DNA of 64,000 nt, taken from Amycolatopsis mongoliensis. GTDB taxonomy: Bacteria; Actinomycetota; Actinomycetes; Mycobacteriales; Pseudonocardiaceae. Under the pieces are notes generated by a model. It was given only the letters and a program-made list of their open reading frames with translations. It searched no databases and had not been told where the DNA came from. The DNA is taken from positions 1,922,001 through 1,986,000 of the forward strand of contig NZ_CP127295.1 of assembly GCF_030285665.1 (NCBI RefSeq). The letters are read 5' to 3'. A program made the translations under genes and the position numbers. Below, one piece after another: positions 1-64,000 of this stretch (positions within the stretch are counted from its first letter, which is position 1; every line of letters begins with the position of its first letter).

Positions 1-1003
1 CGGGCGCGTAGCCGTACAGGCCGGGCATCCCGCCGGTGTGCAGGAACACCACGTGGTCGTCGGGGGCGAAGTGACCGGCCCATTCGACCAGCGCGGCGGC
101 CACCTTGCCGGTGTAAACCGGATCGAGCACAACTCCCTCGGTGCGGCCGAAAAGCCGTAGCGCGTGCCAGACCGCGTCGGTCGGGATGCCGTAGCCGGGA
201 CCGAGGGTCGAGTCGCTCATCTTCGTGTGCGCGAGCGACGGCGGCTCGACGCCGAGCAGCTTCGCCGCGCCGTCGACGAGGTCGCGGAGGTTCTCGGTGG
301 CCTCGTCGAGCGGGTGGCTGACGCAGGCGATGCCGACGCCGAGGTTCCCGAGGAGCGCGGTGCCCAGCACCACGCCGGCCGCGGTGCCACCGCTGGCGTG
401 CGGGACGACGAGGTGGGCGCGTTCGACGCCGCGTTCTTCGAGCTGCTTCGCGAGTTCGCAGGTGGCACGGACGTAACCGAGGGCGCCCAGGTCGTTGGAG
501 CCGCCGACCGGGATCGTGGCGACCTTCCGGCCCTCGGCGGTGGCTTCGGCGACGAGCCGGTCGTAGGTGCGGCCGGTCTCCTCGCCGTCGGCGCAGACGT
601 GGACGGTCGCGCCGAAGAGCTTGTCGAGCGGGATGTTGCCGCCGCGTTCGTACGCTTCGCCGTCGCGCGGGACCTTCGCGGTGAGGACGAGTTCGCAGCG
701 CAGCCCGAGCTTCGCGCAGGCGGCGGCGGTCTGGCGGCCGTGGTTGGTCTGGAGCGCGCCGAACGTGATCACGGTGTCCGCGCCGGCTTCCTTCGCGGCG
801 CCGAGGTGGTATTCGAGCTTGCGGAGCTTGTTGCCGCCGGCGCCGAGCGGGTGGACGTCGTCGCGCTTCAGCCAGAGGTTCCGCAGACCGAGGGCTTCGC
901 CGAGCCGGGGCGCTTCCTGCAGCGGCGTGGGCCAGCCGCCCAGGTCGACGCGGGGGATCGCGGCGAGTGCGGCGTCGGGGAATCCGGCGAAGTCGAACGT
1001 CAT
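1..1003 (-). CDS. PLP-dependent D-cysteine desulfhydrase / ACC deaminase family protein (C-terminus cut by window edge)
   Basis: The minus strand reads from an ATG at 1003 through the left window edge, giving about 334 residues with no stop. The N-terminus (MTFDFAGFPDAAL) is followed by WLKRDD and GGNKLRKLEYH. The Lys in GGNK, about residue 59, is the expected Schiff-base lysine of fold-type II PLP enzymes. ITFGALQTNHGRQTA and the glycine-rich GGSNDLGALGY (phosphate-binding region) fit the ACC deaminase/D-cysteine desulfhydrase family, whose members release ammonia from ACC or H2S plus ammonia from D-cysteine. The two activities cannot be separated by eye. The gene is divergent from the amidase operon across a repeat-rich 190 bp. 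The family is confident; the substrate is not. Confidence 0.85.
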   Translation of the reverse strand, partial: MTFDFAGFPDAALAAIPRVDLGGWPTPLQEAPRLGEALGLRNLWLKRDDVHPLGAGGNKLRKLEYHLGAAKEAGADTVITFGALQTNHGRQTAAACAKLGLRCELVLTAKVPRDGEAYERGGNIPLDKLFGATVHVCADGEETGRTYDRLVAEATAEGRKVATIPVGGSNDLGALGYVRATCELAKQLEERGVERAHLVVPHASGGTAAGVVLGTALLGNLGVGIACVSHPLDEATENLRDLVDGAAKLLGVEPPSLAHTKMSDSTLGPGYGIPTDAVWHALRLFGRTEGVVLDPVYTGKVAAALVEWAGHFAPDDHVVFLHTGGMPGLYGYAP

Positions 1004-1039
1004 CGGCCCTCCAGGCTCGGTCGTCCGCCCACTGTAGAG

Positions 1040-1122
1040 CGCCCCAATGTGGCGTTCGGTGCGTCTGACGCACCCAATGTGGCGTTCGGTGCGTCAGACG
1101 CAACCAACGCCACATTGGGGCG
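1040..1122. repeat. Two tandem 30-bp units closed by an inverted third arm
   Basis: A 30-bp unit beginning CCAATGTGGCGTTCGGTGCG starts at 1044 and repeats at 1074 with only a T/A and a C/A difference. At 1106-1122 the sequence AACGCCACATTGGGGCG is the exact reverse complement of 1040-1056. Each unit also contains a small palindrome (GGTGCGTC-T-GACGCACC in the first). The element can fold as one long hairpin or as two nested ones. It lies between divergent genes, so it is unlikely to be a simple terminator. Its logic resembles the other long hairpins in this window. Confidence 0.85.
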
Positions 1123-1157
1123 TTCGGGAGTAGCCGGAAACCATCGGTATCCGGTAA

Positions 1158-1175
1158 CGTTCGTTCGAACGAACG
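1158..1175. promoter_or_regulatory. 18-bp perfect palindrome upstream of the amidase, probable TetR operator
   Basis: CGTTCGTTCGAACGAACG is its own reverse complement and ends 19 bases before the amidase ATG. The amidase is followed by an overlapping TetR-family gene, and autoregulation through a palindrome at the operon promoter is the usual arrangement for that family. A TAACGT hexamer (1155-1160) at the left edge could be the -10 element, in which case the operator would cover the start of transcription. The palindrome is seen directly; the regulator assignment is inference. Confidence 0.7.
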
Positions 1176-1194
1176 AGAACCTTCGGGGGCCGCC

Positions 1195-2571
1195 ATGACA
1201 GCCATGAGCCTGGACTTCACCGGTCTCACCGCGCAGGCCGCGCAGCTCGCCGCCGGCGAGGTCACCTCCGCCGAGCTCACCGCGACGGCGCTCGGGCGCG
1301 CGCTCGCGAGTCAGCCCACGCTCAACGCCTTCCGGCACCTGCGCGACGACGCGGCTCTCGCCGAAGCAGCCGAAGCGGACCAGCGGCTCGAGGCCGGGGA
1401 CCGCAAACCCCTGCTCGGCGTCCCCGTCGCCATCAAGGACGACGTCGACCTCACCGGCCTTCCCACGTCCTTCGGCTGCGCCGGTGAGTTCCCGGTGGCC
1501 ACCACCGACGCGCCCGCCGTCGCGCTGCTGCGCGAGGCCGGTGCTGTCATCATCGGCAAGACCAACACCCCCGAGCTGGGCCAATGGCCGTTCACCGAGG
1601 GCCCGGCCTTCGGCGTGACACGCAATCCGTGGCACGCCGGTCACACCCCCGGGGGTTCTTCGGGCGGGAGCGCGGCCGCGGTGGCGTCGGGGGTCATCGC
1701 GGCCGCGCTCGGTTCCGACGGCGCCGGCTCGGTGCGCATCCCGGCCGCGTGGACCGGGCTGGTCGGCATCAAGACCCAGCGCGGCCGGATCCCGACCGAC
1801 GGCGAGCTCTTCCACGGCCTGACCGTGCTCGGGCCGCTCGCCCGGACCGTCGAGGACGCCGCGCTGCTGCTGGACGTCACCGCCGCCACCGGCACCGCGT
1901 TCCGGACCGCCGCGACGCGCGAACCCGGCCGGCTGCGGATCGGGCTGTCGACCAAGATCCCGTTCACCGCGACCAAGACCCGGCTCGACCCGGTCGTCGA
2001 AGCCAGCGTCCGGCGACTCGCCGACTCGCTCGCCGGGCTGGGCCACGAGATCGTCGAGGTCGAGCCGGACTACGGGCTGATCGGCCTGACGTTCCTGCCG
2101 CGCTCGCTCACCGGCGTCCGCGACTGGACGCTGCGGGTGCCCGACCGCGCCGGGCTCGATCCGCGCACGCGCAGCAACGCCGGTCACGGCCGCCTGCTGG
2201 CCGGGCCCGCGCTGCGGCTCGCCCGCGCGCTCGAGCCGGGACTGCACCGGCGGATCGGCTCGGTCTTCGGCCGCGTCGACGTCCTGCTGACCCCGACCAC
2301 CGCGACCCCGCCGCCGCCGATCGGCACGTTCGACGGGCTGTCCGGCTGGGAGACCGACCAGGCCATGATCGCCGCCTGCCCGTACGCTTGGCCGTGGAAC
2401 GTGCTGGGCTGGCCGGGGGTCAACGTCCCGGCCGGGCTGACGGACGGCGGGCTGCCGCTGGGCGCGCAGCTGCTCGGCCCCTCGCACGCCGAGGAGCGGC
2501 TGGTTTCGCTCGCCGCGCAACTGGAAGAGGTCGAACGGTGGCCGGAGCGGCATCCCGAGACAAGCTGGTAA
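1195..2571 (+). CDS. Amidase signature (AS) family amidase
   Basis: This 458-residue protein has the Ser-cisSer-Lys triad of amidase-signature hydrolases: Lys81 in VAIKDD, the cis-Ser near residue 155 in GGSSGGSAAAVASG, and the nucleophilic Ser179 in GSDGAGSVRIPA. The family hydrolyses carboxamides, amino-acid amides or nitrile-derived amides. The overall length is typical for stand-alone AS amidases, and there is no signal peptide or membrane segment, so it should be cytoplasmic. A second in-frame ATG at 1204 is an alternative start. Its end overlaps the start of the TetR gene by 34 nt, so the two are translated as a coupled pair. The substrate cannot be read from sequence. Confidence 0.9.
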   Translation: MTAMSLDFTGLTAQAAQLAAGEVTSAELTATALGRALASQPTLNAFRHLRDDAALAEAAEADQRLEAGDRKPLLGVPVAIKDDVDLTGLPTSFGCAGEFPVATTDAPAVALLREAGAVIIGKTNTPELGQWPFTEGPAFGVTRNPWHAGHTPGGSSGGSAAAVASGVIAAALGSDGAGSVRIPAAWTGLVGIKTQRGRIPTDGELFHGLTVLGPLARTVEDAALLLDVTAATGTAFRTAATREPGRLRIGLSTKIPFTATKTRLDPVVEASVRRLADSLAGLGHEIVEVEPDYGLIGLTFLPRSLTGVRDWTLRVPDRAGLDPRTRSNAGHGRLLAGPALRLARALEPGLHRRIGSVFGRVDVLLTPTTATPPPPIGTFDGLSGWETDQAMIAACPYAWPWNVLGWPGVNVPAGLTDGGLPLGAQLLGPSHAEERLVSLAAQLEEVERWPERHPETSW

Positions 2572-3113
2572 GCACCCGGGACGCCATCCTGCGCGGCGCG
2601 TTGACGGTCGTCGGCGAGCACGGTGTCGGCGGGCTGACGAACCGCCGGATCGTGGCCGCCGCCGGCGTTTCGCTCGGCACGCTCACCTACCACTTCCCGA
2701 GCCAGACGGCGTTGCTGCGCGAAGCGATGCTGATGTTCGTCGAGGACGAGACGGCGAAGCTCCGCGCGATCGTCGACGGCTACCGCTCGGAGGGCCTGAG
2801 CGTCGAGCAGGCCGCGTCGGTCGTCGAGCACGTGATCGCGCAGCTGCCCTTCGGCGCCGACGAGCTCGGCGCGCACGAGCTGTACCTCCAGTCCGCCCGG
2901 GATCCCGAGCTGCGCGAAGCTTCTTCGCGCTGCTTCGCGGCGTACGACGAACTGGCCGTGACGATCCTCGAAGCGCTGGGCGTGCCGGAGCCGCGGCGGC
3001 TGGCCGGGCCGGTCGTCGCGCTGATCGCCGGGCTGCAGCTGCGGCGGCTGGCGACCGGCGACACCGGAACACCGGTGGCCGAGCCGCTGATGATGCTGCT
3101 CCGCGGGGCTTGA
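2538..3113 (+). CDS. TetR-family transcriptional regulator
   Basis: The product has 191 residues. The N-terminal helix-turn-helix is visible (ILRGALTVVGEHGVGGLTNR, then IVAAAGVSLGTLTYHF, the classic TetR recognition-helix pattern), followed by a helical ligand-binding region. The GTG at 2538 is chosen because GGAAGAGG lies about 7 nt upstream and the HTH then begins at the usual distance from the N-terminus. The gene starts inside the amidase gene and its stop overlaps the next ATG (TGATG), so three genes form one operon. It probably represses the operon through the palindrome at 1158-1175. Confidence 0.88.
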   Translation: MAGAASRDKLVSTRDAILRGALTVVGEHGVGGLTNRRIVAAAGVSLGTLTYHFPSQTALLREAMLMFVEDETAKLRAIVDGYRSEGLSVEQAASVVEHVIAQLPFGADELGAHELYLQSARDPELREASSRCFAAYDELAVTILEALGVPEPRRLAGPVVALIAGLQLRRLATGDTGTPVAEPLMMLLRGA

Positions 3114-3961
3114 TGGCGCGGGCGATCGTCCGCGGCACGGCGGCGTGGAAGTACTTCGGTGACTTCCGCGACGCGCTGCTGGCGGGGCAGGTGCTGGTGC
3201 TGCAGGTGGCGCACCCGGTCGTCGCGGCGGGGGTGCGGGACCATTCGGACTACACGTCGGATCCCTGGACGCGGTTGATGCGGACGGGCGCGTCGCTGTC
3301 GATCTACGTCTACGGCGGTGTCGCGGGTGCGCGGGTGGAGGCGGCGCGGCTGCGCTCCCTGCACCGGTCGTTCACCGGCTTCCTGGACGGACAGCGGTAC
3401 AGCGCTTTGGACCCGGCGGCGTATGCCTGGGTGCACGCGACGCTGGTGAAGGTTCCCGTTGACGCGCAACGGTTTTTCGGACGCCCACTGTCCGGTGGGG
3501 AACTCGACGAGTACTACGCGCAGATGTGCGACGTCGGGCGGTTGCTCGGTGTGCGCGAGCGCGACCTGCCGCCGGACTGGGCGAGTTTCGAGCGCTACTA
3601 CGACTCGATGGTGGCCGGGTTCGCCGGGAATCCGACGATCGACCAGCTCTTCGAGACGATCCGGACGGTGCCGAAGCCGGTGCGGTGGCTGCCCGACTCC
3701 TGGTGGCGGTGGCACGCCCGGATCCAGATGTTCCTGCTCCGGGCGACTTTGCCGCCCGGGCTCCGCACCCGCCTCGGTCTACAGTGGACTCTTCGCGACC
3801 AGCGGCGGTTCATCCGGTTCGCCGCGGTGGTGCGGGTTCTCGCGACGCCGGTCCCGGCCGGGCTGCGGACCGCGCACATGCGGTGGATCGGCAAGCTCAA
3901 CGTCTGGCTCCGCGCGCACCCGAAGGTCTACCAGCGCCTGGTGGGCAGCAAGACGTCGTGA
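3113..3961 (+). CDS. DUF2236 / MpaB-type oxygenase-like protein
   Basis: The protein has 282 residues. The N-terminal region (GTAAWKYFGDFRDALLAGQ, then VLQVAHPVVAAGVRDHSDY) and the middle motif LMRTGASLSIYVYG match the DUF2236 family, which includes the fungal oxygenase MpaB and the latex-clearing proteins, some of them haem b dependent. The ATG at 3113 overlaps the TetR stop codon. No signal peptide is seen. Because it sits third in an amidase/TetR operon it may act on the same, unknown, substrate class. The stop codon lies inside the left arm of a bidirectional hairpin. Confidence 0.8.
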   Translation: MARAIVRGTAAWKYFGDFRDALLAGQVLVLQVAHPVVAAGVRDHSDYTSDPWTRLMRTGASLSIYVYGGVAGARVEAARLRSLHRSFTGFLDGQRYSALDPAAYAWVHATLVKVPVDAQRFFGRPLSGGELDEYYAQMCDVGRLLGVRERDLPPDWASFERYYDSMVAGFAGNPTIDQLFETIRTVPKPVRWLPDSWWRWHARIQMFLLRATLPPGLRTRLGLQWTLRDQRRFIRFAAVVRVLATPVPAGLRTAHMRWIGKLNVWLRAHPKVYQRLVGSKTS

Positions 3962-3999
3962 GTGAGAAACAGTGTTCTAACCCTGTTTCTCACTCACGA
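3956..3999. terminator. Bidirectional 17-bp hairpin containing both convergent stop codons
   Basis: TCGTGAGTGAGAAACAG (3956-3972) and CTGTTTCTCACTCACGA (3983-3999) are perfect reverse complements around a 10-nt loop. The TGA of the DUF2236 gene (3959-3961) lies in the left arm and the TGA of the CGNR gene (3990-3992) in the right arm. No long T-run follows on either strand. Confidence 0.85.
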
Positions 4000-4532
4000 C
4001 CGCTGACCCGCGCGTAGTGGGCCCGGGCCTTGGCGCGGTTCCCGCACCGGGCCATCGAGCACCACTGCCGGTTCCGCCGCGGCGAAGCGTCGCAGAACCG
4101 CAGCCCGCAGTCGTCCGCCGCGCACACGCGGACTTCGGCGTCGCTGGTCGCCAGGTCGATCGCGTCCGCCGCCAGAGTCGCGAACGCCGACGCCACCGGG
4201 TCCTTCGGGGCCGGCACCTCGCGACGCAGGCGTCCCCCGGCCAGGACCAGCCGCGGCGGCGGTGCGGGCGCCGAGGCCGCCGCGTTGTTCACCAGGTCGG
4301 CGTCCATCTCTTCGGGCGCTCGCAGCACCCGGTCGATCGCCTCCCGCAACGCTTTCGCCGCCAGCACGTTCCCCGCCGTCACCGGCACCGGACCCGTCGT
4401 GAACCCGGCGAGCGCGAGCCACTCCGCCAGCGCGTCGGGCCCGGTCAGCAGCTCGACGCCGCCGTCGTGCCGGCTGCGCAGGGTGTTGACCAGGTCGAGG
4501 CACGGCCGTCCGCCGTCGAAGACCCATTCCAT
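3990..4532 (-). CDS. ABATE-domain CGNR zinc-finger transcriptional regulator
   Basis: The product has 180 residues from the ATG at 4532 (182 from a GTG at 4538). The N-terminal domain (FDGGRPCLDLVNTLR) matches the ABATE domain, described as a stress- or ligand-sensing module. The C-terminus has the CGNR finger: C-x4-C (CAADDC), then WCSMARCGNRAKARAHYAR. The finger is thought to bind DNA. The gene is divergent from a dehalogenase-like gene, and two matching inverted repeats lie between them. A TAGAAT -10-like hexamer (4539-4544) sits 6 nt before the ATG at 4532 with no Shine-Dalgarno, so a leaderless mRNA is plausible and favours that start. Confidence 0.88.
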   Translation of the reverse strand: MEWVFDGGRPCLDLVNTLRSRHDGGVELLTGPDALAEWLALAGFTTGPVPVTAGNVLAAKALREAIDRVLRAPEEMDADLVNNAAASAPAPPPRLVLAGGRLRREVPAPKDPVASAFATLAADAIDLATSDAEVRVCAADDCGLRFCDASPRRNRQWCSMARCGNRAKARAHYARVSGRE

Positions 4533-4539
4533 GACCACA

Positions 4540-4564
4540 TTCTAACCGTTGCGAACAGTTAGAA
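4540..4564. promoter_or_regulatory. Operator 1 of a divergent promoter pair
   Basis: TTCTAACCG-N9-GTTAGAA is an inverted repeat with TTCTAAC/GTTAGAA arms. It overlaps the predicted -35 hexamer (TTGCGA, 4549-4554) of the dehalogenase promoter and lies next to the start of the CGNR regulator gene. Confidence 0.75.
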
Positions 4565-4577
4565 GTGCGGCTACCTT
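4549..4577 (+). promoter_or_regulatory. Sigma-70-type promoter of the dehalogenase-like gene, probably leaderless
   Basis: TTGCGA (4549-4554), a 17-nt spacer and TACCTT (4572-4577) form a good vegetative promoter. Only 8 nt separate the -10 from the ATG at 4586, and no Shine-Dalgarno is present. Transcription is therefore predicted to begin at or next to the start codon. Confidence 0.6.
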
Positions 4578-4600
4578 CTAACCGTATGAACAGGTTAGAA
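4576..4600. promoter_or_regulatory. Operator 2, overlapping the -10 end and start codon of the dehalogenase-like gene
   Basis: TTCTAACCG-N8-GGTTAGAA repeats operator 1 with the same arms, 36 bp further on. It spans the first five codons of the dehalogenase-like gene, so a bound regulator would block both -10 recognition and transcription start. The presumed ligand is the CGNR regulator encoded next door. Confidence 0.75.
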
Positions 4601-5440
4601 AGCACGGCCACGGTCAACGGGCTCCGGATGCACTACCTCCGCGCCGGCGACGGCCCGCCGCTGTTCCTCCTGCACGGCTGGCCGCAGACGTCGCACTGCT
4701 GGCACAAGATCCTCGAGCCCCTCGCCGCCACGCACACCGTCATCGCCCCCGACCTGCGCGGGTACGGCCGCACGGACAAGCCCCGGACCGGCTACGACAA
4801 GCGCACGATGGCCGCCGACGTCGCCGCCCTCGCCGAGCACCTCGGCTTCGAGCGCACCGCCGTCGCCGGGCACGACCGCGGCGGCCGCGTCGCCCACCGC
4901 TGGGCCCTAGACCGCCCGGACCAGGTGGACCGCCTCGCCGTCCTCGACATCGCGCCGACCCGCGCCATGTGGCAGCGCCTCGACACCGGCGTCGCGAAGG
5001 CCTACTGGCACTGGCTCTTCCACCTCCAGCCCGACCTGCCGGAACTGCTCGCCGGGCAGAACATCGCCGGCTACCTCGGCTACTTCTACGAGCGCTGGAC
5101 CCACCAGCGCCACGGCCTCGACGCGGACGCCGTCGCCGAGTACGTCCGCGCCTTCTCGCAGCCCGGCGCGCTGCGGGCCGGTTTCGACGACTACCGCGCG
5201 TCCTTCCCGGACGACGCCGAACTCGACGACGCCGACTTCGCCGCCGGAAAGCGCGTCACCCAGCCACTTCTCGCCCTCTGGGGCGCGAACGGCCTGCTCG
5301 GCACCCTGCCGACGCTCGAGATCTGGCAGGAGTACGCGAACGACGTCACGGGCGCAGCACTGGCCGAATGCGGACACTTCCTGCCCGAGGAACAGCCGGA
5401 CGAAGTCGTCTCCCACCTGCGGAAGTTCCTGAACCCCTGA
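4586..5440 (+). CDS. Alpha/beta hydrolase resembling fluoroacetate/haloacetate dehalogenase
   Basis: The product has 284 residues. HGWPQT (30-35) is the oxyanion-hole region. Asp97 in GHDRGGR is the nucleophile, Asp121 (VLDIAPT) and His264 (CGHF) complete the triad. Arg98 and Arg101 match the carboxylate-binding arginines of fluoroacetate dehalogenases, and His142-Trp143 match their halide pocket. As I recall the numbering, these positions sit at a constant offset from the characterised enzymes, with a Tyr near 203. Epoxide hydrolases share the fold but normally lack the paired Arg. Codon 4 is a rare TTA, forced by operator 2. The ATG at 4586 is preferred because the promoter and operator geometry leave no room for a longer 5' end. 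Confidence 0.8.
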   Translation: MNRLESTATVNGLRMHYLRAGDGPPLFLLHGWPQTSHCWHKILEPLAATHTVIAPDLRGYGRTDKPRTGYDKRTMAADVAALAEHLGFERTAVAGHDRGGRVAHRWALDRPDQVDRLAVLDIAPTRAMWQRLDTGVAKAYWHWLFHLQPDLPELLAGQNIAGYLGYFYERWTHQRHGLDADAVAEYVRAFSQPGALRAGFDDYRASFPDDAELDDADFAAGKRVTQPLLALWGANGLLGTLPTLEIWQEYANDVTGAALAECGHFLPEEQPDEVVSHLRKFLNP

Positions 5441-5452
5441 GAACCCCGGGGG

Positions 5453-5480
5453 CTCCGGTCCCCCGCACTGGGGACCGGAG
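5453..5480 (+). terminator. Terminator hairpin after the dehalogenase-like gene
   Basis: CTCCGGTCCCC (5453-5463) pairs perfectly with GGGGACCGGAG (5470-5480) around a 6-nt loop, starting 13 nt after the stop codon. No T-run is present, as is usual in high-GC actinomycetes. Confidence 0.7.
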
Positions 5481-5536
5481 TTCCCTCCCCGCCGTGACGC
5501 CCGCCACCCGCGTCCGTGGCTAGGTTCGAACCCACG

Positions 5537-6934
5537 ATGGGGACCAAACCAAGAGCTGTAGTGCTGATGCTGCTGGCCGCGCTGGGGATCGCGGCGGGCG
5601 GCGGAACCGCGCACGCCGACGGCGCACCGTCCGGCACCGACATCCAGGTCGCGCAGACACTCGGCGCACGCGAGCTGACCGTGATCATCCGCCGGGTCGA
5701 CGTCACGCCGTCGCCGCTGCGGGTCGACGTCGTCACCCACCAGGGCACCGCGCCCGGCACGCTGCACCTGGCCGTCGCGGCCGATGGTGTCGTGACCTCA
5801 CGCGGCGACGTCACGTTCGGCGCCGAACCGGGCGTGTACCCGGGAAATCTCCAAGTCGACAAGCCGGGGCCGTGGGAACTGTCGCTGAACGACGGCAGCG
5901 CGACCACCGCGACGATCCCGTTCACCGTGCCCGCGCGGGTGGTCCCGCCGTGGGAGAAGGCGACCTACGGCGGGTTCGTCGCCGCGGGCGTGTTCCTGCT
6001 GCTCGCGCTCGTGGTGGGGATGCGGGCGAGGCGCACCGCGTTCGCGCTGATCCCGGCCGGTGGCGTGGTCGCGGCGCTCGCCGTCGCGGTCACCGGCGCC
6101 CTGCTGTCGGCGAGCACTCCCCCGCCCCCCGCGCCCGGCAGCCAGCTCGACCCGACGTTCGACAACGTCACCGATCCCTACGCCAACGCCCAGTTGTCCA
6201 CAGTGGACTATTCGCGGCCACCGGTGAACCTGGCCGTCACGGCCGAGCGCGGCGAGCTGACGCTGAGCCTCTCCGACGGCGCCACCGGCCGTCCGGTCGA
6301 CGACCTGCTGATCCACGACAACGCGCTCGTGCACCTGGTGCTGGTTTCGCCGTCCGGACGGATGAGCCACCTGCACCCGGTGCGCGTCGGGCCCGGCACC
6401 TACCGCGTCGGCGTGGCCGATCCGGAAGCGGGCACCTACACCGCCGCCGCGGAGCTCGTCCGGCGCGGTGGCGGGGTCCAGCTCGTCCGGTCCACTGTGG
6501 ACTTGACGGGCACTGCCGCACCCGCACCCGAACCGCCGGGCGCCGGACCGCGGACGGTCGACGGCACGCCGGTCGACCTCACCGTCACCCCCGGCACGCC
6601 GACCACGATCACCGCGCACTTCAAGACCCAGGATCTCCAGCCGTGGCTGGGGATGCTCGGCCACCTGATCATCGCCGGGCCGATCACCGGGCAGCCGGGG
6701 ACCGACGCCGCGAAGGCACCGACGTGGGCGCACGTGCACGCGATGATCCCGCCGGTCGCCGGCCAGCTCGACCGCCCCGACGAGACCGTCGCCGCGTACG
6801 GGCCGGATGTCAGCTTCACCTACACCTTCGCCGCGCCCGGCCGGTACCGGATCTGGCTGCAGGCCGAACGCGGCTACCGCGTGCTCACGATCCCGGCCGT
6901 GGTGGACGTCCCGACGACCGGAGCCGCCCGATGA
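5537..6934 (+). CDS. Secreted/membrane protein of unknown function, first gene of a four-gene operon
   Basis: The product has 465 residues. A signal peptide is clear (positively charged start, hydrophobic core, cleavage near TAHA-DG). An extracytoplasmic beta-rich domain follows to about residue 140, then two membrane segments near 145-165 and 170-195, then a large C-terminal domain of about 270 residues. His-containing motifs MSHLHPVRV and WAHVHAMIPP could bind a metal. The domain pattern is reminiscent of CopC/YtkA/FixH-like beta-sandwich proteins, but I do not recognise a named family. The stop overlaps the next ATG (ATGA). Confidence 0.8.
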   Translation: MGTKPRAVVLMLLAALGIAAGGGTAHADGAPSGTDIQVAQTLGARELTVIIRRVDVTPSPLRVDVVTHQGTAPGTLHLAVAADGVVTSRGDVTFGAEPGVYPGNLQVDKPGPWELSLNDGSATTATIPFTVPARVVPPWEKATYGGFVAAGVFLLLALVVGMRARRTAFALIPAGGVVAALAVAVTGALLSASTPPPPAPGSQLDPTFDNVTDPYANAQLSTVDYSRPPVNLAVTAERGELTLSLSDGATGRPVDDLLIHDNALVHLVLVSPSGRMSHLHPVRVGPGTYRVGVADPEAGTYTAAAELVRRGGGVQLVRSTVDLTGTAAPAPEPPGAGPRTVDGTPVDLTVTPGTPTTITAHFKTQDLQPWLGMLGHLIIAGPITGQPGTDAAKAPTWAHVHAMIPPVAGQLDRPDETVAAYGPDVSFTYTFAAPGRYRIWLQAERGYRVLTIPAVVDVPTTGAAR

Positions 6935-7323
6935 AACGCCCGACGTTGCTGGTCATCGTGGTCGCGCTGGTCGTCGTGGCCGGGGCCGCCTGGCTGCTCT
7001 GGCCCGCCGGCAGCGCGAAAGCCTCCACGCAGCAAGCGGTTTCCGGGCCGTACACCGTGCAGTTCTCGGCGGACGAGCCGCGCATCGGCGGCAACACGTT
7101 CGCGCTGGGCGTGACCGGGCCCGCGCCCGAGGCCGTCACGATCGAGCCGGTCATGGCGCAGATGGGGCACGCGTTCGCGCCGGTGCCCGCCGCGCCGGAC
7201 GGCCCCGGCCGCTTCCGCGCCGCGGACGTCGGGCTGCCGATGGCCGGGCAGTGGGAGATCACCGTGTCCGTGCGCGGCCCCGGCGGGCCCGCCCAAGTCG
7301 TTTTTCCGTTGCTCGTCAAGTAG
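6931..7323 (+). CDS. Small membrane-anchored FixH/YtkA-like protein
   Basis: The product has 130 residues. An N-terminal membrane segment (LLVIVVALVVVAGAAWLLW) is followed by a compact beta-rich domain with VTIEPVMAQMGHAFAP and PMAGQWEITVSVRGPGG, a pattern seen in FixH/YtkA-like domains where a Met/His-rich loop sits near the tip. It overlaps the upstream gene by 4 nt and is part of the same operon. The MAQMGH motif is a possible metal-binding site. The exact role is unknown. Confidence 0.8.
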   Translation: MKRPTLLVIVVALVVVAGAAWLLWPAGSAKASTQQAVSGPYTVQFSADEPRIGGNTFALGVTGPAPEAVTIEPVMAQMGHAFAPVPAAPDGPGRFRAADVGLPMAGQWEITVSVRGPGGPAQVVFPLLVK

Positions 7324-7337
7324 AAAGGTTCGGGGGA

Positions 7338-8480
7338 ATGGATCTCACCGCATCCGGCGTGCGCACCACGTCGGTGGCGAAACAGGCGCGAACGGGGTTG
7401 CTGCCGGCGAACGTCGTGCTCGGCGGCTCGCTGCTGTCCCTGGTCGGGCTGACCTGGGACATCCAGTGGCACAGCGACGTCGGGCCGGACACGTTCTTCA
7501 CGCTGCCGCACCTGTTCCTGTATGCGGGCAGCGCGGTCGTCGGCCTGGCGAGCCTCGCCGTCGTGCTGCTGACGACAGCGGCCCGGCGCGCGGGCCGCCC
7601 GGTCGACCCGCGGATCGGCGGGCGCGTGGTCAACGTGTTCGGCCGGACGTTCGCGGCGCCGCTGGGCTACCTGGTCTCCGGCGTCGGCGCGGCCACTTTC
7701 CTGCTGTACGGCCTGTGGGACCAGTGGTGGCACGGGCTCTACGGCTTCGACGCGGTCATCGACTCACCGCCGCACATCGGGCTGCTGCTGTCGATCACGG
7801 TGTCGCTGATCGGCACGACCGCGGTGTTCGCCGCGGCGCGGGAGTACCGCTGGGGCCGGCTCGGCACGCTGGCGTCGCTGACCGTGCTGCTCACGTTCGG
7901 CCCGGTGCTGGCCCTCGGGCTGCAGCAGGTGCCGGACGACTACGCCGACGCCGTGTCGATCGGCTGCTCGATGATGGCCGTGCTGCTGGTCACCGTCGGC
8001 GCCGGGTTCCGCCGCCGCCCGGGCGGCGCGGCCGGCACCGCGGCGCTGGTCCTGGTCGTGCAGGGGATCTTCTGGTGGTTCTCGCCGTGGGCCGCGAAGG
8101 CGTACGCCGACCTGGTCGACCTGCCGCTGCGAGACGCGATCTCCGGCGTGCCCGAGATGCCGTCGCTGACGCCGCTGGCGCTGCTGCCGGTGGCCGCGCT
8201 GATGGAGCTGGGGTACCTCGCCGGCCGGCGCCGGGGGTGGCGCGCTGGCCGGGTGTCCGTGGTCGCCGGCGGGATCGCCGGGGCGCTGCTCGGGCTGAGC
8301 CTGCCGATCCAGCGCGTCCTGCTCTACACCGGCGCGCACCTGCCGCCGGCCTGGTACCTGACGACGACGGCCGTGCTCAGCGGCCTGTTCGGGCTGCTCG
8401 GCGGGTTCGCCGGGTGGCGGTTCGGCGGGATGCTCTGCCTGCTGGCGCCCGCCAAGAAGGGGGAAACCGCTGATGCGTAA
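7338..8480 (+). CDS. Polytopic membrane protein with duplicated WDxxWH...PH motif
   Basis: The product has 380 residues and about eight to nine predicted membrane segments. Two segments share a motif: WDIQWHSDVGPDTFFTLPHL near residue 35 and WDQWWHGLYGFDAVIDSPPH near residue 135, both W-D-x2-W-H, a short loop, then P-H entering the next helix. Four intramembrane or interfacial histidines in such a repeat suggest metal or haem binding, but I do not recognise the family. The start at 7338 follows GGGGGA. The gene overlaps the next one by 8 nt. By context it works with the secreted partners on either side. Confidence 0.8.
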   Translation: MDLTASGVRTTSVAKQARTGLLPANVVLGGSLLSLVGLTWDIQWHSDVGPDTFFTLPHLFLYAGSAVVGLASLAVVLLTTAARRAGRPVDPRIGGRVVNVFGRTFAAPLGYLVSGVGAATFLLYGLWDQWWHGLYGFDAVIDSPPHIGLLLSITVSLIGTTAVFAAAREYRWGRLGTLASLTVLLTFGPVLALGLQQVPDDYADAVSIGCSMMAVLLVTVGAGFRRRPGGAAGTAALVLVVQGIFWWFSPWAAKAYADLVDLPLRDAISGVPEMPSLTPLALLPVAALMELGYLAGRRRGWRAGRVSVVAGGIAGALLGLSLPIQRVLLYTGAHLPPAWYLTTTAVLSGLFGLLGGFAGWRFGGMLCLLAPAKKGETADA

Positions 8481-9018
8481 GACACTCCTGGCCCTGGCGG
8501 CCGTCGCCGGGCTGCTGTTCGCGACCGCGGCGCCGGCGAACGCCTACGAGCCGGTCAACATCGTGCACACCGAGCACGTGCAGGCCGGGCCGTACGGGAT
8601 GACGGTCGGGTTCAGCACCTGGCCGCTGAAAGCCATGCAGTCGCTGGACTTCACGTTCATCCCCGACGGCGGGATCGACGACAAGTCCGGCACGCTCACG
8701 ATGATCAACCCGGAGGGCGGCAAGAACCGCACGCAGCCCCTGGTCCGGCACCCGCGCAAGCGCGAGGTCTGGGGGCTGGACGTCCGTTCGATGCCGCGGC
8801 CGGGGGAATGGACGTTCCACTTCACGGTCAACGGCCCGGCCGGGTCCGGCACCGGTGACCTCCGCGCGCTGCCGGTGCTCGACCAGCCGGGGCCGCCGAT
8901 GGGCCTGAGCTGGGCGATCAGCACCCTGCCGTTGATCGGGCTCGTGGTGCTGGTCGTGGTGGCCTGGCGCCGGACCCGGAGCCGGTTGCGCGGGGGTGAG
9001 CTTCCGGCAATCGGGTGA
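8473..9018 (+). CDS. Secreted, C-terminally anchored protein, last gene of the four-gene operon
   Basis: The product has 181 residues. A signal peptide ends at ANA-YEP. The exported domain (VNIVHTEHVQAGPYGMTVGF...) is beta-rich, and a single membrane segment near 145-165 (ISTLPLIGLVVLVVVAW) is followed by a short basic tail, so the domain should face outside. Overlap with the upstream gene implies translational coupling. The pattern of two anchored beta-domains plus a polytopic protein suggests an envelope complex, perhaps for metal handling. Function not recognised. Confidence 0.8.
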   Translation: MRKTLLALAAVAGLLFATAAPANAYEPVNIVHTEHVQAGPYGMTVGFSTWPLKAMQSLDFTFIPDGGIDDKSGTLTMINPEGGKNRTQPLVRHPRKREVWGLDVRSMPRPGEWTFHFTVNGPAGSGTGDLRALPVLDQPGPPMGLSWAISTLPLIGLVVLVVVAWRRTRSRLRGGELPAIG

Positions 9019-9058
9019 GATTTCCCTCACATTCGGCACTCGAGCGTATCCGTGCCGT

Positions 9059-9103
9059 CGCGAAGGCCTCCTTCACCGCAGAGACGGGAAGGGGGCCTTC
9101 GCG
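9059..9103. terminator. Bidirectional terminator between the four-gene operon and the DUF397 gene
   Basis: CGCGAAGGCC at 9059-9068 pairs with GGCCTTCGCG at 9094-9103, and the stem continues inward (TCCTTC with GAAGGG) to 16 pairs with one G-T. It lies between convergent genes. Confidence 0.75.
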
Positions 9104-9151
9104 ATTTCCAGGCACAGGCGGGTGATCACCATCACCGCCACGGGGGAGGGA

Positions 9152-9406
9152 TCAGGCGGGCAGATCGAACTGCCCGGCCTTCACGGCGACCAGGAACGCT
9201 TCCCACTCGGCGGTGTCGAACACGAAGACCGGGCTGGTCGCGAGCTTGGTGTCGCGGACGCCGATCAGGCCTTCCCGGCCGAGGTTGACCTCGACGCAGC
9301 TCCCACCGTTGGGCTCGCTGGCGAACGACTTCTCCCAGGCAGCCTCTTGGAACAGGGACACGGCCGTGTTCGGATCGTAATCCGCGAACGACGGATAATC
9401 CGCCAT
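9152..9406 (-). CDS. DUF397 domain protein
   Basis: The 84-residue protein has the DUF397 signature: AWEKSFASEPNGGSCVEVNL, IGVRDTKLATSPVFVF and FLVAVKAGQFD. These proteins are very common in actinomycetes, usually next to an XRE regulator of the DUF5753 type, and some act as its antitoxin-like partner. Here it stands alone; the nearest DUF5753 regulator is 3 kb away at 12659-13522. The start is the ATG at 9406. Confidence 0.9.
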   Translation of the reverse strand: MADYPSFADYDPNTAVSLFQEAAWEKSFASEPNGGSCVEVNLGREGLIGVRDTKLATSPVFVFDTAEWEAFLVAVKAGQFDLPA

Positions 9407-9537
9407 GGGTCGTACCTCCGAGGATCGATGGGGGGCGCGGCCGTGACCTGGTCGAAAGTACCCGCTCCCGGCTACTCAGTGTCTCAATGGAGTACGCCGC
9501 ACGGCCAAGCGGGTGATCAACTAGGTCCGGTCTCGAC

Positions 9538-9645
9538 ATGAAGATTATTCCAGGAGTAGGATTAATCGCATCGGCCGGGGCGCTGGTGTCGGTGAATGAC
9601 TTCCTGCATGCGATGGGCGGTCCCCGAACGCAGGCCACCGGCTGA
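9538..9645 (+). CDS. Possible 35-residue hydrophobic microprotein
   Basis: An ATG at 9538 opens a 35-codon frame beginning MKIIPGVGLIASAGALVSV, ending with TGA at 9645. Its first codons are AT-rich compared with the flanks and include a TTA. Only a weak AGGT precedes it. It lies in the otherwise empty 284 bp upstream of the gene at 9691. It may be a real small membrane peptide or chance. Confidence 0.3.
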   Translation: MKIIPGVGLIASAGALVSVNDFLHAMGGPRTQATG

Positions 9646-9690
9646 CGACCGACCAACCACCACCGCAGGACCTCATGGGGGAGGATCAGC

Positions 9691-9960
9691 GTGATCGTCG
9701 AGGACAGCGCGCCACCGAGCGTGCTCGTCGTGGGCAGGCTCGCCAGGGGAACCGCCGGCGAGGCCCGCCGGGTGGTCCACGTCTTCGGACTGGACGCGAC
9801 CCGCGGCACGAGTCAGCTGGTCCGAACCAAGTGCGGGGAAGCGCTTTCCCGCTCCGATGTCGAGTGGCTGGCCCCCGGGGCCGGCATGCCGTGTGAACCC
9901 TGTCTCGGACTGACCGGCGGCGAAAGCACCCGGTCACCGCGACGAGAGCTGGGGGTGTAG
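9691..9960 (+). CDS. Small cysteine-containing hypothetical protein
   Basis: The product has 89 residues. The GTG at 9691 is chosen because GGGGGAGGA lies 5-6 nt upstream. The C-terminal half contains a Cys at KCGEAL and a CEPC pair about 22 residues later, suggesting a small zinc-ribbon-like fold. I do not recognise a family. It is followed after 3 nt by another small gene, so the two are probably cotranscribed. Confidence 0.7.
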   Translation: MIVEDSAPPSVLVVGRLARGTAGEARRVVHVFGLDATRGTSQLVRTKCGEALSRSDVEWLAPGAGMPCEPCLGLTGGESTRSPRRELGV

Positions 9961-9963
9961 ACG

Positions 9964-10218
9964 ATGGCCGTCCGGCTGAACTCGCTCTTCCGCCGCGAGG
10001 AGGAAGAGCACCGCGGCCGCCGCGGGATCGGCAACGAACTGAGGAACCGCTTCGGCTTCAGCCTGATCCAGGCGCCCCTGCGCAAGACGACGACGTGGGC
10101 GACGGACCAGGACCTGCCGCTGCAGCGCTACTCCGACGGGGTCCGGACCACCCGGCCCCTGGAAACCGCGATCGACCTGAGCCCGCTGCTGCGCGGCCGG
10201 GTGGGATCGCGCGCCTGA
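9964..10218 (+). CDS. Small basic hypothetical protein
   Basis: The product has 84 residues, rich in Arg, with an N-terminal charged helix (LFRREEEEHRGRRGIGNELR). It starts 3 nt after the stop of the preceding small gene and ends 20 nt before a terminator. No domain is recognised, and there is no signal peptide or membrane segment. Confidence 0.65.
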   Translation: MAVRLNSLFRREEEEHRGRRGIGNELRNRFGFSLIQAPLRKTTTWATDQDLPLQRYSDGVRTTRPLETAIDLSPLLRGRVGSRA

Positions 10219-10238
10219 ACTGCCGTACCACCACGAAA

Positions 10239-10271
10239 AGAGCCCCGGTTCCCTGATGGGACCGGGGCTCT
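10239..10271. terminator. Bidirectional terminator
   Basis: AGAGCCCCGGT (10239-10249) pairs with ACCGGGGCTCT (10261-10271), with an inner CCC/GGG extension around TGAT. It separates the plus-strand small-gene pair from the convergent methyltransferase gene. Confidence 0.8.
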
Positions 10272-10277
10272 CGCCGT

Positions 10278-10889
10278 TCACGGCTGCGGTTTCCGCAGGA
10301 GCAACCGTCCCTGGCGGAACGGCCGCTCCCCTGCCGTGGGCTCGCGGTACATCCGGCCCACCTCGACGAGTCCCGCCGCGGCCGCCAAGGCCATCAGCTC
10401 GTCCAGCGGCCACCGGTACGCCGTCGTGACCTTGTGGTCGAACTCCGAGACCGGCCCGCCGCCGGCTTCGAAGCAGCCCAACAGAACGTGACCACCCGGC
10501 GCCAACGTCCGGGTGAATTCGGCGAAGTACCCCGGCACCTCCGCCGGCGGGGTGTGGATCACCGAGTACCACGACAGGATCCCCGCCAACGACGCGTCAG
10601 GCAGGTCCAGGGCCGCCATCGACCCCACCTCGAACCGCAACGCGGGCTCGGCCGCGCGCGCCAGCTCGATCATCGCCGGCGACAGATCGATGCCGAACAC
10701 GTCGAGCCCCAGCGAGTGCAGGTGTGCCGTCAGGTGGCCCGGACCGCACCCGAGGTCGGCGACCGGGCCGCGGCCGCGCACGGAATCCGCGAACGCCGCC
10801 CACGCGGCCCGGTCCAGCGCGTCGCCGTCCCAGATGTCGCGGACGAACTCCGCGTACTGGACGGCGACCGCGTCGTAAGCCGTCGTCAC
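10278..10889 (-). CDS. Class I SAM-dependent methyltransferase
   Basis: The product has 203 residues. Motif I is VADLGCGPGHLTAHL, followed by the acidic ribose contact in VFGIDLSPAMIELA, then GSMAALDLPD and a post-motif FTRTLAPGGHVLLGCF. This is a stand-alone small-molecule type class I fold. The GTG at 10889 overlaps the stop of the upstream methyltransferase (GTGA), and this start puts motif I at the usual depth near residue 43. It is the last gene of a run of three methyltransferase genes, so they may act in sequence. Substrate unknown. Confidence 0.87.
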   Translation of the reverse strand: MTTAYDAVAVQYAEFVRDIWDGDALDRAAWAAFADSVRGRGPVADLGCGPGHLTAHLHSLGLDVFGIDLSPAMIELARAAEPALRFEVGSMAALDLPDASLAGILSWYSVIHTPPAEVPGYFAEFTRTLAPGGHVLLGCFEAGGGPVSEFDHKVTTAYRWPLDELMALAAAAGLVEVGRMYREPTAGERPFRQGRLLLRKPQP

Positions 10890-11734
10890 GGTTTGCGGCC
10901 GAGGCCGCAGATGTGCCCGACGAACGCCGGGTCGTTCGCGACCTTCTTCGTGGCCCGGGACTCGATCTCCTCCGGGTGCCACTCCGGCAGGTAGACGATG
11001 CCGGGCTCGACCAGCTCGAGGCCGTCGAAGAACGTCGTGAACTCCGCCTTGCTGCGCAGGTGCAGCGGGGTGCTCGACCTGTTGTACTGCGCCACGATCG
11101 ACTCGCGGCTCTCGGCGTCGGCCATCGCGTCGAGGCCTTCGGTGGTGAGGTGCGAAGACAGGAAGTACGAGCCGGACGGCAGCAGCGACAGGTACTTCTG
11201 GATGATCTCGGCCACCGGCTCGTCCTCGCCCAGGAAGTACAGGACGCCGACGATGATCAGGCCGATCGGCCGGTTCGTGTCGAGGACGCCGGTGTCGAGG
11301 GCGCGCTTCCAGATGTCGGCGGGGTCGCGCAGGTCGCCCTGCAGCACCGCGTGCCGGTCCGCGACGCCCTCCTTCTCCAGCAGGACCTGCGAGTGCGCCA
11401 CCGCGACCGGCTCGTTGTCGACGTACACGCACCGCGCGTTCGGGTTCACCTCCGCCGCGACCTCGTGGACGTTCCCGACCGTCGGCACGCCCGACCCCAG
11501 GTCGAGGAACTGGTCGATGCCGTTGCGGGCCAGGTACCGGACACCGCGGCCGAGGAAGTCGCGGCCGACGCGGGCGACCGTCTTGATCATCGGGAACGTC
11601 TTGACCGCCTGCTCGCCGAACTGGCGGTCGATGGCCCAGTTGGCGTTGCCGCCGAGGAACCAGTCGTAGATGCGGGCCGCGTTCGGCCGCTCGAGGTCGA
11701 CGCCTTCGGGGGCCTCGGGATCCTGCGTCGTCAT
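10886..11734 (-). CDS. PF04672-type (DUF574) SAM methyltransferase, copy 2
   Basis: The product has 282 residues. It shows the family hallmarks: RPNAARIYDWFLGGNANWAI, FLDLGSGVPTVGNVHEVA (SAM site), CVYVDNEPVAVAHSQ and HAVLQGDLRD. It is clearly homologous to the gene immediately upstream, consistent with a tandem duplication. The ATG at 11734 is preceded by GGAGGA and overlaps the upstream stop (ATGA). The family is expanded in actinomycetes; few members have known substrates. Confidence 0.9.
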   Translation of the reverse strand: MTTQDPEAPEGVDLERPNAARIYDWFLGGNANWAIDRQFGEQAVKTFPMIKTVARVGRDFLGRGVRYLARNGIDQFLDLGSGVPTVGNVHEVAAEVNPNARCVYVDNEPVAVAHSQVLLEKEGVADRHAVLQGDLRDPADIWKRALDTGVLDTNRPIGLIIVGVLYFLGEDEPVAEIIQKYLSLLPSGSYFLSSHLTTEGLDAMADAESRESIVAQYNRSSTPLHLRSKAEFTTFFDGLELVEPGIVYLPEWHPEEIESRATKKVANDPAFVGHICGLGRKP

Positions 11735-12609
11735 TTCCGTCCTCCAGGCTTGCGGCCGACACCGCCGACCACGCTCGCGAGGGGGACCGGGGCGGCGCCG
11801 GGCTCGGGGCGCCACTCTCCCACAGGCACGATCCCGGGGTCGACGACGTCGAAGTTACCGAAGAACGCGGCGATCTCGTCGAGCGACCGGGAAACCGCCG
11901 GCGAGCTCGACCGCTCGGACAGCTTCACGAGCCGCCGGATCTGCGCCAGCTCGTCGCCCTCGACACCGGACTCGGTCGCGTGCGAGAGGACGTACGCCGA
12001 CCCCGGCGCCAGCAGCGTCCGGTAGTCGCGGATGGCTTCGCGGACGCCGGTGACGTCCGGCAGGAAGTGCAGCACAGCCACGCTGAGCAGGCAGATCGGC
12101 CGGTCGGGGTCGAGCACGCCGGTGGCCAGCGCGGCCTCCCAGACCTCCTCGGCGTCCCGCAGATCGGCGTACAGCACGGCGTGGCGCTCGGGGTCGCCCT
12201 CTTCGTCGAGCAGGATCCGCCCGTGCGCGACGGCCACCGGCTCGTTGTCGACGTAGACGCAGCGGCAGTCGTCGGCGTACTCGTCGGCCACCTCGTGGAC
12301 GTTGCCGGCGGTCGGGATGCCGGATCCGAGGTCGAGGAACTGCGTGATGCCCTCGGCGACGCAGTGGCGCACGGCCCGGCCGAGGAAGTCGCGGTTGCTG
12401 CGCGCCAGCGTCTTCGCCAGGGGAAACGCTTTCACGGCCAGCTCGCCGTACTGCCGGTCGATCGCCCAGTTCGCGGTGCCGCCGAGCGCCCAGTCGTAGA
12501 TCCTCGCCACGTTCGGCCGGTCGAGATCGACGACGTCGGGGAGGAAGTCGGGGTCCACGATGTCCCCTTCGGGCGGCACTTCCGGTGGATTAGAGCGCAA
12601 CAGACCCAC
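11731..12609 (-). CDS. PF04672-type (DUF574) SAM methyltransferase, copy 1
   Basis: The product has 292 residues from the GTG at 12609; a later GTG near 12561 is possible because the N-terminal 15 residues are not conserved with copy 2. It carries RPNVARIYDWALGGTANWAI, FLDLGSGIPTAGNVHEVAD and CVYVDNEPVAVAHGR. The paralogue downstream shares most of these motifs but differs in the C-terminal third, so the duplication is old. A 49-nt gap separates it from the XRE regulator, which probably heads the operon. Confidence 0.88.
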   Translation of the reverse strand: MGLLRSNPPEVPPEGDIVDPDFLPDVVDLDRPNVARIYDWALGGTANWAIDRQYGELAVKAFPLAKTLARSNRDFLGRAVRHCVAEGITQFLDLGSGIPTAGNVHEVADEYADDCRCVYVDNEPVAVAHGRILLDEEGDPERHAVLYADLRDAEEVWEAALATGVLDPDRPICLLSVAVLHFLPDVTGVREAIRDYRTLLAPGSAYVLSHATESGVEGDELAQIRRLVKLSERSSSPAVSRSLDEIAAFFGNFDVVDPGIVPVGEWRPEPGAAPVPLASVVGGVGRKPGGRK

Positions 12610-12658
12610 TCTACCGAAAGTTGTTCACCGGCCGGGACAGTTGGCGCCGCCGTTCGCC

Positions 12659-13522
12659 CTATTGGATCTGCTGCATCTGGCTGCGGTAACCCTCTGCAAG
12701 CTCCTTGAGGAACTGCCGGGTCTCCTGCCGTTCCAGCGCCGCCCCACGCAGCCTGTCCCACGAGTCGACGAAGATGTTGAAGTCCTTGACGTCGTCGAGG
12801 TACAGCCCGCCGGCGGAGTGCTCGATGTAGACGAAGTCCCGGGTGCGGTCCGGGAAGCGCATGATCGTGAAGTCGTTGGGCACCGCGGCCAGCCGTGCCC
12901 CGAACGGCAGCACGTGGACGTAGACCCGGGGGTGCCGCTCGAGCGAGAGCAGGTGCTCGACCTGGTCGAGCATCACCGCGGGCGCGTACCCGCCGGGGGC
13001 CCGGCGCAGCGCGCCCTCGCTGATGATGAACCGGTAGTACGGCGGCTGCTGCTGCTCGAACACCGCCTTGCGGTCGAGCCGGTTGCGCACCAGGGACGTC
13101 ACGTCCGTCGCGCCGGCCTCGGTGAACTGCTTGAGCATGTAGTGCTCGGACTGCAGCGGACCGGGGATGCGCTCGCCGTGCCAGGTGAGGATCTCCGCGG
13201 CCGCGGGTTCCAGGTCGGTGAAGGTGCGGAACCAGTGCGGCACCACCGAGCGGTAGCCCGACCAGTGGCCGCGCTGCCCGGCGGCGGCCCGCGCCAGGTT
13301 CATCAGCGTGTCGGCCTCTTCGCCGTTGATCCCGAACGCGTTCAGCATCGATCGCACATCCCCGAGCTTCACCCCGACGGCACCGGACTCGATCTTGTTG
13401 ACCTTGCCCTGGGTGCAGCCGAGTACCTCGGCGACCTGCTGCTGTGTCATCCGCGCCGCGGTGCGGGCATGCCGGAGCTCGTTCCCGAGCTGCTTCCGGC
13501 GCGAGGTGACGGTGCTGGCCAT
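12659..13522 (-). CDS. XRE-family regulator with DUF5753 domain
   Basis: The product has 287 residues. The N-terminal HTH is clear (LRHARTAARMTQQQVAEVLG, then CTQGKVNKIESG). The C-terminal two thirds match DUF5753, including WHGERIPGPLQSEHYMLKQF. These regulators are abundant in actinomycetes and usually pair with a DUF397 gene, which is absent here. The ATG at 13522 is preferred over the GTG at 13543 because GGGAGAG sits upstream. It is followed by three methyltransferase genes on the same strand. Confidence 0.88.
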   Translation of the reverse strand: MASTVTSRRKQLGNELRHARTAARMTQQQVAEVLGCTQGKVNKIESGAVGVKLGDVRSMLNAFGINGEEADTLMNLARAAAGQRGHWSGYRSVVPHWFRTFTDLEPAAAEILTWHGERIPGPLQSEHYMLKQFTEAGATDVTSLVRNRLDRKAVFEQQQPPYYRFIISEGALRRAPGGYAPAVMLDQVEHLLSLERHPRVYVHVLPFGARLAAVPNDFTIMRFPDRTRDFVYIEHSAGGLYLDDVKDFNIFVDSWDRLRGAALERQETRQFLKELAEGYRSQMQQIQ

Positions 13523-13548
13523 CGCCCTGCTCTCCCGGACCACTACAA

Positions 13549-13575
13549 GCGACGGCGGCCGCCGGCCGCCGTCGC
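13549..13575. promoter_or_regulatory. Perfect 11-bp inverted repeat upstream of the XRE gene
   Basis: GCGACGGCGGC and GCCGCCGTCGC flank a CGCCG loop, 26 nt upstream of the XRE start. It could be an autoregulatory operator or a hairpin in the mRNA leader. Confidence 0.5.
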
Positions 13576-13756
13576 ACGCGAACTATCGAACCCACCCAGG
13601 TTAGTGCTTCACCTTGCGGATCTCGATGATGACATCGCGCAGCGTTCCAGGAAACGCCGCAGAACGCCAGTCACCTGCGTTGTCACTCGCCTGGACCAGC
13701 GAAATTCCGAATTATTCCGCCAACCGGCGCAGCCGGGTCTCGGGCATAGTGGGCCG

Positions 13757-14680
13757 GTGACCGATCGTTCGCCCGCCGCCGCCGCCGCCGTCACCCGCCT
13801 GGCCGACCGGGTCCACGGCTACGTCCAGCCGGACGGCTCCTGGTACATCAACAACTGCGGGTTCGTCGACGCCGGCGACCACACCGTGCTGATCGACACG
13901 TGCTCGACCGAGCGCCGCACGCGCGCGCTGCTCGAGACGGTCGAAGCCGCGACCGGCAGCCCGGTGAGGACGCTGGTGAACACCCACCACCACGGCGACC
14001 ACACCAACGGCAACTACCTCGTCACCGGCGCGGCCGTGCTCGGCCACCGCAAGACCCGCGAGCTGATGGTCGCCGAGGGCATCCAGACGTTCGAAGGCAT
14101 CTTCGTCGGCAGCGACTGGGGCGAGCTGCGGTCGCGGCCGCCCGAGGTCGTGTTCGACGACCGGCTGACCGTGCACGCCGGCGACGTCACCCTCGAGCTG
14201 ATCCACCCCGGCCACGCGGCCCACACCACCAACGACGTCCTGGTCTGGCTGCCGGAGCAGCGCGTGCTCTACGCCGGTGACCTGGTGTTCAACGGCGGCA
14301 GCCCGTTCGCGCTGATGGGCTCGGTGGCCGGCTGGCGCCGGGCTCTCGACGTCGTCCGGGAGCTTTCGCCCGAGGTGATCCTCCCCGGGCACGGTCCGGC
14401 CTGCGGGCTCGAGACCGTCGACACGGTGGACGCGTACCTGAAGTTCGTCCAGGAGACGGCCGAGCGCGGGAAGGCCGCCGGGCTGTCGCCGCTGGAGCTG
14501 GCCAAGGAGACGGACCTGGGCGAGTTCGCGTCGCTCTCCGAGCAGGAGCGGCTGCCGGGCAACCTGCACCGCGCGTACGCCGAGCTGGACGGCGCCGAGT
14601 GGGGCGCGCAGATCGACCTGGTCGCGGCGATCACCGACATGCTCGCCTACAACAAGGGCCCGATCCGCTGCTTCTCCTGA
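13757..14680 (+). CDS. Metallo-beta-lactamase-fold hydrolase
   Basis: The product has 307 residues. The metal-binding motif is THHHGDHTNGN (H-x-H-x-D-H), followed by IHPGHAAHTTND and GDLVFNGG, with a final GHGPACG. This is the standard binuclear MBL fold. No signal peptide is present, so it is cytoplasmic and not a secreted beta-lactamase. The C-terminal ~70-residue helical extension (LKFVQETAERGKAAGLSP) is like that in the group of MBL hydrolases that act on thioesters or lactones. The GTG at 13757 is the first credible start after the upstream stop. Confidence 0.88.
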   Translation: MTDRSPAAAAAVTRLADRVHGYVQPDGSWYINNCGFVDAGDHTVLIDTCSTERRTRALLETVEAATGSPVRTLVNTHHHGDHTNGNYLVTGAAVLGHRKTRELMVAEGIQTFEGIFVGSDWGELRSRPPEVVFDDRLTVHAGDVTLELIHPGHAAHTTNDVLVWLPEQRVLYAGDLVFNGGSPFALMGSVAGWRRALDVVRELSPEVILPGHGPACGLETVDTVDAYLKFVQETAERGKAAGLSPLELAKETDLGEFASLSEQERLPGNLHRAYAELDGAEWGAQIDLVAAITDMLAYNKGPIRCFS

Positions 14681-14765
14681 ACTGAGTGAGCTGCTCCTCC
14701 GTGCCCTTCCTTGAGGCGTCGATCGGACTAGTGTCTGAATCGAGAGAGTCTTCGAGAGGATGCGG

Positions 14766-16205
14766 ATGAGCAAGAAGGCGAGCATCGGGGTCACCGGCCT
14801 GGCGGTCATGGGCCGCAACCTGGCCCGCAACCTGGCCCGGCACGGGCACACGGTGGCCCTGCACAACCGGTCCGAGGAGCGGACCCGCGCGCTGGTGGAG
14901 CAGTTCGGCGACGAGGGCGACTTCATCCCGGCGTACTCGGCGCAGGCGTTCGTCGACGCGCTGGAGCGGCCCCGGCAGATCGTGATCATGGTCAAGGCGG
15001 GCGGCCCGACCGACGCCGTCATCGAGGAGTTCGCGCCGCTGCTCGAAGAGGGCGACGTGATCATCGACGCCGGCAACGCGCACTTCGCCGACACCCGCCG
15101 CCGCGAGAAGGCGCTGCGCGAGCGCGGGCTGCACTTCGTCGGCAGCGGCGTCTCCGGCGGCGAGGAAGGCGCGCTGAACGGGCCGAGCATCATGCCCGGC
15201 GGCTCGAAGGAGTCGTACGAGTCCCTCGGCCCGCTGTTCGAGGACATCTCGGCGAAGGTCGACGGCGAGCCGTGCTGCACGCACATCGGCGCGGACGGCG
15301 CCGGGCACTTCGTCAAGATGGTGCACAACGGCATCGAGTACGCCGACATGCAGCTGATCGCGGAGTCGTTCGACCTGCTGCGCGGCGCGGGCGGCTACTC
15401 CCCCGCCGAGATCGCCGACGTGTTCCGGACCTGGAACACCGGGCGGCTCGACTCCTACCTGATCGAGATCACGGCCGAGGTGCTGGCGCACGTCGACAAG
15501 TCGTCCGGCAAGCCGTTCGTCGACGTCGTCGCGGACGCCGCCGAGCAGAAGGGCACCGGCCGCTGGACCGTGCAGATCGGCCTCGACCTCGGCGTCCCGA
15601 TCTCGGGCATCGCCGAAGCCGTCTTCGCGCGTTCGCTGTCCGGCTCGACTTCGCTGCGCGCGGCGGCTCGCGGCCTCGGTGGTCCTTCGCGGTCGCCGCT
15701 GTCCGGGTCGGAGCTGGAGCGCTTCGCCGACGACGTCGAACAGGCGCTGTACGCGTCGAAGGTCGTCGCGTACGCGCAGGGCTTCAACCAGATCCAGGCC
15801 GGCGCGACGGAGTACGGCTGGGACATCGACCTCGGCAAGGTCGCCTCGATCTGGCGCGGCGGCTGCATCATCCGCGCGAAGTTCCTCAACGACATCACGG
15901 CGGCCTACGCCGAGGAGCCCGAGCTGCCGACGCTGCTGACGTCGGGCGGCTTCCGCAAGGCGGTCGAGGACGCGCAGGACTCGTGGCGCTCGGTGATCTC
16001 GACGGCGGTCCGGCTCGGGATCCCCACGCCGGGCTTCTCGACGGCGCTGGCGTACTACGACGGCCTCCGCGCGGACCGGCTGCCGGCGGCGCTGGTCCAG
16101 GGTCAGCGGGACTTCTTCGGCGCGCACACGTACCGCCGCGTCGACCGCGACGGCTCGTTCCACACGGCCTGGGCCGCTGAGGGCCGCCCGGAGTCCGACG
16201 CCTGA
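14766..16205 (+). CDS. gnd: 6-phosphogluconate dehydrogenase, decarboxylating, NADP+-type
   Basis: The product has 479 residues, the full length of the long-form enzyme of the oxidative pentose phosphate pathway, converting 6-phosphogluconate to ribulose 5-phosphate with NADPH and CO2. The Rossmann motif GLAVMGRNLARN is followed by HNRSEERT, whose NRS/T favours NADP. GSGVSGGEEGALNGPSIMPGG and KMVHNGIEY hold the substrate and catalytic Lys; YGWDIDLGKVASIWRGGCII is the C-terminal signature. The ATG at 14766 has GAGGA 6 nt upstream; an ATG at 14760 is too close to it. Confidence 0.95.
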   Translation: MSKKASIGVTGLAVMGRNLARNLARHGHTVALHNRSEERTRALVEQFGDEGDFIPAYSAQAFVDALERPRQIVIMVKAGGPTDAVIEEFAPLLEEGDVIIDAGNAHFADTRRREKALRERGLHFVGSGVSGGEEGALNGPSIMPGGSKESYESLGPLFEDISAKVDGEPCCTHIGADGAGHFVKMVHNGIEYADMQLIAESFDLLRGAGGYSPAEIADVFRTWNTGRLDSYLIEITAEVLAHVDKSSGKPFVDVVADAAEQKGTGRWTVQIGLDLGVPISGIAEAVFARSLSGSTSLRAAARGLGGPSRSPLSGSELERFADDVEQALYASKVVAYAQGFNQIQAGATEYGWDIDLGKVASIWRGGCIIRAKFLNDITAAYAEEPELPTLLTSGGFRKAVEDAQDSWRSVISTAVRLGIPTPGFSTALAYYDGLRADRLPAALVQGQRDFFGAHTYRRVDRDGSFHTAWAAEGRPESDA

Positions 16206-16213
16206 GTTCAAGT

Positions 16214-16264
16214 CCGTGAATGTCGCATTGAGAGACTCTAAGTCCCTCAATGCGACATTCACGG
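16214..16264. terminator. Perfect 19-bp hairpin after gnd
   Basis: CCGTGAATGTCGCATTGAG (16214-16232) is the exact reverse complement of 16246-16264, with a 13-nt loop. It starts 9 nt after the gnd stop and lies between convergent genes. There is no T-run. The arm sequence recalls the other long AATGT/GTGAGTG-type hairpins in this window. Confidence 0.8.
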
Positions 16265-16319
16265 CTTTCGGGGCTGCGCGAGCGGGAAGACCCCCTGGTC
16301 CATCCCGATCAGAGCAGCG

Positions 16320-17057
16320 TCACTGGTCCCGCGCGGCGAGGATCTCGGCCAGCACCTCCAGGATCTTCGCCTCGGCCTTGTCCTTCTCGACGCCGAGACC
16401 GTCGAGCACCTCGAAGCCGGCGCCCTCGCCCTGTTCCAGCAGGGCCAGGAGCATGTGCTCGGTGCCGATGTAGTTGTGCCCGAGCCGCAGGCCTTCGCGC
16501 ATGGTCAGCTCGAGGGTCTTCTTGGCGGCCCCGGAGAACGGCACCGGGTCCGGCGCGGGGTCGGCCCGCTCGGGCAGCCGCGCTTCGGCCGCTTCCCGCA
16601 CCGCTTCGAGCGTGACGCCCTGGGCCAGGATCGCCCCGGCGGCGAGCGCCGCGGGCTCGGTGAGCAGGCCCAGCACGATGTGCACGGTGTCGATGTACGG
16701 GCTGCCGTGCTCGACGGCGGCCTTCTGCGCCTCGACGACGACGTGCCGGGCCCGGTCGGTGTAGCGGCCGTAGACGCGTTCGATGCTGCCGCCCGGGTCA
16801 CCACCGGGGTCGACCTTGGGCACGAACCGCTTCTGGGCGGCCTGCTTGGTGACGCCCATGCTCTTGCCGATCTCGGTCCAGGAGGCACCCGCGCGCCGGG
16901 CCTGGTCGACGAAGTGGCCGATCAGGTGGTCGGCGACTTCGCCGAGGTTCTCGCCCACGTACACGGCGTCGGACAGCTGGGCCAGGACGTCCTTGTCGTT
17001 GTTGCTCTTGATGGCGCTGATGAGGTCGTCGAGTCTGACGGGGTTGGGTAAGGTCAT
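16320..17057 (-). CDS. Clp N-terminal-domain protein with HTH, likely DNA-binding
   Basis: The product has 245 residues. Residues 55-80 hold a helix-turn-helix-like stretch (GASWTEIGKSMGVTKQAAQK). Two Clp R-type repeats follow, with HGSPYIDTVHIVLGLL and LGHNYIGTEHMLLALLEQGEG, the same sequence pattern as the substrate-receiving N domain of ClpA/ClpC. There is no AAA ATPase module, so it is not an unfoldase; it may be an adaptor or a regulator that senses protein damage. Two matching inverted repeats directly upstream suggest autoregulation. The ATG at 17057 leaves these repeats just outside the gene. Confidence 0.85.
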   Translation of the reverse strand: MTLPNPVRLDDLISAIKSNNDKDVLAQLSDAVYVGENLGEVADHLIGHFVDQARRAGASWTEIGKSMGVTKQAAQKRFVPKVDPGGDPGGSIERVYGRYTDRARHVVVEAQKAAVEHGSPYIDTVHIVLGLLTEPAALAAGAILAQGVTLEAVREAAEARLPERADPAPDPVPFSGAAKKTLELTMREGLRLGHNYIGTEHMLLALLEQGEGAGFEVLDGLGVEKDKAEAKILEVLAEILAARDQ

Positions 17058-17060
17058 GCC

Positions 17061-17077
17061 GTCAACTGTAGGTTGAC
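17061..17077. promoter_or_regulatory. Inverted repeat GTCAAC-N5-GTTGAC, copy 1
   Basis: GTCAAC-TGTAG-GTTGAC lies 4 nt upstream of the Clp-N gene start. The second copy has the same arms and spacing. The arms also read TTGAC on either strand, so the repeat may overlap a -35 element. Confidence 0.7.
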
Positions 17078-17088
17078 GATCTGGCGCC

Positions 17089-17105
17089 GTCAACCATGAG
17101 TTGAC
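17089..17105. promoter_or_regulatory. Inverted repeat GTCAAC-N5-GTTGAC, copy 2
   Basis: GTCAAC-CATGA-GTTGAC is centred 28 bp from copy 1, close to three helical turns apart. It ends 6 bp from the stop codon of the upstream reductase gene, so it belongs to the Clp-N promoter. Confidence 0.7.
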
Positions 17106-17110
17106 GACGG

Positions 17111-18325
17111 TCAGGCCGCTCGGGACTTCAGGTGCTCCTTGAGGTTGAATTCGCTCGCCGCCAGGTCCGCGTACCGCGGGTGGGGGTCCGCGGTGAACAG
17201 GCGCCGCGCGGCGATGTGGTCCGCCGGCCGGTTCACCGACTCGACCGCGATGAGGACGTCGTCGCGGAACGACAGCACCGAGAACTTGCCCGCGGCCTGG
17301 TCGCCCGCGACCACCGTCCGGTCGGCGCCCGCAAGGATCCCGGCGATCTGCAGCTTCGCGCCCGACTGGTCGGTCCAGAACCACGGCAGGCTCGCGTACG
17401 GCTCGGGCGCGCCGGTGATCGCCGCGGCCACGCACCGGGCCTGGTCGACGGCGTTCTGCACCGACTCCAGCCGGGTCGCGGCGCCGGCCTGCACGCACGG
17501 GAAGTTCGCGCAGTCGCCGATCGCGAAGATCTTTTCGTCGGCCGTCCGCAGGTGCTCGTCGACGACGACGCCGTTGTCCACCGCGAGCCCGGCCGCCGCC
17601 GCGAGCGTCGTCTCCGGCACGACACCGACCGCGATGACGACCAGGTCGGCGGGCAGCCGGGAGCCGTCGGACAGCTCGACCTCGCGCACCCGCGAATCAC
17701 CGTGCAGCGCCGAGACGCCCTGGCCGAGCAGCACCGTGTGCCCGGCTTCGCGGTGCAGCGCGGCGAAGTAGGCGGAGATCTCCGGCGTCGCGACGCGGTT
17801 GAGGAGCCGGTCCTGCGCCTCGACGATCGTCACCGGGCGGCCGGCGTGCGACGCGAACTCCAGTCCGATGAAGCCACCGCCGACCACGACGACGTTCCCG
17901 GCGTCGGCGAGGGAAGCGCGGAGCCGGTCGGCGTCGTCGCGGGTGCGCAGGGTCAGCACACCCGGCAGGTCCGCGCCGGGCACGGGCAGCGTCCGGTTGC
18001 GCGCGCCGGTGGCCAGGACGAGGTGGTCGTAGTCCAGCTCGGTGCCGTCTTCGAGCCGCACCAGCGAAGCCTCGCGATCGATCGAAGCGACCCGGCCGGC
18101 GACCAGCTCGATGTCCTTCTCGGCGAAGAAGTCCTCGCCGCGCAAGTGCAGCTGCTCGAGCCCCGCGGTCCCGGCCAGGTAGGCCTTCGACAGCGGCGGC
18201 CGCTGGTACGGCACGCCCGGCTCGTCCCCGACCAGCACGACCCGGCCCTCGAAGCCGCGATCCCGCAGCGACGCCACGGCCTGGAACCCGCTCTGACCCG
18301 CCCCGACGACGAGAACGGTGGTCAT
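17111..18325 (-). CDS. FAD-dependent ferredoxin reductase-like oxidoreductase
   Basis: The product has 404 residues. The FAD dinucleotide fold is VLVVGAGQSGFQAVASLR, the second (NAD) fold is NVVVVGGGFIGLEFASH, and IFAIGDCANFP is the FAD-contact GD motif. These are the landmarks of reductases that pass electrons from NADH to ferredoxins or rubredoxins for monooxygenases and P450s. No ferredoxin or P450 gene is adjacent, so the partner is elsewhere. The ATG at 18325 has GGGAG 7 nt upstream and is preferred over 18343. Confidence 0.9.
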   Translation of the reverse strand: MTTVLVVGAGQSGFQAVASLRDRGFEGRVVLVGDEPGVPYQRPPLSKAYLAGTAGLEQLHLRGEDFFAEKDIELVAGRVASIDREASLVRLEDGTELDYDHLVLATGARNRTLPVPGADLPGVLTLRTRDDADRLRASLADAGNVVVVGGGFIGLEFASHAGRPVTIVEAQDRLLNRVATPEISAYFAALHREAGHTVLLGQGVSALHGDSRVREVELSDGSRLPADLVVIAVGVVPETTLAAAAGLAVDNGVVVDEHLRTADEKIFAIGDCANFPCVQAGAATRLESVQNAVDQARCVAAAITGAPEPYASLPWFWTDQSGAKLQIAGILAGADRTVVAGDQAAGKFSVLSFRDDVLIAVESVNRPADHIAARRLFTADPHPRYADLAASEFNLKEHLKSRAA

Positions 18326-18403
18326 CCCTGCTCCCTCACCCATCCGGCAACCTCACCGCCATCCGACCACAACCCGGCCCGGGCCGTCGAGGAGCGGAGG
18401 TGA

Positions 18404-19189
18404 TCAGTGGGGTTCCCCGCTCGTCCGCAACGCCCGCGGCGCCCGGAGCACCCGCGAAATCCCCCGTGCCGCGGCGCGCACCGCCGGGACCAGCGTCCGC
18501 GGATCCGTCCCCTCCGCCGGGACGACCACCGAGATCGCCGCGACCACCTCGTCCGTCGAGTCGTGGACCGGGGCCGCCACCGACAGGGAGATCAGCTCGA
18601 TCTGGCCGTCGCTGATCGCGTAGCCGTCGCGGCGGACGTCGGCCAGTACCCGCCGCAACTGCGAAGCCGAACTGATCGTCTTCGGGGTGAACGCCTTCAG
18701 CGGCGCGGACAGGACTTCCTCCTGAGCTTCGGCCGGTGCGTGCGCGAGCAGCACCTGGCCGACGCCGGTGGCGTGCGCGGGCAGCCGGCCGCCGACGCGG
18801 GTCAGGACGTTGACCGCGCCGCGGCCCGAGATGCGCTCGACGTAGACGACTTCCGGCCCGTCGAGCACCGCGAGCTGCACGTTCTGGTGCGTGGCCTCGT
18901 AGAGGTCCTCGAGGAACGGCATCGCGCTCTCCCTCAGCTCCGCGCCGTGCGGAGCGAGCGAAGCGACTTCCCACAGCCACAGCCCGACGCGGTAGACGCC
19001 CGCTTCGTCACGTACGAGCGCGCCGCGCCGGGTCAGCTCGCCGGCCAGCCGGTGCGTGGTCGACAGCGGCAACCCGGCGCGGCGGCTGAGCTCGGACAGC
19101 GTCAGCCGCGGCCGCTCGGCCGTGAAGGCGCCCAGCAGATCGAGGACGCGATCCACGACCGAGGGCGGCCGCCGCGCGCTGTGCCGCAC
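18404..19189 (-). CDS. IclR-family transcriptional regulator
   Basis: The product has 261 residues with an N-terminal winged HTH (LTLSELSRRAGLPLSTTHRL) and the C-terminal effector domain (ATHQNVQLAVLDGPEVVYVE, then LPAHATGVGQVLLA and SDGQIELISLSVAAPV). The GTG at 19189 begins 1 nt beyond the NIPSNAP stop. It is the last gene of a three-gene unit with a MetE-like enzyme and a NIPSNAP protein, and probably controls it. Confidence 0.92.
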   Translation of the reverse strand: MRHSARRPPSVVDRVLDLLGAFTAERPRLTLSELSRRAGLPLSTTHRLAGELTRRGALVRDEAGVYRVGLWLWEVASLAPHGAELRESAMPFLEDLYEATHQNVQLAVLDGPEVVYVERISGRGAVNVLTRVGGRLPAHATGVGQVLLAHAPAEAQEEVLSAPLKAFTPKTISSASQLRRVLADVRRDGYAISDGQIELISLSVAAPVHDSTDEVVAAISVVVPAEGTDPRTLVPAVRAAARGISRVLRAPRALRTSGEPH

Positions 19190-19190
19190 G

Positions 19191-19508
19191 TCAGAGGTCG
19201 TCGTCCGGCAGGAGCGGGCGCATGAACGTCCGCCGGTACCGCACCACGCACCCGCTCTCTTCGCGGATCTTGTCGGCTTCGATGAAGTCCGGGTCGACGC
19301 CGAACAGCGTCCGGTAGCGCTCGTACGCCGCGAGGCTCTCGAAGCTGAACAGCGCCCGCGCTTCGTCGCTCGCGCCCTCCGACGGCAGGAAGTAACCGTG
19401 GTGGATGCCGCCTTCCCGCTGCACCAACCGCATCCACGCGGCGGCGAAGCGTTCGAAGTCGGGCAGCTTCGCGGGGTCGATGACGTAGTCGACGACGCAC
19501 GTGATCAT
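19191..19508 (-). CDS. NIPSNAP-domain protein
   Basis: The product has 105 residues. The dimeric ferredoxin-like fold of NIPSNAP proteins is suggested by VVDYVIDPAKLPDFERFAAAW and the C-terminal ALFSFESLAAYERYRTLFG. Its role is not established in bacteria; members often sit in catabolic operons. Its ATG overlaps the stop of the MetE-like gene (ATGA), so the two are coupled. Confidence 0.85.
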   Translation of the reverse strand: MITCVVDYVIDPAKLPDFERFAAAWMRLVQREGGIHHGYFLPSEGASDEARALFSFESLAAYERYRTLFGVDPDFIEADKIREESGCVVRYRRTFMRPLLPDDDL

Positions 19509-20647
19509 CAGTGGCCGCCCCAGACGCGATCAGCGGTCGCCACGATCAGCTCGAGCTTCCGCAGCTGGTCGTCCGGGGTGAGGTCGTTGCCCTCCTCGGT
19601 CGAGGAGAACCCGCACTGCGGCGAAAGGCAGAGCTGGCCGATGTCGACGTACTGCGAAGCTTCCTCGATGCGCCGCACCAGGACGTCGGGGTCCTCCAGC
19701 TCCGGCCGCTTCGTCGTGACCAGGCCGAGGACGACCTTCTTGTCCTTCGGCACGAACCGCAGCGGCTCGAAGCCGCCGGAGCGTTCGTCGTCGAACTCCA
19801 GGAAGAACCCGTCGACGGCCAGCTCGCCGAACAGCGCCTCCGCGACGAACTCGTAGCTCCCCGAAGCGACCCACGACGACCGGAAGTTGCCGCGGCACAG
19901 GTGGGTCGTCACCGTGAGCCCCTCCGGACGCTCCGCCAGCGCCGCGTTCATCGTCGCGATGTTGCGCAGGTGCTGGCTGTCCGGGTCGCCGCCCATCCGC
20001 GCGACGAGCTCCCGCTGCGCCGGGTCGTTGAGGTAGGCGAGGCTGGTGTCGTCGAGCTGCAGGTACCGGCAGCCGAGGCCGGCCATCGCGGCGATCTGCG
20101 CCTGGTACGCCGCGCTCAGGTCGGCGTAGAACTCTTCGAGGTCCGGGTAGACGCTCTCGCTGACCGCCGCCCGGCCGCCGCGGTAGTAGACCATGCTCGG
20201 CGACGGGATGGTCAGCTTCGGCGTCACGCCGGGGTCCACATGGGACTGCAGGAACCGGAAGTGGTCGGCGAAGATCGGCGCGTCGAGCCGCACCTTGCCG
20301 TCGACCTGCAGGCCCGGCGGGCTGAACTCGAGGTCGCCCGCCAGGTTGTGGAACTTGACGTGCAGCCGCTCGTCGCTCTTCGAGATGCCGCCGAGCGCGT
20401 AGATGAAGTCCATGTGCCACGAAGCACGCCGGAACTCGCCGTCGGTCGCCGAGCTCAGCCCGGCCACCTTCTGCATCTTGATGACGTCGCGGATCGCGTC
20501 GTCCTCGACCGCGCGGAGCTGCTCCGCACCGATCTCACCGCTTTCGCGCCGCCGTCGCGCGTCGCGCAGCACCGGGGGCCGCAGGAGGCTCCCGACGTGA
20601 TCGGCGCGAAACGGCGGGCCCACCTGGGAAATACCGCCCGAAGTCAT
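19508..20647 (-). CDS. Cobalamin-independent methionine synthase-like methyltransferase (MetE C-terminal domain family)
   Basis: The product has 379 residues and only the C-terminal barrel of MetE. The zinc ligands are present: His and Cys in TTHLCRGNFRSSW, a Glu in the FFLEFDDER region, and a Cys in LCLSPQCGFSS. The N-terminal FRADHVGSLLRPP and YLQLDDTSLAYL are typical of the YxjG/core-MetE group. Such enzymes transfer methyl groups from one-carbon donors or act on other thiols. The NIPSNAP and IclR genes follow directly, so it may belong to a catabolic unit rather than methionine synthesis. Confidence 0.88.
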   Translation of the reverse strand: MTSGGISQVGPPFRADHVGSLLRPPVLRDARRRRESGEIGAEQLRAVEDDAIRDVIKMQKVAGLSSATDGEFRRASWHMDFIYALGGISKSDERLHVKFHNLAGDLEFSPPGLQVDGKVRLDAPIFADHFRFLQSHVDPGVTPKLTIPSPSMVYYRGGRAAVSESVYPDLEEFYADLSAAYQAQIAAMAGLGCRYLQLDDTSLAYLNDPAQRELVARMGGDPDSQHLRNIATMNAALAERPEGLTVTTHLCRGNFRSSWVASGSYEFVAEALFGELAVDGFFLEFDDERSGGFEPLRFVPKDKKVVLGLVTTKRPELEDPDVLVRRIEEASQYVDIGQLCLSPQCGFSSTEEGNDLTPDDQLRKLELIVATADRVWGGH

Positions 20648-20780
20648 GCACCGATGGTCACACATCCGCGGCCGTCGCGCCGCCCCCTGAAACAAGATCA
20701 TGACACCGGGTTCTTGCTACGGTCACGCGCACCGCGTTAGGTGTGCCGCGGGCTGTGCCGTCGGAAAGAGGGGCTTGACC

Positions 20781-22112
20781 ATGACGAAACCCGACGTCCA
20801 CCCGGTCGACCAGGGCCTGCCCGCAGGCCGGCTCGCCCTGCTCGGCCTGCAGCACATGTCGATCATGTACGCCGGTTCGGTCGCGGTGCCGCTGATCGTC
20901 GGCAGCGCGCTGAAGCTCGACACGGCGACGATCGGGCTGCTGGTCAACGCCGATCTGCTGGTGGCGGGCATCGCCACGCTGATCCAGGCGGTCGGCATCG
21001 GCAAGGTCCTCGGCATCCGGCTGCCGGTGGTCGCGGGCGCGACGTTCAGCGTCGTCAACCCGATGATCCTGATCGCGTCCCAGTACGGCCTGCCCGCGGT
21101 CTACGGCGCGATGCTGGCGTCCGGCGTCTTCGGCCTGCTCATCGCCAAGCCGTTCGCGAAGCTGATCCGGTTCTTCCCGCCGCTGGTCACCGGGACGCTG
21201 CTGCTCGTCATCGGCGTCTCGCTGCTCGGCCCGGGCGCGGGACTGATCGCGGGCAACGACGCAGGCGCACCGGACTACGCGGCCCTGTCGCACATCCTGC
21301 TCGCGTTCGGCGTGCTCGCGCTGCTGGTGCTGTTCACGCGGGTGCTGCGCGGGTTCGCCAACCAGATCGGGCCGCTGCTGGCCCTGGCGATCGGACTGGT
21401 GATCGCCATTCCGATGGGGCTCGTGCACTGGGACGGGCTCGGCGCGGCCGGCTGGTTCGGGCTCGCGTCGCCGTTCCACTTCGGCGCGCCGACGTTCCCG
21501 GTCGCCGCGGTCCTGTCGATGTGCGTGGTCATGCTCGTGACGTTCACCGAGTCGACCGCCGACATGATCGCCGTCGGCGAGATCACCGGGCGCCCGCCGA
21601 CCGACTCCGACCTCGCCCGCGGCCTGGCCACCGACGGCTTCTCGGCCGTGCTCGGCGGCGTGATGAACTCCTTCCCCGACACGGCGTTCGCGCAGAACGT
21701 CGGCCTGGTGCGGATGACCGGTGTGCGCAGCCGCTGGGTGGTCGCGGTGACCGGCGGGATCCTGGTGCTGATGGGCCTGGTGCCGAAGATCGGCGCGTTC
21801 ATCGCGGCGATCCCGCAGCCGGTGGTCGGCGGCGTCGCGGTGGTGATGTTCGCGATGGTCGCCGCGGTCGGCGCGCAGAACCTCAAGAAGGTGGAGTTTT
21901 CCGGCAACCACAACACTTTCATCGTCGCGGTCGCCCTCGGCGTCGGCCTGCTGCCGGCGTTCGCGCCGAAGATCTTCCAGCACTTCCCGGCCTGGCTGCA
22001 GACGATCTGCGGCAGCTCGATCACGGTGGCGGCGGTGCTGGCGTTCGCGCTGAACCTGCTGTTCAACCACCTCGGCCGGCGCTCGGAGCCGGATCTGCTG
22101 GAAGCGCCGTGA
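20781..22112 (+). CDS. NCS2-family nucleobase permease (uracil/xanthine type)
   Basis: The product has 443 residues and 12-14 membrane segments. Family motifs include GLQHMSIMYAGSVAVPL near the start, VTFTESTADMIAVGEITGRP, and QNVGLVRMTGVRSRWVV, which is the Q-N-x-G-x4-T-G motif of the purine/uric-acid branch. It should import xanthine, uric acid or uracil with protons. The ATG at 20781 follows GAGGGG. It is divergent from the MetE-like operon. Confidence 0.92.
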   Translation: MTKPDVHPVDQGLPAGRLALLGLQHMSIMYAGSVAVPLIVGSALKLDTATIGLLVNADLLVAGIATLIQAVGIGKVLGIRLPVVAGATFSVVNPMILIASQYGLPAVYGAMLASGVFGLLIAKPFAKLIRFFPPLVTGTLLLVIGVSLLGPGAGLIAGNDAGAPDYAALSHILLAFGVLALLVLFTRVLRGFANQIGPLLALAIGLVIAIPMGLVHWDGLGAAGWFGLASPFHFGAPTFPVAAVLSMCVVMLVTFTESTADMIAVGEITGRPPTDSDLARGLATDGFSAVLGGVMNSFPDTAFAQNVGLVRMTGVRSRWVVAVTGGILVLMGLVPKIGAFIAAIPQPVVGGVAVVMFAMVAAVGAQNLKKVEFSGNHNTFIVAVALGVGLLPAFAPKIFQHFPAWLQTICGSSITVAAVLAFALNLLFNHLGRRSEPDLLEAP

Positions 22113-22181
22113 GCAGCCGTTCGACGAGCCGGGCGCCGGAACACCTCGGACTTCAGCGACCTCGTGGAGCAGCTGCCCTGA

Positions 22182-22694
22182 TCACCAGCAGATGATCAGG
22201 ATGCACGACGGCCGCGGCGGCGCCGGCGTCGTCGTGTGCGCCGGCGGCTGACCGCCCACCGGGGTCGTGGTCGGGGTGACCGGGCTGCCCGGGCCGCCAC
22301 TGGTCGGTGTGGTGGTCGTCGGCGTCGTGGTGCCGGTGCTGCTCTCGGTGGTCGGGTCGGTGCCCGGCACCTCGGTGACGGTCTCACGGGGCACGCCGGC
22401 GCCGGGAACGACGTCGCCGCCGCCGGTGCCGCCCTCCGGCGGCGAGTCCGTGGCCTGGTCGGCGCCACCCAGCCCGGTGGTGCGCTGCGGGAACGGGATG
22501 ACCTGGATCTGGTCGACCGGGGACGCGTCCTGGGTGCCCTTGCCGCCGAGGCCGACCAGCACCGCCGCGGCCCCGCAGCCGATGACGACGGCGAGCATCA
22601 CCGCGAGCACCCGCCAGCGCGACTGGCCCGGCCCCGAACGGTCGCCCCAGCCCTCGCGCACGAGCAGCTCGCCGACCGATACCTCGTCGTTCAC
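22182..22694 (-). CDS. Membrane-anchored Pro/Thr-rich protein
   Basis: The product has 170 residues. The first ~30 residues are cytoplasmic and charged, then one membrane segment (VLAVMLAVVIGCGAAAVLVGL), then about 115 extracellular residues dominated by Pro, Thr, Gly and Ser. It ends with CILIICW, two cysteines close to the C-terminus. No domain is recognised. It is divergent from the rhomboid-like gene. Confidence 0.7.
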   Translation of the reverse strand: MNDEVSVGELLVREGWGDRSGPGQSRWRVLAVMLAVVIGCGAAAVLVGLGGKGTQDASPVDQIQVIPFPQRTTGLGGADQATDSPPEGGTGGGDVVPGAGVPRETVTEVPGTDPTTESSTGTTTPTTTTPTSGGPGSPVTPTTTPVGGQPPAHTTTPAPPRPSCILIICW

Positions 22695-22786
22695 CCCGAC
22701 AGACCTTCCCGAGAGGGCCTTTCGGCCGACATCGTGATCGTATTCTTACCGCACAAAGCACCCGAACGGGTGAGGTATCGGCAAAA

Positions 22787-22804
22787 ATTCGTCACGTAAC
22801 GAAT
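22787..22804. promoter_or_regulatory. Near-palindrome in a divergent promoter
   Basis: ATTCGTCACGTAACGAAT differs from its own reverse complement at only two positions. It sits between the Pro/Thr-rich protein gene and the rhomboid-like gene, 62 nt upstream of the latter. It is a candidate operator. Confidence 0.45.
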
Positions 22805-22865
22805 GCCTTGACGGTGGGTGACATTCCACAGCGGATTCACAGCTGCGGTTCGGGAGACTCCCAGC

Positions 22866-23615
22866 ATGACCGTCGAAGCTCGAACCATGCTGCTGAAAGC
22901 CGATCGGCCGATCCCCCGGATCGCCGTTCCGCGTCGCAGCCTGCGGGCGTTCGTCAAGGTCCTCCCGAACCCGAAGGCGACCCCGTTCACCTTCGGCTAC
23001 CTGGTCCTCCTGCTCGGCACGACCCTGCTGCTCAAGTTCGCCGACCCGGAGCTGACCGCCCGACTGCTGCGGCTGTCCAGCACCGACGCCCACAACCTGT
23101 GGCGGCGGCCGCTGACCTCGCTGCTGACCAGCGCGATCTGGCTGTCCGACGAAGGCTGGCTCGCCTACGTCGTCATCTTCGCGATCGCCGTCGCGCCGCT
23201 GGAACGCCGGTACGGCGTCCGCCGCACGGCGACCGTGTTCTTCTCCGGCCACGTGCTGGCCACGCTCGTCACCGAGTTGCCGGTGATGGCCCTGATCAGC
23301 GCCCACGTCCTGCCGAACTCGGCCGGGCACTGGCTCGACATCGGCGTCAGCTACGGCTTCTTCACCACCGCCGGCGCGCTCGTCTTCCTGCTGCGCGGCC
23401 GCGCGCGCCTGGTCGCGCTGGCCGTCACGGAAGCGTTCATCGCGGTGATCTGGCTCACCGACGACCCGGCGAGCCTCGACTCGGTCGTCACCCTGCTCGG
23501 CCACGCGGTCGCCGCGCACTTCGGGCTGCTGTTCTGGGGACCGAGGCTGCGCGGCCGAGCCGCAGGCCGGGCCCGGATTCCGGCGGGTAGGCAGGCGCCG
23601 GAGTCGGTGGTGTAA
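22866..23615 (+). CDS. Rhomboid-like membrane protein
   Basis: The product has 249 residues and about six membrane segments. The GVSYGFFTTAGALVF segment resembles the rhomboid G-x-S-x-G active-site helix, and LLGHAVAAHFGLLFWG could supply the catalytic His. The family is the actinobacterial rhomboid-like group. Whether it cleaves substrates is not known; the paired Ser and His make activity plausible. The start is the ATG at 22866. Confidence 0.75.
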   Translation: MTVEARTMLLKADRPIPRIAVPRRSLRAFVKVLPNPKATPFTFGYLVLLLGTTLLLKFADPELTARLLRLSSTDAHNLWRRPLTSLLTSAIWLSDEGWLAYVVIFAIAVAPLERRYGVRRTATVFFSGHVLATLVTELPVMALISAHVLPNSAGHWLDIGVSYGFFTTAGALVFLLRGRARLVALAVTEAFIAVIWLTDDPASLDSVVTLLGHAVAAHFGLLFWGPRLRGRAAGRARIPAGRQAPESVV

Positions 23616-23655
23616 TCGACGGGCCACAGCCGCGAAGCATGGGGGACGGACGCTC

Positions 23656-25980
23656 ATGGAGGCTGACTCCCTCGGCGAGCTGGTCGAGCTGAGTCCGGAC
23701 GCGATCTGCGTCCACGAGAACGGCGTCCTGACCTATGCCAACCGCGCGGCCCTCGAGACGTTCGCCGCGCGTTCGGCGGCCGAGGTCGTCGGCCGCCGGT
23801 TCACCGACTTCGTCGCCGAGGACTCGCGCACCGCCCTCGTGGGGAAGCTCGCGCTGCTGGCCGAGCCGGGTCAGGCGAGCGAGCCGGTCGAAGCGCTGAT
23901 GTCCCGGCTGGACGGGAGCAAGTTCGCGGTGGAGACGGTGTCGGTACGCCTCGCCGGCCGGCTCGCGTACCAGGTCGTCATGCGGGACATCACGGCGAAG
24001 AAGGCGGCCGCCGACGCCCTCCGCTACCAGGCCGCGCTCGTGTCGCACGTCAGCGACGCGCTGATCGCGACCACCGGCGAAGGCGTCGTGACCAGCTGGA
24101 ACCCGGCCGCCGAAGCGGTGTACGGCTGGACCGCGGCCGAGGCCGTCGGACGGCGGGCGAGCGAGCTGGTCGGCGCGGCGCTCGACCTGCCGGCCATCCG
24201 GCGCGACGGCGGGGTCGCCGAAGCGGTGCACCGGCGGCGCGACGGCGCTCCCCTCGCGATCCGCGTTTCGGCAGCTGAGATGAATGACGGTTACGTGCTC
24301 GTCTGCGCCGATGAGACCGCGCGGCGGCGGGCCGAGCAGAACTACCGCACGGTCGTCGCGTCCCTCGACGAAGGCGTGCTGGTGATGGGCCCGGGCGGGC
24401 TCATCGAAGCGGCGAACCCGGCGGCCTGCCGGATCCTCGGCGTCCCGGAAGCCGAGCTGATCGGCGTCCCGTGCCACACGCTCGCGCTGTTCACCGAGTC
24501 CGGGCGCTGGATCCCGCCGGACGAGACGCCGTCGGTGCAGACGCGCAGGACCGGCGTCGCGCACAACGGCCTGGTCGTGCGCCTGCGCCGGCCCGACGGC
24601 CGCGACGTCTGGGTGTCGCTGACCTCGCGGCTGCTCAACCCGGACGACCCGGCGGCGATGACCGTGGTCACGTCGTTCACCGACATCACCGAGACCCGCG
24701 CGATCAGCGCGCAGCTCGCGCACGACGCGACCCACGACCCGCTCACCCGGCTGGCCAACCGGACCCTGGTGCTCGGCAGGCTCGACAGCACCGGGCGCGG
24801 CGCGGTCACCGTGCTGTTCCTCGACTTGGACAAGTTCAAGGTCATCAACGACTCGCTCGGGCACTCGGTCGGCGACCAGGTGCTGCGGATCGTCGGCGAG
24901 CGCCTGCGCCGCTGCTCCGGCCGCGACGACCTGGTCGGCCGGCTCGGCGGCGACGAGTTCGTCGTCGTCACCGGCGAGGTCACCGAACCCGGCGAGGTCC
25001 GCGCGCTGGCCGAGCACCTGCGGGCCGCGCTGGCCGAGCCGATCGGCGTGCTGGGCCGGCAGCTGCACCTCGACGCGAGCATCGGCGTCGTGCTCGTCGG
25101 CAGCGCCGACCGCCGCAGCGCCGGGGACCTGCTGCGCGACGCCGACGTCGCGATGTACCAGGCGAAGACGCTCGGCCGGGGGCGTCACCACTTCTTCGAC
25201 GTCGGCCTGCGCGAGCGGATGCAGCGGCGGCTGCGGATGGAGCAGGACCTGCGCGACGCGGTGCACGACGGCCAGCTCTGGCCCGCGTACCAGCCGGTCG
25301 TCGACCTGCGGACCGGCGACATGGTCGCGGTCGAGGCGCTGCTGCGCTGGACGCACCCCCGCCACGGCGCGATCTCGCCCGCGGAGTTCATCCCGCTCGC
25401 CGAGGAGAGCGACCTGATCAACGTGATCGGCAAGGAGATGCTGCGCGCGAGCACGCGCGAGCTGGCCGGCCGGCGCCGCGACCAGGGCCTGGACCTGACG
25501 CTGAAGGTCAACCTGTCGACCCGTCAGCTCGACGACCCGCACCTGGTGCCCGCGGTGCAGGACGCGCTGGCCCACACCGGGCTGCCGGCCGGCGCGCTCT
25601 GCCTGGAGGTCACCGAAAGCGCGTTGATGCGCGACCAGGAAGCGGCCGCGGAAGTGCTGGCGTCCCTGCGCTCGCTGGGCGTGCTGCTGGCGATCGACGA
25701 CTTCGGCACCGGGTATTCCTCGCTCGCCCAGCTGCGCCGGCTGACGCTGGACACGCTCAAGATCGACCGCACGTTCATCACCGGCATCGCGGAGTCCCGC
25801 GACGCGGCGGCGATCGTCACGAGCATCATCGCGATGGCCCACGCCGTCGACCTGACGGTGATCGCCGAAGGCGTCGAGTCCGCGGAGCAGGTGGACCTGC
25901 TCCGGTCGCTGGGGTGCGACCAGGCGCAGGGCTACCACCTCGGCCGGCCGGTGCCGGCTGCCGAGCTGTTCGGTCAGTAG
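23656..25980 (+). CDS. PAS-GGDEF-EAL cyclic di-GMP signalling protein
   Basis: The product has 774 residues and is soluble. Three PAS-type sensor domains occupy about 1-350 (PAS1 to 115, PAS2 to 230, PAS3 to 350). The diguanylate cyclase domain carries intact GGDEF at residues 431-435, and the phosphodiesterase domain carries intact EAL at 560-562 plus DDFGTGYSS, KIDRTF and AEGVE. Both catalytic sites look functional, so the net direction probably depends on the sensors. No canonical RxxD inhibitory site lies at the expected distance before GGDEF. The stop overlaps the convergent NAT gene by 7 nt. Confidence 0.93.
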   Translation: MEADSLGELVELSPDAICVHENGVLTYANRAALETFAARSAAEVVGRRFTDFVAEDSRTALVGKLALLAEPGQASEPVEALMSRLDGSKFAVETVSVRLAGRLAYQVVMRDITAKKAAADALRYQAALVSHVSDALIATTGEGVVTSWNPAAEAVYGWTAAEAVGRRASELVGAALDLPAIRRDGGVAEAVHRRRDGAPLAIRVSAAEMNDGYVLVCADETARRRAEQNYRTVVASLDEGVLVMGPGGLIEAANPAACRILGVPEAELIGVPCHTLALFTESGRWIPPDETPSVQTRRTGVAHNGLVVRLRRPDGRDVWVSLTSRLLNPDDPAAMTVVTSFTDITETRAISAQLAHDATHDPLTRLANRTLVLGRLDSTGRGAVTVLFLDLDKFKVINDSLGHSVGDQVLRIVGERLRRCSGRDDLVGRLGGDEFVVVTGEVTEPGEVRALAEHLRAALAEPIGVLGRQLHLDASIGVVLVGSADRRSAGDLLRDADVAMYQAKTLGRGRHHFFDVGLRERMQRRLRMEQDLRDAVHDGQLWPAYQPVVDLRTGDMVAVEALLRWTHPRHGAISPAEFIPLAEESDLINVIGKEMLRASTRELAGRRRDQGLDLTLKVNLSTRQLDDPHLVPAVQDALAHTGLPAGALCLEVTESALMRDQEAAAEVLASLRSLGVLLAIDDFGTGYSSLAQLRRLTLDTLKIDRTFITGIAESRDAAAIVTSIIAMAHAVDLTVIAEGVESAEQVDLLRSLGCDQAQGYHLGRPVPAAELFGQ

Positions 25981-26765
25981 ACCTTCAGCAGCCTGCCCAG
26001 CTCGTCCGGCGTCAGCTCGATGCCGAGGTCCTTGAGGGTGGCGTCGAGCTCGTCGGGTGCGACGGTGGTGGTTTCGCTGCCGCCATCGGGCTTTTCGACG
26101 GTCAGCTCGCGGCCGAGCAGCTTCCGGCTGACGCCCGGTTCGAGCGTCATGATCACCAGCCGCCCGGTGAACGGCGACTTCGGGTGCGTCGAGGTGTAGT
26201 GGTGGTAGACCTCGTAGTCGATCGGGTGCATCCCGTCGAGCCGGAAGTCGAGCAGGTCCTCGGCGCCCTTCCCGAGCGTCCACCAGCCGTTCTTCTCGGT
26301 CAGCCGGTGCGGCCAGCCGGCCTGGTCGGTTTCCTGGCCGTCGACGAGCGGCATCGGGGCCAGGATCCCGGCGCCGAAGCCGACGTCGGCGTGGAACTTC
26401 CGGCCGTCGATCTCGGCCACCAGCGTCATGTGGGTGTACGGCCCCGGCCGCCGCGGCTGGACGCGCGCGGCGAGCCGGTGGATGGTGTAGCCGAGCTGCT
26501 CGAGGACGGCGGCGAAGAGGCCACTCTGTTCGTAGCAGTAGCCGCCCCGCCGCCGTCCGACGAGCTTCGCGCTCACGACGTCGAGGGAAATCCCTTGGTG
26601 CTGCCGGAGAACGACGTCGACGTTCTCGAACGGGATGGCCTGGACGTGGGCGCGCATGAGGTCCCGCAGCGCTTCCTCCGACGGCGGATTCGCCGGCCGC
26701 CCGATCCGGGCGAGGTACGCGTCGAGGTCGACGGCGTCGATGCCCCATTCCCCTGCAGTGGTCAT
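25974..26765 (-). CDS. nat: Arylamine N-acetyltransferase
   Basis: The product has 263 residues. The catalytic triad is visible: Cys77 in RRGGYCYEQ, His112 in THMTLVAE and Asp127 in FHADVGFG. N-terminal IPFENVDVVL is the family signature. The enzyme transfers acetyl or other acyl groups from CoA to aromatic amines and hydrazines; in actinomycetes close relatives also act in secondary metabolism. The ATG at 26765 is preferred over upstream codons that would add six unconserved residues. Its 3' end overlaps the stop of the cyclic di-GMP gene. Confidence 0.93.
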   Translation of the reverse strand: MTTAGEWGIDAVDLDAYLARIGRPANPPSEEALRDLMRAHVQAIPFENVDVVLRQHQGISLDVVSAKLVGRRRGGYCYEQSGLFAAVLEQLGYTIHRLAARVQPRRPGPYTHMTLVAEIDGRKFHADVGFGAGILAPMPLVDGQETDQAGWPHRLTEKNGWWTLGKGAEDLLDFRLDGMHPIDYEVYHHYTSTHPKSPFTGRLVIMTLEPGVSRKLLGRELTVEKPDGGSETTTVAPDELDATLKDLGIELTPDELGRLLKVY

Positions 26766-26798
26766 GGGTCCAGCGTGCACCCTCGACCTCGATGGAGG

Positions 26799-27149
26799 TC
26801 AACCCTCGTGGATGATCTTCCGCACCTCGACGGCGGTGTACCGGGCATCGGGGATCATCGCGGCGAGCTCGACGGCGCGTTCCTCGCTTTCGACGTCGAC
26901 GACGTAGTAGCCGCAGAGGAAGGCTTCCGACTCGACGAAGGCGCTGTTCCGGACCCGGGTCGCGCCGTCCTGGACGCGGACCGTCTTGGTTTCGGCGGCG
27001 TCGGCGAGCGCCTTGGTCTCGACCATTTCGCCGGTGTCGGTGATGTGCTTGATGAAGGCGCCGTGGCCTTCGTAGACGCCGTTCTTCTGGTCGTCGGTGA
27101 GGGTGGCCCAGACGGCCGGGTTCATGTGGAGGGTCAGGAGGTATCGCAT
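26799..27149 (-). CDS. YCII/DGPF-domain protein
   Basis: The product has 116 residues and begins MRYLLTLHMNPAVWATL. The ferredoxin-like YCII-related fold is indicated by FIKHITDTGEMVETKALADA and GYYVVDVESEERAVELAA. Members are small, often linked to ECF sigma factors, with unproven enzymatic roles. It lies 33 nt upstream of nat on the same strand and may be cotranscribed. Confidence 0.85.
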   Translation of the reverse strand: MRYLLTLHMNPAVWATLTDDQKNGVYEGHGAFIKHITDTGEMVETKALADAAETKTVRVQDGATRVRNSAFVESEAFLCGYYVVDVESEERAVELAAMIPDARYTAVEVRKIIHEG

Positions 27150-27243
27150 ATCGGCTCCCCGGTGTGGGTGGCGGCCCCGGGTGGGCTGCCTTTCGCCGGG
27201 TGGTCGGCGCCGCGTCTCCGGCCCGGACACGGGCTTTCGGGGT

Positions 27244-28456
27244 TCACTCGTTCGGCCTAACGGGCAGGGTGGTGAGCCCGCGGATCCGGATCCCTTCGTG
27301 CCAGGCGAGCTCGTCCTCCGCCAGGCTGAGCCGGGGGAACCTGCTCAGGAGCCGCGTGAAGGCGACCTGTGCCTCCAGCCGGGCGAGGGGCGCGCCGACG
27401 CAGTGGTGGATGCCGTGCCCGAAAGCGACGTGCCCGGCCCGGGTCCCGGGCCAGGTCCAGCCGGTCGGCCCCGGCGAACCGGGCCGGGTCCCGGTTGGCC
27501 GCCCCCAGCGCGACGTGCACGAACTCGTCCGTCTCGATGCGGACCCCGCCGATCTCCAGTGGTTCGCCGGCGTAGCGCAGGGTCGCGAAGCCGACCGGCC
27601 CGTCGTAGCGCAGGAGCTCCTCGACGGCGGCGGGCACCAGCGTGAGGTCCGCGCGGAGGGCGGCGGGCTGGCCGGGATCGAGCAGCAGGGCGTACATGCC
27701 GTTGCCGATGAGGTTGACGGTGGTCTCGTACCCGGCGAAGAGCAGCAGGAAGGCCGTGGCGACGAGCTCGCGTTCGCTGAGCCGGTCGTGCGCGTCACGG
27801 GCTTGGACCAGGCGGGAAAGGAGGTCGTCCCTCGGGTTTTCGCGCTTGCGCCGGACGAGCTCGACGAGGAACGCCTTGAGCTCCCGGACCTGCGCGGGCG
27901 TCGCGCTCCCCGCCGCCCCGAAGCCGGCTGTGAGCCGCCGGAACTCGACGCGTTCGCCGGGTGCGACGCCGAGCAGCTCGCCGATGACGGTGACCGGCAG
28001 CGGCACGGCGAGCCTCTCGAGAAGGTCGACCTCGTCGCCGGCCAGCTCGTCGAGGAGCGCGTCGCAGATCTCTTCGACCCGCGGCCGCAACGCTTCGACG
28101 GCTCGCGCGGTGAAGACCTGGTTCACGAGCTTGCGCAGCCGGGTGTGGTCGGGCGGATCGGCGTCGAGCATGTGCGTGCTCGCGGTCGAAGCGACCCCGG
28201 CCCACCGCGCGTTGGCCCCGGCCTTCCGCAGCCGCGGATCGGCGAGCGCCGCCCGCGCCTCGGCGTACCCGGTGACGACCCAGCCGGTCTTCCCGTCGGG
28301 AAACCGGACGCGGTGCACGCTGCCGTCCGCGCTCCACTTGCGGTAGTGCCGGTGCGGGTCGGCGAAGAAAGCGGTGTCGAGTTCGATCGAGGTCGGCTCC
28401 GGCTTCAGCGTCGGCTCAGGAGGAGGTACCGTTCGTCGTCGATTTCCTTGCCCCAC
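27244..28456 (-). pseudogene. Cytochrome P450 gene with an apparent +1 frameshift before the haem loop
   Basis: The coding sequence is read in two frames. The first carries the N-terminus, the I-helix FAGYETTVNL, ELLRYDGPVG and the run to ADRLDLARDP. The second resumes with GHVAFGHGIHHCVGAPLARLEAQ, the Cys haem loop, and ends at 27244. Deleting one base in the GC-rich palindrome at about 27433-27450 joins them as DPAGHVAFGHG. The total length is 3n+1, which fits one inserted base. Either the gene is dead or the base is a sequencing error. No ATG is available at the 5' end; the GTG at 28456 inside the methyltransferase gene is one candidate. Confidence 0.8.
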
Positions 28457-28978
28457 AAGGCGGGATCGTCGAGCTTGCGGACTTCCGCCTCGCGCCGGTG
28501 CGCTCTCACGAGGGCCCGGCATTCGTCCGGCGTGAGTCCGGCACCGGTGAACCAGCGTCCCTCGATGAGGACGAGCCGGCCTCCGGGGTTGAGCAGCCGA
28601 ACCCATTTCTCCAGGGCGGCAGCCGGATCGGGCATGGCCCAGAGGACGTGCCGCACGAGGACGACGTCGTAGGTCCGCGTGCCGGGCGGGTCCGCGGCGT
28701 CGCCTTGGCGGAAGTCGATCGTGCGGCCGGCGGCTTTCTTCCTCGCCACGTCGAGCATGCGGCTCGAGAGGTCGATCCCGCAGACGTCGTGGCCGGCTGG
28801 CGAGGAGGAGGGCGAGGCTGCCGGTGCCGCACCCGAGGTCGACGACGGTCGCCTTCGCGGCAGGCATGAGCGGGAGGACGAGGTCCGCCCAGGCCGCGCG
28901 GACGGCGGGGTCCCCGAGGCCGTGGTCGGGTTCGTCGTCGAAGGTCGCGGCTTCCGCGTCCCAGGGGTTTTCCGTCAC
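28405..28978 (-). pseudogene. SAM-dependent methyltransferase gene with an apparent frameshift
   Basis: From the GTG at 28978 one frame runs VTENPWDAEAATF to the SAM motif ATVVDLGCGTGSLALLLAS. The protein then continues in another frame as GHDVCGIDLSSRMLDVARKK and reaches the stop at 28405. The shift is near 28790-28800 in GCCGGC-rich sequence. The length is 3n+1, again consistent with one extra base (or a 2-base loss). Intact, it would be a class I methyltransferase of about 190 residues. It overlaps the P450 gene start, so the two formed one unit. Confidence 0.8.
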
Positions 28979-29003
28979 GCGGGCGATCTTGCCCGGCCCC
29001 ACC

Positions 29004-29040
29004 GACGAAAACCGCCCCGAACACCCGGGGCGGTTTCGTC
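29004..29040. terminator. Terminator after the HAF-repeat gene
   Basis: GACGAAA(A)CCGCCCC pairs with GGGGCGGTTTCGTC around a short loop, with one bulged A. It closes the HAF-repeat gene on the minus strand and is almost identical to the hairpin at 30229-30258. Confidence 0.75.
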
Positions 29041-29050
29041 ACCGGTCAGT

Positions 29051-30064
29051 TCAGGGAGTGCACTTCCACTGCACGGGCAGCGTCTTCCCGGTCGCTGCAT
29101 CGACGTAGGTCCCGCCGACGACGCCGCCTTCGGTGATCGAACCGGCGTTCGCGCGGGTCGAGCCGGCCGGGGCCGGGAGGTACTGCCAATCCGTGCCGGG
29201 AGCGGCGACGACCGGGACCGTGGCCTGCTCGCCCGGCTGCCGGTCACTCATCAGGACCGTGCCGGCCGAGGTCACCGCGAAGCCCTCGGTCGTCGGCGTT
29301 CCCGGCGTCGCGAGCAGCGCCCCGCTCAGGTCCCATTCGACTGCGCCGTAGCCCAGGGCCGAGCCGACGATCCGGTGGCCGCGGATGCCCGCCACCCGGG
29401 AGACCGTTCCGCCGAGCGGCGGGGTCAGGGCCCGGCGGGTGCCGTCGGGGGCCCAGACGTACCCGTATCCAGCCGACCCGACCAGGCCGAAGACCGCGAC
29501 GCTCCCGTCGTCACCGATTTGCGGGATCGTGGGGAAGAAGCCGTCCGGCGCCGGAAGGACGACCGGCGGGTCCGCCTGGTGCCCGGTCCGCCACACCGCG
29601 ACCTTGCGCGCGCCGTCCCGCGTGATCAAGCCGGCGATGTCGCCGGCGGCGTTGATCCCGTAGAGGGCCGGGGATTCGTCGCCGAACACCGAAGCCGGCT
29701 GGAACGCGCCGGCGTGGTACCAGAGTGGCGAACCGGTCCCCGCCTCGCTGGACCGTCCGCCGACCACGTCGCCCGCCGCGTTGATGCCCGTCAGGTCCAG
29801 CGAGCCGCTCTGCTGGGGCAGCTTTTCCGGGACGCCGTCGCGCCAGACGATCAGCTGCTGACGGCCGCCGGTGATGCTCCGCCCCGCAAAAGTGGTGTTG
29901 CCATCGGTCGCGGACACCAGCGCGCTCGTCACCCCCACCGGCAGGGCGAGCGGCTCGGCAACGTAGGTGCAACCCGCCGCGGCCGCGGGCGTGGCCGCCA
30001 CGAGTGCGACCGAAGTAGCGGCGACGGCAACCGTGGCCAGCGCGGCCAGCCTGGATCTCAGCAT
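29051..30064 (-). CDS. Secreted HAF-repeat (beta-propeller-like) protein
   Basis: The product has 337 residues. A signal peptide is clear (LAALATVAVAATSVALVAAT, cleavage near AAAA-GC). The mature part contains repeated G-I-N-x2-G-D-x2-G motifs such as TGINAAGDVVGG and YGINAAGDIAGL, the pattern of extracellular HAF repeats. These proteins are exported and of unknown role. It sits next to a tRNA cluster and is flanked by near-identical terminators. Confidence 0.82.
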   Translation of the reverse strand: MLRSRLAALATVAVAATSVALVAATPAAAAGCTYVAEPLALPVGVTSALVSATDGNTTFAGRSITGGRQQLIVWRDGVPEKLPQQSGSLDLTGINAAGDVVGGRSSEAGTGSPLWYHAGAFQPASVFGDESPALYGINAAGDIAGLITRDGARKVAVWRTGHQADPPVVLPAPDGFFPTIPQIGDDGSVAVFGLVGSAGYGYVWAPDGTRRALTPPLGGTVSRVAGIRGHRIVGSALGYGAVEWDLSGALLATPGTPTTEGFAVTSAGTVLMSDRQPGEQATVPVVAAPGTDWQYLPAPAGSTRANAGSITEGGVVGGTYVDAATGKTLPVQWKCTP

Positions 30065-30228
30065 GAGCAAGGGTTCCCTCCCGGTCCACGGGAGGACAGC
30101 ACTCACCACCGGCTGTCCATCGCCGGCAGCGCATCCCCCCAGGCGATCAGCTTCGCGGATCATGACCGGGCGCGGCAAGCATGGGACCGACTGTCCGACC
30201 TGATGGCCCAACCTTCGCCGCACACGAA

Positions 30229-30258
30229 AAAACCGCCCCGAACACTCGGGGCGGTTTT
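30229..30258. terminator. Terminator downstream of the tRNA cluster
   Basis: AAAACCGCCCCGA pairs perfectly over 13 bp with TCGGGGCGGTTTT around ACAC. On the minus strand it follows tRNA-Phe by 9 nt. Confidence 0.85.
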
Positions 30259-30266
30259 CGTTCCGG

Positions 30267-30340
30267 TGGCCAGGGCCGGGGTCGAACCGGCGACCTTCCG
30301 CTTTTCAGGCGGACGCTCGTACCAACTGAGCTACCTGGCC
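30267..30340 (-). tRNA. tRNA-Phe (GAA)
   Basis: The minus strand reads GGCCAGGTAGCTCAGTTGG, then an anticodon arm CCGC-CTGAAAA-GCGG with anticodon GAA, the GGTTCGACCC T-loop, and closes with CCTGGCC-A. It spans 74 nt. CCA is not encoded. Confidence 0.96.
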
Positions 30341-30371
30341 GGGAACGCCGGCAAGGAGCCGAACGATCTTG

Positions 30372-30445
30372 CGACCCTGACGGGACTCGAACCCGCGACC
30401 TTCGCCGTGACAGGGCGACGCGCTAACCAACTGCGCCACAGGGCC
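30372..30445 (-). tRNA. tRNA-Asp (GTC)
   Basis: The minus strand reads GGCCCTGTGGCGCAGTTGG, the anticodon arm TCGCC-CTGTCAC-GGCGA with anticodon GTC, and the T-loop GGTTCGAGTCC. The acceptor stem uses G-U pairs (GGCCCTG with CAGGGTC). It spans 74 nt with discriminator G. Confidence 0.96.
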
Positions 30446-30484
30446 TTGCGTGTACTACGATCTTGCCTTTACTACGGTACTGCG

Positions 30485-30557
30485 TACTCCCAACGGGATT
30501 CGAACCCGCGTTGCCGCCTTGAAAGGGCGGAGTCCTAGGCCGCTGGACGATGGGAGC
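30485..30557 (-). tRNA. tRNA-Glu (TTC)
   Basis: The minus strand reads GCTCCCATCGTCCAGCGGCC, anticodon arm CCGCC-CTTTCAA-GGCGG with anticodon TTC, T-loop GGTTCGAATCC, and TGGGAGT-A. It spans 73 nt and is the first of the cluster (Glu, Asp, Phe in transcription order). Confidence 0.96.
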
Positions 30558-30656
30558 CCGGCCGGTTTCGGGTGACCGACCGACCGCGCTCTCAGGTCCC
30601 CCCGGGAGCGATTACAAGCATAGGGCACGCCACCACCGCTTTGCAGCGGGGGCTCC

Positions 30657-31445
30657 TTAAGCCCCGGGCGCCGCCGCGACCTGCGCAAACAGCTCGGCCA
30701 ACCGCTTTTCGAGCTCGGCCTGCTCCGCCGGTGCCAGCGCCGAGGCGAGCAGCTCGCCGACCCGGTCGTCGGTCAGGGACTCCGCGCGCCGCCAGCGGTC
30801 GCGCAGATCCGGCTTCCGGGAAGCCGCCGCCACCAGCTCGTCGGCCGCCTCCGCCGGCCACGCCGTGCGCAGCAGCCGCTCGCGGCCGCCCTCGGGGTCC
30901 GCGATCACCGCCTCCGGCACCGACAATCCCAGCGCCCGCAGTGCCGCGAAGTGCAGGCCGCCGCGCAGCTCGCGGAAGACCATCAGGGCGAACCCCAGCC
31001 GCTCGACGTCTCCCGAAGGGCGCGAAGCGTTCTTCCAGCCGGCGAACAGCGCCAGCCCGCTCGCGTCCGCGGCGTCGACGACGCGGAACAGCAGCTCCGC
31101 CAGACGGCCGGGCTCCGATACGGCCGAAAGGTTGACGCGCGACCACCGTGCCGATGACTCCGCGTAGGCGCGGACGGACGCGGGTGCGTCCAAGGCCGCC
31201 GTCGCCGGCGGCAGGACGAACTCGAACAGCCAGTGCGGGAAGATCCCGAACAGCTCCGCGGCCACCTTCGGCGGGACGTCCCCCAGCACCGCCGAGCGCC
31301 CCCGCACGTACAGCGAGCGCGGCGGCAATCCGACCTCCGTCTCCACCGCCGCCAGCTCCGGTGACGTCATGAACCTGCCGCCCAGCACCTGGACCACCGC
31401 ACGAATCCGGTTCGCCAGCCCCGCCGCGCCCTCGATCGTCGTCAT
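30657..31445 (-). CDS. SCO6745-family-like protein
   Basis: The product has 262 residues. It resembles the actinobacterial SCO6745 family, with GRSAVLGDVPPKVAAELF, HWLFEFVLPP, ASGLALFAGWKN and FRELRGGLHFAALRALGL. The family is reported as having an HTH-like element but no established function. The ATG at 31445 has AAAGGGG upstream. A perfect 15-bp palindrome 26 nt upstream suggests control by a dedicated regulator. Confidence 0.65.
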   Translation of the reverse strand: MTTIEGAAGLANRIRAVVQVLGGRFMTSPELAAVETEVGLPPRSLYVRGRSAVLGDVPPKVAAELFGIFPHWLFEFVLPPATAALDAPASVRAYAESSARWSRVNLSAVSEPGRLAELLFRVVDAADASGLALFAGWKNASRPSGDVERLGFALMVFRELRGGLHFAALRALGLSVPEAVIADPEGGRERLLRTAWPAEAADELVAAASRKPDLRDRWRRAESLTDDRVGELLASALAPAEQAELEKRLAELFAQVAAAPGA

Positions 31446-31470
31446 GTCCGTCCCCTTTCGACACAGCAAA

Positions 31471-31485
31471 CGTAACACTGTTACG
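31471..31485. promoter_or_regulatory. Perfect palindrome upstream of the SCO6745-like gene
   Basis: CGTAACA-C-TGTTACG is symmetric around one base. It sits 26 nt upstream of the ATG at 31445, where an operator would overlap the promoter. The sequence type is common for TetR-class repressors; no such regulator is adjacent. Confidence 0.55.
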
Positions 31486-31615
31486 AAACTCGCGTCAAGG
31501 AAACCGGACCACCTCGAGAATCACTTTCCGGAAACGGCCACAACCAGCACGAACATCACCGGACAGGTCCGGCGGCACCCACCACCGCCGACCGGACCCA
31601 CCAGCCCGCACCCAC

Positions 31616-31870
31616 TCAACGCTGAACCGGCGCCTGCCCGTCCTCGTCCAGGTTCAAGCCCAGCATCTCCAGCAACTGCACACAGTCCTCGACCCCCAGC
31701 GCACCGTTCGCCACCGCCAGCCGAGCCCGCCGAACCTGATCATCCGACACCCGCTGCGCATCCGCGGCCCCGCTCCGCTGCGCCGGCAACCCCCCGGCGA
31801 ACGGAGCACTCCCCCCATCGGCACCTTCGTACCGAAGGAGGAACTGCCGCACTTCAACAGACCCGCTCAT
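31616..31870 (-). CDS. Small hypothetical protein
   Basis: The product has 84 residues, starting MSGSVEVRQFLLRYEGADG and ending in a charged helix (NGALGVEDCVQLLEMLGLNL). No family is recognised. The start at 31870 is the only ATG in frame. The surrounding 600 bp hold no other gene on this strand. Confidence 0.55.
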   Translation of the reverse strand: MSGSVEVRQFLLRYEGADGGSAPFAGGLPAQRSGAADAQRVSDDQVRRARLAVANGALGVEDCVQLLEMLGLNLDEDGQAPVQR

Positions 31871-32144
31871 AGCCCCTCCATACGGCTCACAACAGCTTGG
31901 CCGCGAGGCTAACCAGCACCGGCCGCCACACACAGCCCCCCGGAGAGTGAACCTGAGGCCACGCTCCGCTCAACGCAGCGCAATCGGCACGGAGGGAGAA
32001 GGCGACCACCCGAACGACGGTCACCTGCGCCGGAAGTGACACCAGACCCGGAAATTTCCCGCTCTCCACTCGCCCGGACGAGGAACTCGTGCAACAATCG
32101 AAGTGCTGACACACCCCCGGTCAGCGCCTGTGGAGATCCCCTCC

Positions 32145-32307
32145 GACCCCCGCGTTCCTCCCCCTGGCGCGGGGGTCCTCCATTTCTTGGGGCGCTCGGG
32201 CTTCGCCCTTCGCTGGGCCCCAATTCATTCCGGTGTGCCGACCCGGGGGCCGAGCCCCCCGGACCCCCACGGTGCCTCGCTCGCGGCTTCCAGCGTGGTC
32301 CTTTTTT
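32145..32307 (+). ncRNA. Candidate structured RNA ending in a terminator-like T6
   Basis: Hairpin 1 is GACCCCCGCG (32145-32154) with CGCGGGGGTC (32168-32177), 10 perfect pairs. Hairpin 2 is TTGGGGC (32187-32193) with GCCCCAA (32217-32223), enclosing GGGC/GCCC. Hairpin 3 is a CCGGGGGC/GCCCCC-CGG stem at 32243-32262. Hairpin 4 has CCACG (32267-32271) and CGTGG (32294-32298), followed 3 nt later by T6 (32302-32307). No known RNA family is recognised, and the 5' end is a guess. Confidence 0.35.
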
Positions 32308-32403
32308 CGCCTCGGGCGCTGGGCGCCCCGGCGACCGCTCTGGTGGGTTCGTGGTGATCGACTCGGTGGGTTAGTGGGGGGTTGCCGTGTGTTGTTGGTT
32401 GTT

Positions 32404-32436
32404 GGGCTGATGGGGTAGGGGTTGGGCTGAATGGGG
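32404..32436 (+). other. G-quadruplex motif
   Basis: Five runs of at least three G (32404-32406, 32412-32415, 32418-32421, 32424-32426 and 32433-32436) with loops of 2-6 nt satisfy the usual G4 pattern on the plus strand. The motif lies 58 nt upstream of the hypothetical gene at 32495. Confidence 0.6.
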
Positions 32437-32494
32437 AATGAATTTGGCGTGTCGTGGCTCACAGTGGTTTGCGGGGTGAGACCTAACCGTTATC

Positions 32495-32947
32495 GTGGCT
32501 GGCGTGCCTCTTCCCTCCCTTGGCCGCTTGAGCAGCCGGACGAACCTCAAAGCCGCGTCCTCCGGACGCCATCGTGGTGCCGCTAAGCCTGCGGATGATG
32601 GTGTTGTCGAGGACAAGGAACTCACCTCCTACCTCGCCGCCCTGGCGCCCGATGCCGACAACGAGAGCACGGGCACCGGCAAGCGCTTCGGTGAGGCCCA
32701 GGTCATCCAGCTGCGGATGAGCCTCATCGCCAACCAGCAGCTCAAAGACATCGCCGCCGACCGTGACATCTCGCCCCAGGCGCTCGCCCAGGAGTGGATC
32801 CTCGAGCGGCTCAACTGGGAAGGTCAGGCTTCCTCGCTGCAGGACCAGCGCCAGCAGGCCGGTGACCTGGGCGACCTGACCGACCTCACCGACGAGTTCC
32901 ACTTCCCCGCCGACGCCTTCGACGCGCCAGCCGTCGGACGACGCTGA
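32495..32947 (+). CDS. Hypothetical protein with a possible ribbon-helix-helix region
   Basis: The product has 150 residues from the GTG at 32495; a second GTG at 32504 is possible. Neither has a clear Shine-Dalgarno, so a leaderless transcript may be used. Residues 65-110 (FGEAQVIQLRMSLIANQQLK, then an ALAQEWILERLN helix) resemble a small DNA-binding antitoxin-like fold, but the match is loose. The C-terminus is acidic (DLGDLTDLTDEFHF). It is closed by a strong terminator. Confidence 0.7.
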   Translation: MAGVPLPSLGRLSSRTNLKAASSGRHRGAAKPADDGVVEDKELTSYLAALAPDADNESTGTGKRFGEAQVIQLRMSLIANQQLKDIAADRDISPQALAQEWILERLNWEGQASSLQDQRQQAGDLGDLTDLTDEFHFPADAFDAPAVGRR

Positions 32948-32971
32948 GCGCGTCCTCTCGTCTTCACGAGA

Positions 32972-33003
32972 AAGGGCCCCCGGCGTGATCGCCGGGGGCC
33001 CTT
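32972..33003. terminator. 14-bp perfect bidirectional terminator
   Basis: AAGGGCCCCCGGCG and CGCCGGGGGCCCTT pair fully around TGAT. It separates the hypothetical gene from the convergent cold-shock gene. Confidence 0.9.
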
Positions 33004-33038
33004 CACTCAGGCCTTGAGACGCGCAGAGGGCCTGTCTC

Positions 33039-33242
33039 TCAGATCGCGCGGACCTTCTGGGCCTGCGGGCCCTTCTGGCCCTGGCCGACCTCGAACTCCA
33101 CTCGCTGGTTCTCCTCGAGGGTGCGGAAGCCGCGGCCCTCGATCTCCGAGTAGTGAACGAACACGTCGCCTTCGCCGCCGTCCTGCGCGATGAAGCCGAA
33201 GCCCTTCTCCGCGTTGAACCACTTCACAGTGCCTTGCGCCAC
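33039..33242 (-). CDS. Cold-shock protein, CspA family
   Basis: The 67-residue product contains RNP1 (KGFGFI) and RNP2 (VFVHYSEI), starting at the GTG at 33242 with GAGGAG 8 nt upstream. It is an RNA chaperone of the cold-shock-domain type. A second member at 52322-52525 shares most of the sequence. The long leader upstream is typical for this gene class. Confidence 0.95.
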
Positions 33243-33703
33243 CGCTGTACTCCTCGTTACACAGATCCGCTTCGAATGCCACCGAAGCGGCACCCCGACC
33301 GTCCCGGGCGGTTCCAACGAGACGAGTCAAGAGCGGTTCGGCTCCATGGCTCGCGTCAGAAGTTCCGCGAGTGTGAAGCCACGAACACGCAAAACGACGG
33401 CCTGAGAGCAGACTACCGGGATCTGGCCAAAGTTGAACCCCGTGATCGAGGCGAAAACCGCCTGTCCGGGCCAAGGTCACCGGAACGTCGTAGGGCTCCC
33501 GCCACGTTCTGTCGGACCCACCGGTTAGTCTTGCGCAGCACAGCGACACCGTGATCACCGGGTACGGCTCGGAGTCGCCCGTGCCCCCTCAGTGAAAGCC
33601 TCCGCGGCCGCTTGTGACCTTCGTCACGCGACTGCTGCTCAACGTCGCGGGTCCGCGGGACGTCTCGATGAGGGGAAGCACCAAAGGGGCAAAGGGGAAT
33701 GGG
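33243..33703. other. 461-bp intergenic region with csp leader and ldt promoter
   Basis: This divergent region holds the leader of the cold-shock mRNA on the minus strand and the promoter region of the L,D-transpeptidase on the plus strand. I see no further gene or strong repeat in it. Confidence 0.6.
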
Positions 33704-34909
33704 TTGACGGTGAGGACTTCCACGCGGCGCCGGGGCGCTGCTGTGGCACTGGGCTTGGTCGCCGTGCTGACGCTGGGGGCGTGCAGCAGTGAACCGACGG
33801 TGTCGGCGAGCGGGACTTCGGGCGGGGGCCCGACACAGGCGCCCGCGCCCACCGCGCAGCCGGCGAAGCTGACGGTGACGCCGGCCGGCGGCGCGCAGGA
33901 CGTGCCGCCCGGCGAACCGGTCGAGGTCAAGGTCGACAGCGGCACGATCGTCTCGGTCACGCTGACGAACCCGGACGGCAAGCAGGTCCAGGGCCAGGCG
34001 TCGGCGGACAAGAAGAGCTGGAACACCACCGAGCAGCTCGGCTACGGCAAGACCTACACCTGGTCCGGCCAGGCGCAGGGCGCCGACGGCAAGAACGTGC
34101 CGATCAGCGGCGCGTTCACCACGGTGAAGCCGAAGCGCCAGATGTCGGCCAGCCTGAACGTCGGCGACGGGCAGACGTACGGCATCGCGATGCCGATCGC
34201 GCTGTCCTTCCCGAGCCGCGTCACCGACAAGGCTTCCGTCGAGAAGGCGCTTTCGGTCGAGACCACGCCGAAGACCGAAGGCTCGTGGGGCTGGACGGAC
34301 GGCGACACCTCGGTGCACTGGCGGCCCAAGGAGTACTACAAGCCGGGCACCACGGTGAAGGTCAACGCCAAGATCTACGGCGTCAAGATCGGCGAAGGCA
34401 CGTACGGCAAGCAGGACGTGTCGGCCAGCTTCACCATCGGCCGCTCGCAGATCGTCAAGGGCAACACCCAGCAGCACACGATGCAGGTGATCCGCGACGG
34501 CCAGCAGATCGCCGACTACCCGGTGAGCTACGGCCTCGACTCCGACCCGGGCCGCGTCACCCACAGCGGCGTGCACGTCGTCATGGGCAAGCAGGCCACG
34601 TACGCGATGAGCAACCCGAAGTACCACTACGAGAACGTCGTGGTGCCCTGGGCGGTCCGGATCTCCAACAACGGCGAGTTCATCCACGGCCTGGCGGCGT
34701 CGGTCTGGGCGCAGGGCAAGAAGAACATCTCGCACGGCTGCCTGAACCTGTCGCCGGCGCGGGCCAAGGAGTACTACGACGGCGTGCTCACCGGTGACCC
34801 GGTCGAGATCACCGGCAGCACGCAGACGCTGAGCGCCAAGGACGGCGACTACAGCGACTGGACGTACGACTGGGCGAGCTGGCAGAAGCTGTCGGCGCTC
34901 GCCGGCTGA
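33704..34909 (+). CDS. L,D-transpeptidase lipoprotein with Ig-like domains
   Basis: The product has 401 residues. A lipobox (LTLGACSS) ends the signal peptide; two Ig-like domains follow, then the YkuD catalytic domain with ISHGCLNLSP, whose Cys is the nucleophile, and HGLAASVW upstream. It makes 3-3 cross-links in peptidoglycan. The TTG at 33704 is chosen because AAAGGGGAA lies about 6 nt upstream and it gives a normal 25-residue lipoprotein signal; the ATG at 33668 would add a 12-residue extension. A terminator follows. Confidence 0.9.
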   Translation: MTVRTSTRRRGAAVALGLVAVLTLGACSSEPTVSASGTSGGGPTQAPAPTAQPAKLTVTPAGGAQDVPPGEPVEVKVDSGTIVSVTLTNPDGKQVQGQASADKKSWNTTEQLGYGKTYTWSGQAQGADGKNVPISGAFTTVKPKRQMSASLNVGDGQTYGIAMPIALSFPSRVTDKASVEKALSVETTPKTEGSWGWTDGDTSVHWRPKEYYKPGTTVKVNAKIYGVKIGEGTYGKQDVSASFTIGRSQIVKGNTQQHTMQVIRDGQQIADYPVSYGLDSDPGRVTHSGVHVVMGKQATYAMSNPKYHYENVVVPWAVRISNNGEFIHGLAASVWAQGKKNISHGCLNLSPARAKEYYDGVLTGDPVEITGSTQTLSAKDGDYSDWTYDWASWQKLSALAG

Positions 34910-34930
34910 AGCCACTGACCGAACACCGGG

Positions 34931-34962
34931 CGGCCGGGAAGTCCACGCGGGCTTCCCGGCCG
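34931..34962 (+). terminator. Terminator of the L,D-transpeptidase gene
   Basis: CGGCCGGGAAG pairs perfectly with CTTCCCGGCCG around 10 nt and is followed by a T5 run at 34969-34973. Confidence 0.85.
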
Positions 34963-35076
34963 TTCGCGTTTTTCCGCGGACCCGGGAAATTCGATGCAAC
35001 CCCGGTGATCACCCGCCGCATGACTATGGGCAGAGGCGCGCCGATCCCGGGCGCGCCCGCGAGAAGAGGAGCTGTC

Positions 35077-35376
35077 TTGCGTATCCGCATCGCCCTTTCC
35101 CTCGGCGCGCTCGTGCTCGCCGGTGGTGCCCTGACCGGTGGCGTCGCGCTCGCTTCGGACGCGCAGCCGTCCGCCCCGACCGCGACGACCCGGCCGACCG
35201 AGCCGCCGTCGGCCATCCCGACCACCAGCCGCAGGCCGACCAAGGCGCCGACCGCCGTGCCCGCGCCGCCGCGCGAGGCGACGAGGGCACCCGCCGCGGT
35301 GCCGCGCGTTCCCCGCGCCGTGCCCGCCGGCCCGACCGGCGACCTGCACCTGCCGGCCATCGGGGTGACCCGGTAG
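35077..35376 (+). CDS. Small secreted Pro/Thr-rich protein with TTG start
   Basis: The product has 99 residues. The TTG at 35077 is chosen because AGGAG precedes it by 5-6 nt and the signal peptide starts there (MRIRIALSLGALVLAGG, cleavage near ALA-SD). The rest is Pro/Thr/Ala-rich. It ends 4 nt before the sigma factor start, so it probably belongs to the same operon and may be an extracytoplasmic partner. Confidence 0.65.
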   Translation: MRIRIALSLGALVLAGGALTGGVALASDAQPSAPTATTRPTEPPSAIPTTSRRPTKAPTAVPAPPREATRAPAAVPRVPRAVPAGPTGDLHLPAIGVTR

Positions 35377-35380
35377 CCAG

Positions 35381-35935
35381 GTGATCTCCCGCTCCCGTCC
35401 GTCGACCGGGCCGGGCTCGCCGTGGGACGGCGAGTTCGCCCGGTACTTCGGCGAGCGCGCGCACAGCCTGCGGTCCACGGCCTTCCTGCTCTGCGGCGAC
35501 TGGCACCAGGCCGAGGACCTCACGCAGGCCGCGCTGCTCAAGCTGTACCTCGCCTGGCCGAGGCTGTCGCGCCACGACGCCTTGGACGCCTACGCCCGCA
35601 AGGTCGTGCTGCGCACGTTCCTCGCCGAGCACCGGCGCAGCAGGTGGAAACGGGAGCGGCTCACCGATGCTCCGCCGGAACTCCCGGCGGAAGCCGCCAC
35701 GAGCGACCAGGACATGCTGGTCCGCCAGGCGCTGGCCGTCCTGGCCCCCAAGCAGCGCGCCGTGCTGGTGCTGCGGTACTTCGAGGACCTGAGCGTCGAA
35801 GAGACGGCGCAGGCACTCGGCTGCAGCACCGGCACGGTGAAGAGCCAGGCCTCCCGGGGCCTGGCGACGCTGCGCAACCGGCTCGGCCCGCACTACGGTG
35901 CGCTGACCTTCAGCGCGACCACGGAGGGGAGGTGA
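35381..35935 (+). CDS. SigE-family ECF RNA polymerase sigma factor
   Basis: The product has 184 residues with region 2 (STAFLLCGDWHQAEDLTQAA) and region 4 (YFEDLSVEETAQALGCSTGTV, then KSQASRGLATLR). The length and motifs match the SigE/ECF41-neighbour group of actinomycetes. The GTG at 35381 overlaps nothing but leaves only 4 nt from the preceding gene. A putative membrane anti-sigma gene follows. Confidence 0.9.
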   Translation: MISRSRPSTGPGSPWDGEFARYFGERAHSLRSTAFLLCGDWHQAEDLTQAALLKLYLAWPRLSRHDALDAYARKVVLRTFLAEHRRSRWKRERLTDAPPELPAEAATSDQDMLVRQALAVLAPKQRAVLVLRYFEDLSVEETAQALGCSTGTVKSQASRGLATLRNRLGPHYGALTFSATTEGR

Positions 35936-35940
35936 CGAAC

Positions 35941-36414
35941 ATGGACCCCGAAGACGACGTCCGCGCGTTCCTGACCGGCGCGGCCGGCGGCACCCAGCCG
36001 CCGATGCGCCTCGAAGCCACCGACGTGATCGAGCGCGGCGGCCGGGTCCGGCGACGGCGCAAGCGCTGGGCGGTCGCCGGCACCTCGACGGCGACGGCGG
36101 TGATCCTCGCGGTGGCCGGTTTCCTGGCCGGTCACCGCGCCGGACCGCCGGACCCCGTGCCGCCCGCGAACCCGGGGCTGTCCACGATCGGCACGACCTC
36201 TCCCGCCCCGACCACGGAAGCCGAGGTTCCGGCGACGTCGATCGCGCCGCAGCCGCCGGCGGCCGAACCGGACCGGACCCCGTCGCGCGCGCAGCGGACG
36301 ACCGTGCCGTCGCCGGCGACGAGCCGCAAGGTGGAGCGGCCGACGTCACCGCCGTCGGCGAACCCGACCGGGACGAGCGCGACGGCGCCCGTCGCGACGA
36401 CGACGTCTCGCTAG
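35941..36414 (+). CDS. Putative membrane anti-sigma factor
   Basis: The product has 157 residues: a ~40-residue N-terminal cytoplasmic part (MDPEDDVRAFLTGAAGG), one membrane segment near 43-62 (VAGTSTATAVILAVAGFLAG), then an extracellular Pro/Thr-rich tail. The ATG at 35941 is chosen because GGGAGG lies 8 nt upstream; a GTG at 35932 would overlap that Shine-Dalgarno. The position after a SigE-type gene supports the role, but the usual zinc motif is absent. Confidence 0.6.
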   Translation: MDPEDDVRAFLTGAAGGTQPPMRLEATDVIERGGRVRRRRKRWAVAGTSTATAVILAVAGFLAGHRAGPPDPVPPANPGLSTIGTTSPAPTTEAEVPATSIAPQPPAAEPDRTPSRAQRTTVPSPATSRKVERPTSPPSANPTGTSATAPVATTTSR

Positions 36415-36582
36415 CTGTTTCCGCAGGTCAACGGCGTGGCGTAGATCACTGCACCAAGGTGGCTTCCTCACGAAATACCGGGCCGGGTCGTGGCGATATG
36501 CCCGGTGGCGTTCCGATCGGACGCCGCACACCCGCTCAGCCGGGCGCTCCGGCGCCGGCCCGAGAACCCGAGGAGGAAGCAC

Positions 36583-36690
36583 ATGGTGCTCGCCGCACTG
36601 ATCGTCGAAACCGGAATCGCTGTCGTGGTCGCGAGTGCGCTCGCCGCTTGGTCCCGCAAGCGCTTCGCTCCTCGTAGCGACGCGAGCTGA
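36583..36690 (+). CDS. 35-residue membrane microprotein
   Basis: AGGAGG at 36571-36576 with 6-nt spacing to the ATG at 36583 is an ideal ribosome site. The product is one membrane segment (MVLAALIVETGIAVVVASAL) with a basic tail (WSRKRFAPRS). It ends just before a terminator, so it has its own small transcript. The role is unknown. Confidence 0.65.
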   Translation: MVLAALIVETGIAVVVASALAAWSRKRFAPRSDAS

Positions 36691-36700
36691 CCTCGGCGCA

Positions 36701-36736
36701 CGTGTGCCCCGCCCGGTGATCCGGACGGGGCACACG
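36701..36736. terminator. Terminator hairpin
   Basis: CGTGTGCCCCG pairs with CGGGGCACACG; the inner part also pairs (CCGG/CCGG). It is followed by CTTTT and lies between the microprotein and the convergent MFS gene. Confidence 0.85.
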
Positions 36737-36750
36737 CTTTTCGGGACCGC

Positions 36751-38112
36751 TCAGCGCTGAGCGGACGCGAGGGGCTTGTCTTCGGTGTCGATCTGCTCGA
36801 TCGGCACCTGCGACGTCTCCGGGATCTTGATGATCGGGATGATCGCGATGAGCGCCGCCGCCATCAGGTAGTACGCCGGCCAGTCCTCGTTACCGGTGCT
36901 CTTGATCAGCGCCGTGACGATGACACCGCAGGTACCGCCGAACAGCGACGTCGAGATGTTGTAGCCGATCGCGAAGGAGCCGTAGCGCACGCGGGTCGGG
37001 AACATCGCCGGGAACGTCGAGCCGATCACCGCGAGCATGAGCACCAGCAGGATCGCCACGATCAGGAACCCGATGAACAGCCACACGATGCTGCCGGACT
37101 GCATGAGCTTGAGGCTCGGCCAGCTCAGCACCAGGAACCCGATGGCCGCGGTGAGCAGCAGGGGTTTCCGGCCGATCCGGTCGGACAGCGCGCCGAGCGG
37201 GATGATGATCGCCATCTGCAGGACCTCGACCGCGATGATGATCAGCGTCGACGTGTTGTCGTTGATCTTCAGCGTGTCCGTGAAGTACGTCGGCATCGTG
37301 GTCAGCAGCAGGTAGTCCGCGACGTTCAGCAGCAGGACGATGCCGATCAGGTTGAGGATCATCCGCCAGTTGCGGGTGAAGATCTCCTTGAGCGGCGCCT
37401 TCTGCGGCTTCTCGCCCGAGGCCTCCAGCCGGCGGAACTCGGGGGTGTCCTCGAGCTTGTTCCGCAGGTAGAGCCCGATCAGGCCGAGCGGCAGCGCGAC
37501 GAAGAACGGGATCCGCCAGCCCCAGGCGTCGACCTGGTCGGCCGACAGCGAGAGCGTCACGGCGAGCACGACGAGGTTGCCGAGCACGTACCCGGCGAGC
37601 GTCCCCAGCTCGAGGAAGCTGCCGAAGAAGCCCCGGCGTTTGGTCGGCGAGTACTCGGCGATGAACGTCGCCGCGCCGCCGTACTCACCACCGGTGGAGA
37701 AGCCCTGGATGATCCGCAGGAGCAGGATCGCGATCGGGGCCGCGATCCCCATGCTGTAGCCGCCGGAGTACGTCGGCAGGACGCCGACCAGGAAGGTGCA
37801 GCCCGACATCAGCAGGATCGTGATGGCCAGGACCTTCTGGCGGCCGATCTTGTCGCCGAGCGGACCGAAGAACGCCCCGCCGAACGGCCGCACGATGAAC
37901 CCGACCGCGAGCAGGGCCAGCGACTTGAGGACCGCGTTGCCTTCGCCGGGGAAGAACTCCGACCCGATGCTGACGGCGATCGCACCCGACGTGAAGACGC
38001 CGTAGTCGTACCACTCGGTGGCGTTCCCCATCGCGGACGCCCACACGGCGCGCTTGACGGTTCTCTCGTCCACTGACGGCTTCCCCGTCGTTGCTGCTGC
38101 TTCTTCACTCAT
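36751..38112 (-). CDS. MFS transporter, metabolite:proton symporter (MHS, ProP-like) family
   Basis: The product has 453 residues with 12 membrane segments. The family motifs are NATEWYDYGVFTSGA at the start, GDKIGRQKVLAITILLMS, and the mid-protein RIIQGFSTGGEYGGAATFI. This family imports compatible solutes, dicarboxylates or aromatic acids. The ATG at 38112 is chosen for conservation; an ATG at 38166 would add 18 residues. A GGAGG lies 11 nt before the chosen start. Confidence 0.9.
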   Translation of the reverse strand: MSEEAAATTGKPSVDERTVKRAVWASAMGNATEWYDYGVFTSGAIAVSIGSEFFPGEGNAVLKSLALLAVGFIVRPFGGAFFGPLGDKIGRQKVLAITILLMSGCTFLVGVLPTYSGGYSMGIAAPIAILLLRIIQGFSTGGEYGGAATFIAEYSPTKRRGFFGSFLELGTLAGYVLGNLVVLAVTLSLSADQVDAWGWRIPFFVALPLGLIGLYLRNKLEDTPEFRRLEASGEKPQKAPLKEIFTRNWRMILNLIGIVLLLNVADYLLLTTMPTYFTDTLKINDNTSTLIIIAVEVLQMAIIIPLGALSDRIGRKPLLLTAAIGFLVLSWPSLKLMQSGSIVWLFIGFLIVAILLVLMLAVIGSTFPAMFPTRVRYGSFAIGYNISTSLFGGTCGVIVTALIKSTGNEDWPAYYLMAAALIAIIPIIKIPETSQVPIEQIDTEDKPLASAQR

Positions 38113-38313
38113 GCCGGCGACGACCTCCTCCGAGCAGTGCCCATTGGGCCGTTCGAGCTCATCCATTCAGTCTTAACCGGCTGCCGCAGCTCGGCAGCCT
38201 GAGCCGCGAATCTTCTACGGTGGGGAACTTTCCGGCTACCGAGAGGTATACGTTGCCTGCTTACGCCGTGGGTCGCGCGCGGCGGACGGCTACCGGCGAG
38301 TTAACGTCAGCGC

Positions 38314-38910
38314 ATGAGTCGTGTTTCTCAACCCTGGCCGCCGGTGGCGGTGGAGCCGGCGGTCCCGCACCCGAAGGCGCCGGCGCCCGGCACCGAGCTC
38401 GGCGTGCACTTCAGCGAGTGCTTCGGGTGCGGCGACGAGGCCGACGCCGGGTTGCACCTGCGCTCGACGGTCGGCGAGGGCCAGGTGATCCACTCGCGGT
38501 TCACCGTGACCGCGGCGCACCAGGGCGCCCCCGGGCTCGCCCACGGCGGCCTGCTGGCCTGCGCCTTCGACGAAGCCCTCGGCTCGACGGTCGGCAACCT
38601 GATGCGCCGCCCGGCGGTGACGGGCAAGCTCGAGACGGACTTCCGCCGCCCGGTCCCGGTCGGCTCGACGCTGTTCATCACGGCCCGGCTGGACGGCATC
38701 GCGGGCCGCAAGATCTACGTCAGCGCCGACGGCCGCCTCGACGCGGAAGACGGCCCGATCGCGGTGAGCGCGCGGGCGCTGTTCATCGTGGTCGGCTTCG
38801 AGCACTTCAGCACGCACGGCGACCCCGAGGCGCTGGAGAAGCTGTCGGCGCAGCACGAGAAGAACCAGCAGCGCCAGCGCGAAGAGCGCGACTGGGACAT
38901 CAACCCCTAG
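38314..38910 (+). CDS. Hotdog-fold thioesterase, PaaI type
   Basis: The product has 198 residues. HGGLLACAFDEALGSTVGN is the hotdog core with the typical HGG, and FSECFGCGDEADAGLHLR precedes it. It probably hydrolyses acyl-CoA thioesters. It is divergent from the MFS gene and is followed by a long perfect hairpin. Confidence 0.85.
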   Translation: MSRVSQPWPPVAVEPAVPHPKAPAPGTELGVHFSECFGCGDEADAGLHLRSTVGEGQVIHSRFTVTAAHQGAPGLAHGGLLACAFDEALGSTVGNLMRRPAVTGKLETDFRRPVPVGSTLFITARLDGIAGRKIYVSADGRLDAEDGPIAVSARALFIVVGFEHFSTHGDPEALEKLSAQHEKNQQRQREERDWDINP

Positions 38911-38925
38911 TCTCCCGCAGCTTGT

Positions 38926-38967
38926 CGTGAGTGTTCAGGGCGGTTAGAACCGCCCTGAACACTCACG
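38926..38967. terminator. Perfect 20-bp bidirectional hairpin
   Basis: CGTGAGTGTTCAGGGCGGTT at 38926-38945 is exactly complementary to 38948-38967, with only AG between the arms. It lies between the thioesterase gene and convergent pknG. It resembles the 3956-3999 hairpin in arm sequence (CGTGAGTG). Confidence 0.9.
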
Positions 38968-38974
38968 AGCCCGA

Positions 38975-41644
38975 TCAGGTGAGGGTGCGGGGGCGGATGG
39001 CGTTCGCCCGGTCCACGAGCTTCACGCGCTCGTCGACCGTGCTCGCCAGCCGCGCCAGCGCGCGGTAGCACCGCTCCAGCCCGAACCGCAGCTCCCGCTC
39101 GTCCAGCGGGAACCCCAGCACCCGTGCACCCGGCGTGGGTTTGCCCTGCTTGAGCCAGTCGTGCGCGGCTTCGAGCACCCCCGCGGACAGCCGCGTCTGG
39201 CGCTCGAGGTCCAGCCGGAGCCGCTCCAGCCGGGACGACGCGTCCAGCAGGTCGTGCTCGGTCACCGGCGTCTCGCGGCCGTTCGCCTTGGTCGCCGTCG
39301 TCTTGATCCTGATCGCCGCGACCTGCGCGTCGACGTAGTGCGTCGAGGACTGCGGGACCGTCTCGAGCACCTCCACCGCGCTGTTGCGCGCGCCCTGCGC
39401 GAGGTACACCCGCGCGAGGCCGAACGCCGCGCTGACGTACGTGCGGTCGGTCCGCCAGACCAGCTCGTAGAACCGCGCCGCGGCGAAGTAGTCGCCGACG
39501 CCCTCGGCACTGATCCCCAGCGCCAGCTTCGGCGCGATCTCGCCCGGCAGGTCGTCGTACACGGACTCGAACGCGACCTGCGCGACCCGGGACCGCCCGC
39601 CCGCCAGCTCGATCAGGCCGCGGTACCAGTCGATCCGCCAGTCGTGCGGGAAGCCATTCTTGATCGCCAGGTACTGCCCCGCCTGCAGCTGCCGCTGCGC
39701 CTCGGCCAGCTCGCCCAGCTCGATCCGGGCGCGCACGATCCGCAGCCGCACCTCGATCGACTCGCGCGGCGCGCCGGCCAGCGCCTCGATGGCACCGCGC
39801 GGGTCGAGGGCGGTCGTCGTGGCGAGCACGCCCGCCGCCGGGTCGTCCGTGTCGACCTGCGGGATCGGCAGGCCGGCCACGACCTCGTCCGCGCCGGGCA
39901 GCGGCACGCTCTGGCCGGCCTCCGGCACCACCAGCTGCACACCGAAGGTGCGGCTCTCCGGGCCGAACACCGTCGACGCGCCGGGCCGCGGCTTGCCGGT
40001 GCCGAGCGCCATGATCTCGCGCAGCACCCCGGTCAGCTGGTCGCCCATCTCCTCGGCGGAGAGGAACCGCCGGTCCGGGTCGGCGTGCGTCGCGCGCCGC
40101 AGGAACCGGTAGTACGAACCGAAGAGCGCGAACAGCGGGACCGCGTCCGGGCCGGGCAGCGTCGTCTTGAACTTGCTGGTGTAGCCGGTGAACTCGAAGC
40201 TCAGCACCGCGAGCGTGCGCCCGACGGTGAACAGGTCCGACGCCACCGACGCGCCCTGCTTCGCCAGCTCCGGCGCGCTGTAGCCGGTGGTGAAGAACAG
40301 CGGGCTCTCGTAGTCGTCCATCCGCCGGACCGCGCCCAGGTCGATCAGCTTCAGCTGCTCGTTGGTCTGGATCACGTTGTCCGGCTTGAGGTCGCAGTAG
40401 AGCAGGTTCTGACTGTGCAGGTACCCGAGCGCGGGCAGGATCTCCAGCCCGTACGCGATGACCTGGCCGATCGGCAGCGGCTCCGGGCGGCGGCTTTCGC
40501 GGTGGTGCGCGAGCGCGAGCTGGCGCAGCGACTGGCCGCCCACGTACTCCATGACGATGTAGCCGACGGTCGTCCCGCTGTGGGCATCCGGGTGCTGCAC
40601 GAAGTTGTGGATCTTGACGATGTTCGGGTGCTCGACCTCGGCGAGGAACCGCTGCTCGTTGGCCGCGGCCGCCATCGCCGTCTGGTCGCCGGTGTCGATC
40701 AGTCCTTTGAGGACGACCCAGCGGTCGCTGACGTTGTGGTCCTGCGCCAGGTAGATCCAGCCCAGGCCGCCGTAGGCGAGCGCGCCGAGAACCTCGTACT
40801 GGCCGCCGACCAGCTCGTTCGGCTTCAGCTTCGGGACGAACGAGAACGGCGCGCCGCAGTTCTCGCACTTCCCTTCCGCGGCACCGGGTTTCCCGTCCTT
40901 GCCGCGGCCGACCTTCGCGCTGCAGGTGCCGCAGAACCGCTTTTCCTCCGACACCACCGGGTTCGTCAGCACCGCCGACGCCGGGTCGCGCGCGGGCACC
41001 GGCGGGACCTCGACCAGCCCGGCGCCGAGCCGGCCGCGGCGCGAGCGCGACGTCCGCGACGACGTCCGCCGCGAGGTGCCGGGGAACGACCCCGACCCGG
41101 AGCCCGAACCGCTGCCGGTTCCCGAGCCGGTCCCGGTGCCGGTGTGCCGGCCTTCGCTGCTGCGCTCGGGCAGGACGCTTTCGGTGCCTGGGTCGGGCAG
41201 CGGCGTGCCCGGGCCGGTGTCCGGCCGAGGGGCCGGCGGCATGATGCTCTGGGTCTCCGGCGCCGGCGCGGCGAGCACGCTCGTCGGCTGCGGCGCGTTC
41301 GGGTCCGGGTGGACCACCTGCGTCGGGGGCTGCACGGCCTGCGTCGCCTGGACCGGCGGGAGGACGGGGTTGATGCTGCCCGGCGGGCGGGTCGGATCCT
41401 CCGCGCCCGGGATCGTCCCGCGCACCGCCGACGGCCGGCCACCCGGTGGCGTCGGCGGGCGGCGGACGGGCGCGTGGATGACGGTCTCCTCGCCCCGGGG
41501 CGGCGCACCGTCGTCGAGGCGGCCCGAGATCGACGGCTCCGGCGTCTCCCACCGCACCGGTGGCGGCGGCTGCCAGCTCGGCGTGGCCGGCTTCGGCTCG
41601 TCGTCCGGTGCGGCGTGCCGAGGACGGCGCGGCTCCTCCGACAC
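38975..41644 (-). CDS. pknG: Serine/threonine protein kinase PknG
   Basis: The product has 889 residues. A long Pro/Thr/Gly-rich N-terminus is followed by a rubredoxin-like zinc motif (CGTC and CENC, about residues 236-262), the kinase domain (G-loop ALAYGGLGWIYLA, catalytic YCDLKPDNVIQ and DLG in LIDLGAVR instead of DFG), and C-terminal TPR repeats. It is soluble. In mycobacteria and corynebacteria PknG phosphorylates GarA/OdhI and so controls 2-oxoglutarate dehydrogenase. The GTG at 41644 follows GGGAGG. It is the third gene of glnX-glnH-pknG. Confidence 0.95.
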   Translation of the reverse strand: MSEEPRRPRHAAPDDEPKPATPSWQPPPPVRWETPEPSISGRLDDGAPPRGEETVIHAPVRRPPTPPGGRPSAVRGTIPGAEDPTRPPGSINPVLPPVQATQAVQPPTQVVHPDPNAPQPTSVLAAPAPETQSIMPPAPRPDTGPGTPLPDPGTESVLPERSSEGRHTGTGTGSGTGSGSGSGSGSFPGTSRRTSSRTSRSRRGRLGAGLVEVPPVPARDPASAVLTNPVVSEEKRFCGTCSAKVGRGKDGKPGAAEGKCENCGAPFSFVPKLKPNELVGGQYEVLGALAYGGLGWIYLAQDHNVSDRWVVLKGLIDTGDQTAMAAAANEQRFLAEVEHPNIVKIHNFVQHPDAHSGTTVGYIVMEYVGGQSLRQLALAHHRESRRPEPLPIGQVIAYGLEILPALGYLHSQNLLYCDLKPDNVIQTNEQLKLIDLGAVRRMDDYESPLFFTTGYSAPELAKQGASVASDLFTVGRTLAVLSFEFTGYTSKFKTTLPGPDAVPLFALFGSYYRFLRRATHADPDRRFLSAEEMGDQLTGVLREIMALGTGKPRPGASTVFGPESRTFGVQLVVPEAGQSVPLPGADEVVAGLPIPQVDTDDPAAGVLATTTALDPRGAIEALAGAPRESIEVRLRIVRARIELGELAEAQRQLQAGQYLAIKNGFPHDWRIDWYRGLIELAGGRSRVAQVAFESVYDDLPGEIAPKLALGISAEGVGDYFAAARFYELVWRTDRTYVSAAFGLARVYLAQGARNSAVEVLETVPQSSTHYVDAQVAAIRIKTTATKANGRETPVTEHDLLDASSRLERLRLDLERQTRLSAGVLEAAHDWLKQGKPTPGARVLGFPLDERELRFGLERCYRALARLASTVDERVKLVDRANAIRPRTLT

Positions 41645-41697
41645 TGCTTACCTCCCAGATCCCCGGCCTGCGGGAACCAATCCTAGTCGCGACGCGC

Positions 41698-42666
41698 TCA
41701 CCGGTACTGCGGCGACGGCGGCGAGGCCGACCCGAGCGACGGCTCCACCCACTTGCGGTAGCTGTCCTGCCAGACGCCGGTGCCGCGGATCTCGTCGAGG
41801 ACCGCGTTGACGTAGCGGACCATGTCCTCGTTGTCCTTCGGGATGCCGATGCCGTAGTTCTCCTGCGTGAACTGCGCGCCGACGACCTTGAGCGTCGGGT
41901 CCTGCGCGGCCATCCCGGCGAGGATCGTGTCGTCGGTCGACACCGCGGCGACCTGGCCCTGCTGGAGCATCACCAGGCAGTCGGACCAGTTGTCCACCGA
42001 AACCGGCACCACCTTCGCCGGGTCGGTCGCGATCTTCGCCAGCGACGTCGACTTCTTGGCCGCGCACACGCGCTTGCCGCTCAGGTCGGAGAGCTTCTCG
42101 GCCTTCGACTCCTTGGCGACCAGGATCCGCTGCCCGGCCACGTAGTACACCGAGGAGAACTGGACCTTCTTCCGGCGGTCGCAGGTGATGCTGTAGGTCC
42201 GGACCACGACGTCGACCTGGTGCGCCTGCAGGACGTCCTCGCGCTGCAACGACGGGATCGCGCGGAACTGGACGTGGCCCTCGGAGGTGCCGAACAGGGC
42301 GCGGGCGATGGCGTTGACCATGTCGATGTCGAAGCCCTCGAGGTTGCCCGAGGTGGGGTTGCGGAACCCGAAGAGGTAGGTGGTCTGGTCGACGCCGGCG
42401 ATCAGCTTCCCGCGTTCCTTGATCTTCGCCATGGTCGAGTCGCTGCCGATGTTCCCGTTCGGCGGCAGGCTGGCCAGCGGGTTGCAGCTGGTGTCGGCGC
42501 CGCCGCCCGCGGTCGCGTCCGGGCCGCCGACGTGCGCGGGCTGCGGCCAGGCCGCGTTGCTCACCGGCGCCGGGTCGACCGGTTTCCCGGGGCTGCCGCA
42601 CGACGCCGCGAGCAGCGCGACGAGCGCCAGCACGCCCGCCCGGACCGTGTTCCCCCGCCTGCTCAC
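41698..42666 (-). CDS. glnH: Glutamate-binding lipoprotein GlnH
   Basis: The product has 322 residues with a lipobox (ALLAASCGSPG) and the solute-binding fold for amino acids (YLFGFRNPTSGNLEGFDIDM, then KVVPVSVDNWSDCLVMLQQG). No ABC permease or ATPase genes accompany it. In mycobacteria the orthologue binds Asp/Glu and signals through GlnX to PknG. The ATG at 42666 overlaps the glnX stop. Confidence 0.92.
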   Translation of the reverse strand: MSRRGNTVRAGVLALVALLAASCGSPGKPVDPAPVSNAAWPQPAHVGGPDATAGGGADTSCNPLASLPPNGNIGSDSTMAKIKERGKLIAGVDQTTYLFGFRNPTSGNLEGFDIDMVNAIARALFGTSEGHVQFRAIPSLQREDVLQAHQVDVVVRTYSITCDRRKKVQFSSVYYVAGQRILVAKESKAEKLSDLSGKRVCAAKKSTSLAKIATDPAKVVPVSVDNWSDCLVMLQQGQVAAVSTDDTILAGMAAQDPTLKVVGAQFTQENYGIGIPKDNEDMVRYVNAVLDEIRGTGVWQDSYRKWVEPSLGSASPPSPQYR

Positions 42667-44075
42667 CGGTACTCCCTCAGTCGCTCCCGGATTCCCATGG
42701 TGACCCCCGCCGCTGCGACCACCGCGAGCACGGCGAGGCCCGGCGCCAGCAGCGTCAGCGCGGCGTCGCCGGCGTGGGTGTCGTCGAGGAACTGCTGCCT
42801 GCCGACGTCGATCGCCGCCTGGAGGCTGTCGTCGAGCCGCCGGAACGCCGGGGCCGAGCCGGTCTCGCGGTCCTCCAGCACGGCGGTGTCGACCGCTTCC
42901 TGGTACTGCCCGGAGTCGTCCTGCCGGCGGACCTGCTGGTGCGCCTTCAGCCAGTCTTCCGCGGCCTTCGTCGCGTCGGCGACCTTCGCGGCGCCTTCGC
43001 CGTCCGTGATCAGGCCGCGGGCTTCGCCGAGCAGGCCGCCCTGGCCGTCCGGGCCGACCAGCTGGGCCGCGTTGGTGCCGAAGTCCCGTTCGTACGCCGC
43101 GCCGTCACCGCGGGCGACCAGCGTCAGCGTCTCGTCGGCGCGGGCCTGCAGCGCGGCGATCCGCGCGCGGACGAGCACGTCGACGCGGTGCGAACCGTCG
43201 TCCTGGCCGCTGCCGACCAGGCTGCCCTGCACGATCAGCGCGACCGAACCCCACAGCAGCGACACGACGACGGCGGCCGTCGCGACGACCAGCCCGATGT
43301 TGAGCACCCGGTTGGTCCGCCGGGTCAGGTAGACCTGCGCGACGACGAGCGCGGCCAGCAGCGCGACCATCAGGATCGTGGCCAGCCACGGGAAGCCGGT
43401 GGAGCTGTCCTGCTCCTCGATCAGCCGCTCGGTGTCGACGCGGTAGAGGTCCTGCGCGGCGGGCAGGATCTTCGCGCGCATCAGCTCGGAGGCCTCGCGC
43501 AGGTAGGACGCGCCGACCGGGTAGCCGAGGCGGTTGTTCGCGCGGGCGGTCTCGACGAGCCCGGTGTAGACCGGCAGCGACTGGTTGAGGACGTCGACCG
43601 GGGCGGCCGCGGCGGCGACGTCGGAGGAGTCGGAGGCGGCCTTCGCGAGGGCGGCGCCGGCTTCGGCGATGTCGCGCTCGTAGCGGGAGCGCAGCTCGGG
43701 CGGCTCGGTGCCGATGGAGAGGAACGCGCTGGCCGCGGTCGCGTCGGCGTCCGAGAGCGACTTGTAGACCTGCTGCGCGGCGGCGGCCAGGGGCTCGCGG
43801 TGGTCGATGACGCCGCTGATCGTGTCGTCGCGGTCCTGCACCGACAGCGTCGCGACCAGCCCGGCGACGAGCGCGAGCAGCACCAGCCCGACGGCGATCA
43901 CGGTGAGCCGGCCCGGCGTCGTCGCGGCGGACCGGATGATCGCGCGCACCGCCTGGCCGGGCAGGTCCAGTAGCCCGAGGAGGCCGCTGCGGCCCCGGTC
44001 GCGGCCGTCCGGTGGCGGCGGCGGGGGTCCGGGCGCGGGCGCCGCGGGACCCGGGGCCGTCGCAGTGCTGGTCAT
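42663..44075 (-). CDS. glnX: GlnX-like membrane sensor
   Basis: The product has 470 residues: a Pro-rich N-terminus, one membrane segment near 60-80 (LTVIAVGLVLLALVAGLVAT), a large helical extracellular domain (SLSDADATAASAFLSIGTEP), a second pair of membrane segments near 230-290, a further helical domain, and a final membrane segment close to the C-terminus. The order matches GlnX of mycobacteria, which links GlnH to PknG. The ATG at 44075 is the first credible start. Confidence 0.9.
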   Translation of the reverse strand: MTSTATAPGPAAPAPGPPPPPPDGRDRGRSGLLGLLDLPGQAVRAIIRSAATTPGRLTVIAVGLVLLALVAGLVATLSVQDRDDTISGVIDHREPLAAAAQQVYKSLSDADATAASAFLSIGTEPPELRSRYERDIAEAGAALAKAASDSSDVAAAAAPVDVLNQSLPVYTGLVETARANNRLGYPVGASYLREASELMRAKILPAAQDLYRVDTERLIEEQDSSTGFPWLATILMVALLAALVVAQVYLTRRTNRVLNIGLVVATAAVVVSLLWGSVALIVQGSLVGSGQDDGSHRVDVLVRARIAALQARADETLTLVARGDGAAYERDFGTNAAQLVGPDGQGGLLGEARGLITDGEGAAKVADATKAAEDWLKAHQQVRRQDDSGQYQEAVDTAVLEDRETGSAPAFRRLDDSLQAAIDVGRQQFLDDTHAGDAALTLLAPGLAVLAVVAAAGVTMGIRERLREYR

Positions 44076-44183
44076 CCCCGATTCCTCCCCGAAAGCCGTA
44101 CCCCGAGAAGGTAGCCGAGTGGCGGCGCACGCGGGCACGGGCACCACCCGCCGTCACCAGCACGTGATCTCGGCGCGAGCCGG

Positions 44184-45311
44184 TCAGCCCCGGATTTCGG
44201 CGAGTACGCGCCAGTAGCCGTCTTCCGGGCCCGACTCCAGCGCGCCATCGGCGAGGGCCAGGCGCTCGCGCATCCCGGCCAACCCGAAACCTTCACCTGT
44301 TCGAGTGAATCCACCGAGCTTGTTGCGGACCTCGAGCCGAACAACGCCGGGCTCGTGGTCCAGCCGCATCCGGACGTCTTCGCCGGGCGCGTGCTTGCCC
44401 GCGTTCGTCAGGGCTTCCCGCGCGACGCTCACCAGCGCGACGACCGCCGCGGACGGCAGCGGCCGGGCCTCGCCGCCGGTGTCGAAGGCGACTTCGACGC
44501 CGTGGTTGCCGGCGTGCTCGGCGGCCACCGCGGCGAGCGCCTCGGCCAGCGGCGGGACGTCGCGGCGGAGCGCGGCGACGGCGTTGCGCGCTTCGGCCAG
44601 CCCGTCGGCGGCCAGGCGCCGCGACCGGCGGACCGACCGCAGCGCACCGTCCACATCGGACCGTTCCTCGAGCAGCGCCTCGGCGAGCTCGAGCTGGACC
44701 CCCAGCGCGCCCAGGGAATGCGCCAGGACGTCGTGGATCTCGCGGGCGATGCGCGTGCGTTCGTCGAGCGCGGCGGCGCGCGCGTGTTCGGCCTGCGCGA
44801 GCCGGGTCTGCTCGAGCAGCGCCCCGGCCTGGATGGCCTGGACCTCGTACTGACGGCGGTTGAGCCCGACCAGCACGAGCATCAGCATCACGGCGGCGTC
44901 GCCGAGGGCCGCGCCGGCGGAGTGCCCGGCGACCGTGTGCGCGGTCACCGCGAGCGCGACGTCGAGCAGGCCGGTCCCGAGGATCACGCCGACACTCAGC
45001 GTGGTGAGCGCCGCCAGCCGGCCGAGCGGGATGACGGACAGGAGGAGCGCCGACGAGTCCCCGGCCTGGCCGACCAGGGCCGCCGGCAGCACGCTCGCCA
45101 CGGCGAGCAGCGTCGCCGCCGTCCTCGGCCGCCGCGACGCGAGCAGGACGAAGCCGAGCCAGCAGGCGCTCGAGACGCCGTAGGCGGCCCAGATCCGCGG
45201 GTCCGGTTCGCGCGCGGTCACCAGCGTTCCGGCGACGAACAAGGTGCCGAGCACCTGCACCACGAGCCAGCTCGGCGCGATGGTGTCGGGCAGCAGGGGA
45301 CGTTTCGGCAC
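44184..45311 (-). CDS. Sensor histidine kinase, HisKA_3 type, without adjacent response regulator
   Basis: The product has 375 residues with four to five N-terminal membrane segments, the dimerisation/phosphorylation site in ERTRIAREIHDVLAHSLGAL (the His in EIHD), and a C-terminal ATPase (VALVSVAREALTNAGKHAPG, then GFGLAGMRERL). No response-regulator gene is adjacent; the upstream gene is a GAF regulator, 22 nt away, so they may be cotranscribed. The signal is unknown. Confidence 0.9.
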   Translation of the reverse strand: MPKRPLLPDTIAPSWLVVQVLGTLFVAGTLVTAREPDPRIWAAYGVSSACWLGFVLLASRRPRTAATLLAVASVLPAALVGQAGDSSALLLSVIPLGRLAALTTLSVGVILGTGLLDVALAVTAHTVAGHSAGAALGDAAVMLMLVLVGLNRRQYEVQAIQAGALLEQTRLAQAEHARAAALDERTRIAREIHDVLAHSLGALGVQLELAEALLEERSDVDGALRSVRRSRRLAADGLAEARNAVAALRRDVPPLAEALAAVAAEHAGNHGVEVAFDTGGEARPLPSAAVVALVSVAREALTNAGKHAPGEDVRMRLDHEPGVVRLEVRNKLGGFTRTGEGFGLAGMRERLALADGALESGPEDGYWRVLAEIRG

Positions 45312-45333
45312 GTCGCCATCTTCCCCGGTTCGA

Positions 45334-46596
45334 TCAGCCGCGGATGGCGGGGGCGAGCGAGTGCGGCAGCACCGCTTCGGGGCTCGGCGGGCGCCGGACC
45401 AGCACTTCGACGTCGTCGGCGAAGCGGTACGGCTTCGCGCCGAGGATGCCGCCGAAGTGGCGGCGCAGCCGGGACATCTCCGCCCGGACGGTGACCGTCC
45501 GGCCCGCGTCGCCGAACAGGTCCGACGACAGCTCGGACGCCGAGCGGCCGGCGCGGTGGCTGGCCAGCACGTAGAGCATTTCGGCGTGGCGCGGGCTGAG
45601 CCGGTGCGTCCAGGTCCCGGCCGCGCCGGCCACGGTCAGCTCGGGTTCGCGCGGCGACCGGACGTCGAGGACGACGCGGGTCGGCGCGGCGGCGTCGTTC
45701 TCGGTGGGGCGGATCAGCCAGCCGCCGGGTACGGGCTCGACCGCGCAGTGGCCGTACGCCGGCAGCCAGACCCCGCCCGGCGCGAGGTTCGCGGGCAGCG
45801 CGATCCGGTCGACCGGCGCGAGCCCGGCGGCCGCGGCGACCCAGCCGTGCTCGTCGGCGACGACGGCCTGCCCGCCGACCTTCGCGAGCACCGGGACGGC
45901 GAAGCCGCGAAGGCGTTCCAGCTCGGTGAGGTGGGTGGTGCGCAGCTGGGACTCCGCGAGCCGCGTCACGGCGTCGACCAGCGCCAACGTCGTCGCGTGG
46001 ACGGTCGAAGCCGGGCCGGAGAGGTCGACGACCCCGAGCAGCCTGCCGTCGCGTGGGTCGTGCAGCGGCGCGGCGGCGCACGTCCAGGAGTGGTGTGCGC
46101 GGACGTAGTGCTCGGCGGCGTACATCTGGACCGGGCGGCGGGTGACCAGCGCGGTGCCGATCGCGTTGGTGCCGACGGCTTCCTCCTGCCAGCCGACGCC
46201 TTCGACGAAACCGAGCCCGTCGGCGCGGCGGCGGACCGAGGCACTGCCGTCGCGCCAGAGCACGGTGCCGCCCGCGTCGACGATCACCATGATGTGCGCG
46301 GCCTGCTCGGCCACGCTGATCAGCCCGCCGCGCAGCGTCGGCAGCGCCTCGGCCAGCCCGCTCGTGCGGCGGCGTCCTTCGAGCTCTTCGAAGGTCAGGA
46401 CGGGCGCGGCGGACCGGCTGTCGGGATCGATGCCGAGGCGGCGCATCCGCTGCCAGGACGCGTCGACCACCGGCCGCGGCCGGCTGGGCAGTGCCTTGCC
46501 GGTCAGGGCCGCTTCGTGCACCTGCGCGAGGACACGGGCGTGCCGCCGGGGATCCGCCCCGGCAGGCAACGCTGCCTCGAGGTCTCGTTGCCCCAA
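45334..46596 (-). CDS. GAF-domain transcriptional regulator, AcoR-like without sigma-54 module
   Basis: The product has 420 residues. The start SWQRMRRLGIDPDS and the GAF segment (GFVEGVGWQEEAVGTNAIGT) match the sensory part of acetoin-type regulators. There is no AAA+ sigma-54 interaction domain. Instead the C-terminus has a winged-helix-like region (LSPRHAEMLYVLASHRAGRS, then VRAEMSRLRRHFGGILG). The TTG at 46596 has GGAG 6 nt upstream. It lies close to the aco genes on the same strand and could regulate them. Confidence 0.85.
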   Translation of the reverse strand: MGQRDLEAALPAGADPRRHARVLAQVHEAALTGKALPSRPRPVVDASWQRMRRLGIDPDSRSAAPVLTFEELEGRRRTSGLAEALPTLRGGLISVAEQAAHIMVIVDAGGTVLWRDGSASVRRRADGLGFVEGVGWQEEAVGTNAIGTALVTRRPVQMYAAEHYVRAHHSWTCAAAPLHDPRDGRLLGVVDLSGPASTVHATTLALVDAVTRLAESQLRTTHLTELERLRGFAVPVLAKVGGQAVVADEHGWVAAAAGLAPVDRIALPANLAPGGVWLPAYGHCAVEPVPGGWLIRPTENDAAAPTRVVLDVRSPREPELTVAGAAGTWTHRLSPRHAEMLYVLASHRAGRSASELSSDLFGDAGRTVTVRAEMSRLRRHFGGILGAKPYRFADDVEVLVRRPPSPEAVLPHSLAPAIRG

Positions 46597-46669
46597 CCGC
46601 CGCTCCTTGCGCTCCGCCTCCTCAGTCTGCCTTTTCGGTCCGCTGATCGGAAGGTGGCGAGCGTCGCGG

Positions 46670-47329
46670 TCAGCTCGGCTCGTTGGCCACCTTGACGCCG
46701 CCGAAAACCGCGGTCGCGTTGACCTTCAGCAGCGGCGCGTCCACCGGCAGCGAGCCGTTTCCTTCGGTCTTGTCCTCGTAGCCGCCGAGAATCGGCAAGC
46801 CGCCGAGCTCCACCCGCCAGTCCTTCGGCACGAGGACGTCGACCCCGCCGAACAGCGCGAACGCGTCGACGCTGGCCTGCTCGTCGATGTGGGCACCCCG
46901 CAGGTCGAGGGTCGCGCCGCCGAAGACGGCCGCGGCGTCGGCGTGCTGGAAGTGCTCCGAGCGGTCCACCGTCTTCGCCCCGCCGAACAGGACGACCGAC
47001 TCGGCCTGCGGCAGCCGCGTGCGGCTCTGCCGCCACAGTCCTGTGAGCACCGCCACGCCGCCGACGAGCAGCACCGCGGGCCAGAACAGATCGCCGTCGG
47101 TCCAGCTCAACTGCCCTGCCAGCAGCACGAGCCCGACCACGGTGAGCACGGTCGGACCGAACGTCACCCGCCGCTGCGACCACATCGCGGCCACGCCGAG
47201 CCCGATCAGCGCGACCGGCCACCAGGTTCCCGCCGTGCCGTCGAACCCCGCGACCCCGGTCGCGTCCAGGACGCCCAGCACCCCGAGCGCCACGAGGACC
47301 AGCCCGAGCCAAATCCGGATCAGCTTCAT
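46670..47329 (-). CDS. LiaF-like membrane protein
   Basis: The product has 219 residues. Four membrane segments at the N-terminus are followed by a soluble domain of repeated beta turns (VVLFGGAKTVDRSEHF, AAVFGGATLDLRGA, ALFGGVDVLVPKDW, ATAVFGGVKV). The FGG repeats are the signature of LiaF/YvqF C-terminal domains, which in Firmicutes take part in envelope-stress sensing. A LiaRS pair is not adjacent; the histidine kinase 1.4 kb downstream is a possible partner. Confidence 0.85.
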   Translation of the reverse strand: MKLIRIWLGLVLVALGVLGVLDATGVAGFDGTAGTWWPVALIGLGVAAMWSQRRVTFGPTVLTVVGLVLLAGQLSWTDGDLFWPAVLLVGGVAVLTGLWRQSRTRLPQAESVVLFGGAKTVDRSEHFQHADAAAVFGGATLDLRGAHIDEQASVDAFALFGGVDVLVPKDWRVELGGLPILGGYEDKTEGNGSLPVDAPLLKVNATAVFGGVKVANEPS

Positions 47330-47404
47330 CTCGACCTCCTCCGGGTCCGCCCCCTGCTCCGACGCTCGCTTGCCGGAGGCGGGTTTTCCCAGAGAAGAAG
47401 GACC

Positions 47405-48490
47405 TCAGCCGCGGTGACCTCCGTCGAGGATTGCGGCGAGCACGGCGCCCGGGGCTTCCAGGTGCACCAGGTGGCCGGCGTCGTCGACGTACACGTCCGC
47501 CTCCCCGGGTGGCAGCACGGCGTCCCGGCGACCCCAGATCGTCCTGGTCGGCACGTCCACTCCGGACAGCAACGGAGCTGCGTCGATGGCCTGCGCGTCA
47601 CCGTCGAGGAGCGTGTCCAGGAGGGTCGTGAGGACCTTGTCGACGCCGTCGCGCCGCTTGTACCTGAGCAGGTCGTCGGCCAGCTGGCGGGTGACGAGGT
47701 CCGGCGAGGCGAACAGGGCGCTCAGGTGCGGCTTCAGCTCGCGCCTGGTCGTCGCCGCCGCGAACCCGCGCAGGTAGCCGGCGTTGACGGCGGTGCCGAA
47801 GCCGGCCGGGGCGACCAGGGTGAGCCTGCTGACCTTGTGGGGTGCTTTCGCGGCCGCCGCCGTGACGACCGCGCCGCCCAGCGAGTGCCCGACCAGGTGC
47901 GCGCGCTCGATGCCCAGCGCGTCGAGGAAGCCGAGGACGGCGTCGGCCAGGGTGGCGAGCGAGCCGTCGCCGACGTCCTTGGTCGAATCGCCGTGGCCGG
48001 GCAGGTCGAGGGCGTGGACGATCTTCGTCCGGGAGAGCGGCTCCTGCACGAACAGCCAGGAGTTCTTGTCGCCGCCGTAGCCGTGGACCAGGACGACGAC
48101 GTCGCCCTCGGTGCCGAGCGTCGCGTAGGCGAGCGTCCTCCCGCCGACCTCGGCAGTGCCGGTGACCGGCCCTTCGGGAGCCACAACCGCGCCCGCCTCG
48201 ATCTCCTCGCGAGCTTTTCGGACGGCCTCGTCGAGTTCCGCGTCCTCGGTGTCCGCTTTGGCGAGCAGGGCGATCGTGCCGCCGACCGGCACCTCCTCGC
48301 CGACCGCGGCGACCACCCGCCGCAGCACGCCGTCACCCGGGGACTCGAGCGTGCCGTTGATCTTGTCGGTGTCGATGTCGGCGAGGTCGTCACCCGCTTC
48401 GACCTCGTCGCCTTCGGCCACGAACCAGTCGGTGATCCGGCCGCGTTCCATCGAGAGGCCCCACTTGGGCATCGTGACGGGCTGGATCAT
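47405..48490 (-). CDS. acoC: Acetoin dehydrogenase E2-like protein: lipoyl domain plus alpha/beta hydrolase
   Basis: The product has 361 residues. The lipoyl domain (about 1-80) has Lys43 in DIDTDKINGT as the lipoylation site. Instead of the usual E2 acyltransferase, residues 110-361 form an alpha/beta hydrolase with GHSLGG as nucleophile region, as in AcoC of known acetoin systems. It accepts the acetyl group from E1 on lipoate. The ATG at 48490 overlaps the acoB stop. Confidence 0.9.
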   Translation of the reverse strand: MIQPVTMPKWGLSMERGRITDWFVAEGDEVEAGDDLADIDTDKINGTLESPGDGVLRRVVAAVGEEVPVGGTIALLAKADTEDAELDEAVRKAREEIEAGAVVAPEGPVTGTAEVGGRTLAYATLGTEGDVVVLVHGYGGDKNSWLFVQEPLSRTKIVHALDLPGHGDSTKDVGDGSLATLADAVLGFLDALGIERAHLVGHSLGGAVVTAAAAKAPHKVSRLTLVAPAGFGTAVNAGYLRGFAAATTRRELKPHLSALFASPDLVTRQLADDLLRYKRRDGVDKVLTTLLDTLLDGDAQAIDAAPLLSGVDVPTRTIWGRRDAVLPPGEADVYVDDAGHLVHLEAPGAVLAAILDGGHRG

Positions 48491-49500
48491 CGCCGGTACT
48501 CCACAACCGCCTTCGCCGCGTTGAGGACCTTCTGCGCGTCCGGGATGTAGAGGTCCTCGAGCGCGTCGGAGAACGGCACGGGCGTGTGCGGCGGCGTCAC
48601 CATCTCGATCGGGGCGCACAGCGAGCCGAACGCCTTCCGCGCGACGAGCGCGGAGATGTCCGTGGCGAGGTTGCAGCGCGGCGAGGCCTCGTCGACGACG
48701 ACCAGGCGTCCGGTGTTTTCGACGCTTTCGAGGATCGTGTCGGTGTCGAGCGGGCTGGTCGTGCGCGGATCGATGATCTCGGCTTCGATGCCGTTGCCGG
48801 CCAGCTCTTTCGCCGCTTCTTCGGCGATGGCGACCATGCGGCCGATGGCCACGATCGTCACGTCACCGCCGTCGCGCACGACGTTCGCCTCGCCGAACGG
48901 GATCGTGTAGCTGTCCTCGGGGACGTCGCCGCTGGTGTCGTAGAGGGCCTTGTGCTCGCAGAAGATCACCGGGTCGTCGTCGCGGATGGCCTGGATGAGC
49001 AGGCCTTTCGCCTCGTACGGGCTCGACGGCACGACGACCTTCAGGCCCGGGATGTGCGTGAAGATCGGGTACAGGCACTGCGAATGCTGCGCCGCGGCCC
49101 GCAGTCCGGCGCCGTACATCGTGCGGATCACCACCGGCGTCCGCGCGTTGCCGCCGAACATGTACCGGAACTTGGCCGCCTGGTTGAAGATCTGGTCGAA
49201 GCAGACGCCCATGAAGTCGATGAACATCAGCTCCGCCACCGGCCGTTGCCCGCGCGTCGCGGCGCCGATCGCCGCGCCGACGAAGGCGGACTCGGAGATC
49301 GGCGTGTCGAGCACGCGGCCCGGGAACTTGTGGAAGAGGCCCTTCGTGACGCCGAGGACACCGCCCCAGGCGTCGTCGTCACCGGGGCTGCCGGCGCCGC
49401 CCGCGTTGTCCTCGCCCATGACGATGACCGACTCGTCGCGTTCCATCTCCTGGGCGAGCGCCTCGTTGATCGCTTCGCGGTAGCTGATCGTCCTGGCCAT
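48487..49500 (-). CDS. acoB: Acetoin dehydrogenase E1 component, beta subunit
   Basis: The product has 337 residues with the transketolase-like motif VIVMGEDNAGGAGS, TPISESAFVGAAIGAA and PGLKVVVPSSPYEAKGLL. It pairs with the alpha subunit to make the ThDP-dependent E1 that cleaves acetoin or a related alpha-keto substrate. It lies between acoA and acoC. Confidence 0.9.
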   Translation of the reverse strand: MARTISYREAINEALAQEMERDESVIVMGEDNAGGAGSPGDDDAWGGVLGVTKGLFHKFPGRVLDTPISESAFVGAAIGAATRGQRPVAELMFIDFMGVCFDQIFNQAAKFRYMFGGNARTPVVIRTMYGAGLRAAAQHSQCLYPIFTHIPGLKVVVPSSPYEAKGLLIQAIRDDDPVIFCEHKALYDTSGDVPEDSYTIPFGEANVVRDGGDVTIVAIGRMVAIAEEAAKELAGNGIEAEIIDPRTTSPLDTDTILESVENTGRLVVVDEASPRCNLATDISALVARKAFGSLCAPIEMVTPPHTPVPFSDALEDLYIPDAQKVLNAAKAVVEYRR

Positions 49501-49512
49501 GACGTGCGCTCC

Positions 49513-50469
49513 TTAGTACGACACGTAGACGTCGGTCTCGAGGTCTTCCTTCGTGGGTTTCGGCGCGGCCTTCGCTTCGGCGACGGCGTCTTCGATGAGC
49601 TTCGCGACTTCGGCGTCGATATCGTCGAGGACCTGTCCGGGCAGCTCACCGCTCTCGGTGACGCGTTCCCGGAACCGCTTGAGGCAGTCGAGGTTCTCGC
49701 GGGCGTCGGCGACTTCGCCGGCCCGGTAGGTCTGCTGGTCACCTTCGAAGTGGCCGAAGTAGCGGGTGAACTTGACCTCGATGAGCGTCGGGCCCCCGCC
49801 GCCGCGGGCGCGTTCGACGGCCTCCCCCGCGGCTTCGTGGACGGCGAAGAAGTCGAATCCGTCGACGATCAGGCCCGGCATGCCGAACCCGGCGGCGCGG
49901 TCGGCGATGTTGTCCGAGGCGACGGACCAGGTGCTCGACGTCGCTTCGGCGTAGCCGTTGTTCTCGGCGATGAAGAGGGCGGGGAGGTCCCAGACCGACG
50001 CGAGGTTCAGCGCCTCGAGCGTTGTCCCCTGGTTGCTGGCGCCGTCGCCGAAGAAGGCGACACCGACGCCGCCGGTGTTCTGCTGCTTCGCGGCGAGGGC
50101 GGTTCCGCAGATGAGCGGCGGCCCGCCGCCGACGATGCCGTTCGCGCCGAGCATGCCCTTGGAGAGGTCGGCGATGTGCATCGAGCCGCCTTTGCCGTGG
50201 CAGGAGCCGGTCCGGCGGCCGTAGATCTCGGCCATCATGGCCTTGACGTCGACGCCCTTGGCGATGCAGTGGCCGTGGCCGCGGTGGGTGCTGGCGATGG
50301 CGTCACGGTCGTCGAGGTGGGCGCAGACACCGGCGGCGGAGGCCTCCTCACCGGCGTAGAGGTGCACGAACCCGGGGATTTCGCCGGTGGCGAACTCCTC
50401 GTGCACCCGCTCTTCGAACGCTCGGATGGTGCGCATCACGCGATACGCCTCCCGCAGGGTGTCCGTCAT
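49513..50469 (-). CDS. acoA: Acetoin dehydrogenase E1 component, alpha subunit
   Basis: The product has 318 residues. The ThDP motif is GDGASNQGTTLEALNLASVW ending in AENN. STHRGHGHCIAKGVDVKAMM and GRRTGSCHGKGGSMHIADL match the E1-alpha family of branched-chain/acetoin dehydrogenases. The ATG at 50469 overlaps the acoX stop (ATGA). Confidence 0.92.
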   Translation of the reverse strand: MTDTLREAYRVMRTIRAFEERVHEEFATGEIPGFVHLYAGEEASAAGVCAHLDDRDAIASTHRGHGHCIAKGVDVKAMMAEIYGRRTGSCHGKGGSMHIADLSKGMLGANGIVGGGPPLICGTALAAKQQNTGGVGVAFFGDGASNQGTTLEALNLASVWDLPALFIAENNGYAEATSSTWSVASDNIADRAAGFGMPGLIVDGFDFFAVHEAAGEAVERARGGGGPTLIEVKFTRYFGHFEGDQQTYRAGEVADARENLDCLKRFRERVTESGELPGQVLDDIDAEVAKLIEDAVAEAKAAPKPTKEDLETDVYVSY

Positions 50470-51500
50470 CTTCGACGCTCCTTCCCTAGTTCGGTTTCCG
50501 TGCGCAACAGCCCTTTCCGTGCCGCCTCCGCCATCGCCGCCCGGACGTCCACGACCCACGGACCGTCCGGCTTGAGCTCGACGAACGCGCTTTCGCCGGT
50601 CTTCAGCTCGAGTTCGCGCTCCCCGTCGAGCGCGATCACCCCGCCGGACGCGGCCAGCTCGACCCGCATCCCGGGTTTGAACACACCCCACCCGCGCACG
50701 CCGACGGGCCGGACGAGCCCGGGCGCGATGGGCGCGTGCACGACGTACGGCGTCTCCTCAATCGGCCCGAGCTGCAGCGCGACGCCGTCCGGGCTCGACC
50801 GCGGGCTGGGGCAGAGCTGCCCGGGCACGCTGGACAGGCCGATGCCGTCGGGTTCGGCGAAGGTGCAGTAGAGCTCGGTGAGCGAAGACGGATCCCACAG
50901 GGCCCTCGCCCCGATGTGCCTGCTCAGCGACACGCAGACGTCGACGAGCGCGATCTCCCGGCGGGCTTTGGTGACGACCTCGAGCACGCTGACGCGGTGG
51001 GTGACGAGGTCCGGATCGATCTGCCCGGCGGCGATCAGCCCGGCGGCCAAACCGGCGACGGTCGCCTCCCGCATCTGCGGAAAGGCGTTGTTGGTCCCGG
51101 TGGAGAGGGCAAGGATCGGAACGTCTTCACAGGCCGCGGCGGCAACCCGGGCGGTGCCATCCCCACCGAGGACGACGATGACCCCGGCCCCCGCCTCGAC
51201 CATCCGGCGGACGGCATTGGTCGTGTCGGCGGCGGTGCCGGTGATCGGATCGTCCGCGCAGAAGTCGACCTTGGGCCAGGTCCCGCCCCGGCCGAGCGCT
51301 TTGAGAACCGCGGCGGAGATCCCGCCGAGATCGGTGGAGACGAGGGCCCGGTCAAGCCCGGTCACCGCGAAGGCGGCCAGCAGCCGCTGGACCATGTTCG
51401 CCTTTTCCGCGGTGGGGAACACCGAAGCCTGCGCAACCAGCCGGCGGATGTCCCGCCCCGAAGCCGGATTCGCGACGATCCCCGCCACCGTCTCGCCCAA
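50466..51500 (-). CDS. acoX: AcoX-like NAD kinase-fold protein
   Basis: The product has 344 residues with the NAD-kinase/diacylglycerol-kinase signature VVLGGDGTARV and ALSTGTNNAFPQ. AcoX genes accompany acetoin operons; the role is not settled. The TTG at 51500 has AGGAGG 5 nt upstream and gives MGETVAGIVANPASG. It heads the acoXABC run. Confidence 0.85.
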   Translation of the reverse strand: MGETVAGIVANPASGRDIRRLVAQASVFPTAEKANMVQRLLAAFAVTGLDRALVSTDLGGISAAVLKALGRGGTWPKVDFCADDPITGTAADTTNAVRRMVEAGAGVIVVLGGDGTARVAAAACEDVPILALSTGTNNAFPQMREATVAGLAAGLIAAGQIDPDLVTHRVSVLEVVTKARREIALVDVCVSLSRHIGARALWDPSSLTELYCTFAEPDGIGLSSVPGQLCPSPRSSPDGVALQLGPIEETPYVVHAPIAPGLVRPVGVRGWGVFKPGMRVELAASGGVIALDGERELELKTGESAFVELKPDGPWVVDVRAAMAEAARKGLLRTETELGKERRR

Positions 51501-52032
51501 CCTGACCTCCTTGTCACCGCACCGGAGAACAGAAGACTCCGCGGACGGGTGAAAGGGAAGGGTTGCAGGGCGTTGCAGTGTTCAAGTGGCTGTGTTCAGG
51601 GGCCTGTGTTCAGGCGCCGTCGCTTGCGCAGTCGCGCTGGCCGGACCACTCGGGGATCGCGCAGCCGCGCAGGCAGGCCGGACCGCTCGGGGATTGCGTA
51701 GCCGTGTGGCTGGTCGGATGGCTAGGGATCGCGCGGGCTGGATTGAGCAGCCTCGCCCGCGTCACCGCGGCCGTGCCGGGCGGATCGCGCAGACCGGCCG
51801 GCCGGATCGAGCCGGTGTACCAGCCGCATTGTGAGCGGCGCACCACACCAGCCACGCCTGTCCCGCCGAGGCAGTGCCGGGCGCCTCGCGCGACCACGCC
51901 GACCGCGTGCCGAACGGCCGGGCCGCCGAGTGAGCCAAAGGTCACACCCGCGCCGGAATCTCCAGTGGACTGTCCACCGTGGAGATCAACCCGGCGGAGA
52001 AGAACAACCCGAGGTCAAACCCCGGCGAAGAG
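51501..52032. other. 532-bp intergenic region with degenerate tandem repeats
   Basis: No gene is convincing here. It holds the acoX promoter on the minus strand. At 51641-51677 and 51678-51714 there are two 37-bp units (CCGGACC-A/G-CTCGGGGAT-C/T-GCG...), with a third decayed copy from 51715. A TCCACCGTGGA palindrome lies at 51973-51983. Confidence 0.65.
51641..51714. repeat. Two 37-bp tandem repeats
   Basis: Unit 1 begins CCGGACCACTCGGGGATCGC, unit 2 CCGGACCGCTCGGGGATTGC. They have equal length and mostly match at the left end and diverge toward the right. A third partial copy (CGGATGGCTAGGGATCGCG) follows. Confidence 0.7.
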
Positions 52033-52257
52033 CTACGAGACCAGGCTCGCCGTGCCCTCGTAGGAGAAGCCCGCCTCCTCGACCGCGGCCCGCACGTCGT
52101 CCTCCGCCAACGGGGTTCCGGCGCGAACGACCACCCGGCCGGTCGCGACGTCGACGTCCACTTCGGTCACTCCCGGCAGGCCGGTGAGTTCTTCGGTGAC
52201 CGACTGGGCGCAGTGCCCGCAGCTCATCCCGGAGACGGTGTACCCGTGCTCGATCAT
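52033..52257 (-). CDS. Heavy-metal-associated domain copper chaperone, CopZ-like
   Basis: The product has 74 residues from the ATG at 52257 (78 from 52269). The metal site GMSCGHCAQSV has the two cysteines of the HMA fold, and EEAGFSYEG near the end is typical. It would carry Cu(I) to a P-type ATPase, which is not in this window. Confidence 0.9.
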   Translation of the reverse strand: MIEHGYTVSGMSCGHCAQSVTEELTGLPGVTEVDVDVATGRVVVRAGTPLAEDDVRAAVEEAGFSYEGTASLVS

Positions 52258-52271
52258 GGTGCGCAGCATAC

Positions 52272-52309
52272 GAAAAGAGCCGCCACCCCGTACGGGTGAC
52301 GGCCCTTTT
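52272..52309 (-). terminator. Terminator of the second cold-shock gene
   Basis: GAAAAGGGCCGTCACCC on the minus strand pairs imperfectly with GGGGTGGCGGCTCTTTTC; it ends with a TTTTC run. It lies between csp and the CopZ-like gene on the same strand. Confidence 0.65.
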
Positions 52310-52321
52310 CCAAGATCAAAG

Positions 52322-52525
52322 TCAGATCACGGTGACCGACGTGGCCTGCGGGCCCTTCTGGCCCTGGCCGATCTCGAACTCGACGCGAGCGTTCTCCTCG
52401 AGGCTCTTGAAGCCGTTACCCTGGATCTCGCTGTAGTGAACGAAGACGTCGCCGCCACCGTTGTCGGGGGTGATGAAGCCGAACCCCTTCTCGGAGTTGA
52501 ACCACTTCACAGTGCCCTGAGTCAT
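52322..52525 (-). CDS. Cold-shock protein, CspA family, second copy
   Basis: The 67-residue protein has KGFGFIT and VFVHYSEI and the ATG at 52525 with GGAGA 6 nt upstream. It is a close paralogue of 33039-33242. A leader of more than 100 nt precedes it, as is common for cold-shock mRNAs. Confidence 0.95.
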
Positions 52526-52731
52526 CAAAAATCTCCATATGCAACCACAAAACAGGAAGCCACTTCGGCGCCCCGGGTCAACACCAGGACGGTTTGCTTC
52601 CTCGGCGAGGAGACACTACGCCCGCTGAATTCTGCGAGCGTGACTCAACACGAACACAAAAATCGAGACCTTGGTCAGTAAAGCACACCTTGAGCAGGGC
52701 GGACAAGCCGTCATCACCCGACAGGGGTGAG

Positions 52732-52905
52732 CTATTCGCCACTCGCCGGGCGCAGCCCCTCCGCGCTGAACGGCGAACGCCAGGTCGTGTCGCGCTCCGC
52801 GGCGACCACGGCGTCGTCGTGAGCCTCCGCGCTGGCGCTGAACAGCACCGGTACGACGCCGGAGGACTTCCGCGCTGGTTCGGATGCGTGCTGGTGATCG
52901 GTCAC
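52732..52905 (-). CDS. Possible 57-residue small protein
   Basis: From the GTG at 52905 a 57-codon frame runs to TAG at 52732 (MTDHQHASEPARKSSGVVPV...). GAGGGGAG lies 7 nt upstream of the start, which is a strong ribosome site. The sequence is hydrophilic with no recognised domain. It occupies the otherwise empty space upstream of the cold-shock gene. Confidence 0.45.
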   Translation of the reverse strand: MTDHQHASEPARKSSGVVPVLFSASAEAHDDAVVAAERDTTWRSPFSAEGLRPASGE

Positions 52906-53118
52906 GTCGAAACTCCCCTCGTTCCCTGCCCGCTGCGGCGCGGGTCATGACCGTGATGGTGCCATGCGGCACCGACAGAAACCGGTTGTTTCCCGCCGGG
53001 ACCCGGCCGGGAAGGTTCAGCGGCGAACCACCACCGGAACAACGTCAGATTACCCGAGCCGCCGCCGTGCTACCACACAACTTCCCCGGCGTTTTCCGAA
53101 GCGAAACCGAGCAAACCC

Positions 53119-54750
53119 TTACTGGGCGGGCGGTTGCGGACGCCCCTGCCCGAGCAGGGCCGAAAGCCGCACGTCCGGAGTAACCACGTCCGGGTCGGTG
53201 CGCACGTCGATCACGCACGGCCGCTGCCGCACCAGCGCACTGGCGATGATCGGCTCGAGCTCCTCGCGATCGTCCACCGTGTACCCGGCCGCGCCGAGTC
53301 CACGCGCCCAAGACGCGAAGTCGGTCAGCGGGATGGAGACCCCCGACAGCCTGCCGTGCATGCGGGCCTGGTGCATGGCGAGCGCGCCGTGCACGCCGTT
53401 TTGGAAGACGACGACCATCACCGGCGCCCGGTACCGCACGGCCGTTTCGATCTCCTGGCCGGTCATCAACGTCCCGGCGTCGCCGACCATGGCCACGACG
53501 GTCCGCCGCGGCTCGGCCAGCTTCGCCGCCACCGCGGCCGGCACGGCGTAGCCCATCGCGGCGTTGCTCGGGCCGAGCTGGCTGCGCGGCGCGGTGAAGC
53601 ACCAGTACCGGTGCATGAACTGTGCGAAGTTGCCCGCGTCGCTGGTCACGATGGTGTCCTCGGGCGCCAGCTTCCGCAGCGCGCGGACGACGTCGACCGG
53701 GTGCACCCGGGTGTTGCCGCTCGTGTCGGGCGGCGTCATGAAGGTGTGGACGGCCGCGTTCGCCGCCGAAGCCCGCCGCGTCCGCGGCGACGCCACCTCG
53801 CGCAGCTCCCGCAGGAACGGCTCGACCTCGGAGTCGACGCGGAAGGTGAGCCCGCGCCGCTTCGGGCTGACGTCGATGCCGGTGCCGACCATGACCAGCG
53901 TCTGCTGGGGCGTCGGGTAGCGGTAGGCCTGGGTGGTGACCTCGTCGAGCTGGGTGCCGAGCGCGAGCACCAGATCGGCCCGTTCCAGGGCGTCCAGCTG
54001 CCGAGCAGGGATGCCGAGCCCGAGGTGGCCGGCGTAGCGCGCGTGGTTCTCCGGGAATGCGTCCTGCCGCCGGAAGGCGTTGTAGACGGGCAGCGCGAGC
54101 TCGTCGGCGACCGCGATCAGCTCGTCGCGCGCGGACCGGGCCCGCCCGCCGACGATGACCACGGGGTACTTCGCCTCGTCCACCAGTTGCGCCACGGCGT
54201 CCGCCGAACGGCCCAGCGTGCCGGAAGCCGGCGGCCGGACCCGCGCCATCGGCTTCGCCGCGTCGTAGGGCATCCCCCAGACGTCACAGGGCACGCCGAG
54301 CACGACCGGCCCCGGCCGTCCCTCCTGCGACGTGGTCAGCGCGTGCGCGAGCAGGCCGGGCAGGCCGTCCGGGTCGGTCACCCGCAAGGTCGACTTGGCG
54401 ATCGACTCGAACATGGCCGTCAGGTCCGACGTCGGCAGCTCCCCGGACGACGAAGGCAATGGTTCGGTCGCCGGCGTCTCCAGCAGCACGACCATCGGCG
54501 TCTCGTCCTGGTACGCCGTCTGGACGCCGATCGCCAGGCTCGCCGCGCTCGGCCCCCGGCTGGCGAGCAGCACGGCGGGCCGTTCGGTGAGCTTGCCCTC
54601 CGCCTCCGCCATGAACGCCGCGCCCGCGTCGTGGCGCGCCGAGACCAGCGTTATCTCCCGCTCGCGCTGCATGGCGTCGAGCAGTTCCAGGAAGGATTCG
54701 CCCACCACCGCGTACACGCGGCGGACACGCGCCTCGGTCAGGATCCGCAC
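53119..54750 (-). CDS. Thiamine-diphosphate-dependent enzyme, acetolactate-synthase-like
   Basis: The product has 543 residues in three domains. PYR domain: VRRVYAVVGESFLELLDAM and SARHDAGAAFMAEAEG. The middle domain starts near 180. The PP domain has VVAMVGDAGTLMTGQEIETA ending in QNG. The position usually held by the catalytic Glu (RHE) is Asp41 here (RHD), and the usual GDG is GDA. Substrate class cannot be set: acetolactate synthase, 2-hydroxyacyl-CoA lyase and benzoylformate decarboxylase relatives all share the fold. The start is probably the GTG at 54750, though the reading frame extends to the upstream stop without an ATG. Confidence 0.85.
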   Translation of the reverse strand: MRILTEARVRRVYAVVGESFLELLDAMQREREITLVSARHDAGAAFMAEAEGKLTERPAVLLASRGPSAASLAIGVQTAYQDETPMVVLLETPATEPLPSSSGELPTSDLTAMFESIAKSTLRVTDPDGLPGLLAHALTTSQEGRPGPVVLGVPCDVWGMPYDAAKPMARVRPPASGTLGRSADAVAQLVDEAKYPVVIVGGRARSARDELIAVADELALPVYNAFRRQDAFPENHARYAGHLGLGIPARQLDALERADLVLALGTQLDEVTTQAYRYPTPQQTLVMVGTGIDVSPKRRGLTFRVDSEVEPFLRELREVASPRTRRASAANAAVHTFMTPPDTSGNTRVHPVDVVRALRKLAPEDTIVTSDAGNFAQFMHRYWCFTAPRSQLGPSNAAMGYAVPAAVAAKLAEPRRTVVAMVGDAGTLMTGQEIETAVRYRAPVMVVVFQNGVHGALAMHQARMHGRLSGVSIPLTDFASWARGLGAAGYTVDDREELEPIIASALVRQRPCVIDVRTDPDVVTPDVRLSALLGQGRPQPPAQ

Positions 54751-54912
54751 GGCCGTCTGGGCGACGGTCGCTCCCAGTTGGTATCTAATGAGGAGAGCTT
54801 AGGCGGGCACCGTTCAGTGCAGTCAAGTGATCTTCGCCGAAACCCGGTAAGGATGGGCTGAATGTCCGCTTTGACCGACTGCTAGCCGATCAAGGGAGCG
54901 AGGACCGCAGTC

Positions 54913-56193
54913 TTGACCGCGACCGAACATGAAACCGTTTTTACTTATGGTGCACCGGCGTTGAAGTACGGCACCGGCGCCAGCGACGAGATCGGCTACG
55001 ACCTGACCCAGTACGGCGTGCACCGCGTGCTCGTCGTGACGGACCCGCAGGTCGCCGCGACCGGCTGGCCGCGCCGCATCGCCGACGGGATCGCGGGTTA
55101 CGGCATCGAAACCGAGATCTTCGACGGCGTACACGTCGAACCCACCGATGTCAGCATGCAGAAGGCGGTTGACTTCGCCCGCGGAACCGGTCCGTACGAC
55201 GCCTTCGTCGCCGTCGGCGGCGGGTCGGCCATCGACACCGCCAAGGCGGCGAACCTGCTCACCAGCAACGACGGCGAGCTGATGGACTACGTCAACGCAC
55301 CGGTCGGCGGCGGCCGCGCGCCCGATCGCCCGCTGAAGCCGCTGGTCGCCGTTCCCACGACCACCGGCACCGGCTCGGAGAGCACCACGGTCTGCGTGCT
55401 CGACGTGCTGTCCCTGCGCGTCAAGAGCGGGATCAGCCACCTGCGACTGCGCCCGACCCTCGCCGTCGTCGACCCGCGGCTCACCGTCAGCCAGCCGGCC
55501 GGGGTGACCGCTGCCAGCGGCATGGACATCCTCTGCCACGCCGCGGAGAGCTACACCGCGAAGCCGTACACCGACTTCGAGCGCAAGCGCCCGGAGCAGC
55601 GCGTGCCGTACTGCGGCTCGAACCCGCTGGCCGACATGTTCGCCGAACAGTCGCTGCGGCTGCTGTCGTGGGCCCTCCCCGCCGCCGTGCGCGACGGCGA
55701 CGACCTCAAGGCGCGCGAAGCCATGGCCCTCGCCGCGACGTTCGCCGGACTCGGGTTCGGCAACGCCGGCGTGCACATCCCGCACGCCAACGCGTACCCC
55801 ATCGCCGGGCAGGTCAGGGATTTCCACCCGGACGGCTACCCGGGCGACGAACCCATGGTGCCGCATGGCATGGCCGTGTCGCTGACGGCGCCCGCCGCGT
55901 TCCGCTTCACCTTCGACGCGGCGCCGGACCGCCACCTGCGCGTCGCGCGCCTGCTGGCGCCCGACTTCGAGTGGCCCGGCGACTTCGCCGACCACCTGCC
56001 CGCGGTGCTGATCGACCTGATGCGGCAGATCGGCATCCCGGACGGCATCGGTGCCGTCGGCTACGCGGAGTCCGATGTGGACTCCCTGGTCGAGGGAACG
56101 CTGAAGCAGCAACGGTTGCTGGCCACCGCACCCCGCGAGGCGTCCGAGGAGGACCTTTCCGGCATCCTGCGCGAGTCGGTGTCGCTGTGGTGA
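54913..56193 (+). CDS. Iron-containing alcohol dehydrogenase, hydroxyacid-oxoacid transhydrogenase-like
   Basis: The product has 426 residues and aligns by motif along its full length with the eukaryotic ADHFE1/HOT type: VEPTDVSMQKAVDFARG, VAVGGGSAIDTAKAANLL, VPTTTGTGSEST, GMDILCHAAESYTA, GNAGVHIPHANAYPI and VPHGMAVSLTAPAAF. His residues in CHAAESY and HIPHANAYPI are the metal ligands. These enzymes transfer hydride between 4-hydroxybutyrate or 2-hydroxyglutarate and a 2-oxoacid without free cofactor exchange. The TTG at 54913 has GAGGA about 9 nt upstream. It is divergent from the ThDP enzyme. Confidence 0.88.
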   Translation: MTATEHETVFTYGAPALKYGTGASDEIGYDLTQYGVHRVLVVTDPQVAATGWPRRIADGIAGYGIETEIFDGVHVEPTDVSMQKAVDFARGTGPYDAFVAVGGGSAIDTAKAANLLTSNDGELMDYVNAPVGGGRAPDRPLKPLVAVPTTTGTGSESTTVCVLDVLSLRVKSGISHLRLRPTLAVVDPRLTVSQPAGVTAASGMDILCHAAESYTAKPYTDFERKRPEQRVPYCGSNPLADMFAEQSLRLLSWALPAAVRDGDDLKAREAMALAATFAGLGFGNAGVHIPHANAYPIAGQVRDFHPDGYPGDEPMVPHGMAVSLTAPAAFRFTFDAAPDRHLRVARLLAPDFEWPGDFADHLPAVLIDLMRQIGIPDGIGAVGYAESDVDSLVEGTLKQQRLLATAPREASEEDLSGILRESVSLW

Positions 56194-56600
56194 ACGGGTA
56201 CCCGCACTGGCAGACGGTTCCGTTGCGCTGGAAGGACAACGACGTCTACGGACACGTCAACAACGTCGTGCACTACTCGCTGATGGACACCGTGATCAAC
56301 ACGTGGCTGATCGAGCAGGGCGGCCTCGACATCGAAGCCGGGGAGGTGATCGGGCTGTGCGTCGAGTCGCACTGCGGGTATCACTCATCGGTTTCCTTTC
56401 CTGGAACGTTGCGGGTGGGCTTGCGCGTGGCACACCTTGGGAAGTCCAGCGTGCGCTACGAAATCGGCATGTACGCCGCCGACGAGTCCCTGGTCGCGGA
56501 AGGGCACTTCGTGCACGTCTTCGTGGACCGCGAGACCCGCAGGCCGACGCCGCTCGCCGGCAAGCTGCGTGCGGCGCTGGAAGCACTGCAACCCGGATGA
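56190..56600 (+). CDS. 4HBT hotdog thioesterase
   Basis: The product has 136 residues with the family start WKDNDVYGHVNNVVHYSLMD, where the Asp in NDVYGHVNN is the catalytic residue of YbgC-type thioesterases. It should cleave acyl-CoA esters. The GTG at 56190 overlaps the stop of the dehydrogenase gene (GTGA), so the two are coupled. Confidence 0.88.
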   Translation: MNGYPHWQTVPLRWKDNDVYGHVNNVVHYSLMDTVINTWLIEQGGLDIEAGEVIGLCVESHCGYHSSVSFPGTLRVGLRVAHLGKSSVRYEIGMYAADESLVAEGHFVHVFVDRETRRPTPLAGKLRAALEALQPG

Positions 56601-56833
56601 CGTCGACCGCCGGCGGTTCACCTCCTCTCTGACGGTGCCGGTTCCGGGCCGGGTTCTTCCCGCGCTTCCGATCATGCATCACGGCACCGACAGAACCGGT
56701 CGACCGGCCCGAGTTGTCCACAGGCGAGGAAAAGATCGGCGAGTTGTCCACAGATTCGCACCGAGGGGTTCCCGGACCGCTCGACGGCGATAATCTGGAA
56801 GCACCAGGAGATACGTCCACAGTGGACGGGAAG
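56601..56833. other. Convergent intergenic region with DnaA-box-like sequences
   Basis: Two identical GAGTTGTCCACAG words contain TTGTCCACA at 56714-56722 and 56744-56752, spaced 30 bp in the same direction. TTGTCCACA is the preferred actinomycete DnaA box. A GTCCACAGTGGAC palindrome at 56815-56827 lies near the right end. No terminator hairpin comparable to others in the window is obvious. Confidence 0.6.
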
Positions 56834-58882
56834 TCAGCTCGCTCGAGCGGCTCGCGACACGGATGACGGCCTAGGCGTCGATCCGGTGGCACCGTTGTGA
56901 GAAGGCGGCCCGCTCGTGGCTCCGTTGCCGGCAGGCGTGCCGGCGGCGGTCCCCACGTCCACTGACGGACCAGCAGTAGCTGCGGCTCCGTCGCCGGCAG
57001 GCGCCCCGGAGGCGACCGCAGATCCTGTGCCCACTGGCGGATTCGCAGTGGTAGCGCACCCGTTGCCGGCAGGCGCCCCGCCAACGGTCGCGCCACTGCC
57101 CGCAGGCGGCGAGCCCCCGGTACCGGCCGGTTGGCTTCCTGCACCCGCGGTCGGCTCGGCACCGGTGGCTGGGTCCCCAGCCACCGGTGTCGCCCACGCC
57201 TGCATGAGTTGGGCGTACCGCGCCGACCTGGCCAACAGGTCGGCATGGCGGCCCAGGGCGGTCTCGCGGCCGTCCATGACGAGGACGCGATCCGCGCGCA
57301 ATGCCGACGAAAGCCGGTGCGCGATCACCACCAGGACACCACCCCGCGCGGCGAAGGCCCGCTCCGCGCGGGCCTCCGACACCGGGTCGAGATGGGAGGT
57401 CGCTTCATCGAGGATCACGAACTCCGCCGAACTGGCGTAGACCCTGGCCAGCGCGAGCAACTGCGCTTCGCCCGCGGAGATGCCTTCGCCGCCGTGACCG
57501 ATCTCGGCGTCGAGACCACCGAGGCGCCGAAGCAACACGGCCGCGCCCACCGCGTCGACAGCGGCCGACAGCACGTCGTCCGAAGCTGACGACGCGAAGA
57601 GCCCGACGTTGTCCCGCACGGTTCCCGCGAAGACGTAGGCCTCCTGCGGGATCAGCGCCACGAGCTCGTGCCGAAGCGCCGCGGGCACGTCCCGGACCGG
57701 GACGCCGCCCAGCAGCACGCGGCCTTCCTGCGGCGTCAGCATCCCGGTCAGCAAGCCGGCCAATGTCGACTTGCCGATGCCACTCGGCCCGACGACGGCG
57801 AGGTGCTCCCCCGGCCGCAGGCCCAGGTCCAGCCCACGGACCACGGGCTCAGCCGTCGCGCCCCAGCCGAACGTGAGGCCACGAACCTCGACGTCAGTGC
57901 CGCGCGGGGTCGCCGTGCCGTCGGACACGACGGGCAGCTCGGCCGTCTCCGCCAGCCTGCGGAGTGCGACCAGCAGGCGCAGGACGACGGTGCCGGCCGT
58001 GGCTGCCAGGCCTCGGAGGGCCGGTTGCATCGTCGTGGCCAGGTAGACCAGCGCGCCGAGCGCGGCTCCCGCGGTCAGTTCGCCGCGCGCCACCAGGCCC
58101 GGCGCCAACGCCAGCGCGAGCAGCAACGGGACGAACCCGCCGAGCGAGATCACCAGGGCTCGGAGGGCGCTCGACCGCGCCACGCGGATCGCGGCCGTCG
58201 CCTGCTCGTCGACCGCGTCGTACATCGCCAGCGCGGCGATCGGCTCGGCGCCGCACGCCACGATGTCGCGCATCCCGGCCAGGGACGCGCCCGCCGTCGC
58301 GGCCGTGTGCTCGTCGGCCAGGGCGAGCGCGCGCTGGCGGCGAGCGAGAGAGGGAAGGAGGCAGACGAAGGCGACCAGCGAGACGACCACCGGCACCGCG
58401 ACCGGGATCACCAACGCGCCGGCGACCGTCACGAGGCCGGCGAGCGCGGAAGCCGTCGTCACCAGCATGCCGCGGGCTTGCACCAGCAGGCCGGCGGTCG
58501 CGTCGCGGACGACTTCGACGTGCTGGGTGATCCGGGCGACGCCGCTGGAGTCCGGCTGGTTGCGCGGCGGGGACTGGTCGTGCAGCACGCCACGGACGAC
58601 CGCCGTCACCAGGGCGTCACGCAGCGGCTCGACCACCTTGCCGAGTTGGTGCCACACCATCCGCGAGCCGAACGCGCCGAGCACGGCGGCGAGCCCGAAC
58701 AACGCCAGCCAGCCGAGGCCGGCCGCGGGGTCGCCGACCGAGAAGCCCCGGTCCACGGACAGCTCGACGAGCCGGCCCGAGAAGAAAGCAGGTACGCCTT
58801 CGAGCAGCGAACACATGAGCAGCACCACGCCGCCACGCCATTGCCCGGCGAGAGCGGACCAGTACAACCGGCGCAGGCTCAC
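56834..58882 (-). CDS. Lanthipeptide ABC exporter subunit 2 (RamB/AmfB-like) with repetitive C-terminus
   Basis: The product has 682 residues. Six membrane segments (about 1-310) and an ATPase domain follow: Walker A GPSGIGKST, signature ISAGEAQLLALAR (not the usual LSGGQ), Walker B EFVILDEATSHLD with the catalytic Glu. The last ~110 residues are a low-complexity Pro/Gly/Ala/Thr tail with repeated PAG-N/T/S-G units, unusual for ABC exporters. It overlaps the subunit 1 stop (GTGA). It pairs with the upstream subunit as an exporter for the lanthipeptide. Confidence 0.9.
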   Translation of the reverse strand: MSLRRLYWSALAGQWRGGVVLLMCSLLEGVPAFFSGRLVELSVDRGFSVGDPAAGLGWLALFGLAAVLGAFGSRMVWHQLGKVVEPLRDALVTAVVRGVLHDQSPPRNQPDSSGVARITQHVEVVRDATAGLLVQARGMLVTTASALAGLVTVAGALVIPVAVPVVVSLVAFVCLLPSLARRQRALALADEHTAATAGASLAGMRDIVACGAEPIAALAMYDAVDEQATAAIRVARSSALRALVISLGGFVPLLLALALAPGLVARGELTAGAALGALVYLATTMQPALRGLAATAGTVVLRLLVALRRLAETAELPVVSDGTATPRGTDVEVRGLTFGWGATAEPVVRGLDLGLRPGEHLAVVGPSGIGKSTLAGLLTGMLTPQEGRVLLGGVPVRDVPAALRHELVALIPQEAYVFAGTVRDNVGLFASSASDDVLSAAVDAVGAAVLLRRLGGLDAEIGHGGEGISAGEAQLLALARVYASSAEFVILDEATSHLDPVSEARAERAFAARGGVLVVIAHRLSSALRADRVLVMDGRETALGRHADLLARSARYAQLMQAWATPVAGDPATGAEPTAGAGSQPAGTGGSPPAGSGATVGGAPAGNGCATTANPPVGTGSAVASGAPAGDGAAATAGPSVDVGTAAGTPAGNGATSGPPSHNGATGSTPRPSSVSRAARAS

Positions 58883-60543
58883 GCGTCCTCCGTGAAGACA
58901 CCCCGGTAGCCGGGCTCCTGCCAGAGCGCGGCGTGCGGGGCCACCGCGCGGATCCGGCCCTCCTCGAGCCAGGCCACCAGGTCGGCGCGGGCGGCGGTGC
59001 CCGCCCGGTGGGTCACGACGACGCGGGTGCGGCCGGGCAGCGCGCCGGCCACAGCGCGCTCGACGGCGGCCTCGGTAACCGTGTCGAGGCTGGCCGTGGC
59101 GTCGTCGAAGATCAGGACGCGCGGGTTGTGCACGATCGCGCGGGCCAGACCGAGCCGCTGGGCTTCGCCGCCCGAAAGCGGCGTCTCGGACAGCGGCGTG
59201 TGGTAGCCGTCGGGCAGGCGGACGACGACCTCGTCGACCTGCGCGGTCCGGCACGCGTTGCGAACGGCGGACTCGCCGGCCCAGGAGCCGTAGCCGACCG
59301 CGTCCGCGACCGTGGCGCCGAGCAGCGCGGGCCGTTCGAAGGCGTAGCCGATGACGGCGCGCAACTCCTCGCGGCGGATGCGCTCGAGCGGACGGCCGTC
59401 GAGCAGGACCTGACCTTCGTCGGGCGTGATCAGTCCGCCGAGCACACCGGCCAGCGCGGACTTGCCCGCGCCCGACCGGCCGACGACCGCGAGGAAGGTC
59501 CCACCGTCGATGCGCAGGTCGATCTCCGCCAGTGCGCCCGTGACGCCGACGTGGCGGAGTTCGACGGTGCCGTCGCCGGACAGGAGCGGGAGCTTGCCGG
59601 GCACGGGTTCGGGCTCGTCGAGGACCTCGACGAGCCGTTCGGCGCAGCCGCGCGCCCGGGACAGCATGGTGAGCAGCGGGATCTGGGTGACCAGGCCGAG
59701 GCCGAGCGCCACGTAGCCGAGCGTGGCCACGACGTCGCCGACGCTGAGCCGGCCCGCGAGGACGCCGAAGCCGGCTGCGGCCAGCACGGAGATTTCCACG
59801 GCCGGCGTCAGCAGGCCGGCGCGCCAGACCATCCGCGCCTGGGTGCGCCAGAGGCCCTGTCCGGCGAGCGTCAGCTTCGGCAGGGGACGCAGGACCCGTT
59901 CGGCCTCGCGGTCGGCGGTGCCGGACGCGGCGATGGTGCGGAGGCCGGCGACCGCGTCGACCATCCGGGCCGCGAGCTCACCGGAGACCCGCTGGTAGGT
60001 GAGGACGTCGTCGGCGGTGCGGCGGAGATGGCTGCGGGCGAGCAGCAGGGCGAACGGGATGCTGCCCAGGAAGACGAGCGCCAGGCGCCAGTCCAGGAGG
60101 GCGAGCAGGACGACCGCGCCGGTCGAGATGACCAGCATCGAGCCGCACTGGATGATGATCGTGACGATGCCACCGGCACCGACGCAGTCGCCGGTGAGGC
60201 GGCTGATCGCGTCGCCCTCGGCGAAGCGCGAACGGGTGCCGAACGCGAAGAGCTTGTCGGAGACCGTGCGGCGCAGCCATGCGGACGCCGTCGCGGTGAC
60301 GCGGGTGGTCAGGATGCCACCCACGACGTCGGCCGCGATCTCCGCGCCGCCGACGAGCAGCAGCCAGGAGACTTCGGGCCAGCTCCGGCGGCCCGCGACA
60401 ACGCTGTCGACCGCTGCCGCGAGCGCGCCGGGAAGGAGCAGACCGGCCGCGGTGGCGACCAACGCGGTACCCACGACGGCGGCCAGCCGGGGACGATCGA
60501 GACCGGCCACCCTGGCCAGCAACCGATCGGCGGGGCCGCGCAT
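58879..60543 (-). CDS. Lanthipeptide ABC exporter subunit 1 (RamA/AmfA-like)
   Basis: The product has 554 residues with six membrane segments and an ATPase domain: Walker A GRSGAGKSA, signature LSGGEAQRLGLARAI, Walker B RVLIFDDATASLD, where Asp replaces the usual catalytic Glu. With subunit 2 it would form an asymmetric heterodimer with one competent ATP site. The ATG at 60543 has GGAG 4-5 nt upstream. Two hairpins lie between it and the precursor gene. Confidence 0.9.
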   Translation of the reverse strand: MRGPADRLLARVAGLDRPRLAAVVGTALVATAAGLLLPGALAAAVDSVVAGRRSWPEVSWLLLVGGAEIAADVVGGILTTRVTATASAWLRRTVSDKLFAFGTRSRFAEGDAISRLTGDCVGAGGIVTIIIQCGSMLVISTGAVVLLALLDWRLALVFLGSIPFALLLARSHLRRTADDVLTYQRVSGELAARMVDAVAGLRTIAASGTADREAERVLRPLPKLTLAGQGLWRTQARMVWRAGLLTPAVEISVLAAAGFGVLAGRLSVGDVVATLGYVALGLGLVTQIPLLTMLSRARGCAERLVEVLDEPEPVPGKLPLLSGDGTVELRHVGVTGALAEIDLRIDGGTFLAVVGRSGAGKSALAGVLGGLITPDEGQVLLDGRPLERIRREELRAVIGYAFERPALLGATVADAVGYGSWAGESAVRNACRTAQVDEVVVRLPDGYHTPLSETPLSGGEAQRLGLARAIVHNPRVLIFDDATASLDTVTEAAVERAVAGALPGRTRVVVTHRAGTAARADLVAWLEEGRIRAVAPHAALWQEPGYRGVFTEDA

Positions 60544-60560
60544 CTCACTCCTTCGGACGA

Positions 60561-60580
60561 GGTACCGCCGAGGCGGTACC
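60561..60580. promoter_or_regulatory. Perfect 9-bp palindrome before the exporter gene
   Basis: GGTACCGCC-GA-GGCGGTACC ends 18 nt upstream of the ABC subunit 1 start. It could fold in the mRNA or act as an operator. Confidence 0.55.
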
Positions 60581-60594
60581 GGGGCCACAATGAA

Positions 60595-60635
60595 GGTGCG
60601 GGAGCGGCGCACTTGGCCTGTGCCGCTCCCGCACC
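60595..60635 (-). terminator. Attenuator-like hairpin after the lanthipeptide precursor
   Basis: GGTGCGGGAGCGGC and GCCGCTCCCGCACC pair over 14 bp with a 13-nt loop. On the minus strand it begins 36 nt after the precursor stop. No T-run follows, so it may only reduce read-through into the exporter genes. Confidence 0.75.
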
Positions 60636-60671
60636 GTTCACCTAGGCACTACTTGCCGGCGATCCGCCAGG

Positions 60672-60815
60672 TCAGTGGCAGGTCAGCAGGCTGATGGTGC
60701 TGTCGGCGCAGGAGGCGAGCAGGCTCAGGTTCGACGTGCCGCCGCCACCGCCACCGTGGCCGCCGTCGAGCACCTCGGGAGTCTCCATGGCCTGCAGCTC
60801 CAGAACGAGTTCCAT
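60672..60815 (-). CDS. Class III lanthipeptide precursor, SapB/AmfS-like
   Basis: The product has 47 residues. The leader starts MELVLELQAMETPEV, and LELQ is the conserved leader box of RamS/AmfS peptides. A Gly-rich linker (GGHGGGGGG) follows. The core is TSNLSLLASC and ADSTISLLTCH, two rings: S-T-I-S-L-L-T-C fits S-x2-S-x3-C for labionin or lanthionine, and S-N-L-S-L-L-A-S-C has one extra residue. AAGGA lies 5 nt upstream. It starts 35 nt after the synthetase stop. The peptide is probably a surfactant morphogen for aerial growth. Confidence 0.9.
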   Translation of the reverse strand: MELVLELQAMETPEVLDGGHGGGGGGTSNLSLLASCADSTISLLTCH

Positions 60816-60850
60816 CGTGTTCCTTCTTTCTCTTCTTTGGATTCCGCCGG

Positions 60851-63415
60851 TCAACGACCGGTGGTCTGGGGGGACGGCGTGCTGCCCAGGAAGGGCAGCA
60901 CCTCCTTGCCGTCCAGGAGGGCGGCGAGCGCGAGGAGGATCCCCGCACTGCCGGTCTTGAGGTCCATCGACAGACGCAGCAGCTGGTTGCCGGGGAAGGC
61001 GAGGCCGCCCTTGAACGGCACCGCGTACCAGGCCAGCCGCGCCAGGTGCAGGTCGATCGCCGCGCGGATCGGCGGCTCCGGGTCCGGGTCCATGCCCAGC
61101 GCCACCGCGAGCCCGCACCGGCCGTAGAGCAGGCCGGGGTGGATGACGAACTCGCCGCGGCACGATTCGCGCAGCGCGGGCAGGCTTTCGCAGGCTTCGG
61201 CGTCCGGGCGGTGCCGCGCCAGCTGCTCGGTGACCAGGAGGATCCCGCCGCTGCCGATGCCGACATAAGGCAACGTACGAGCCGCGCCGTCGCGGACCTG
61301 CAGCGAGCCGTCGTCGGACTCGACGCACTCTTCGAGGTCACGGCACAACGCCTGGTCGGCGAAGGACAGCCACGCCGGTTCGCCGGTGCGCTCGAAGAGC
61401 CGGACGAACAGCAGCGCGGGTCCGGACCAGCCGGACAGCAGGCCGGCGCGGGCGAAGTTCCCCGGGGGCGTGGCCGTCTCCAGCGATTCGGCCAGCCGGA
61501 CGGCCGTGCTCAGGGCCTGGCGGCCGAACTCGTTGTCCTGGCGGACCGTCGCGAAGTGCAGCATGGTCAGCCCGATGCCGGCCAGGCCACCTTCCAGCGC
61601 GTGGTCGGTCGTCTGCTCGACGAGCCTCGCGGACGACGCCAGCAGCTTGGTCGCCTCGTCGTGGTGACCGAAGTTCTCCAGCACGTAAGCGATGCCGTAG
61701 CTGCCGTCGTAGAACCCGGGCCGGGTCGGCGGCTCACGGCGGACCGAGTCGATCAGCCAGCGCTCGTGTTCGGGGAACCGGCCGGCGCCGATGACGTCGA
61801 GGGCGTGCAGCACGCCCGCGGCACCGACGCCGAAACAGGCGCCGCCGACCCGGAACTGCTCGATGTCACCGGGGAACAGCCGGTCCTGGCGCTCGGGCGT
61901 CGCGCTGGCCAGGATCGCTTCGGCGATCTGCTTGCGGACCAGCGGCCAGTCGGGCTTCTCCTGGTCGAGCTCCGTGTGGACCGGTGCCGGCTCCGCGGGA
62001 GCGTCACGCGGGGCCAGCACCGCGACTGCGGCGTCCGCGTACCCCCGGGGCAGTGCGAACCGGCGTTCGACGAAGTCGGCGATACCGCGCAGCTTCGCCG
62101 GCGCGAGCTCCGTCAGCTGCGAGAGCGGAAGGAACAGCCACAGCCGCAACGCCGCGATCGCGTGCTCGTCGATCTCGAAGCCGGTGCGGTCGGCCGGGGC
62201 GCGGAACCCGGGGGCGCCCAGCGCCGGGCGGTCGCCGGACTCGACGTCGAAGGCCATCTCGAAGTCGATCAGGGAGATCCGGCCGTCGTCGTCCTCGTCG
62301 ATGAGGATGTTCAGCGGGTGCAGGTCGCCGAAGACGACACCGCGGGCGTGGATCGCCTCGACCGTCTCCTCGACCCGGGCGACGACGTCGAGCGCGCGCC
62401 GGGCGTAGGCGGCGAGGTCCGCGTCGGTCGTGTCGCGCCTGGTCAGCGGGTAGTTGCGGGCCAGCCAGTTGCCCAGCGAATTGCCCGGCATGTACTCCAT
62501 GGCCAGGTAGTGGTGCTCCCAGACCGTGAAGTGCTCGAAGACGCGCGGCACGCCGGGGACGTCGTTCAGCCGGTCGAGCACCTCGTGTTCGCGGCGCAGC
62601 CGTTCGACGGCGTCGATGCGCGCCTTGTCGAGGCCGGCGTGCGGACGGGCTTCCTTGAGGACGACCTCTTCGCCGCCCGCCTTGGGGTCGGCGAGGTAGA
62701 CGCCGCCACCGTTGGAGAAGTGCAGGGAGCGCGTCACCTGGTAGGGGAACTGGGCCGGGTCGCCGCCCTTGCGCGCGGCGACGCTGCTCTGCAGGCAGGC
62801 CGGAATCTTCACCCAGTCGGGGACGGAGAACGTCGGTTCCCGCTTGTCGGGAACCAGCCGGCCATCCGGCTTGCGGATCGCCAGGACGCGGTTGCCGTCG
62901 TGTTCGACCCACTGTTCGGCGAAACCGCCGTAACGGACGTAGAGTGGCCCGTCGCCGTATCTGAGGTCGCTCAGGATATAGGCACCGTGCTCGCCGTCGA
63001 GCCGAACCGCCAGATCTTCGAGAACGCGCCCCAACTCGTCTTCGTCAGCCGGATAAATGGTGATGAGCTTGGCGCTGCCGTCACGGGGGGCGTATTTCGA
63101 ATTCCGGGCGAGCAGGATCATCAGCGAGCGGAGGTGCTTGTAGGAGATCCGGCGCTCGATACAGTACTCGTGCACCTGCACGAGCACGCGCCGGGCGTTG
63201 TCCAGACCGGCGGAAACGTGGATTTTCCAACCCTGGCCGGGAAGTTGGCGACCCTCCGGACGCAGCGACCGCCAAACTCCGCGATCACCGGTGATCCAGC
63301 CGGAGGCCGGCGCCGGCAGCGCCTGGGCAAAATCGTCGACCGGCGCGCCGATTTCCTGTTGTTCGTCGTAGAACAACGGATCGGCGAAGCAAAATGCTTC
63401 GTAGCGCAGGTCCAT
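60851..63415 (-). CDS. Class III lanthipeptide synthetase LanKC (RamC/AmfT-like)
   Basis: The product has 854 residues in three parts. The N-terminal lyase-like domain has KIHVSAGLDNARRVL and KLITIYPADE. The Ser/Thr kinase domain (about 225-490) has EEVVLKEARPHAG, GVVFGDLHPLNILI and LIDFEMAFD (DFE for DFG). The C-terminal LanC-like cyclase domain lacks the zinc-binding Cys-Cys-His set, as in other class III enzymes. It phosphorylates, dehydrates and cyclises the precursor. The ATG at 63415 has GGAGGGG 8 nt upstream. It is followed by the precursor gene. Confidence 0.95.
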   Translation of the reverse strand: MDLRYEAFCFADPLFYDEQQEIGAPVDDFAQALPAPASGWITGDRGVWRSLRPEGRQLPGQGWKIHVSAGLDNARRVLVQVHEYCIERRISYKHLRSLMILLARNSKYAPRDGSAKLITIYPADEDELGRVLEDLAVRLDGEHGAYILSDLRYGDGPLYVRYGGFAEQWVEHDGNRVLAIRKPDGRLVPDKREPTFSVPDWVKIPACLQSSVAARKGGDPAQFPYQVTRSLHFSNGGGVYLADPKAGGEEVVLKEARPHAGLDKARIDAVERLRREHEVLDRLNDVPGVPRVFEHFTVWEHHYLAMEYMPGNSLGNWLARNYPLTRRDTTDADLAAYARRALDVVARVEETVEAIHARGVVFGDLHPLNILIDEDDDGRISLIDFEMAFDVESGDRPALGAPGFRAPADRTGFEIDEHAIAALRLWLFLPLSQLTELAPAKLRGIADFVERRFALPRGYADAAVAVLAPRDAPAEPAPVHTELDQEKPDWPLVRKQIAEAILASATPERQDRLFPGDIEQFRVGGACFGVGAAGVLHALDVIGAGRFPEHERWLIDSVRREPPTRPGFYDGSYGIAYVLENFGHHDEATKLLASSARLVEQTTDHALEGGLAGIGLTMLHFATVRQDNEFGRQALSTAVRLAESLETATPPGNFARAGLLSGWSGPALLFVRLFERTGEPAWLSFADQALCRDLEECVESDDGSLQVRDGAARTLPYVGIGSGGILLVTEQLARHRPDAEACESLPALRESCRGEFVIHPGLLYGRCGLAVALGMDPDPEPPIRAAIDLHLARLAWYAVPFKGGLAFPGNQLLRLSMDLKTGSAGILLALAALLDGKEVLPFLGSTPSPQTTGR

Positions 63416-63864
63416 CGAAGATACCCCTCCATGCGTTCCCCCGGGCACCTCAGCTCCGGGGACGAGGAATATTCCCCCATGCCGGACAGCCCCGCGCCTA
63501 TCCGCCAACCCGGGGGTTCAACTGGGCTATCCGAGGTAGGCGAAACGGGCACATACCAGTCGGTAGCCGAACCCAGCGTGATTCTTGGCCGATTGCCAAC
63601 CACTCTGTCGGGGTGTAACACGAAGCCTTTTACAACATTCCCGCAGGTCCACACCAGGATAACACGGAATAAACCACCGAATTGGCACGATGCCATCAAC
63701 ACCTTCTGGTGATCAATTCACCTGGTGCGACCACACCTCGTTGATCCGGGAAGTCCACTGTGGAGCGATCCGGGTGGTCCACGCCACGCCCGCGGCACCT
63801 CGGCGGACGGACCTGCCGGTACTACGGAGTAAGTTGGCGTCCGGCGGACCGGAAGGAGGAACGG
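63416..63864. other. 449-bp promoter region between the lanthipeptide locus and a membrane protein gene
   Basis: Part of this region (about 63590-63720) is clearly less GC-rich than the rest of the window. It should carry the lanKC promoter on the minus strand. A GTCCACTGTGGAG palindrome-like word lies at 63753-63765. No RamR gene is found, and no clear repeat of a regulator site was seen. Confidence 0.6.
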
Positions 63865-64000
63865 GTGATCTTCGGATTCGCCGTGACGGTCGCCGTTGCG
63901 GCCACGCTCGTCGCGCTCTGGAGCTTCGTCCAGTCGGCCCGCAACCGGCTGCCGGACAACCCGCTCCTGATCGGGATCGCGGTCGTCGAGGTCCTGCTGG
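63865..64000 (+). CDS. Membrane protein (N-terminus only, cut by window edge)
   Basis: The GTG at 63865 has GGAGGA 5 nt upstream and opens MIFGFAVTVAVAATLVALWS, a membrane segment, then FVQSARNRLPDNPLL and the start of a second segment. The gene runs past the window end. No family is recognised from this part. Confidence 0.75.
   Translation, partial: MIFGFAVTVAVAATLVALWSFVQSARNRLPDNPLLIGIAVVEVLL

Follow-up and report, generated by a model that had tools for sequence, protein, structure and literature searches.

Putative twin operators of a CGNR zinc-finger regulator beside a fluoroacetate-dehalogenase-like gene, and a half-site common to two CGNR clades

The window analysed here, a stretch of DNA of 64,000 nucleotides from Amycolatopsis mongoliensis, contains a divergent gene pair with two inverted repeats between its members, and the locus raises the question of which protein would read these repeats and what their occupancy would do to the two genes. 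One of the genes (3990-4532, minus strand) encodes a CGNR regulator of 180 aa, and the other (4586-5440, plus strand) encodes a fluoroacetate-dehalogenase-like alpha/beta hydrolase of 284 aa. The original prediction described the operators of CGNR/ABATE proteins as poorly known and, in agreement with this, no CGNR operator was found in the available portions of the open-access papers searched; subscription papers may hold more. In three of these papers (PMC3485107, PMC4260502 and PMC9976334), a CGNR protein appears, within the portions available, as an annotation in a table only. Judged by their titles, none of the papers found on fluoroacetate dehalogenase and a repressor concerns the regulation of this enzyme.

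The assignment of the regulator as a CGNR zinc-finger protein was borne out by Pfam, with an ABATE domain at residues 8-130 (PF07336, 1.8e-22) and a zf-CGNR domain at residues 134-175 (PF11706, 5.6e-17), whose scores of 80.7 and 61.7 bits both lie above the curated cut-offs (24.4 and 24, respectively). No helix-turn-helix domain of the TetR/MarR type was detected in the protein by Pfam at E <= 0.001. The zinc cysteines C137, C142, C158 and C163 were invariant in alignments of 3, 8 and 22 sequences, and the CGNR motif corresponds to C163-G164-N165-R166. In the AlphaFold model (pLDDT 92.2), the zinc finger includes a helix spanning residues 160-177, encoded at 4002-4055 on the minus strand, whose residues covary with operator bases as described below. 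The sole PDB match below E 0.001 was Jann_2411 (3h0n, E 9e-6, TM 0.54), the first solved protein with ABATE and zf-CGNR domains, which is the best match of the regulator by sequence as well as by structure. Both proteins have the same two-domain fold and share the four zinc cysteines, whereas the motif of Jann_2411 is CQNR and its identity to the regulator is 25% over the structural alignment. Jann_2411 was reported to be probably dimeric, with a treble clef that likely binds DNA, and the word "operator" is absent from the paper (PMC2954205).

The dehalogenase-like identity of the second gene was likewise confirmed. The hydrolase has the alpha/beta fold according to Pfam (PF00561, 5.8e-29), and its PDB sequence matches are headed by Alr0039 (3qyj, 8.6e-73), followed by many fluoroacetate dehalogenases and some epoxide hydrolases. 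Similarity to Alr0039 and to the fluoroacetate dehalogenases 3r3u and 9c9f is near full-length (E 2e-60 to 9e-73; 2.2e-61 for 9c9f). Alr0039, the nearest solved relative, is named by locus only. The alignment with 9c9f covers the HDRG region, the YWHW and DYRAS stretches and the C-terminal GH stretch, among which we take HDRG to be the nucleophile region and others to form the halide pocket. The hydrolase is fluoroacetate-dehalogenase-like by sequence, and hydrolysis of the C-F bond is a putative activity. Among the best 80 named loci, drawn from at least 514 confirmed relatives, a hydrolase relative adjoins the CGNR gene in 52, including one at 38% identity (L306) and one represented by fragments only (L311, Amycolatopsis regifaucium). 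The divergent pair was seen in Amycolatopsis, Rhodococcus, Nocardia, Prauserella, Kibdelosporangium, Saccharopolyspora, Streptomyces, Nonomuraea and others, and the named relatives at 61-92% identity within the best 80 are Amycolatopsis. Three loci (L092, L201 and L311) are decayed copies, with matches limited to pieces of the CGNR and hydrolase genes.

Two inverted repeats with TTCTAAC/GTTAGAA arms, 36 bp apart from start to start, had been proposed for the intergenic region, and both are present there. Putative operator 1 (TTCTAACCGTTGCGAACAGTTAGAA, 4540-4564) and putative operator 2 (TTCTAACCGTATGAACAGGTTAGAA, 4576-4600), which as dyads carry no strand, are each 25 bp long and have identical arms and spacing (TTCTAAC-N11-GTTAGAA). 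Written as cores, they read TCTAACC-N9-AGTTAGA (4541-4563) and TCTAACC-N9-GGTTAGA (4577-4599), the right arm of operator 1 being one mismatch away from the family core GGTTAGA. With up to three mismatches, the 25-mer occurs twice in the 64-kb window against 0.16 expected, a number reached in 0 of 100 shuffles. Genome-wide (10.8 Mb), exact matches to the pattern with a gap of 8-13 were found in three places (0 for the reversed control), two of which are this intergenic region and the third is at 3464316. The core TCTAACC-N9-GGTTAGA with up to two mismatches was found in five places, namely the three exact ones, an overlapping match at 3464309 and one at 1619659, against two for the reversed control. 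The overlapping TCTAACC-type dyads at 3464309-3464340 of the source chromosome (L003:1494-1525) lie just upstream of a short ORF which, by eye, is helix-turn-helix-like and belongs to a region resembling an integrated element; all nine CGNR matches of the genome lie away from them.

On the other side of the regulator gene, a perfect 16-bp hairpin (3955-4000) separates it from an upstream gene for a protein with an MpaB/rubber-oxygenase catalytic domain (3110-3961, PF09995), and its loop carries TTCTAACC. An identical hairpin was found at one other genus locus (L021) among 28 checked, the window's own included. A third operator in this loop was considered and rejected, as TTCTAAC or GTTAGAA occurs there in 4 of the 28 loci, again counting that of the window.

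The positions of the dyads relative to promoter-like elements agree with the geometry originally proposed, in which operator 1 covers the -35 and operator 2 the start codon. Read from the sequence, the -35-like TTGCGA of the hydrolase (4549-4554, plus strand) lies inside operator 1; the -10-like TACCTT (4572-4577, plus strand), assigned by geometry only, follows after a 17-bp spacer, touches operator 2 and ends 8 nt before the ATG at 4586. On the minus strand, the predicted TAGAAT is present at 4544-4539 as a -10-like element of the regulator, 6 nt before its ATG at 4532, and overlaps the left arm of operator 1. The description of TTGCGA-17-TACCTT as a good promoter stands with respect to its hexamers and was generous with respect to its strength, since a consensus promoter scan returned no sigma-70-type site in the intergenic stretch at its threshold; the leaderless start therefore rests on geometry. 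Of the 49 twin-site orthologues, 47 keep a TTG inside the spacer of operator 1, which, together with this geometry, is consistent with a leaderless start of the hydrolase transcript.

A search for the same arms beside orthologues had been suggested as a check, and its outcome was strongly positive. In 80 genus genomes, the hydrolase was found in 55 (E <= 1e-90) and the CGNR orthologue in 53 of these 55, appearing in one genome (G014) as two matches. The exact dyad (N10-12) occurred in 26 places in 22 of the 80 genomes, against none for the reversed control. Judging from coordinates, 25 of these places fall within 50 bp of a CGNR orthologue, the exception being the dyad at 3464316 of the source genome. 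When up to three arm mismatches were allowed, a dyad was present in all 53 orthologues of the CGNR/hydrolase pair, and two separate dyads in 49 of them, most often 36 bp apart (39 orthologues) and otherwise 37 bp (8) or 22 bp (2). The remaining four comprise L082, with two overlapping dyad matches, and L081, L083 and L084, with a single dyad that reads as operator 2 reversed and sits between both start codons, 7-9 nt from each. Operator 1 was perfect in 5 and mismatched in 44 of the 49 twin-site orthologues, with the mismatch confined to the right arm in 40 of the 49. Neither of the two hydrolase orthologues in genomes that lack the CGNR orthologue (L198 and L199) has a dyad upstream. An operator-2-like site is also kept by a second hydrolase copy in genome G059 (L200), whose 2.5 kb contain no CGNR orthologue; a distantly related CGNR protein of the clade B type, its finger altered, is encoded there instead, and the CGNR orthologue of G059 is elsewhere in the genome.

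Operator 2 extends into the hydrolase gene, which begins M-N-R-L-E, and its right arm includes codon 4, a TTA leucine codon (4595-4597, plus strand). In all 47 of the 53 orthologues whose alignment reaches residue 1 (the other six align from residue 5-8), operator 2 contains the start codon and the fourth codon is TTA, against 3 TTA among the 1539 other leucine codons of these 47 genes. Codon 3 varies among the orthologues (Arg, Gln and others) and, because this adjoining codon varies while TTA is kept, the constraint on TTA acts on the DNA. In actinomycetes, TTA codons are translated by the bldA tRNA, a rare leucyl tRNA linked to development, and operator 2 may therefore also tie the hydrolase to that tRNA.

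In the CGNR family more widely, all trimer dyads were counted in the 300 bp (220 bp in a separate clade-A-type set) upstream of non-redundant CGNR genes, with gaps of 0 to 20 in the first set and 0 to 25 in the later ones. In the first set of 38 representatives, which had been partly inspected by eye beforehand, ACC-N9-GGT and ACC-N17-GGT were each found in 18 (3.2 and 3.3 expected, respectively), AAC-N11-GTT in 12 (1.0 expected) and TAA-N13-TTA in 10 (0.2 expected). In a phylum hold-out of 43 representatives from 60 loci, 10 of which were dropped as their domain start was unplaceable, ACC-N17-GGT came out on top (15 vs. 3.0 expected), whereas ACC-N9-GGT was weak (8 of 43 vs. 4.3 expected), clade A proteins being a minority there. 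This preference for N17 over N9 led to a two-clade reading: inspection after the hold-out revealed two kinds of CGNR protein with two spacings. One operator for all CGNR proteins was thus rejected, the phylum hold-out having given N17 and clades C and D neither spacing clearly.

The two kinds were placed on a quick, midpoint-rooted tree of 107 CGNR representatives, in which the limits of clades A to D were drawn after the motif hits were known. Branch support was weak for clade A (66) and 95 for clade B. Upstream of the 42 clade A genes, ACC-N9-GGT was found in 31 (2.6 expected) and the N17 form in 6 (2.4 expected); conversely, upstream of the 36 clade B genes, ACC-N17-GGT was found in 28 (2.2 expected) and the N9 form in 6 (2.3 expected). 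Fisher tests gave 4e-7 and 1e-8, values that are uncorrected for relatedness. The density of the own-clade spacing upstream was 17-fold (A) and 11-fold (B) that elsewhere in the same loci, compared to 0.3-2.2-fold for a spacing one base off and 2.0- and 2.3-fold for the spacing of the other clade. The N17 matches within the clade of the window were set aside as operator 2 overlapping a GGT near the -10. Clade C (15 proteins) showed no clear dyad, with N9 in 2 and N17 in 3 (1.1 and 0.9 expected), and neither dyad was found upstream of the 8 clade D genes. Clade C proteins mostly carry VAAYR or VAAHR after the motif, and several in clade D carry RVARHY; both clades may use another site, or may not bind DNA this way.

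Three clade-type hold-outs, fetched after the spacings had been noticed, gave the predicted spacing as the highest among the 26 gaps tested for ACC in each case. The N17 form was present in 8 of 11 clade-B-type genes (1.1 expected), and the N9 form in 15 of 21 clade-A-type genes from genera other than Amycolatopsis, one Sphingomonas included (1.9 expected), a set from which 12 Amycolatopsis loci and the truncated L311 had been left out of 80. Since these two hold-outs later entered the tree set (30 of its 107 rows, with 38 more coming from the phylum hold-out loci), the separate clade-A-type hold-out is the only one that stands apart from the tree. For this set, 2 of 88 loci were dropped and then 25 of 86 with at least 70% identity to earlier proteins, so that its members are less than 70% identical to them; N9 was found in 24 of 35 (2.6 expected). 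In both clade-A-type hold-outs, AAC-N11-GTT, which is part of the same dyad, ranked at the top of all trimers. ACC-N0-GGT (AACCGGTT) was also enriched upstream of clade A genes (11 of 35 vs. 3.0 in the separate hold-out), which may reflect overlapping half-sites.

CGNR proteins gave nine matches in the source genome and were found in 55 of 149 genomes drawn across the phylum, and the half-site recurs upstream of CGNR genes with many different neighbours. Among the nine genes of the source genome, four have a strict N9 or N17 dyad, three have none and two were unplaceable. Two paralogous CGNR genes of this genome (L004 and L009, the latter at 2045-2112) have twin dyads of their own of the GAACC/GGTTC type, and that of L009 faces an apparent epoxide hydrolase gene, as judged by eye.

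The three bases that flank the ACC core on its outer side had no part in the selection of sites, and they too are mirrored between the arms. In clade A, they were complementary at -1, -2 and -3 in 36, 31 and 29 of 41 sites, respectively, compared to 24.7, 22.4 and 15.3 for shuffled flanks, and none of 2000 shuffles reached the observed values, relatedness not being removed. In clade B, the first base alone was clearly mirrored (23 of 39 vs. 11.7). The flanks differ by subfamily (CTAACC, GTAACC, GTTACC, GTCACC and GGAACC), and covariation linked protein column 173 with base -3, columns 165, 169 and 172 with base -1, and column 169 with base -2, in a table that omitted 21 of 78 proteins (20 without a site and 1 without a parsable helix). 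In the model, residues 165, 169, 172 and 173 share one face of helix 160-177 (i, i+4, i+7, i+8). Arg-G and Lys-G pairs are standard protein-DNA contacts.

In the clade A set, 13 of the 14 proteins lacking Arg173 had C at -3, as against none of the 16 carrying it. One further representative of the 35 was missing from the helix table of the separate hold-out, which covered the 22 that have a site; all of these have Arg173, and C at -3 occurred in 2 of these 22. The written prediction P3, Arg173 with G at -3, held in 20 of 22, but the set had no protein without Arg173 and thus offers no contrast. Prediction P2 (CG[N/T]K with C at -1) failed, with 0 of 1 proteins with K and C in 7 of 21 without it. 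Prediction P1 (CG[S/A]R with T at -1) held in 1 of 2, and T at -1 is better explained by Met169. Two other relations, first seen in the first covariation set and absent from the written list, recurred in this hold-out: G at -2 in 3 of 3 proteins with Lys169 and 1 of 19 without it, and A at -1 in 0 of 6 proteins with Tyr172 and 15 of 16 without it. Phylogenetically independent residue-base changes were few, as each trait had 1-2 supported pairs, a number that does not suffice for a sign test. Taken at the level of sequence comparison, these data suggest a correspondence in which base -3 is G where Arg173 is present and C where it is missing, Lys169 is paired with G at -2 and Met169 with T at -1, and A at -1 is lost where residue 172 is Tyr; in the regulator of the window, they suggest N165, A169, H172 and Y173 as base-reading positions. 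We consider it probable that a zf-CGNR code of this kind exists, comprising an ACC core common to the two large clades, a distance between half-site centres that depends on the clade (12 or 20 bp) and a choice of the three outer bases by residues 165, 169, 172 and 173.

The two dyads are very probably the binding sites of the CGNR regulator itself. In the model that we favour, each subunit of a CGNR dimer would place its C-terminal zinc-finger helix on one ACC of ACC-N9-GGT. Operator 1 would cover the -35 of the hydrolase together with the -10 of the regulator, and operator 2 the edge of the hydrolase -10, its start point and its start codon, so that occupancy would shut both leaderless promoters, resulting in autorepression and repression of the hydrolase. 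The repressor would be released by a small molecule accommodated in the ABATE domain, probably one that the hydrolase converts or forms. To this explanation as a whole, putative CGNR-dimer operators repressing both leaderless promoters until a ligand releases them, we assign a probability of roughly 0.85. The comparison shows site conservation, dependence on the CGNR gene, a shared half-site, subfamily spacing, mirrored flanks and residue-base covariation; physical binding, repression over activation, leaderless starts and the ligand are what we infer from it.

The arrangement could also be read as activation, with the CGNR protein, for example, recruiting polymerase from operator 1 and operator 2 acting as a lower-affinity brake. 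That operator 1 covers the -35 and is mismatched in most twin-site orthologues, as if two affinities were in play, would fit such a role. Against this, operator 2 overlaps the start codon and reaches the -10, where repressors classically bind, and where a single dyad is present it sits close to both starts; we therefore regard activation as unlikely. A further reading, in which the dyads are sites of a different regulator, for example a TetR or MarR protein whose gene is elsewhere, and adjoin the CGNR gene by chance, gains something from the general similarity of TetR-type dyads to these, from a TetR-like ORF two genes upstream (inside ORF 1584-3113, identified by reading only) and from the operator-2-like site that the second hydrolase copy of G059 keeps without an adjoining CGNR orthologue. 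It is nevertheless highly improbable, as the half-site accompanies CGNR genes that have many different neighbours, its spacing tracks the CGNR phylogeny, and the two hydrolases in genomes without the orthologue lack the dyad.

Operator 2 is palindromic and lies within the hydrolase coding sequence, features that would also fit a signal in the protein or the RNA, with no DNA site involved, through either conservation of the MNRLE peptide or a hairpin that the transcript forms around the start codon. This is the least probable of the alternatives, given the variable codon 3 next to a TTA kept in all 47 orthologues scored, a left arm that would fall outside a leaderless transcript, and the same half-site upstream of unrelated genes. 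The favoured model, repression by the CGNR protein, resembles divergent autorepressed TetR/MarR regulator-enzyme pairs, in which a one-component regulator likewise acts locally, through palindromic operators that overlie both promoters, but it would differ from them in having a zinc-finger helix in place of a helix-turn-helix, half-site centres 12 or 20 bp apart according to subfamily, and an operator set on the start codon.

Overall, the original interpretation of the locus is supported, in that the gene identities hold and the arms recur beside orthologues, while leaderless transcription, repression and an organohalide ligand are putative. Beyond it, the sequence comparisons add a half-site common to two large CGNR clades, with spacing and flanks that follow phylogeny and helix residues. 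An expression lead comes from Bordetella pertussis cultures, in which, according to the portion of the paper available, the CGNR zinc finger gene bp3097 changed expression together with molybdate transporter genes (PMC9976334), and which may point to a CGNR ligand or target in another phylum. At the hydrolase gene, the TTA imposed by operator 2 means that a constraint arising from DNA binding may make the enzyme depend on the bldA tRNA. Actinobacteria commonly encode ABATE/CGNR proteins, for which the papers searched offer a structure and no DNA target. With the half-site, the two spacing classes and the residue-base correspondence, the targets and ligands of this presumed regulator family can be sought directly and, if the proposed code is true, operators and target genes would be predictable from sequence alone for many ABATE/CGNR proteins.
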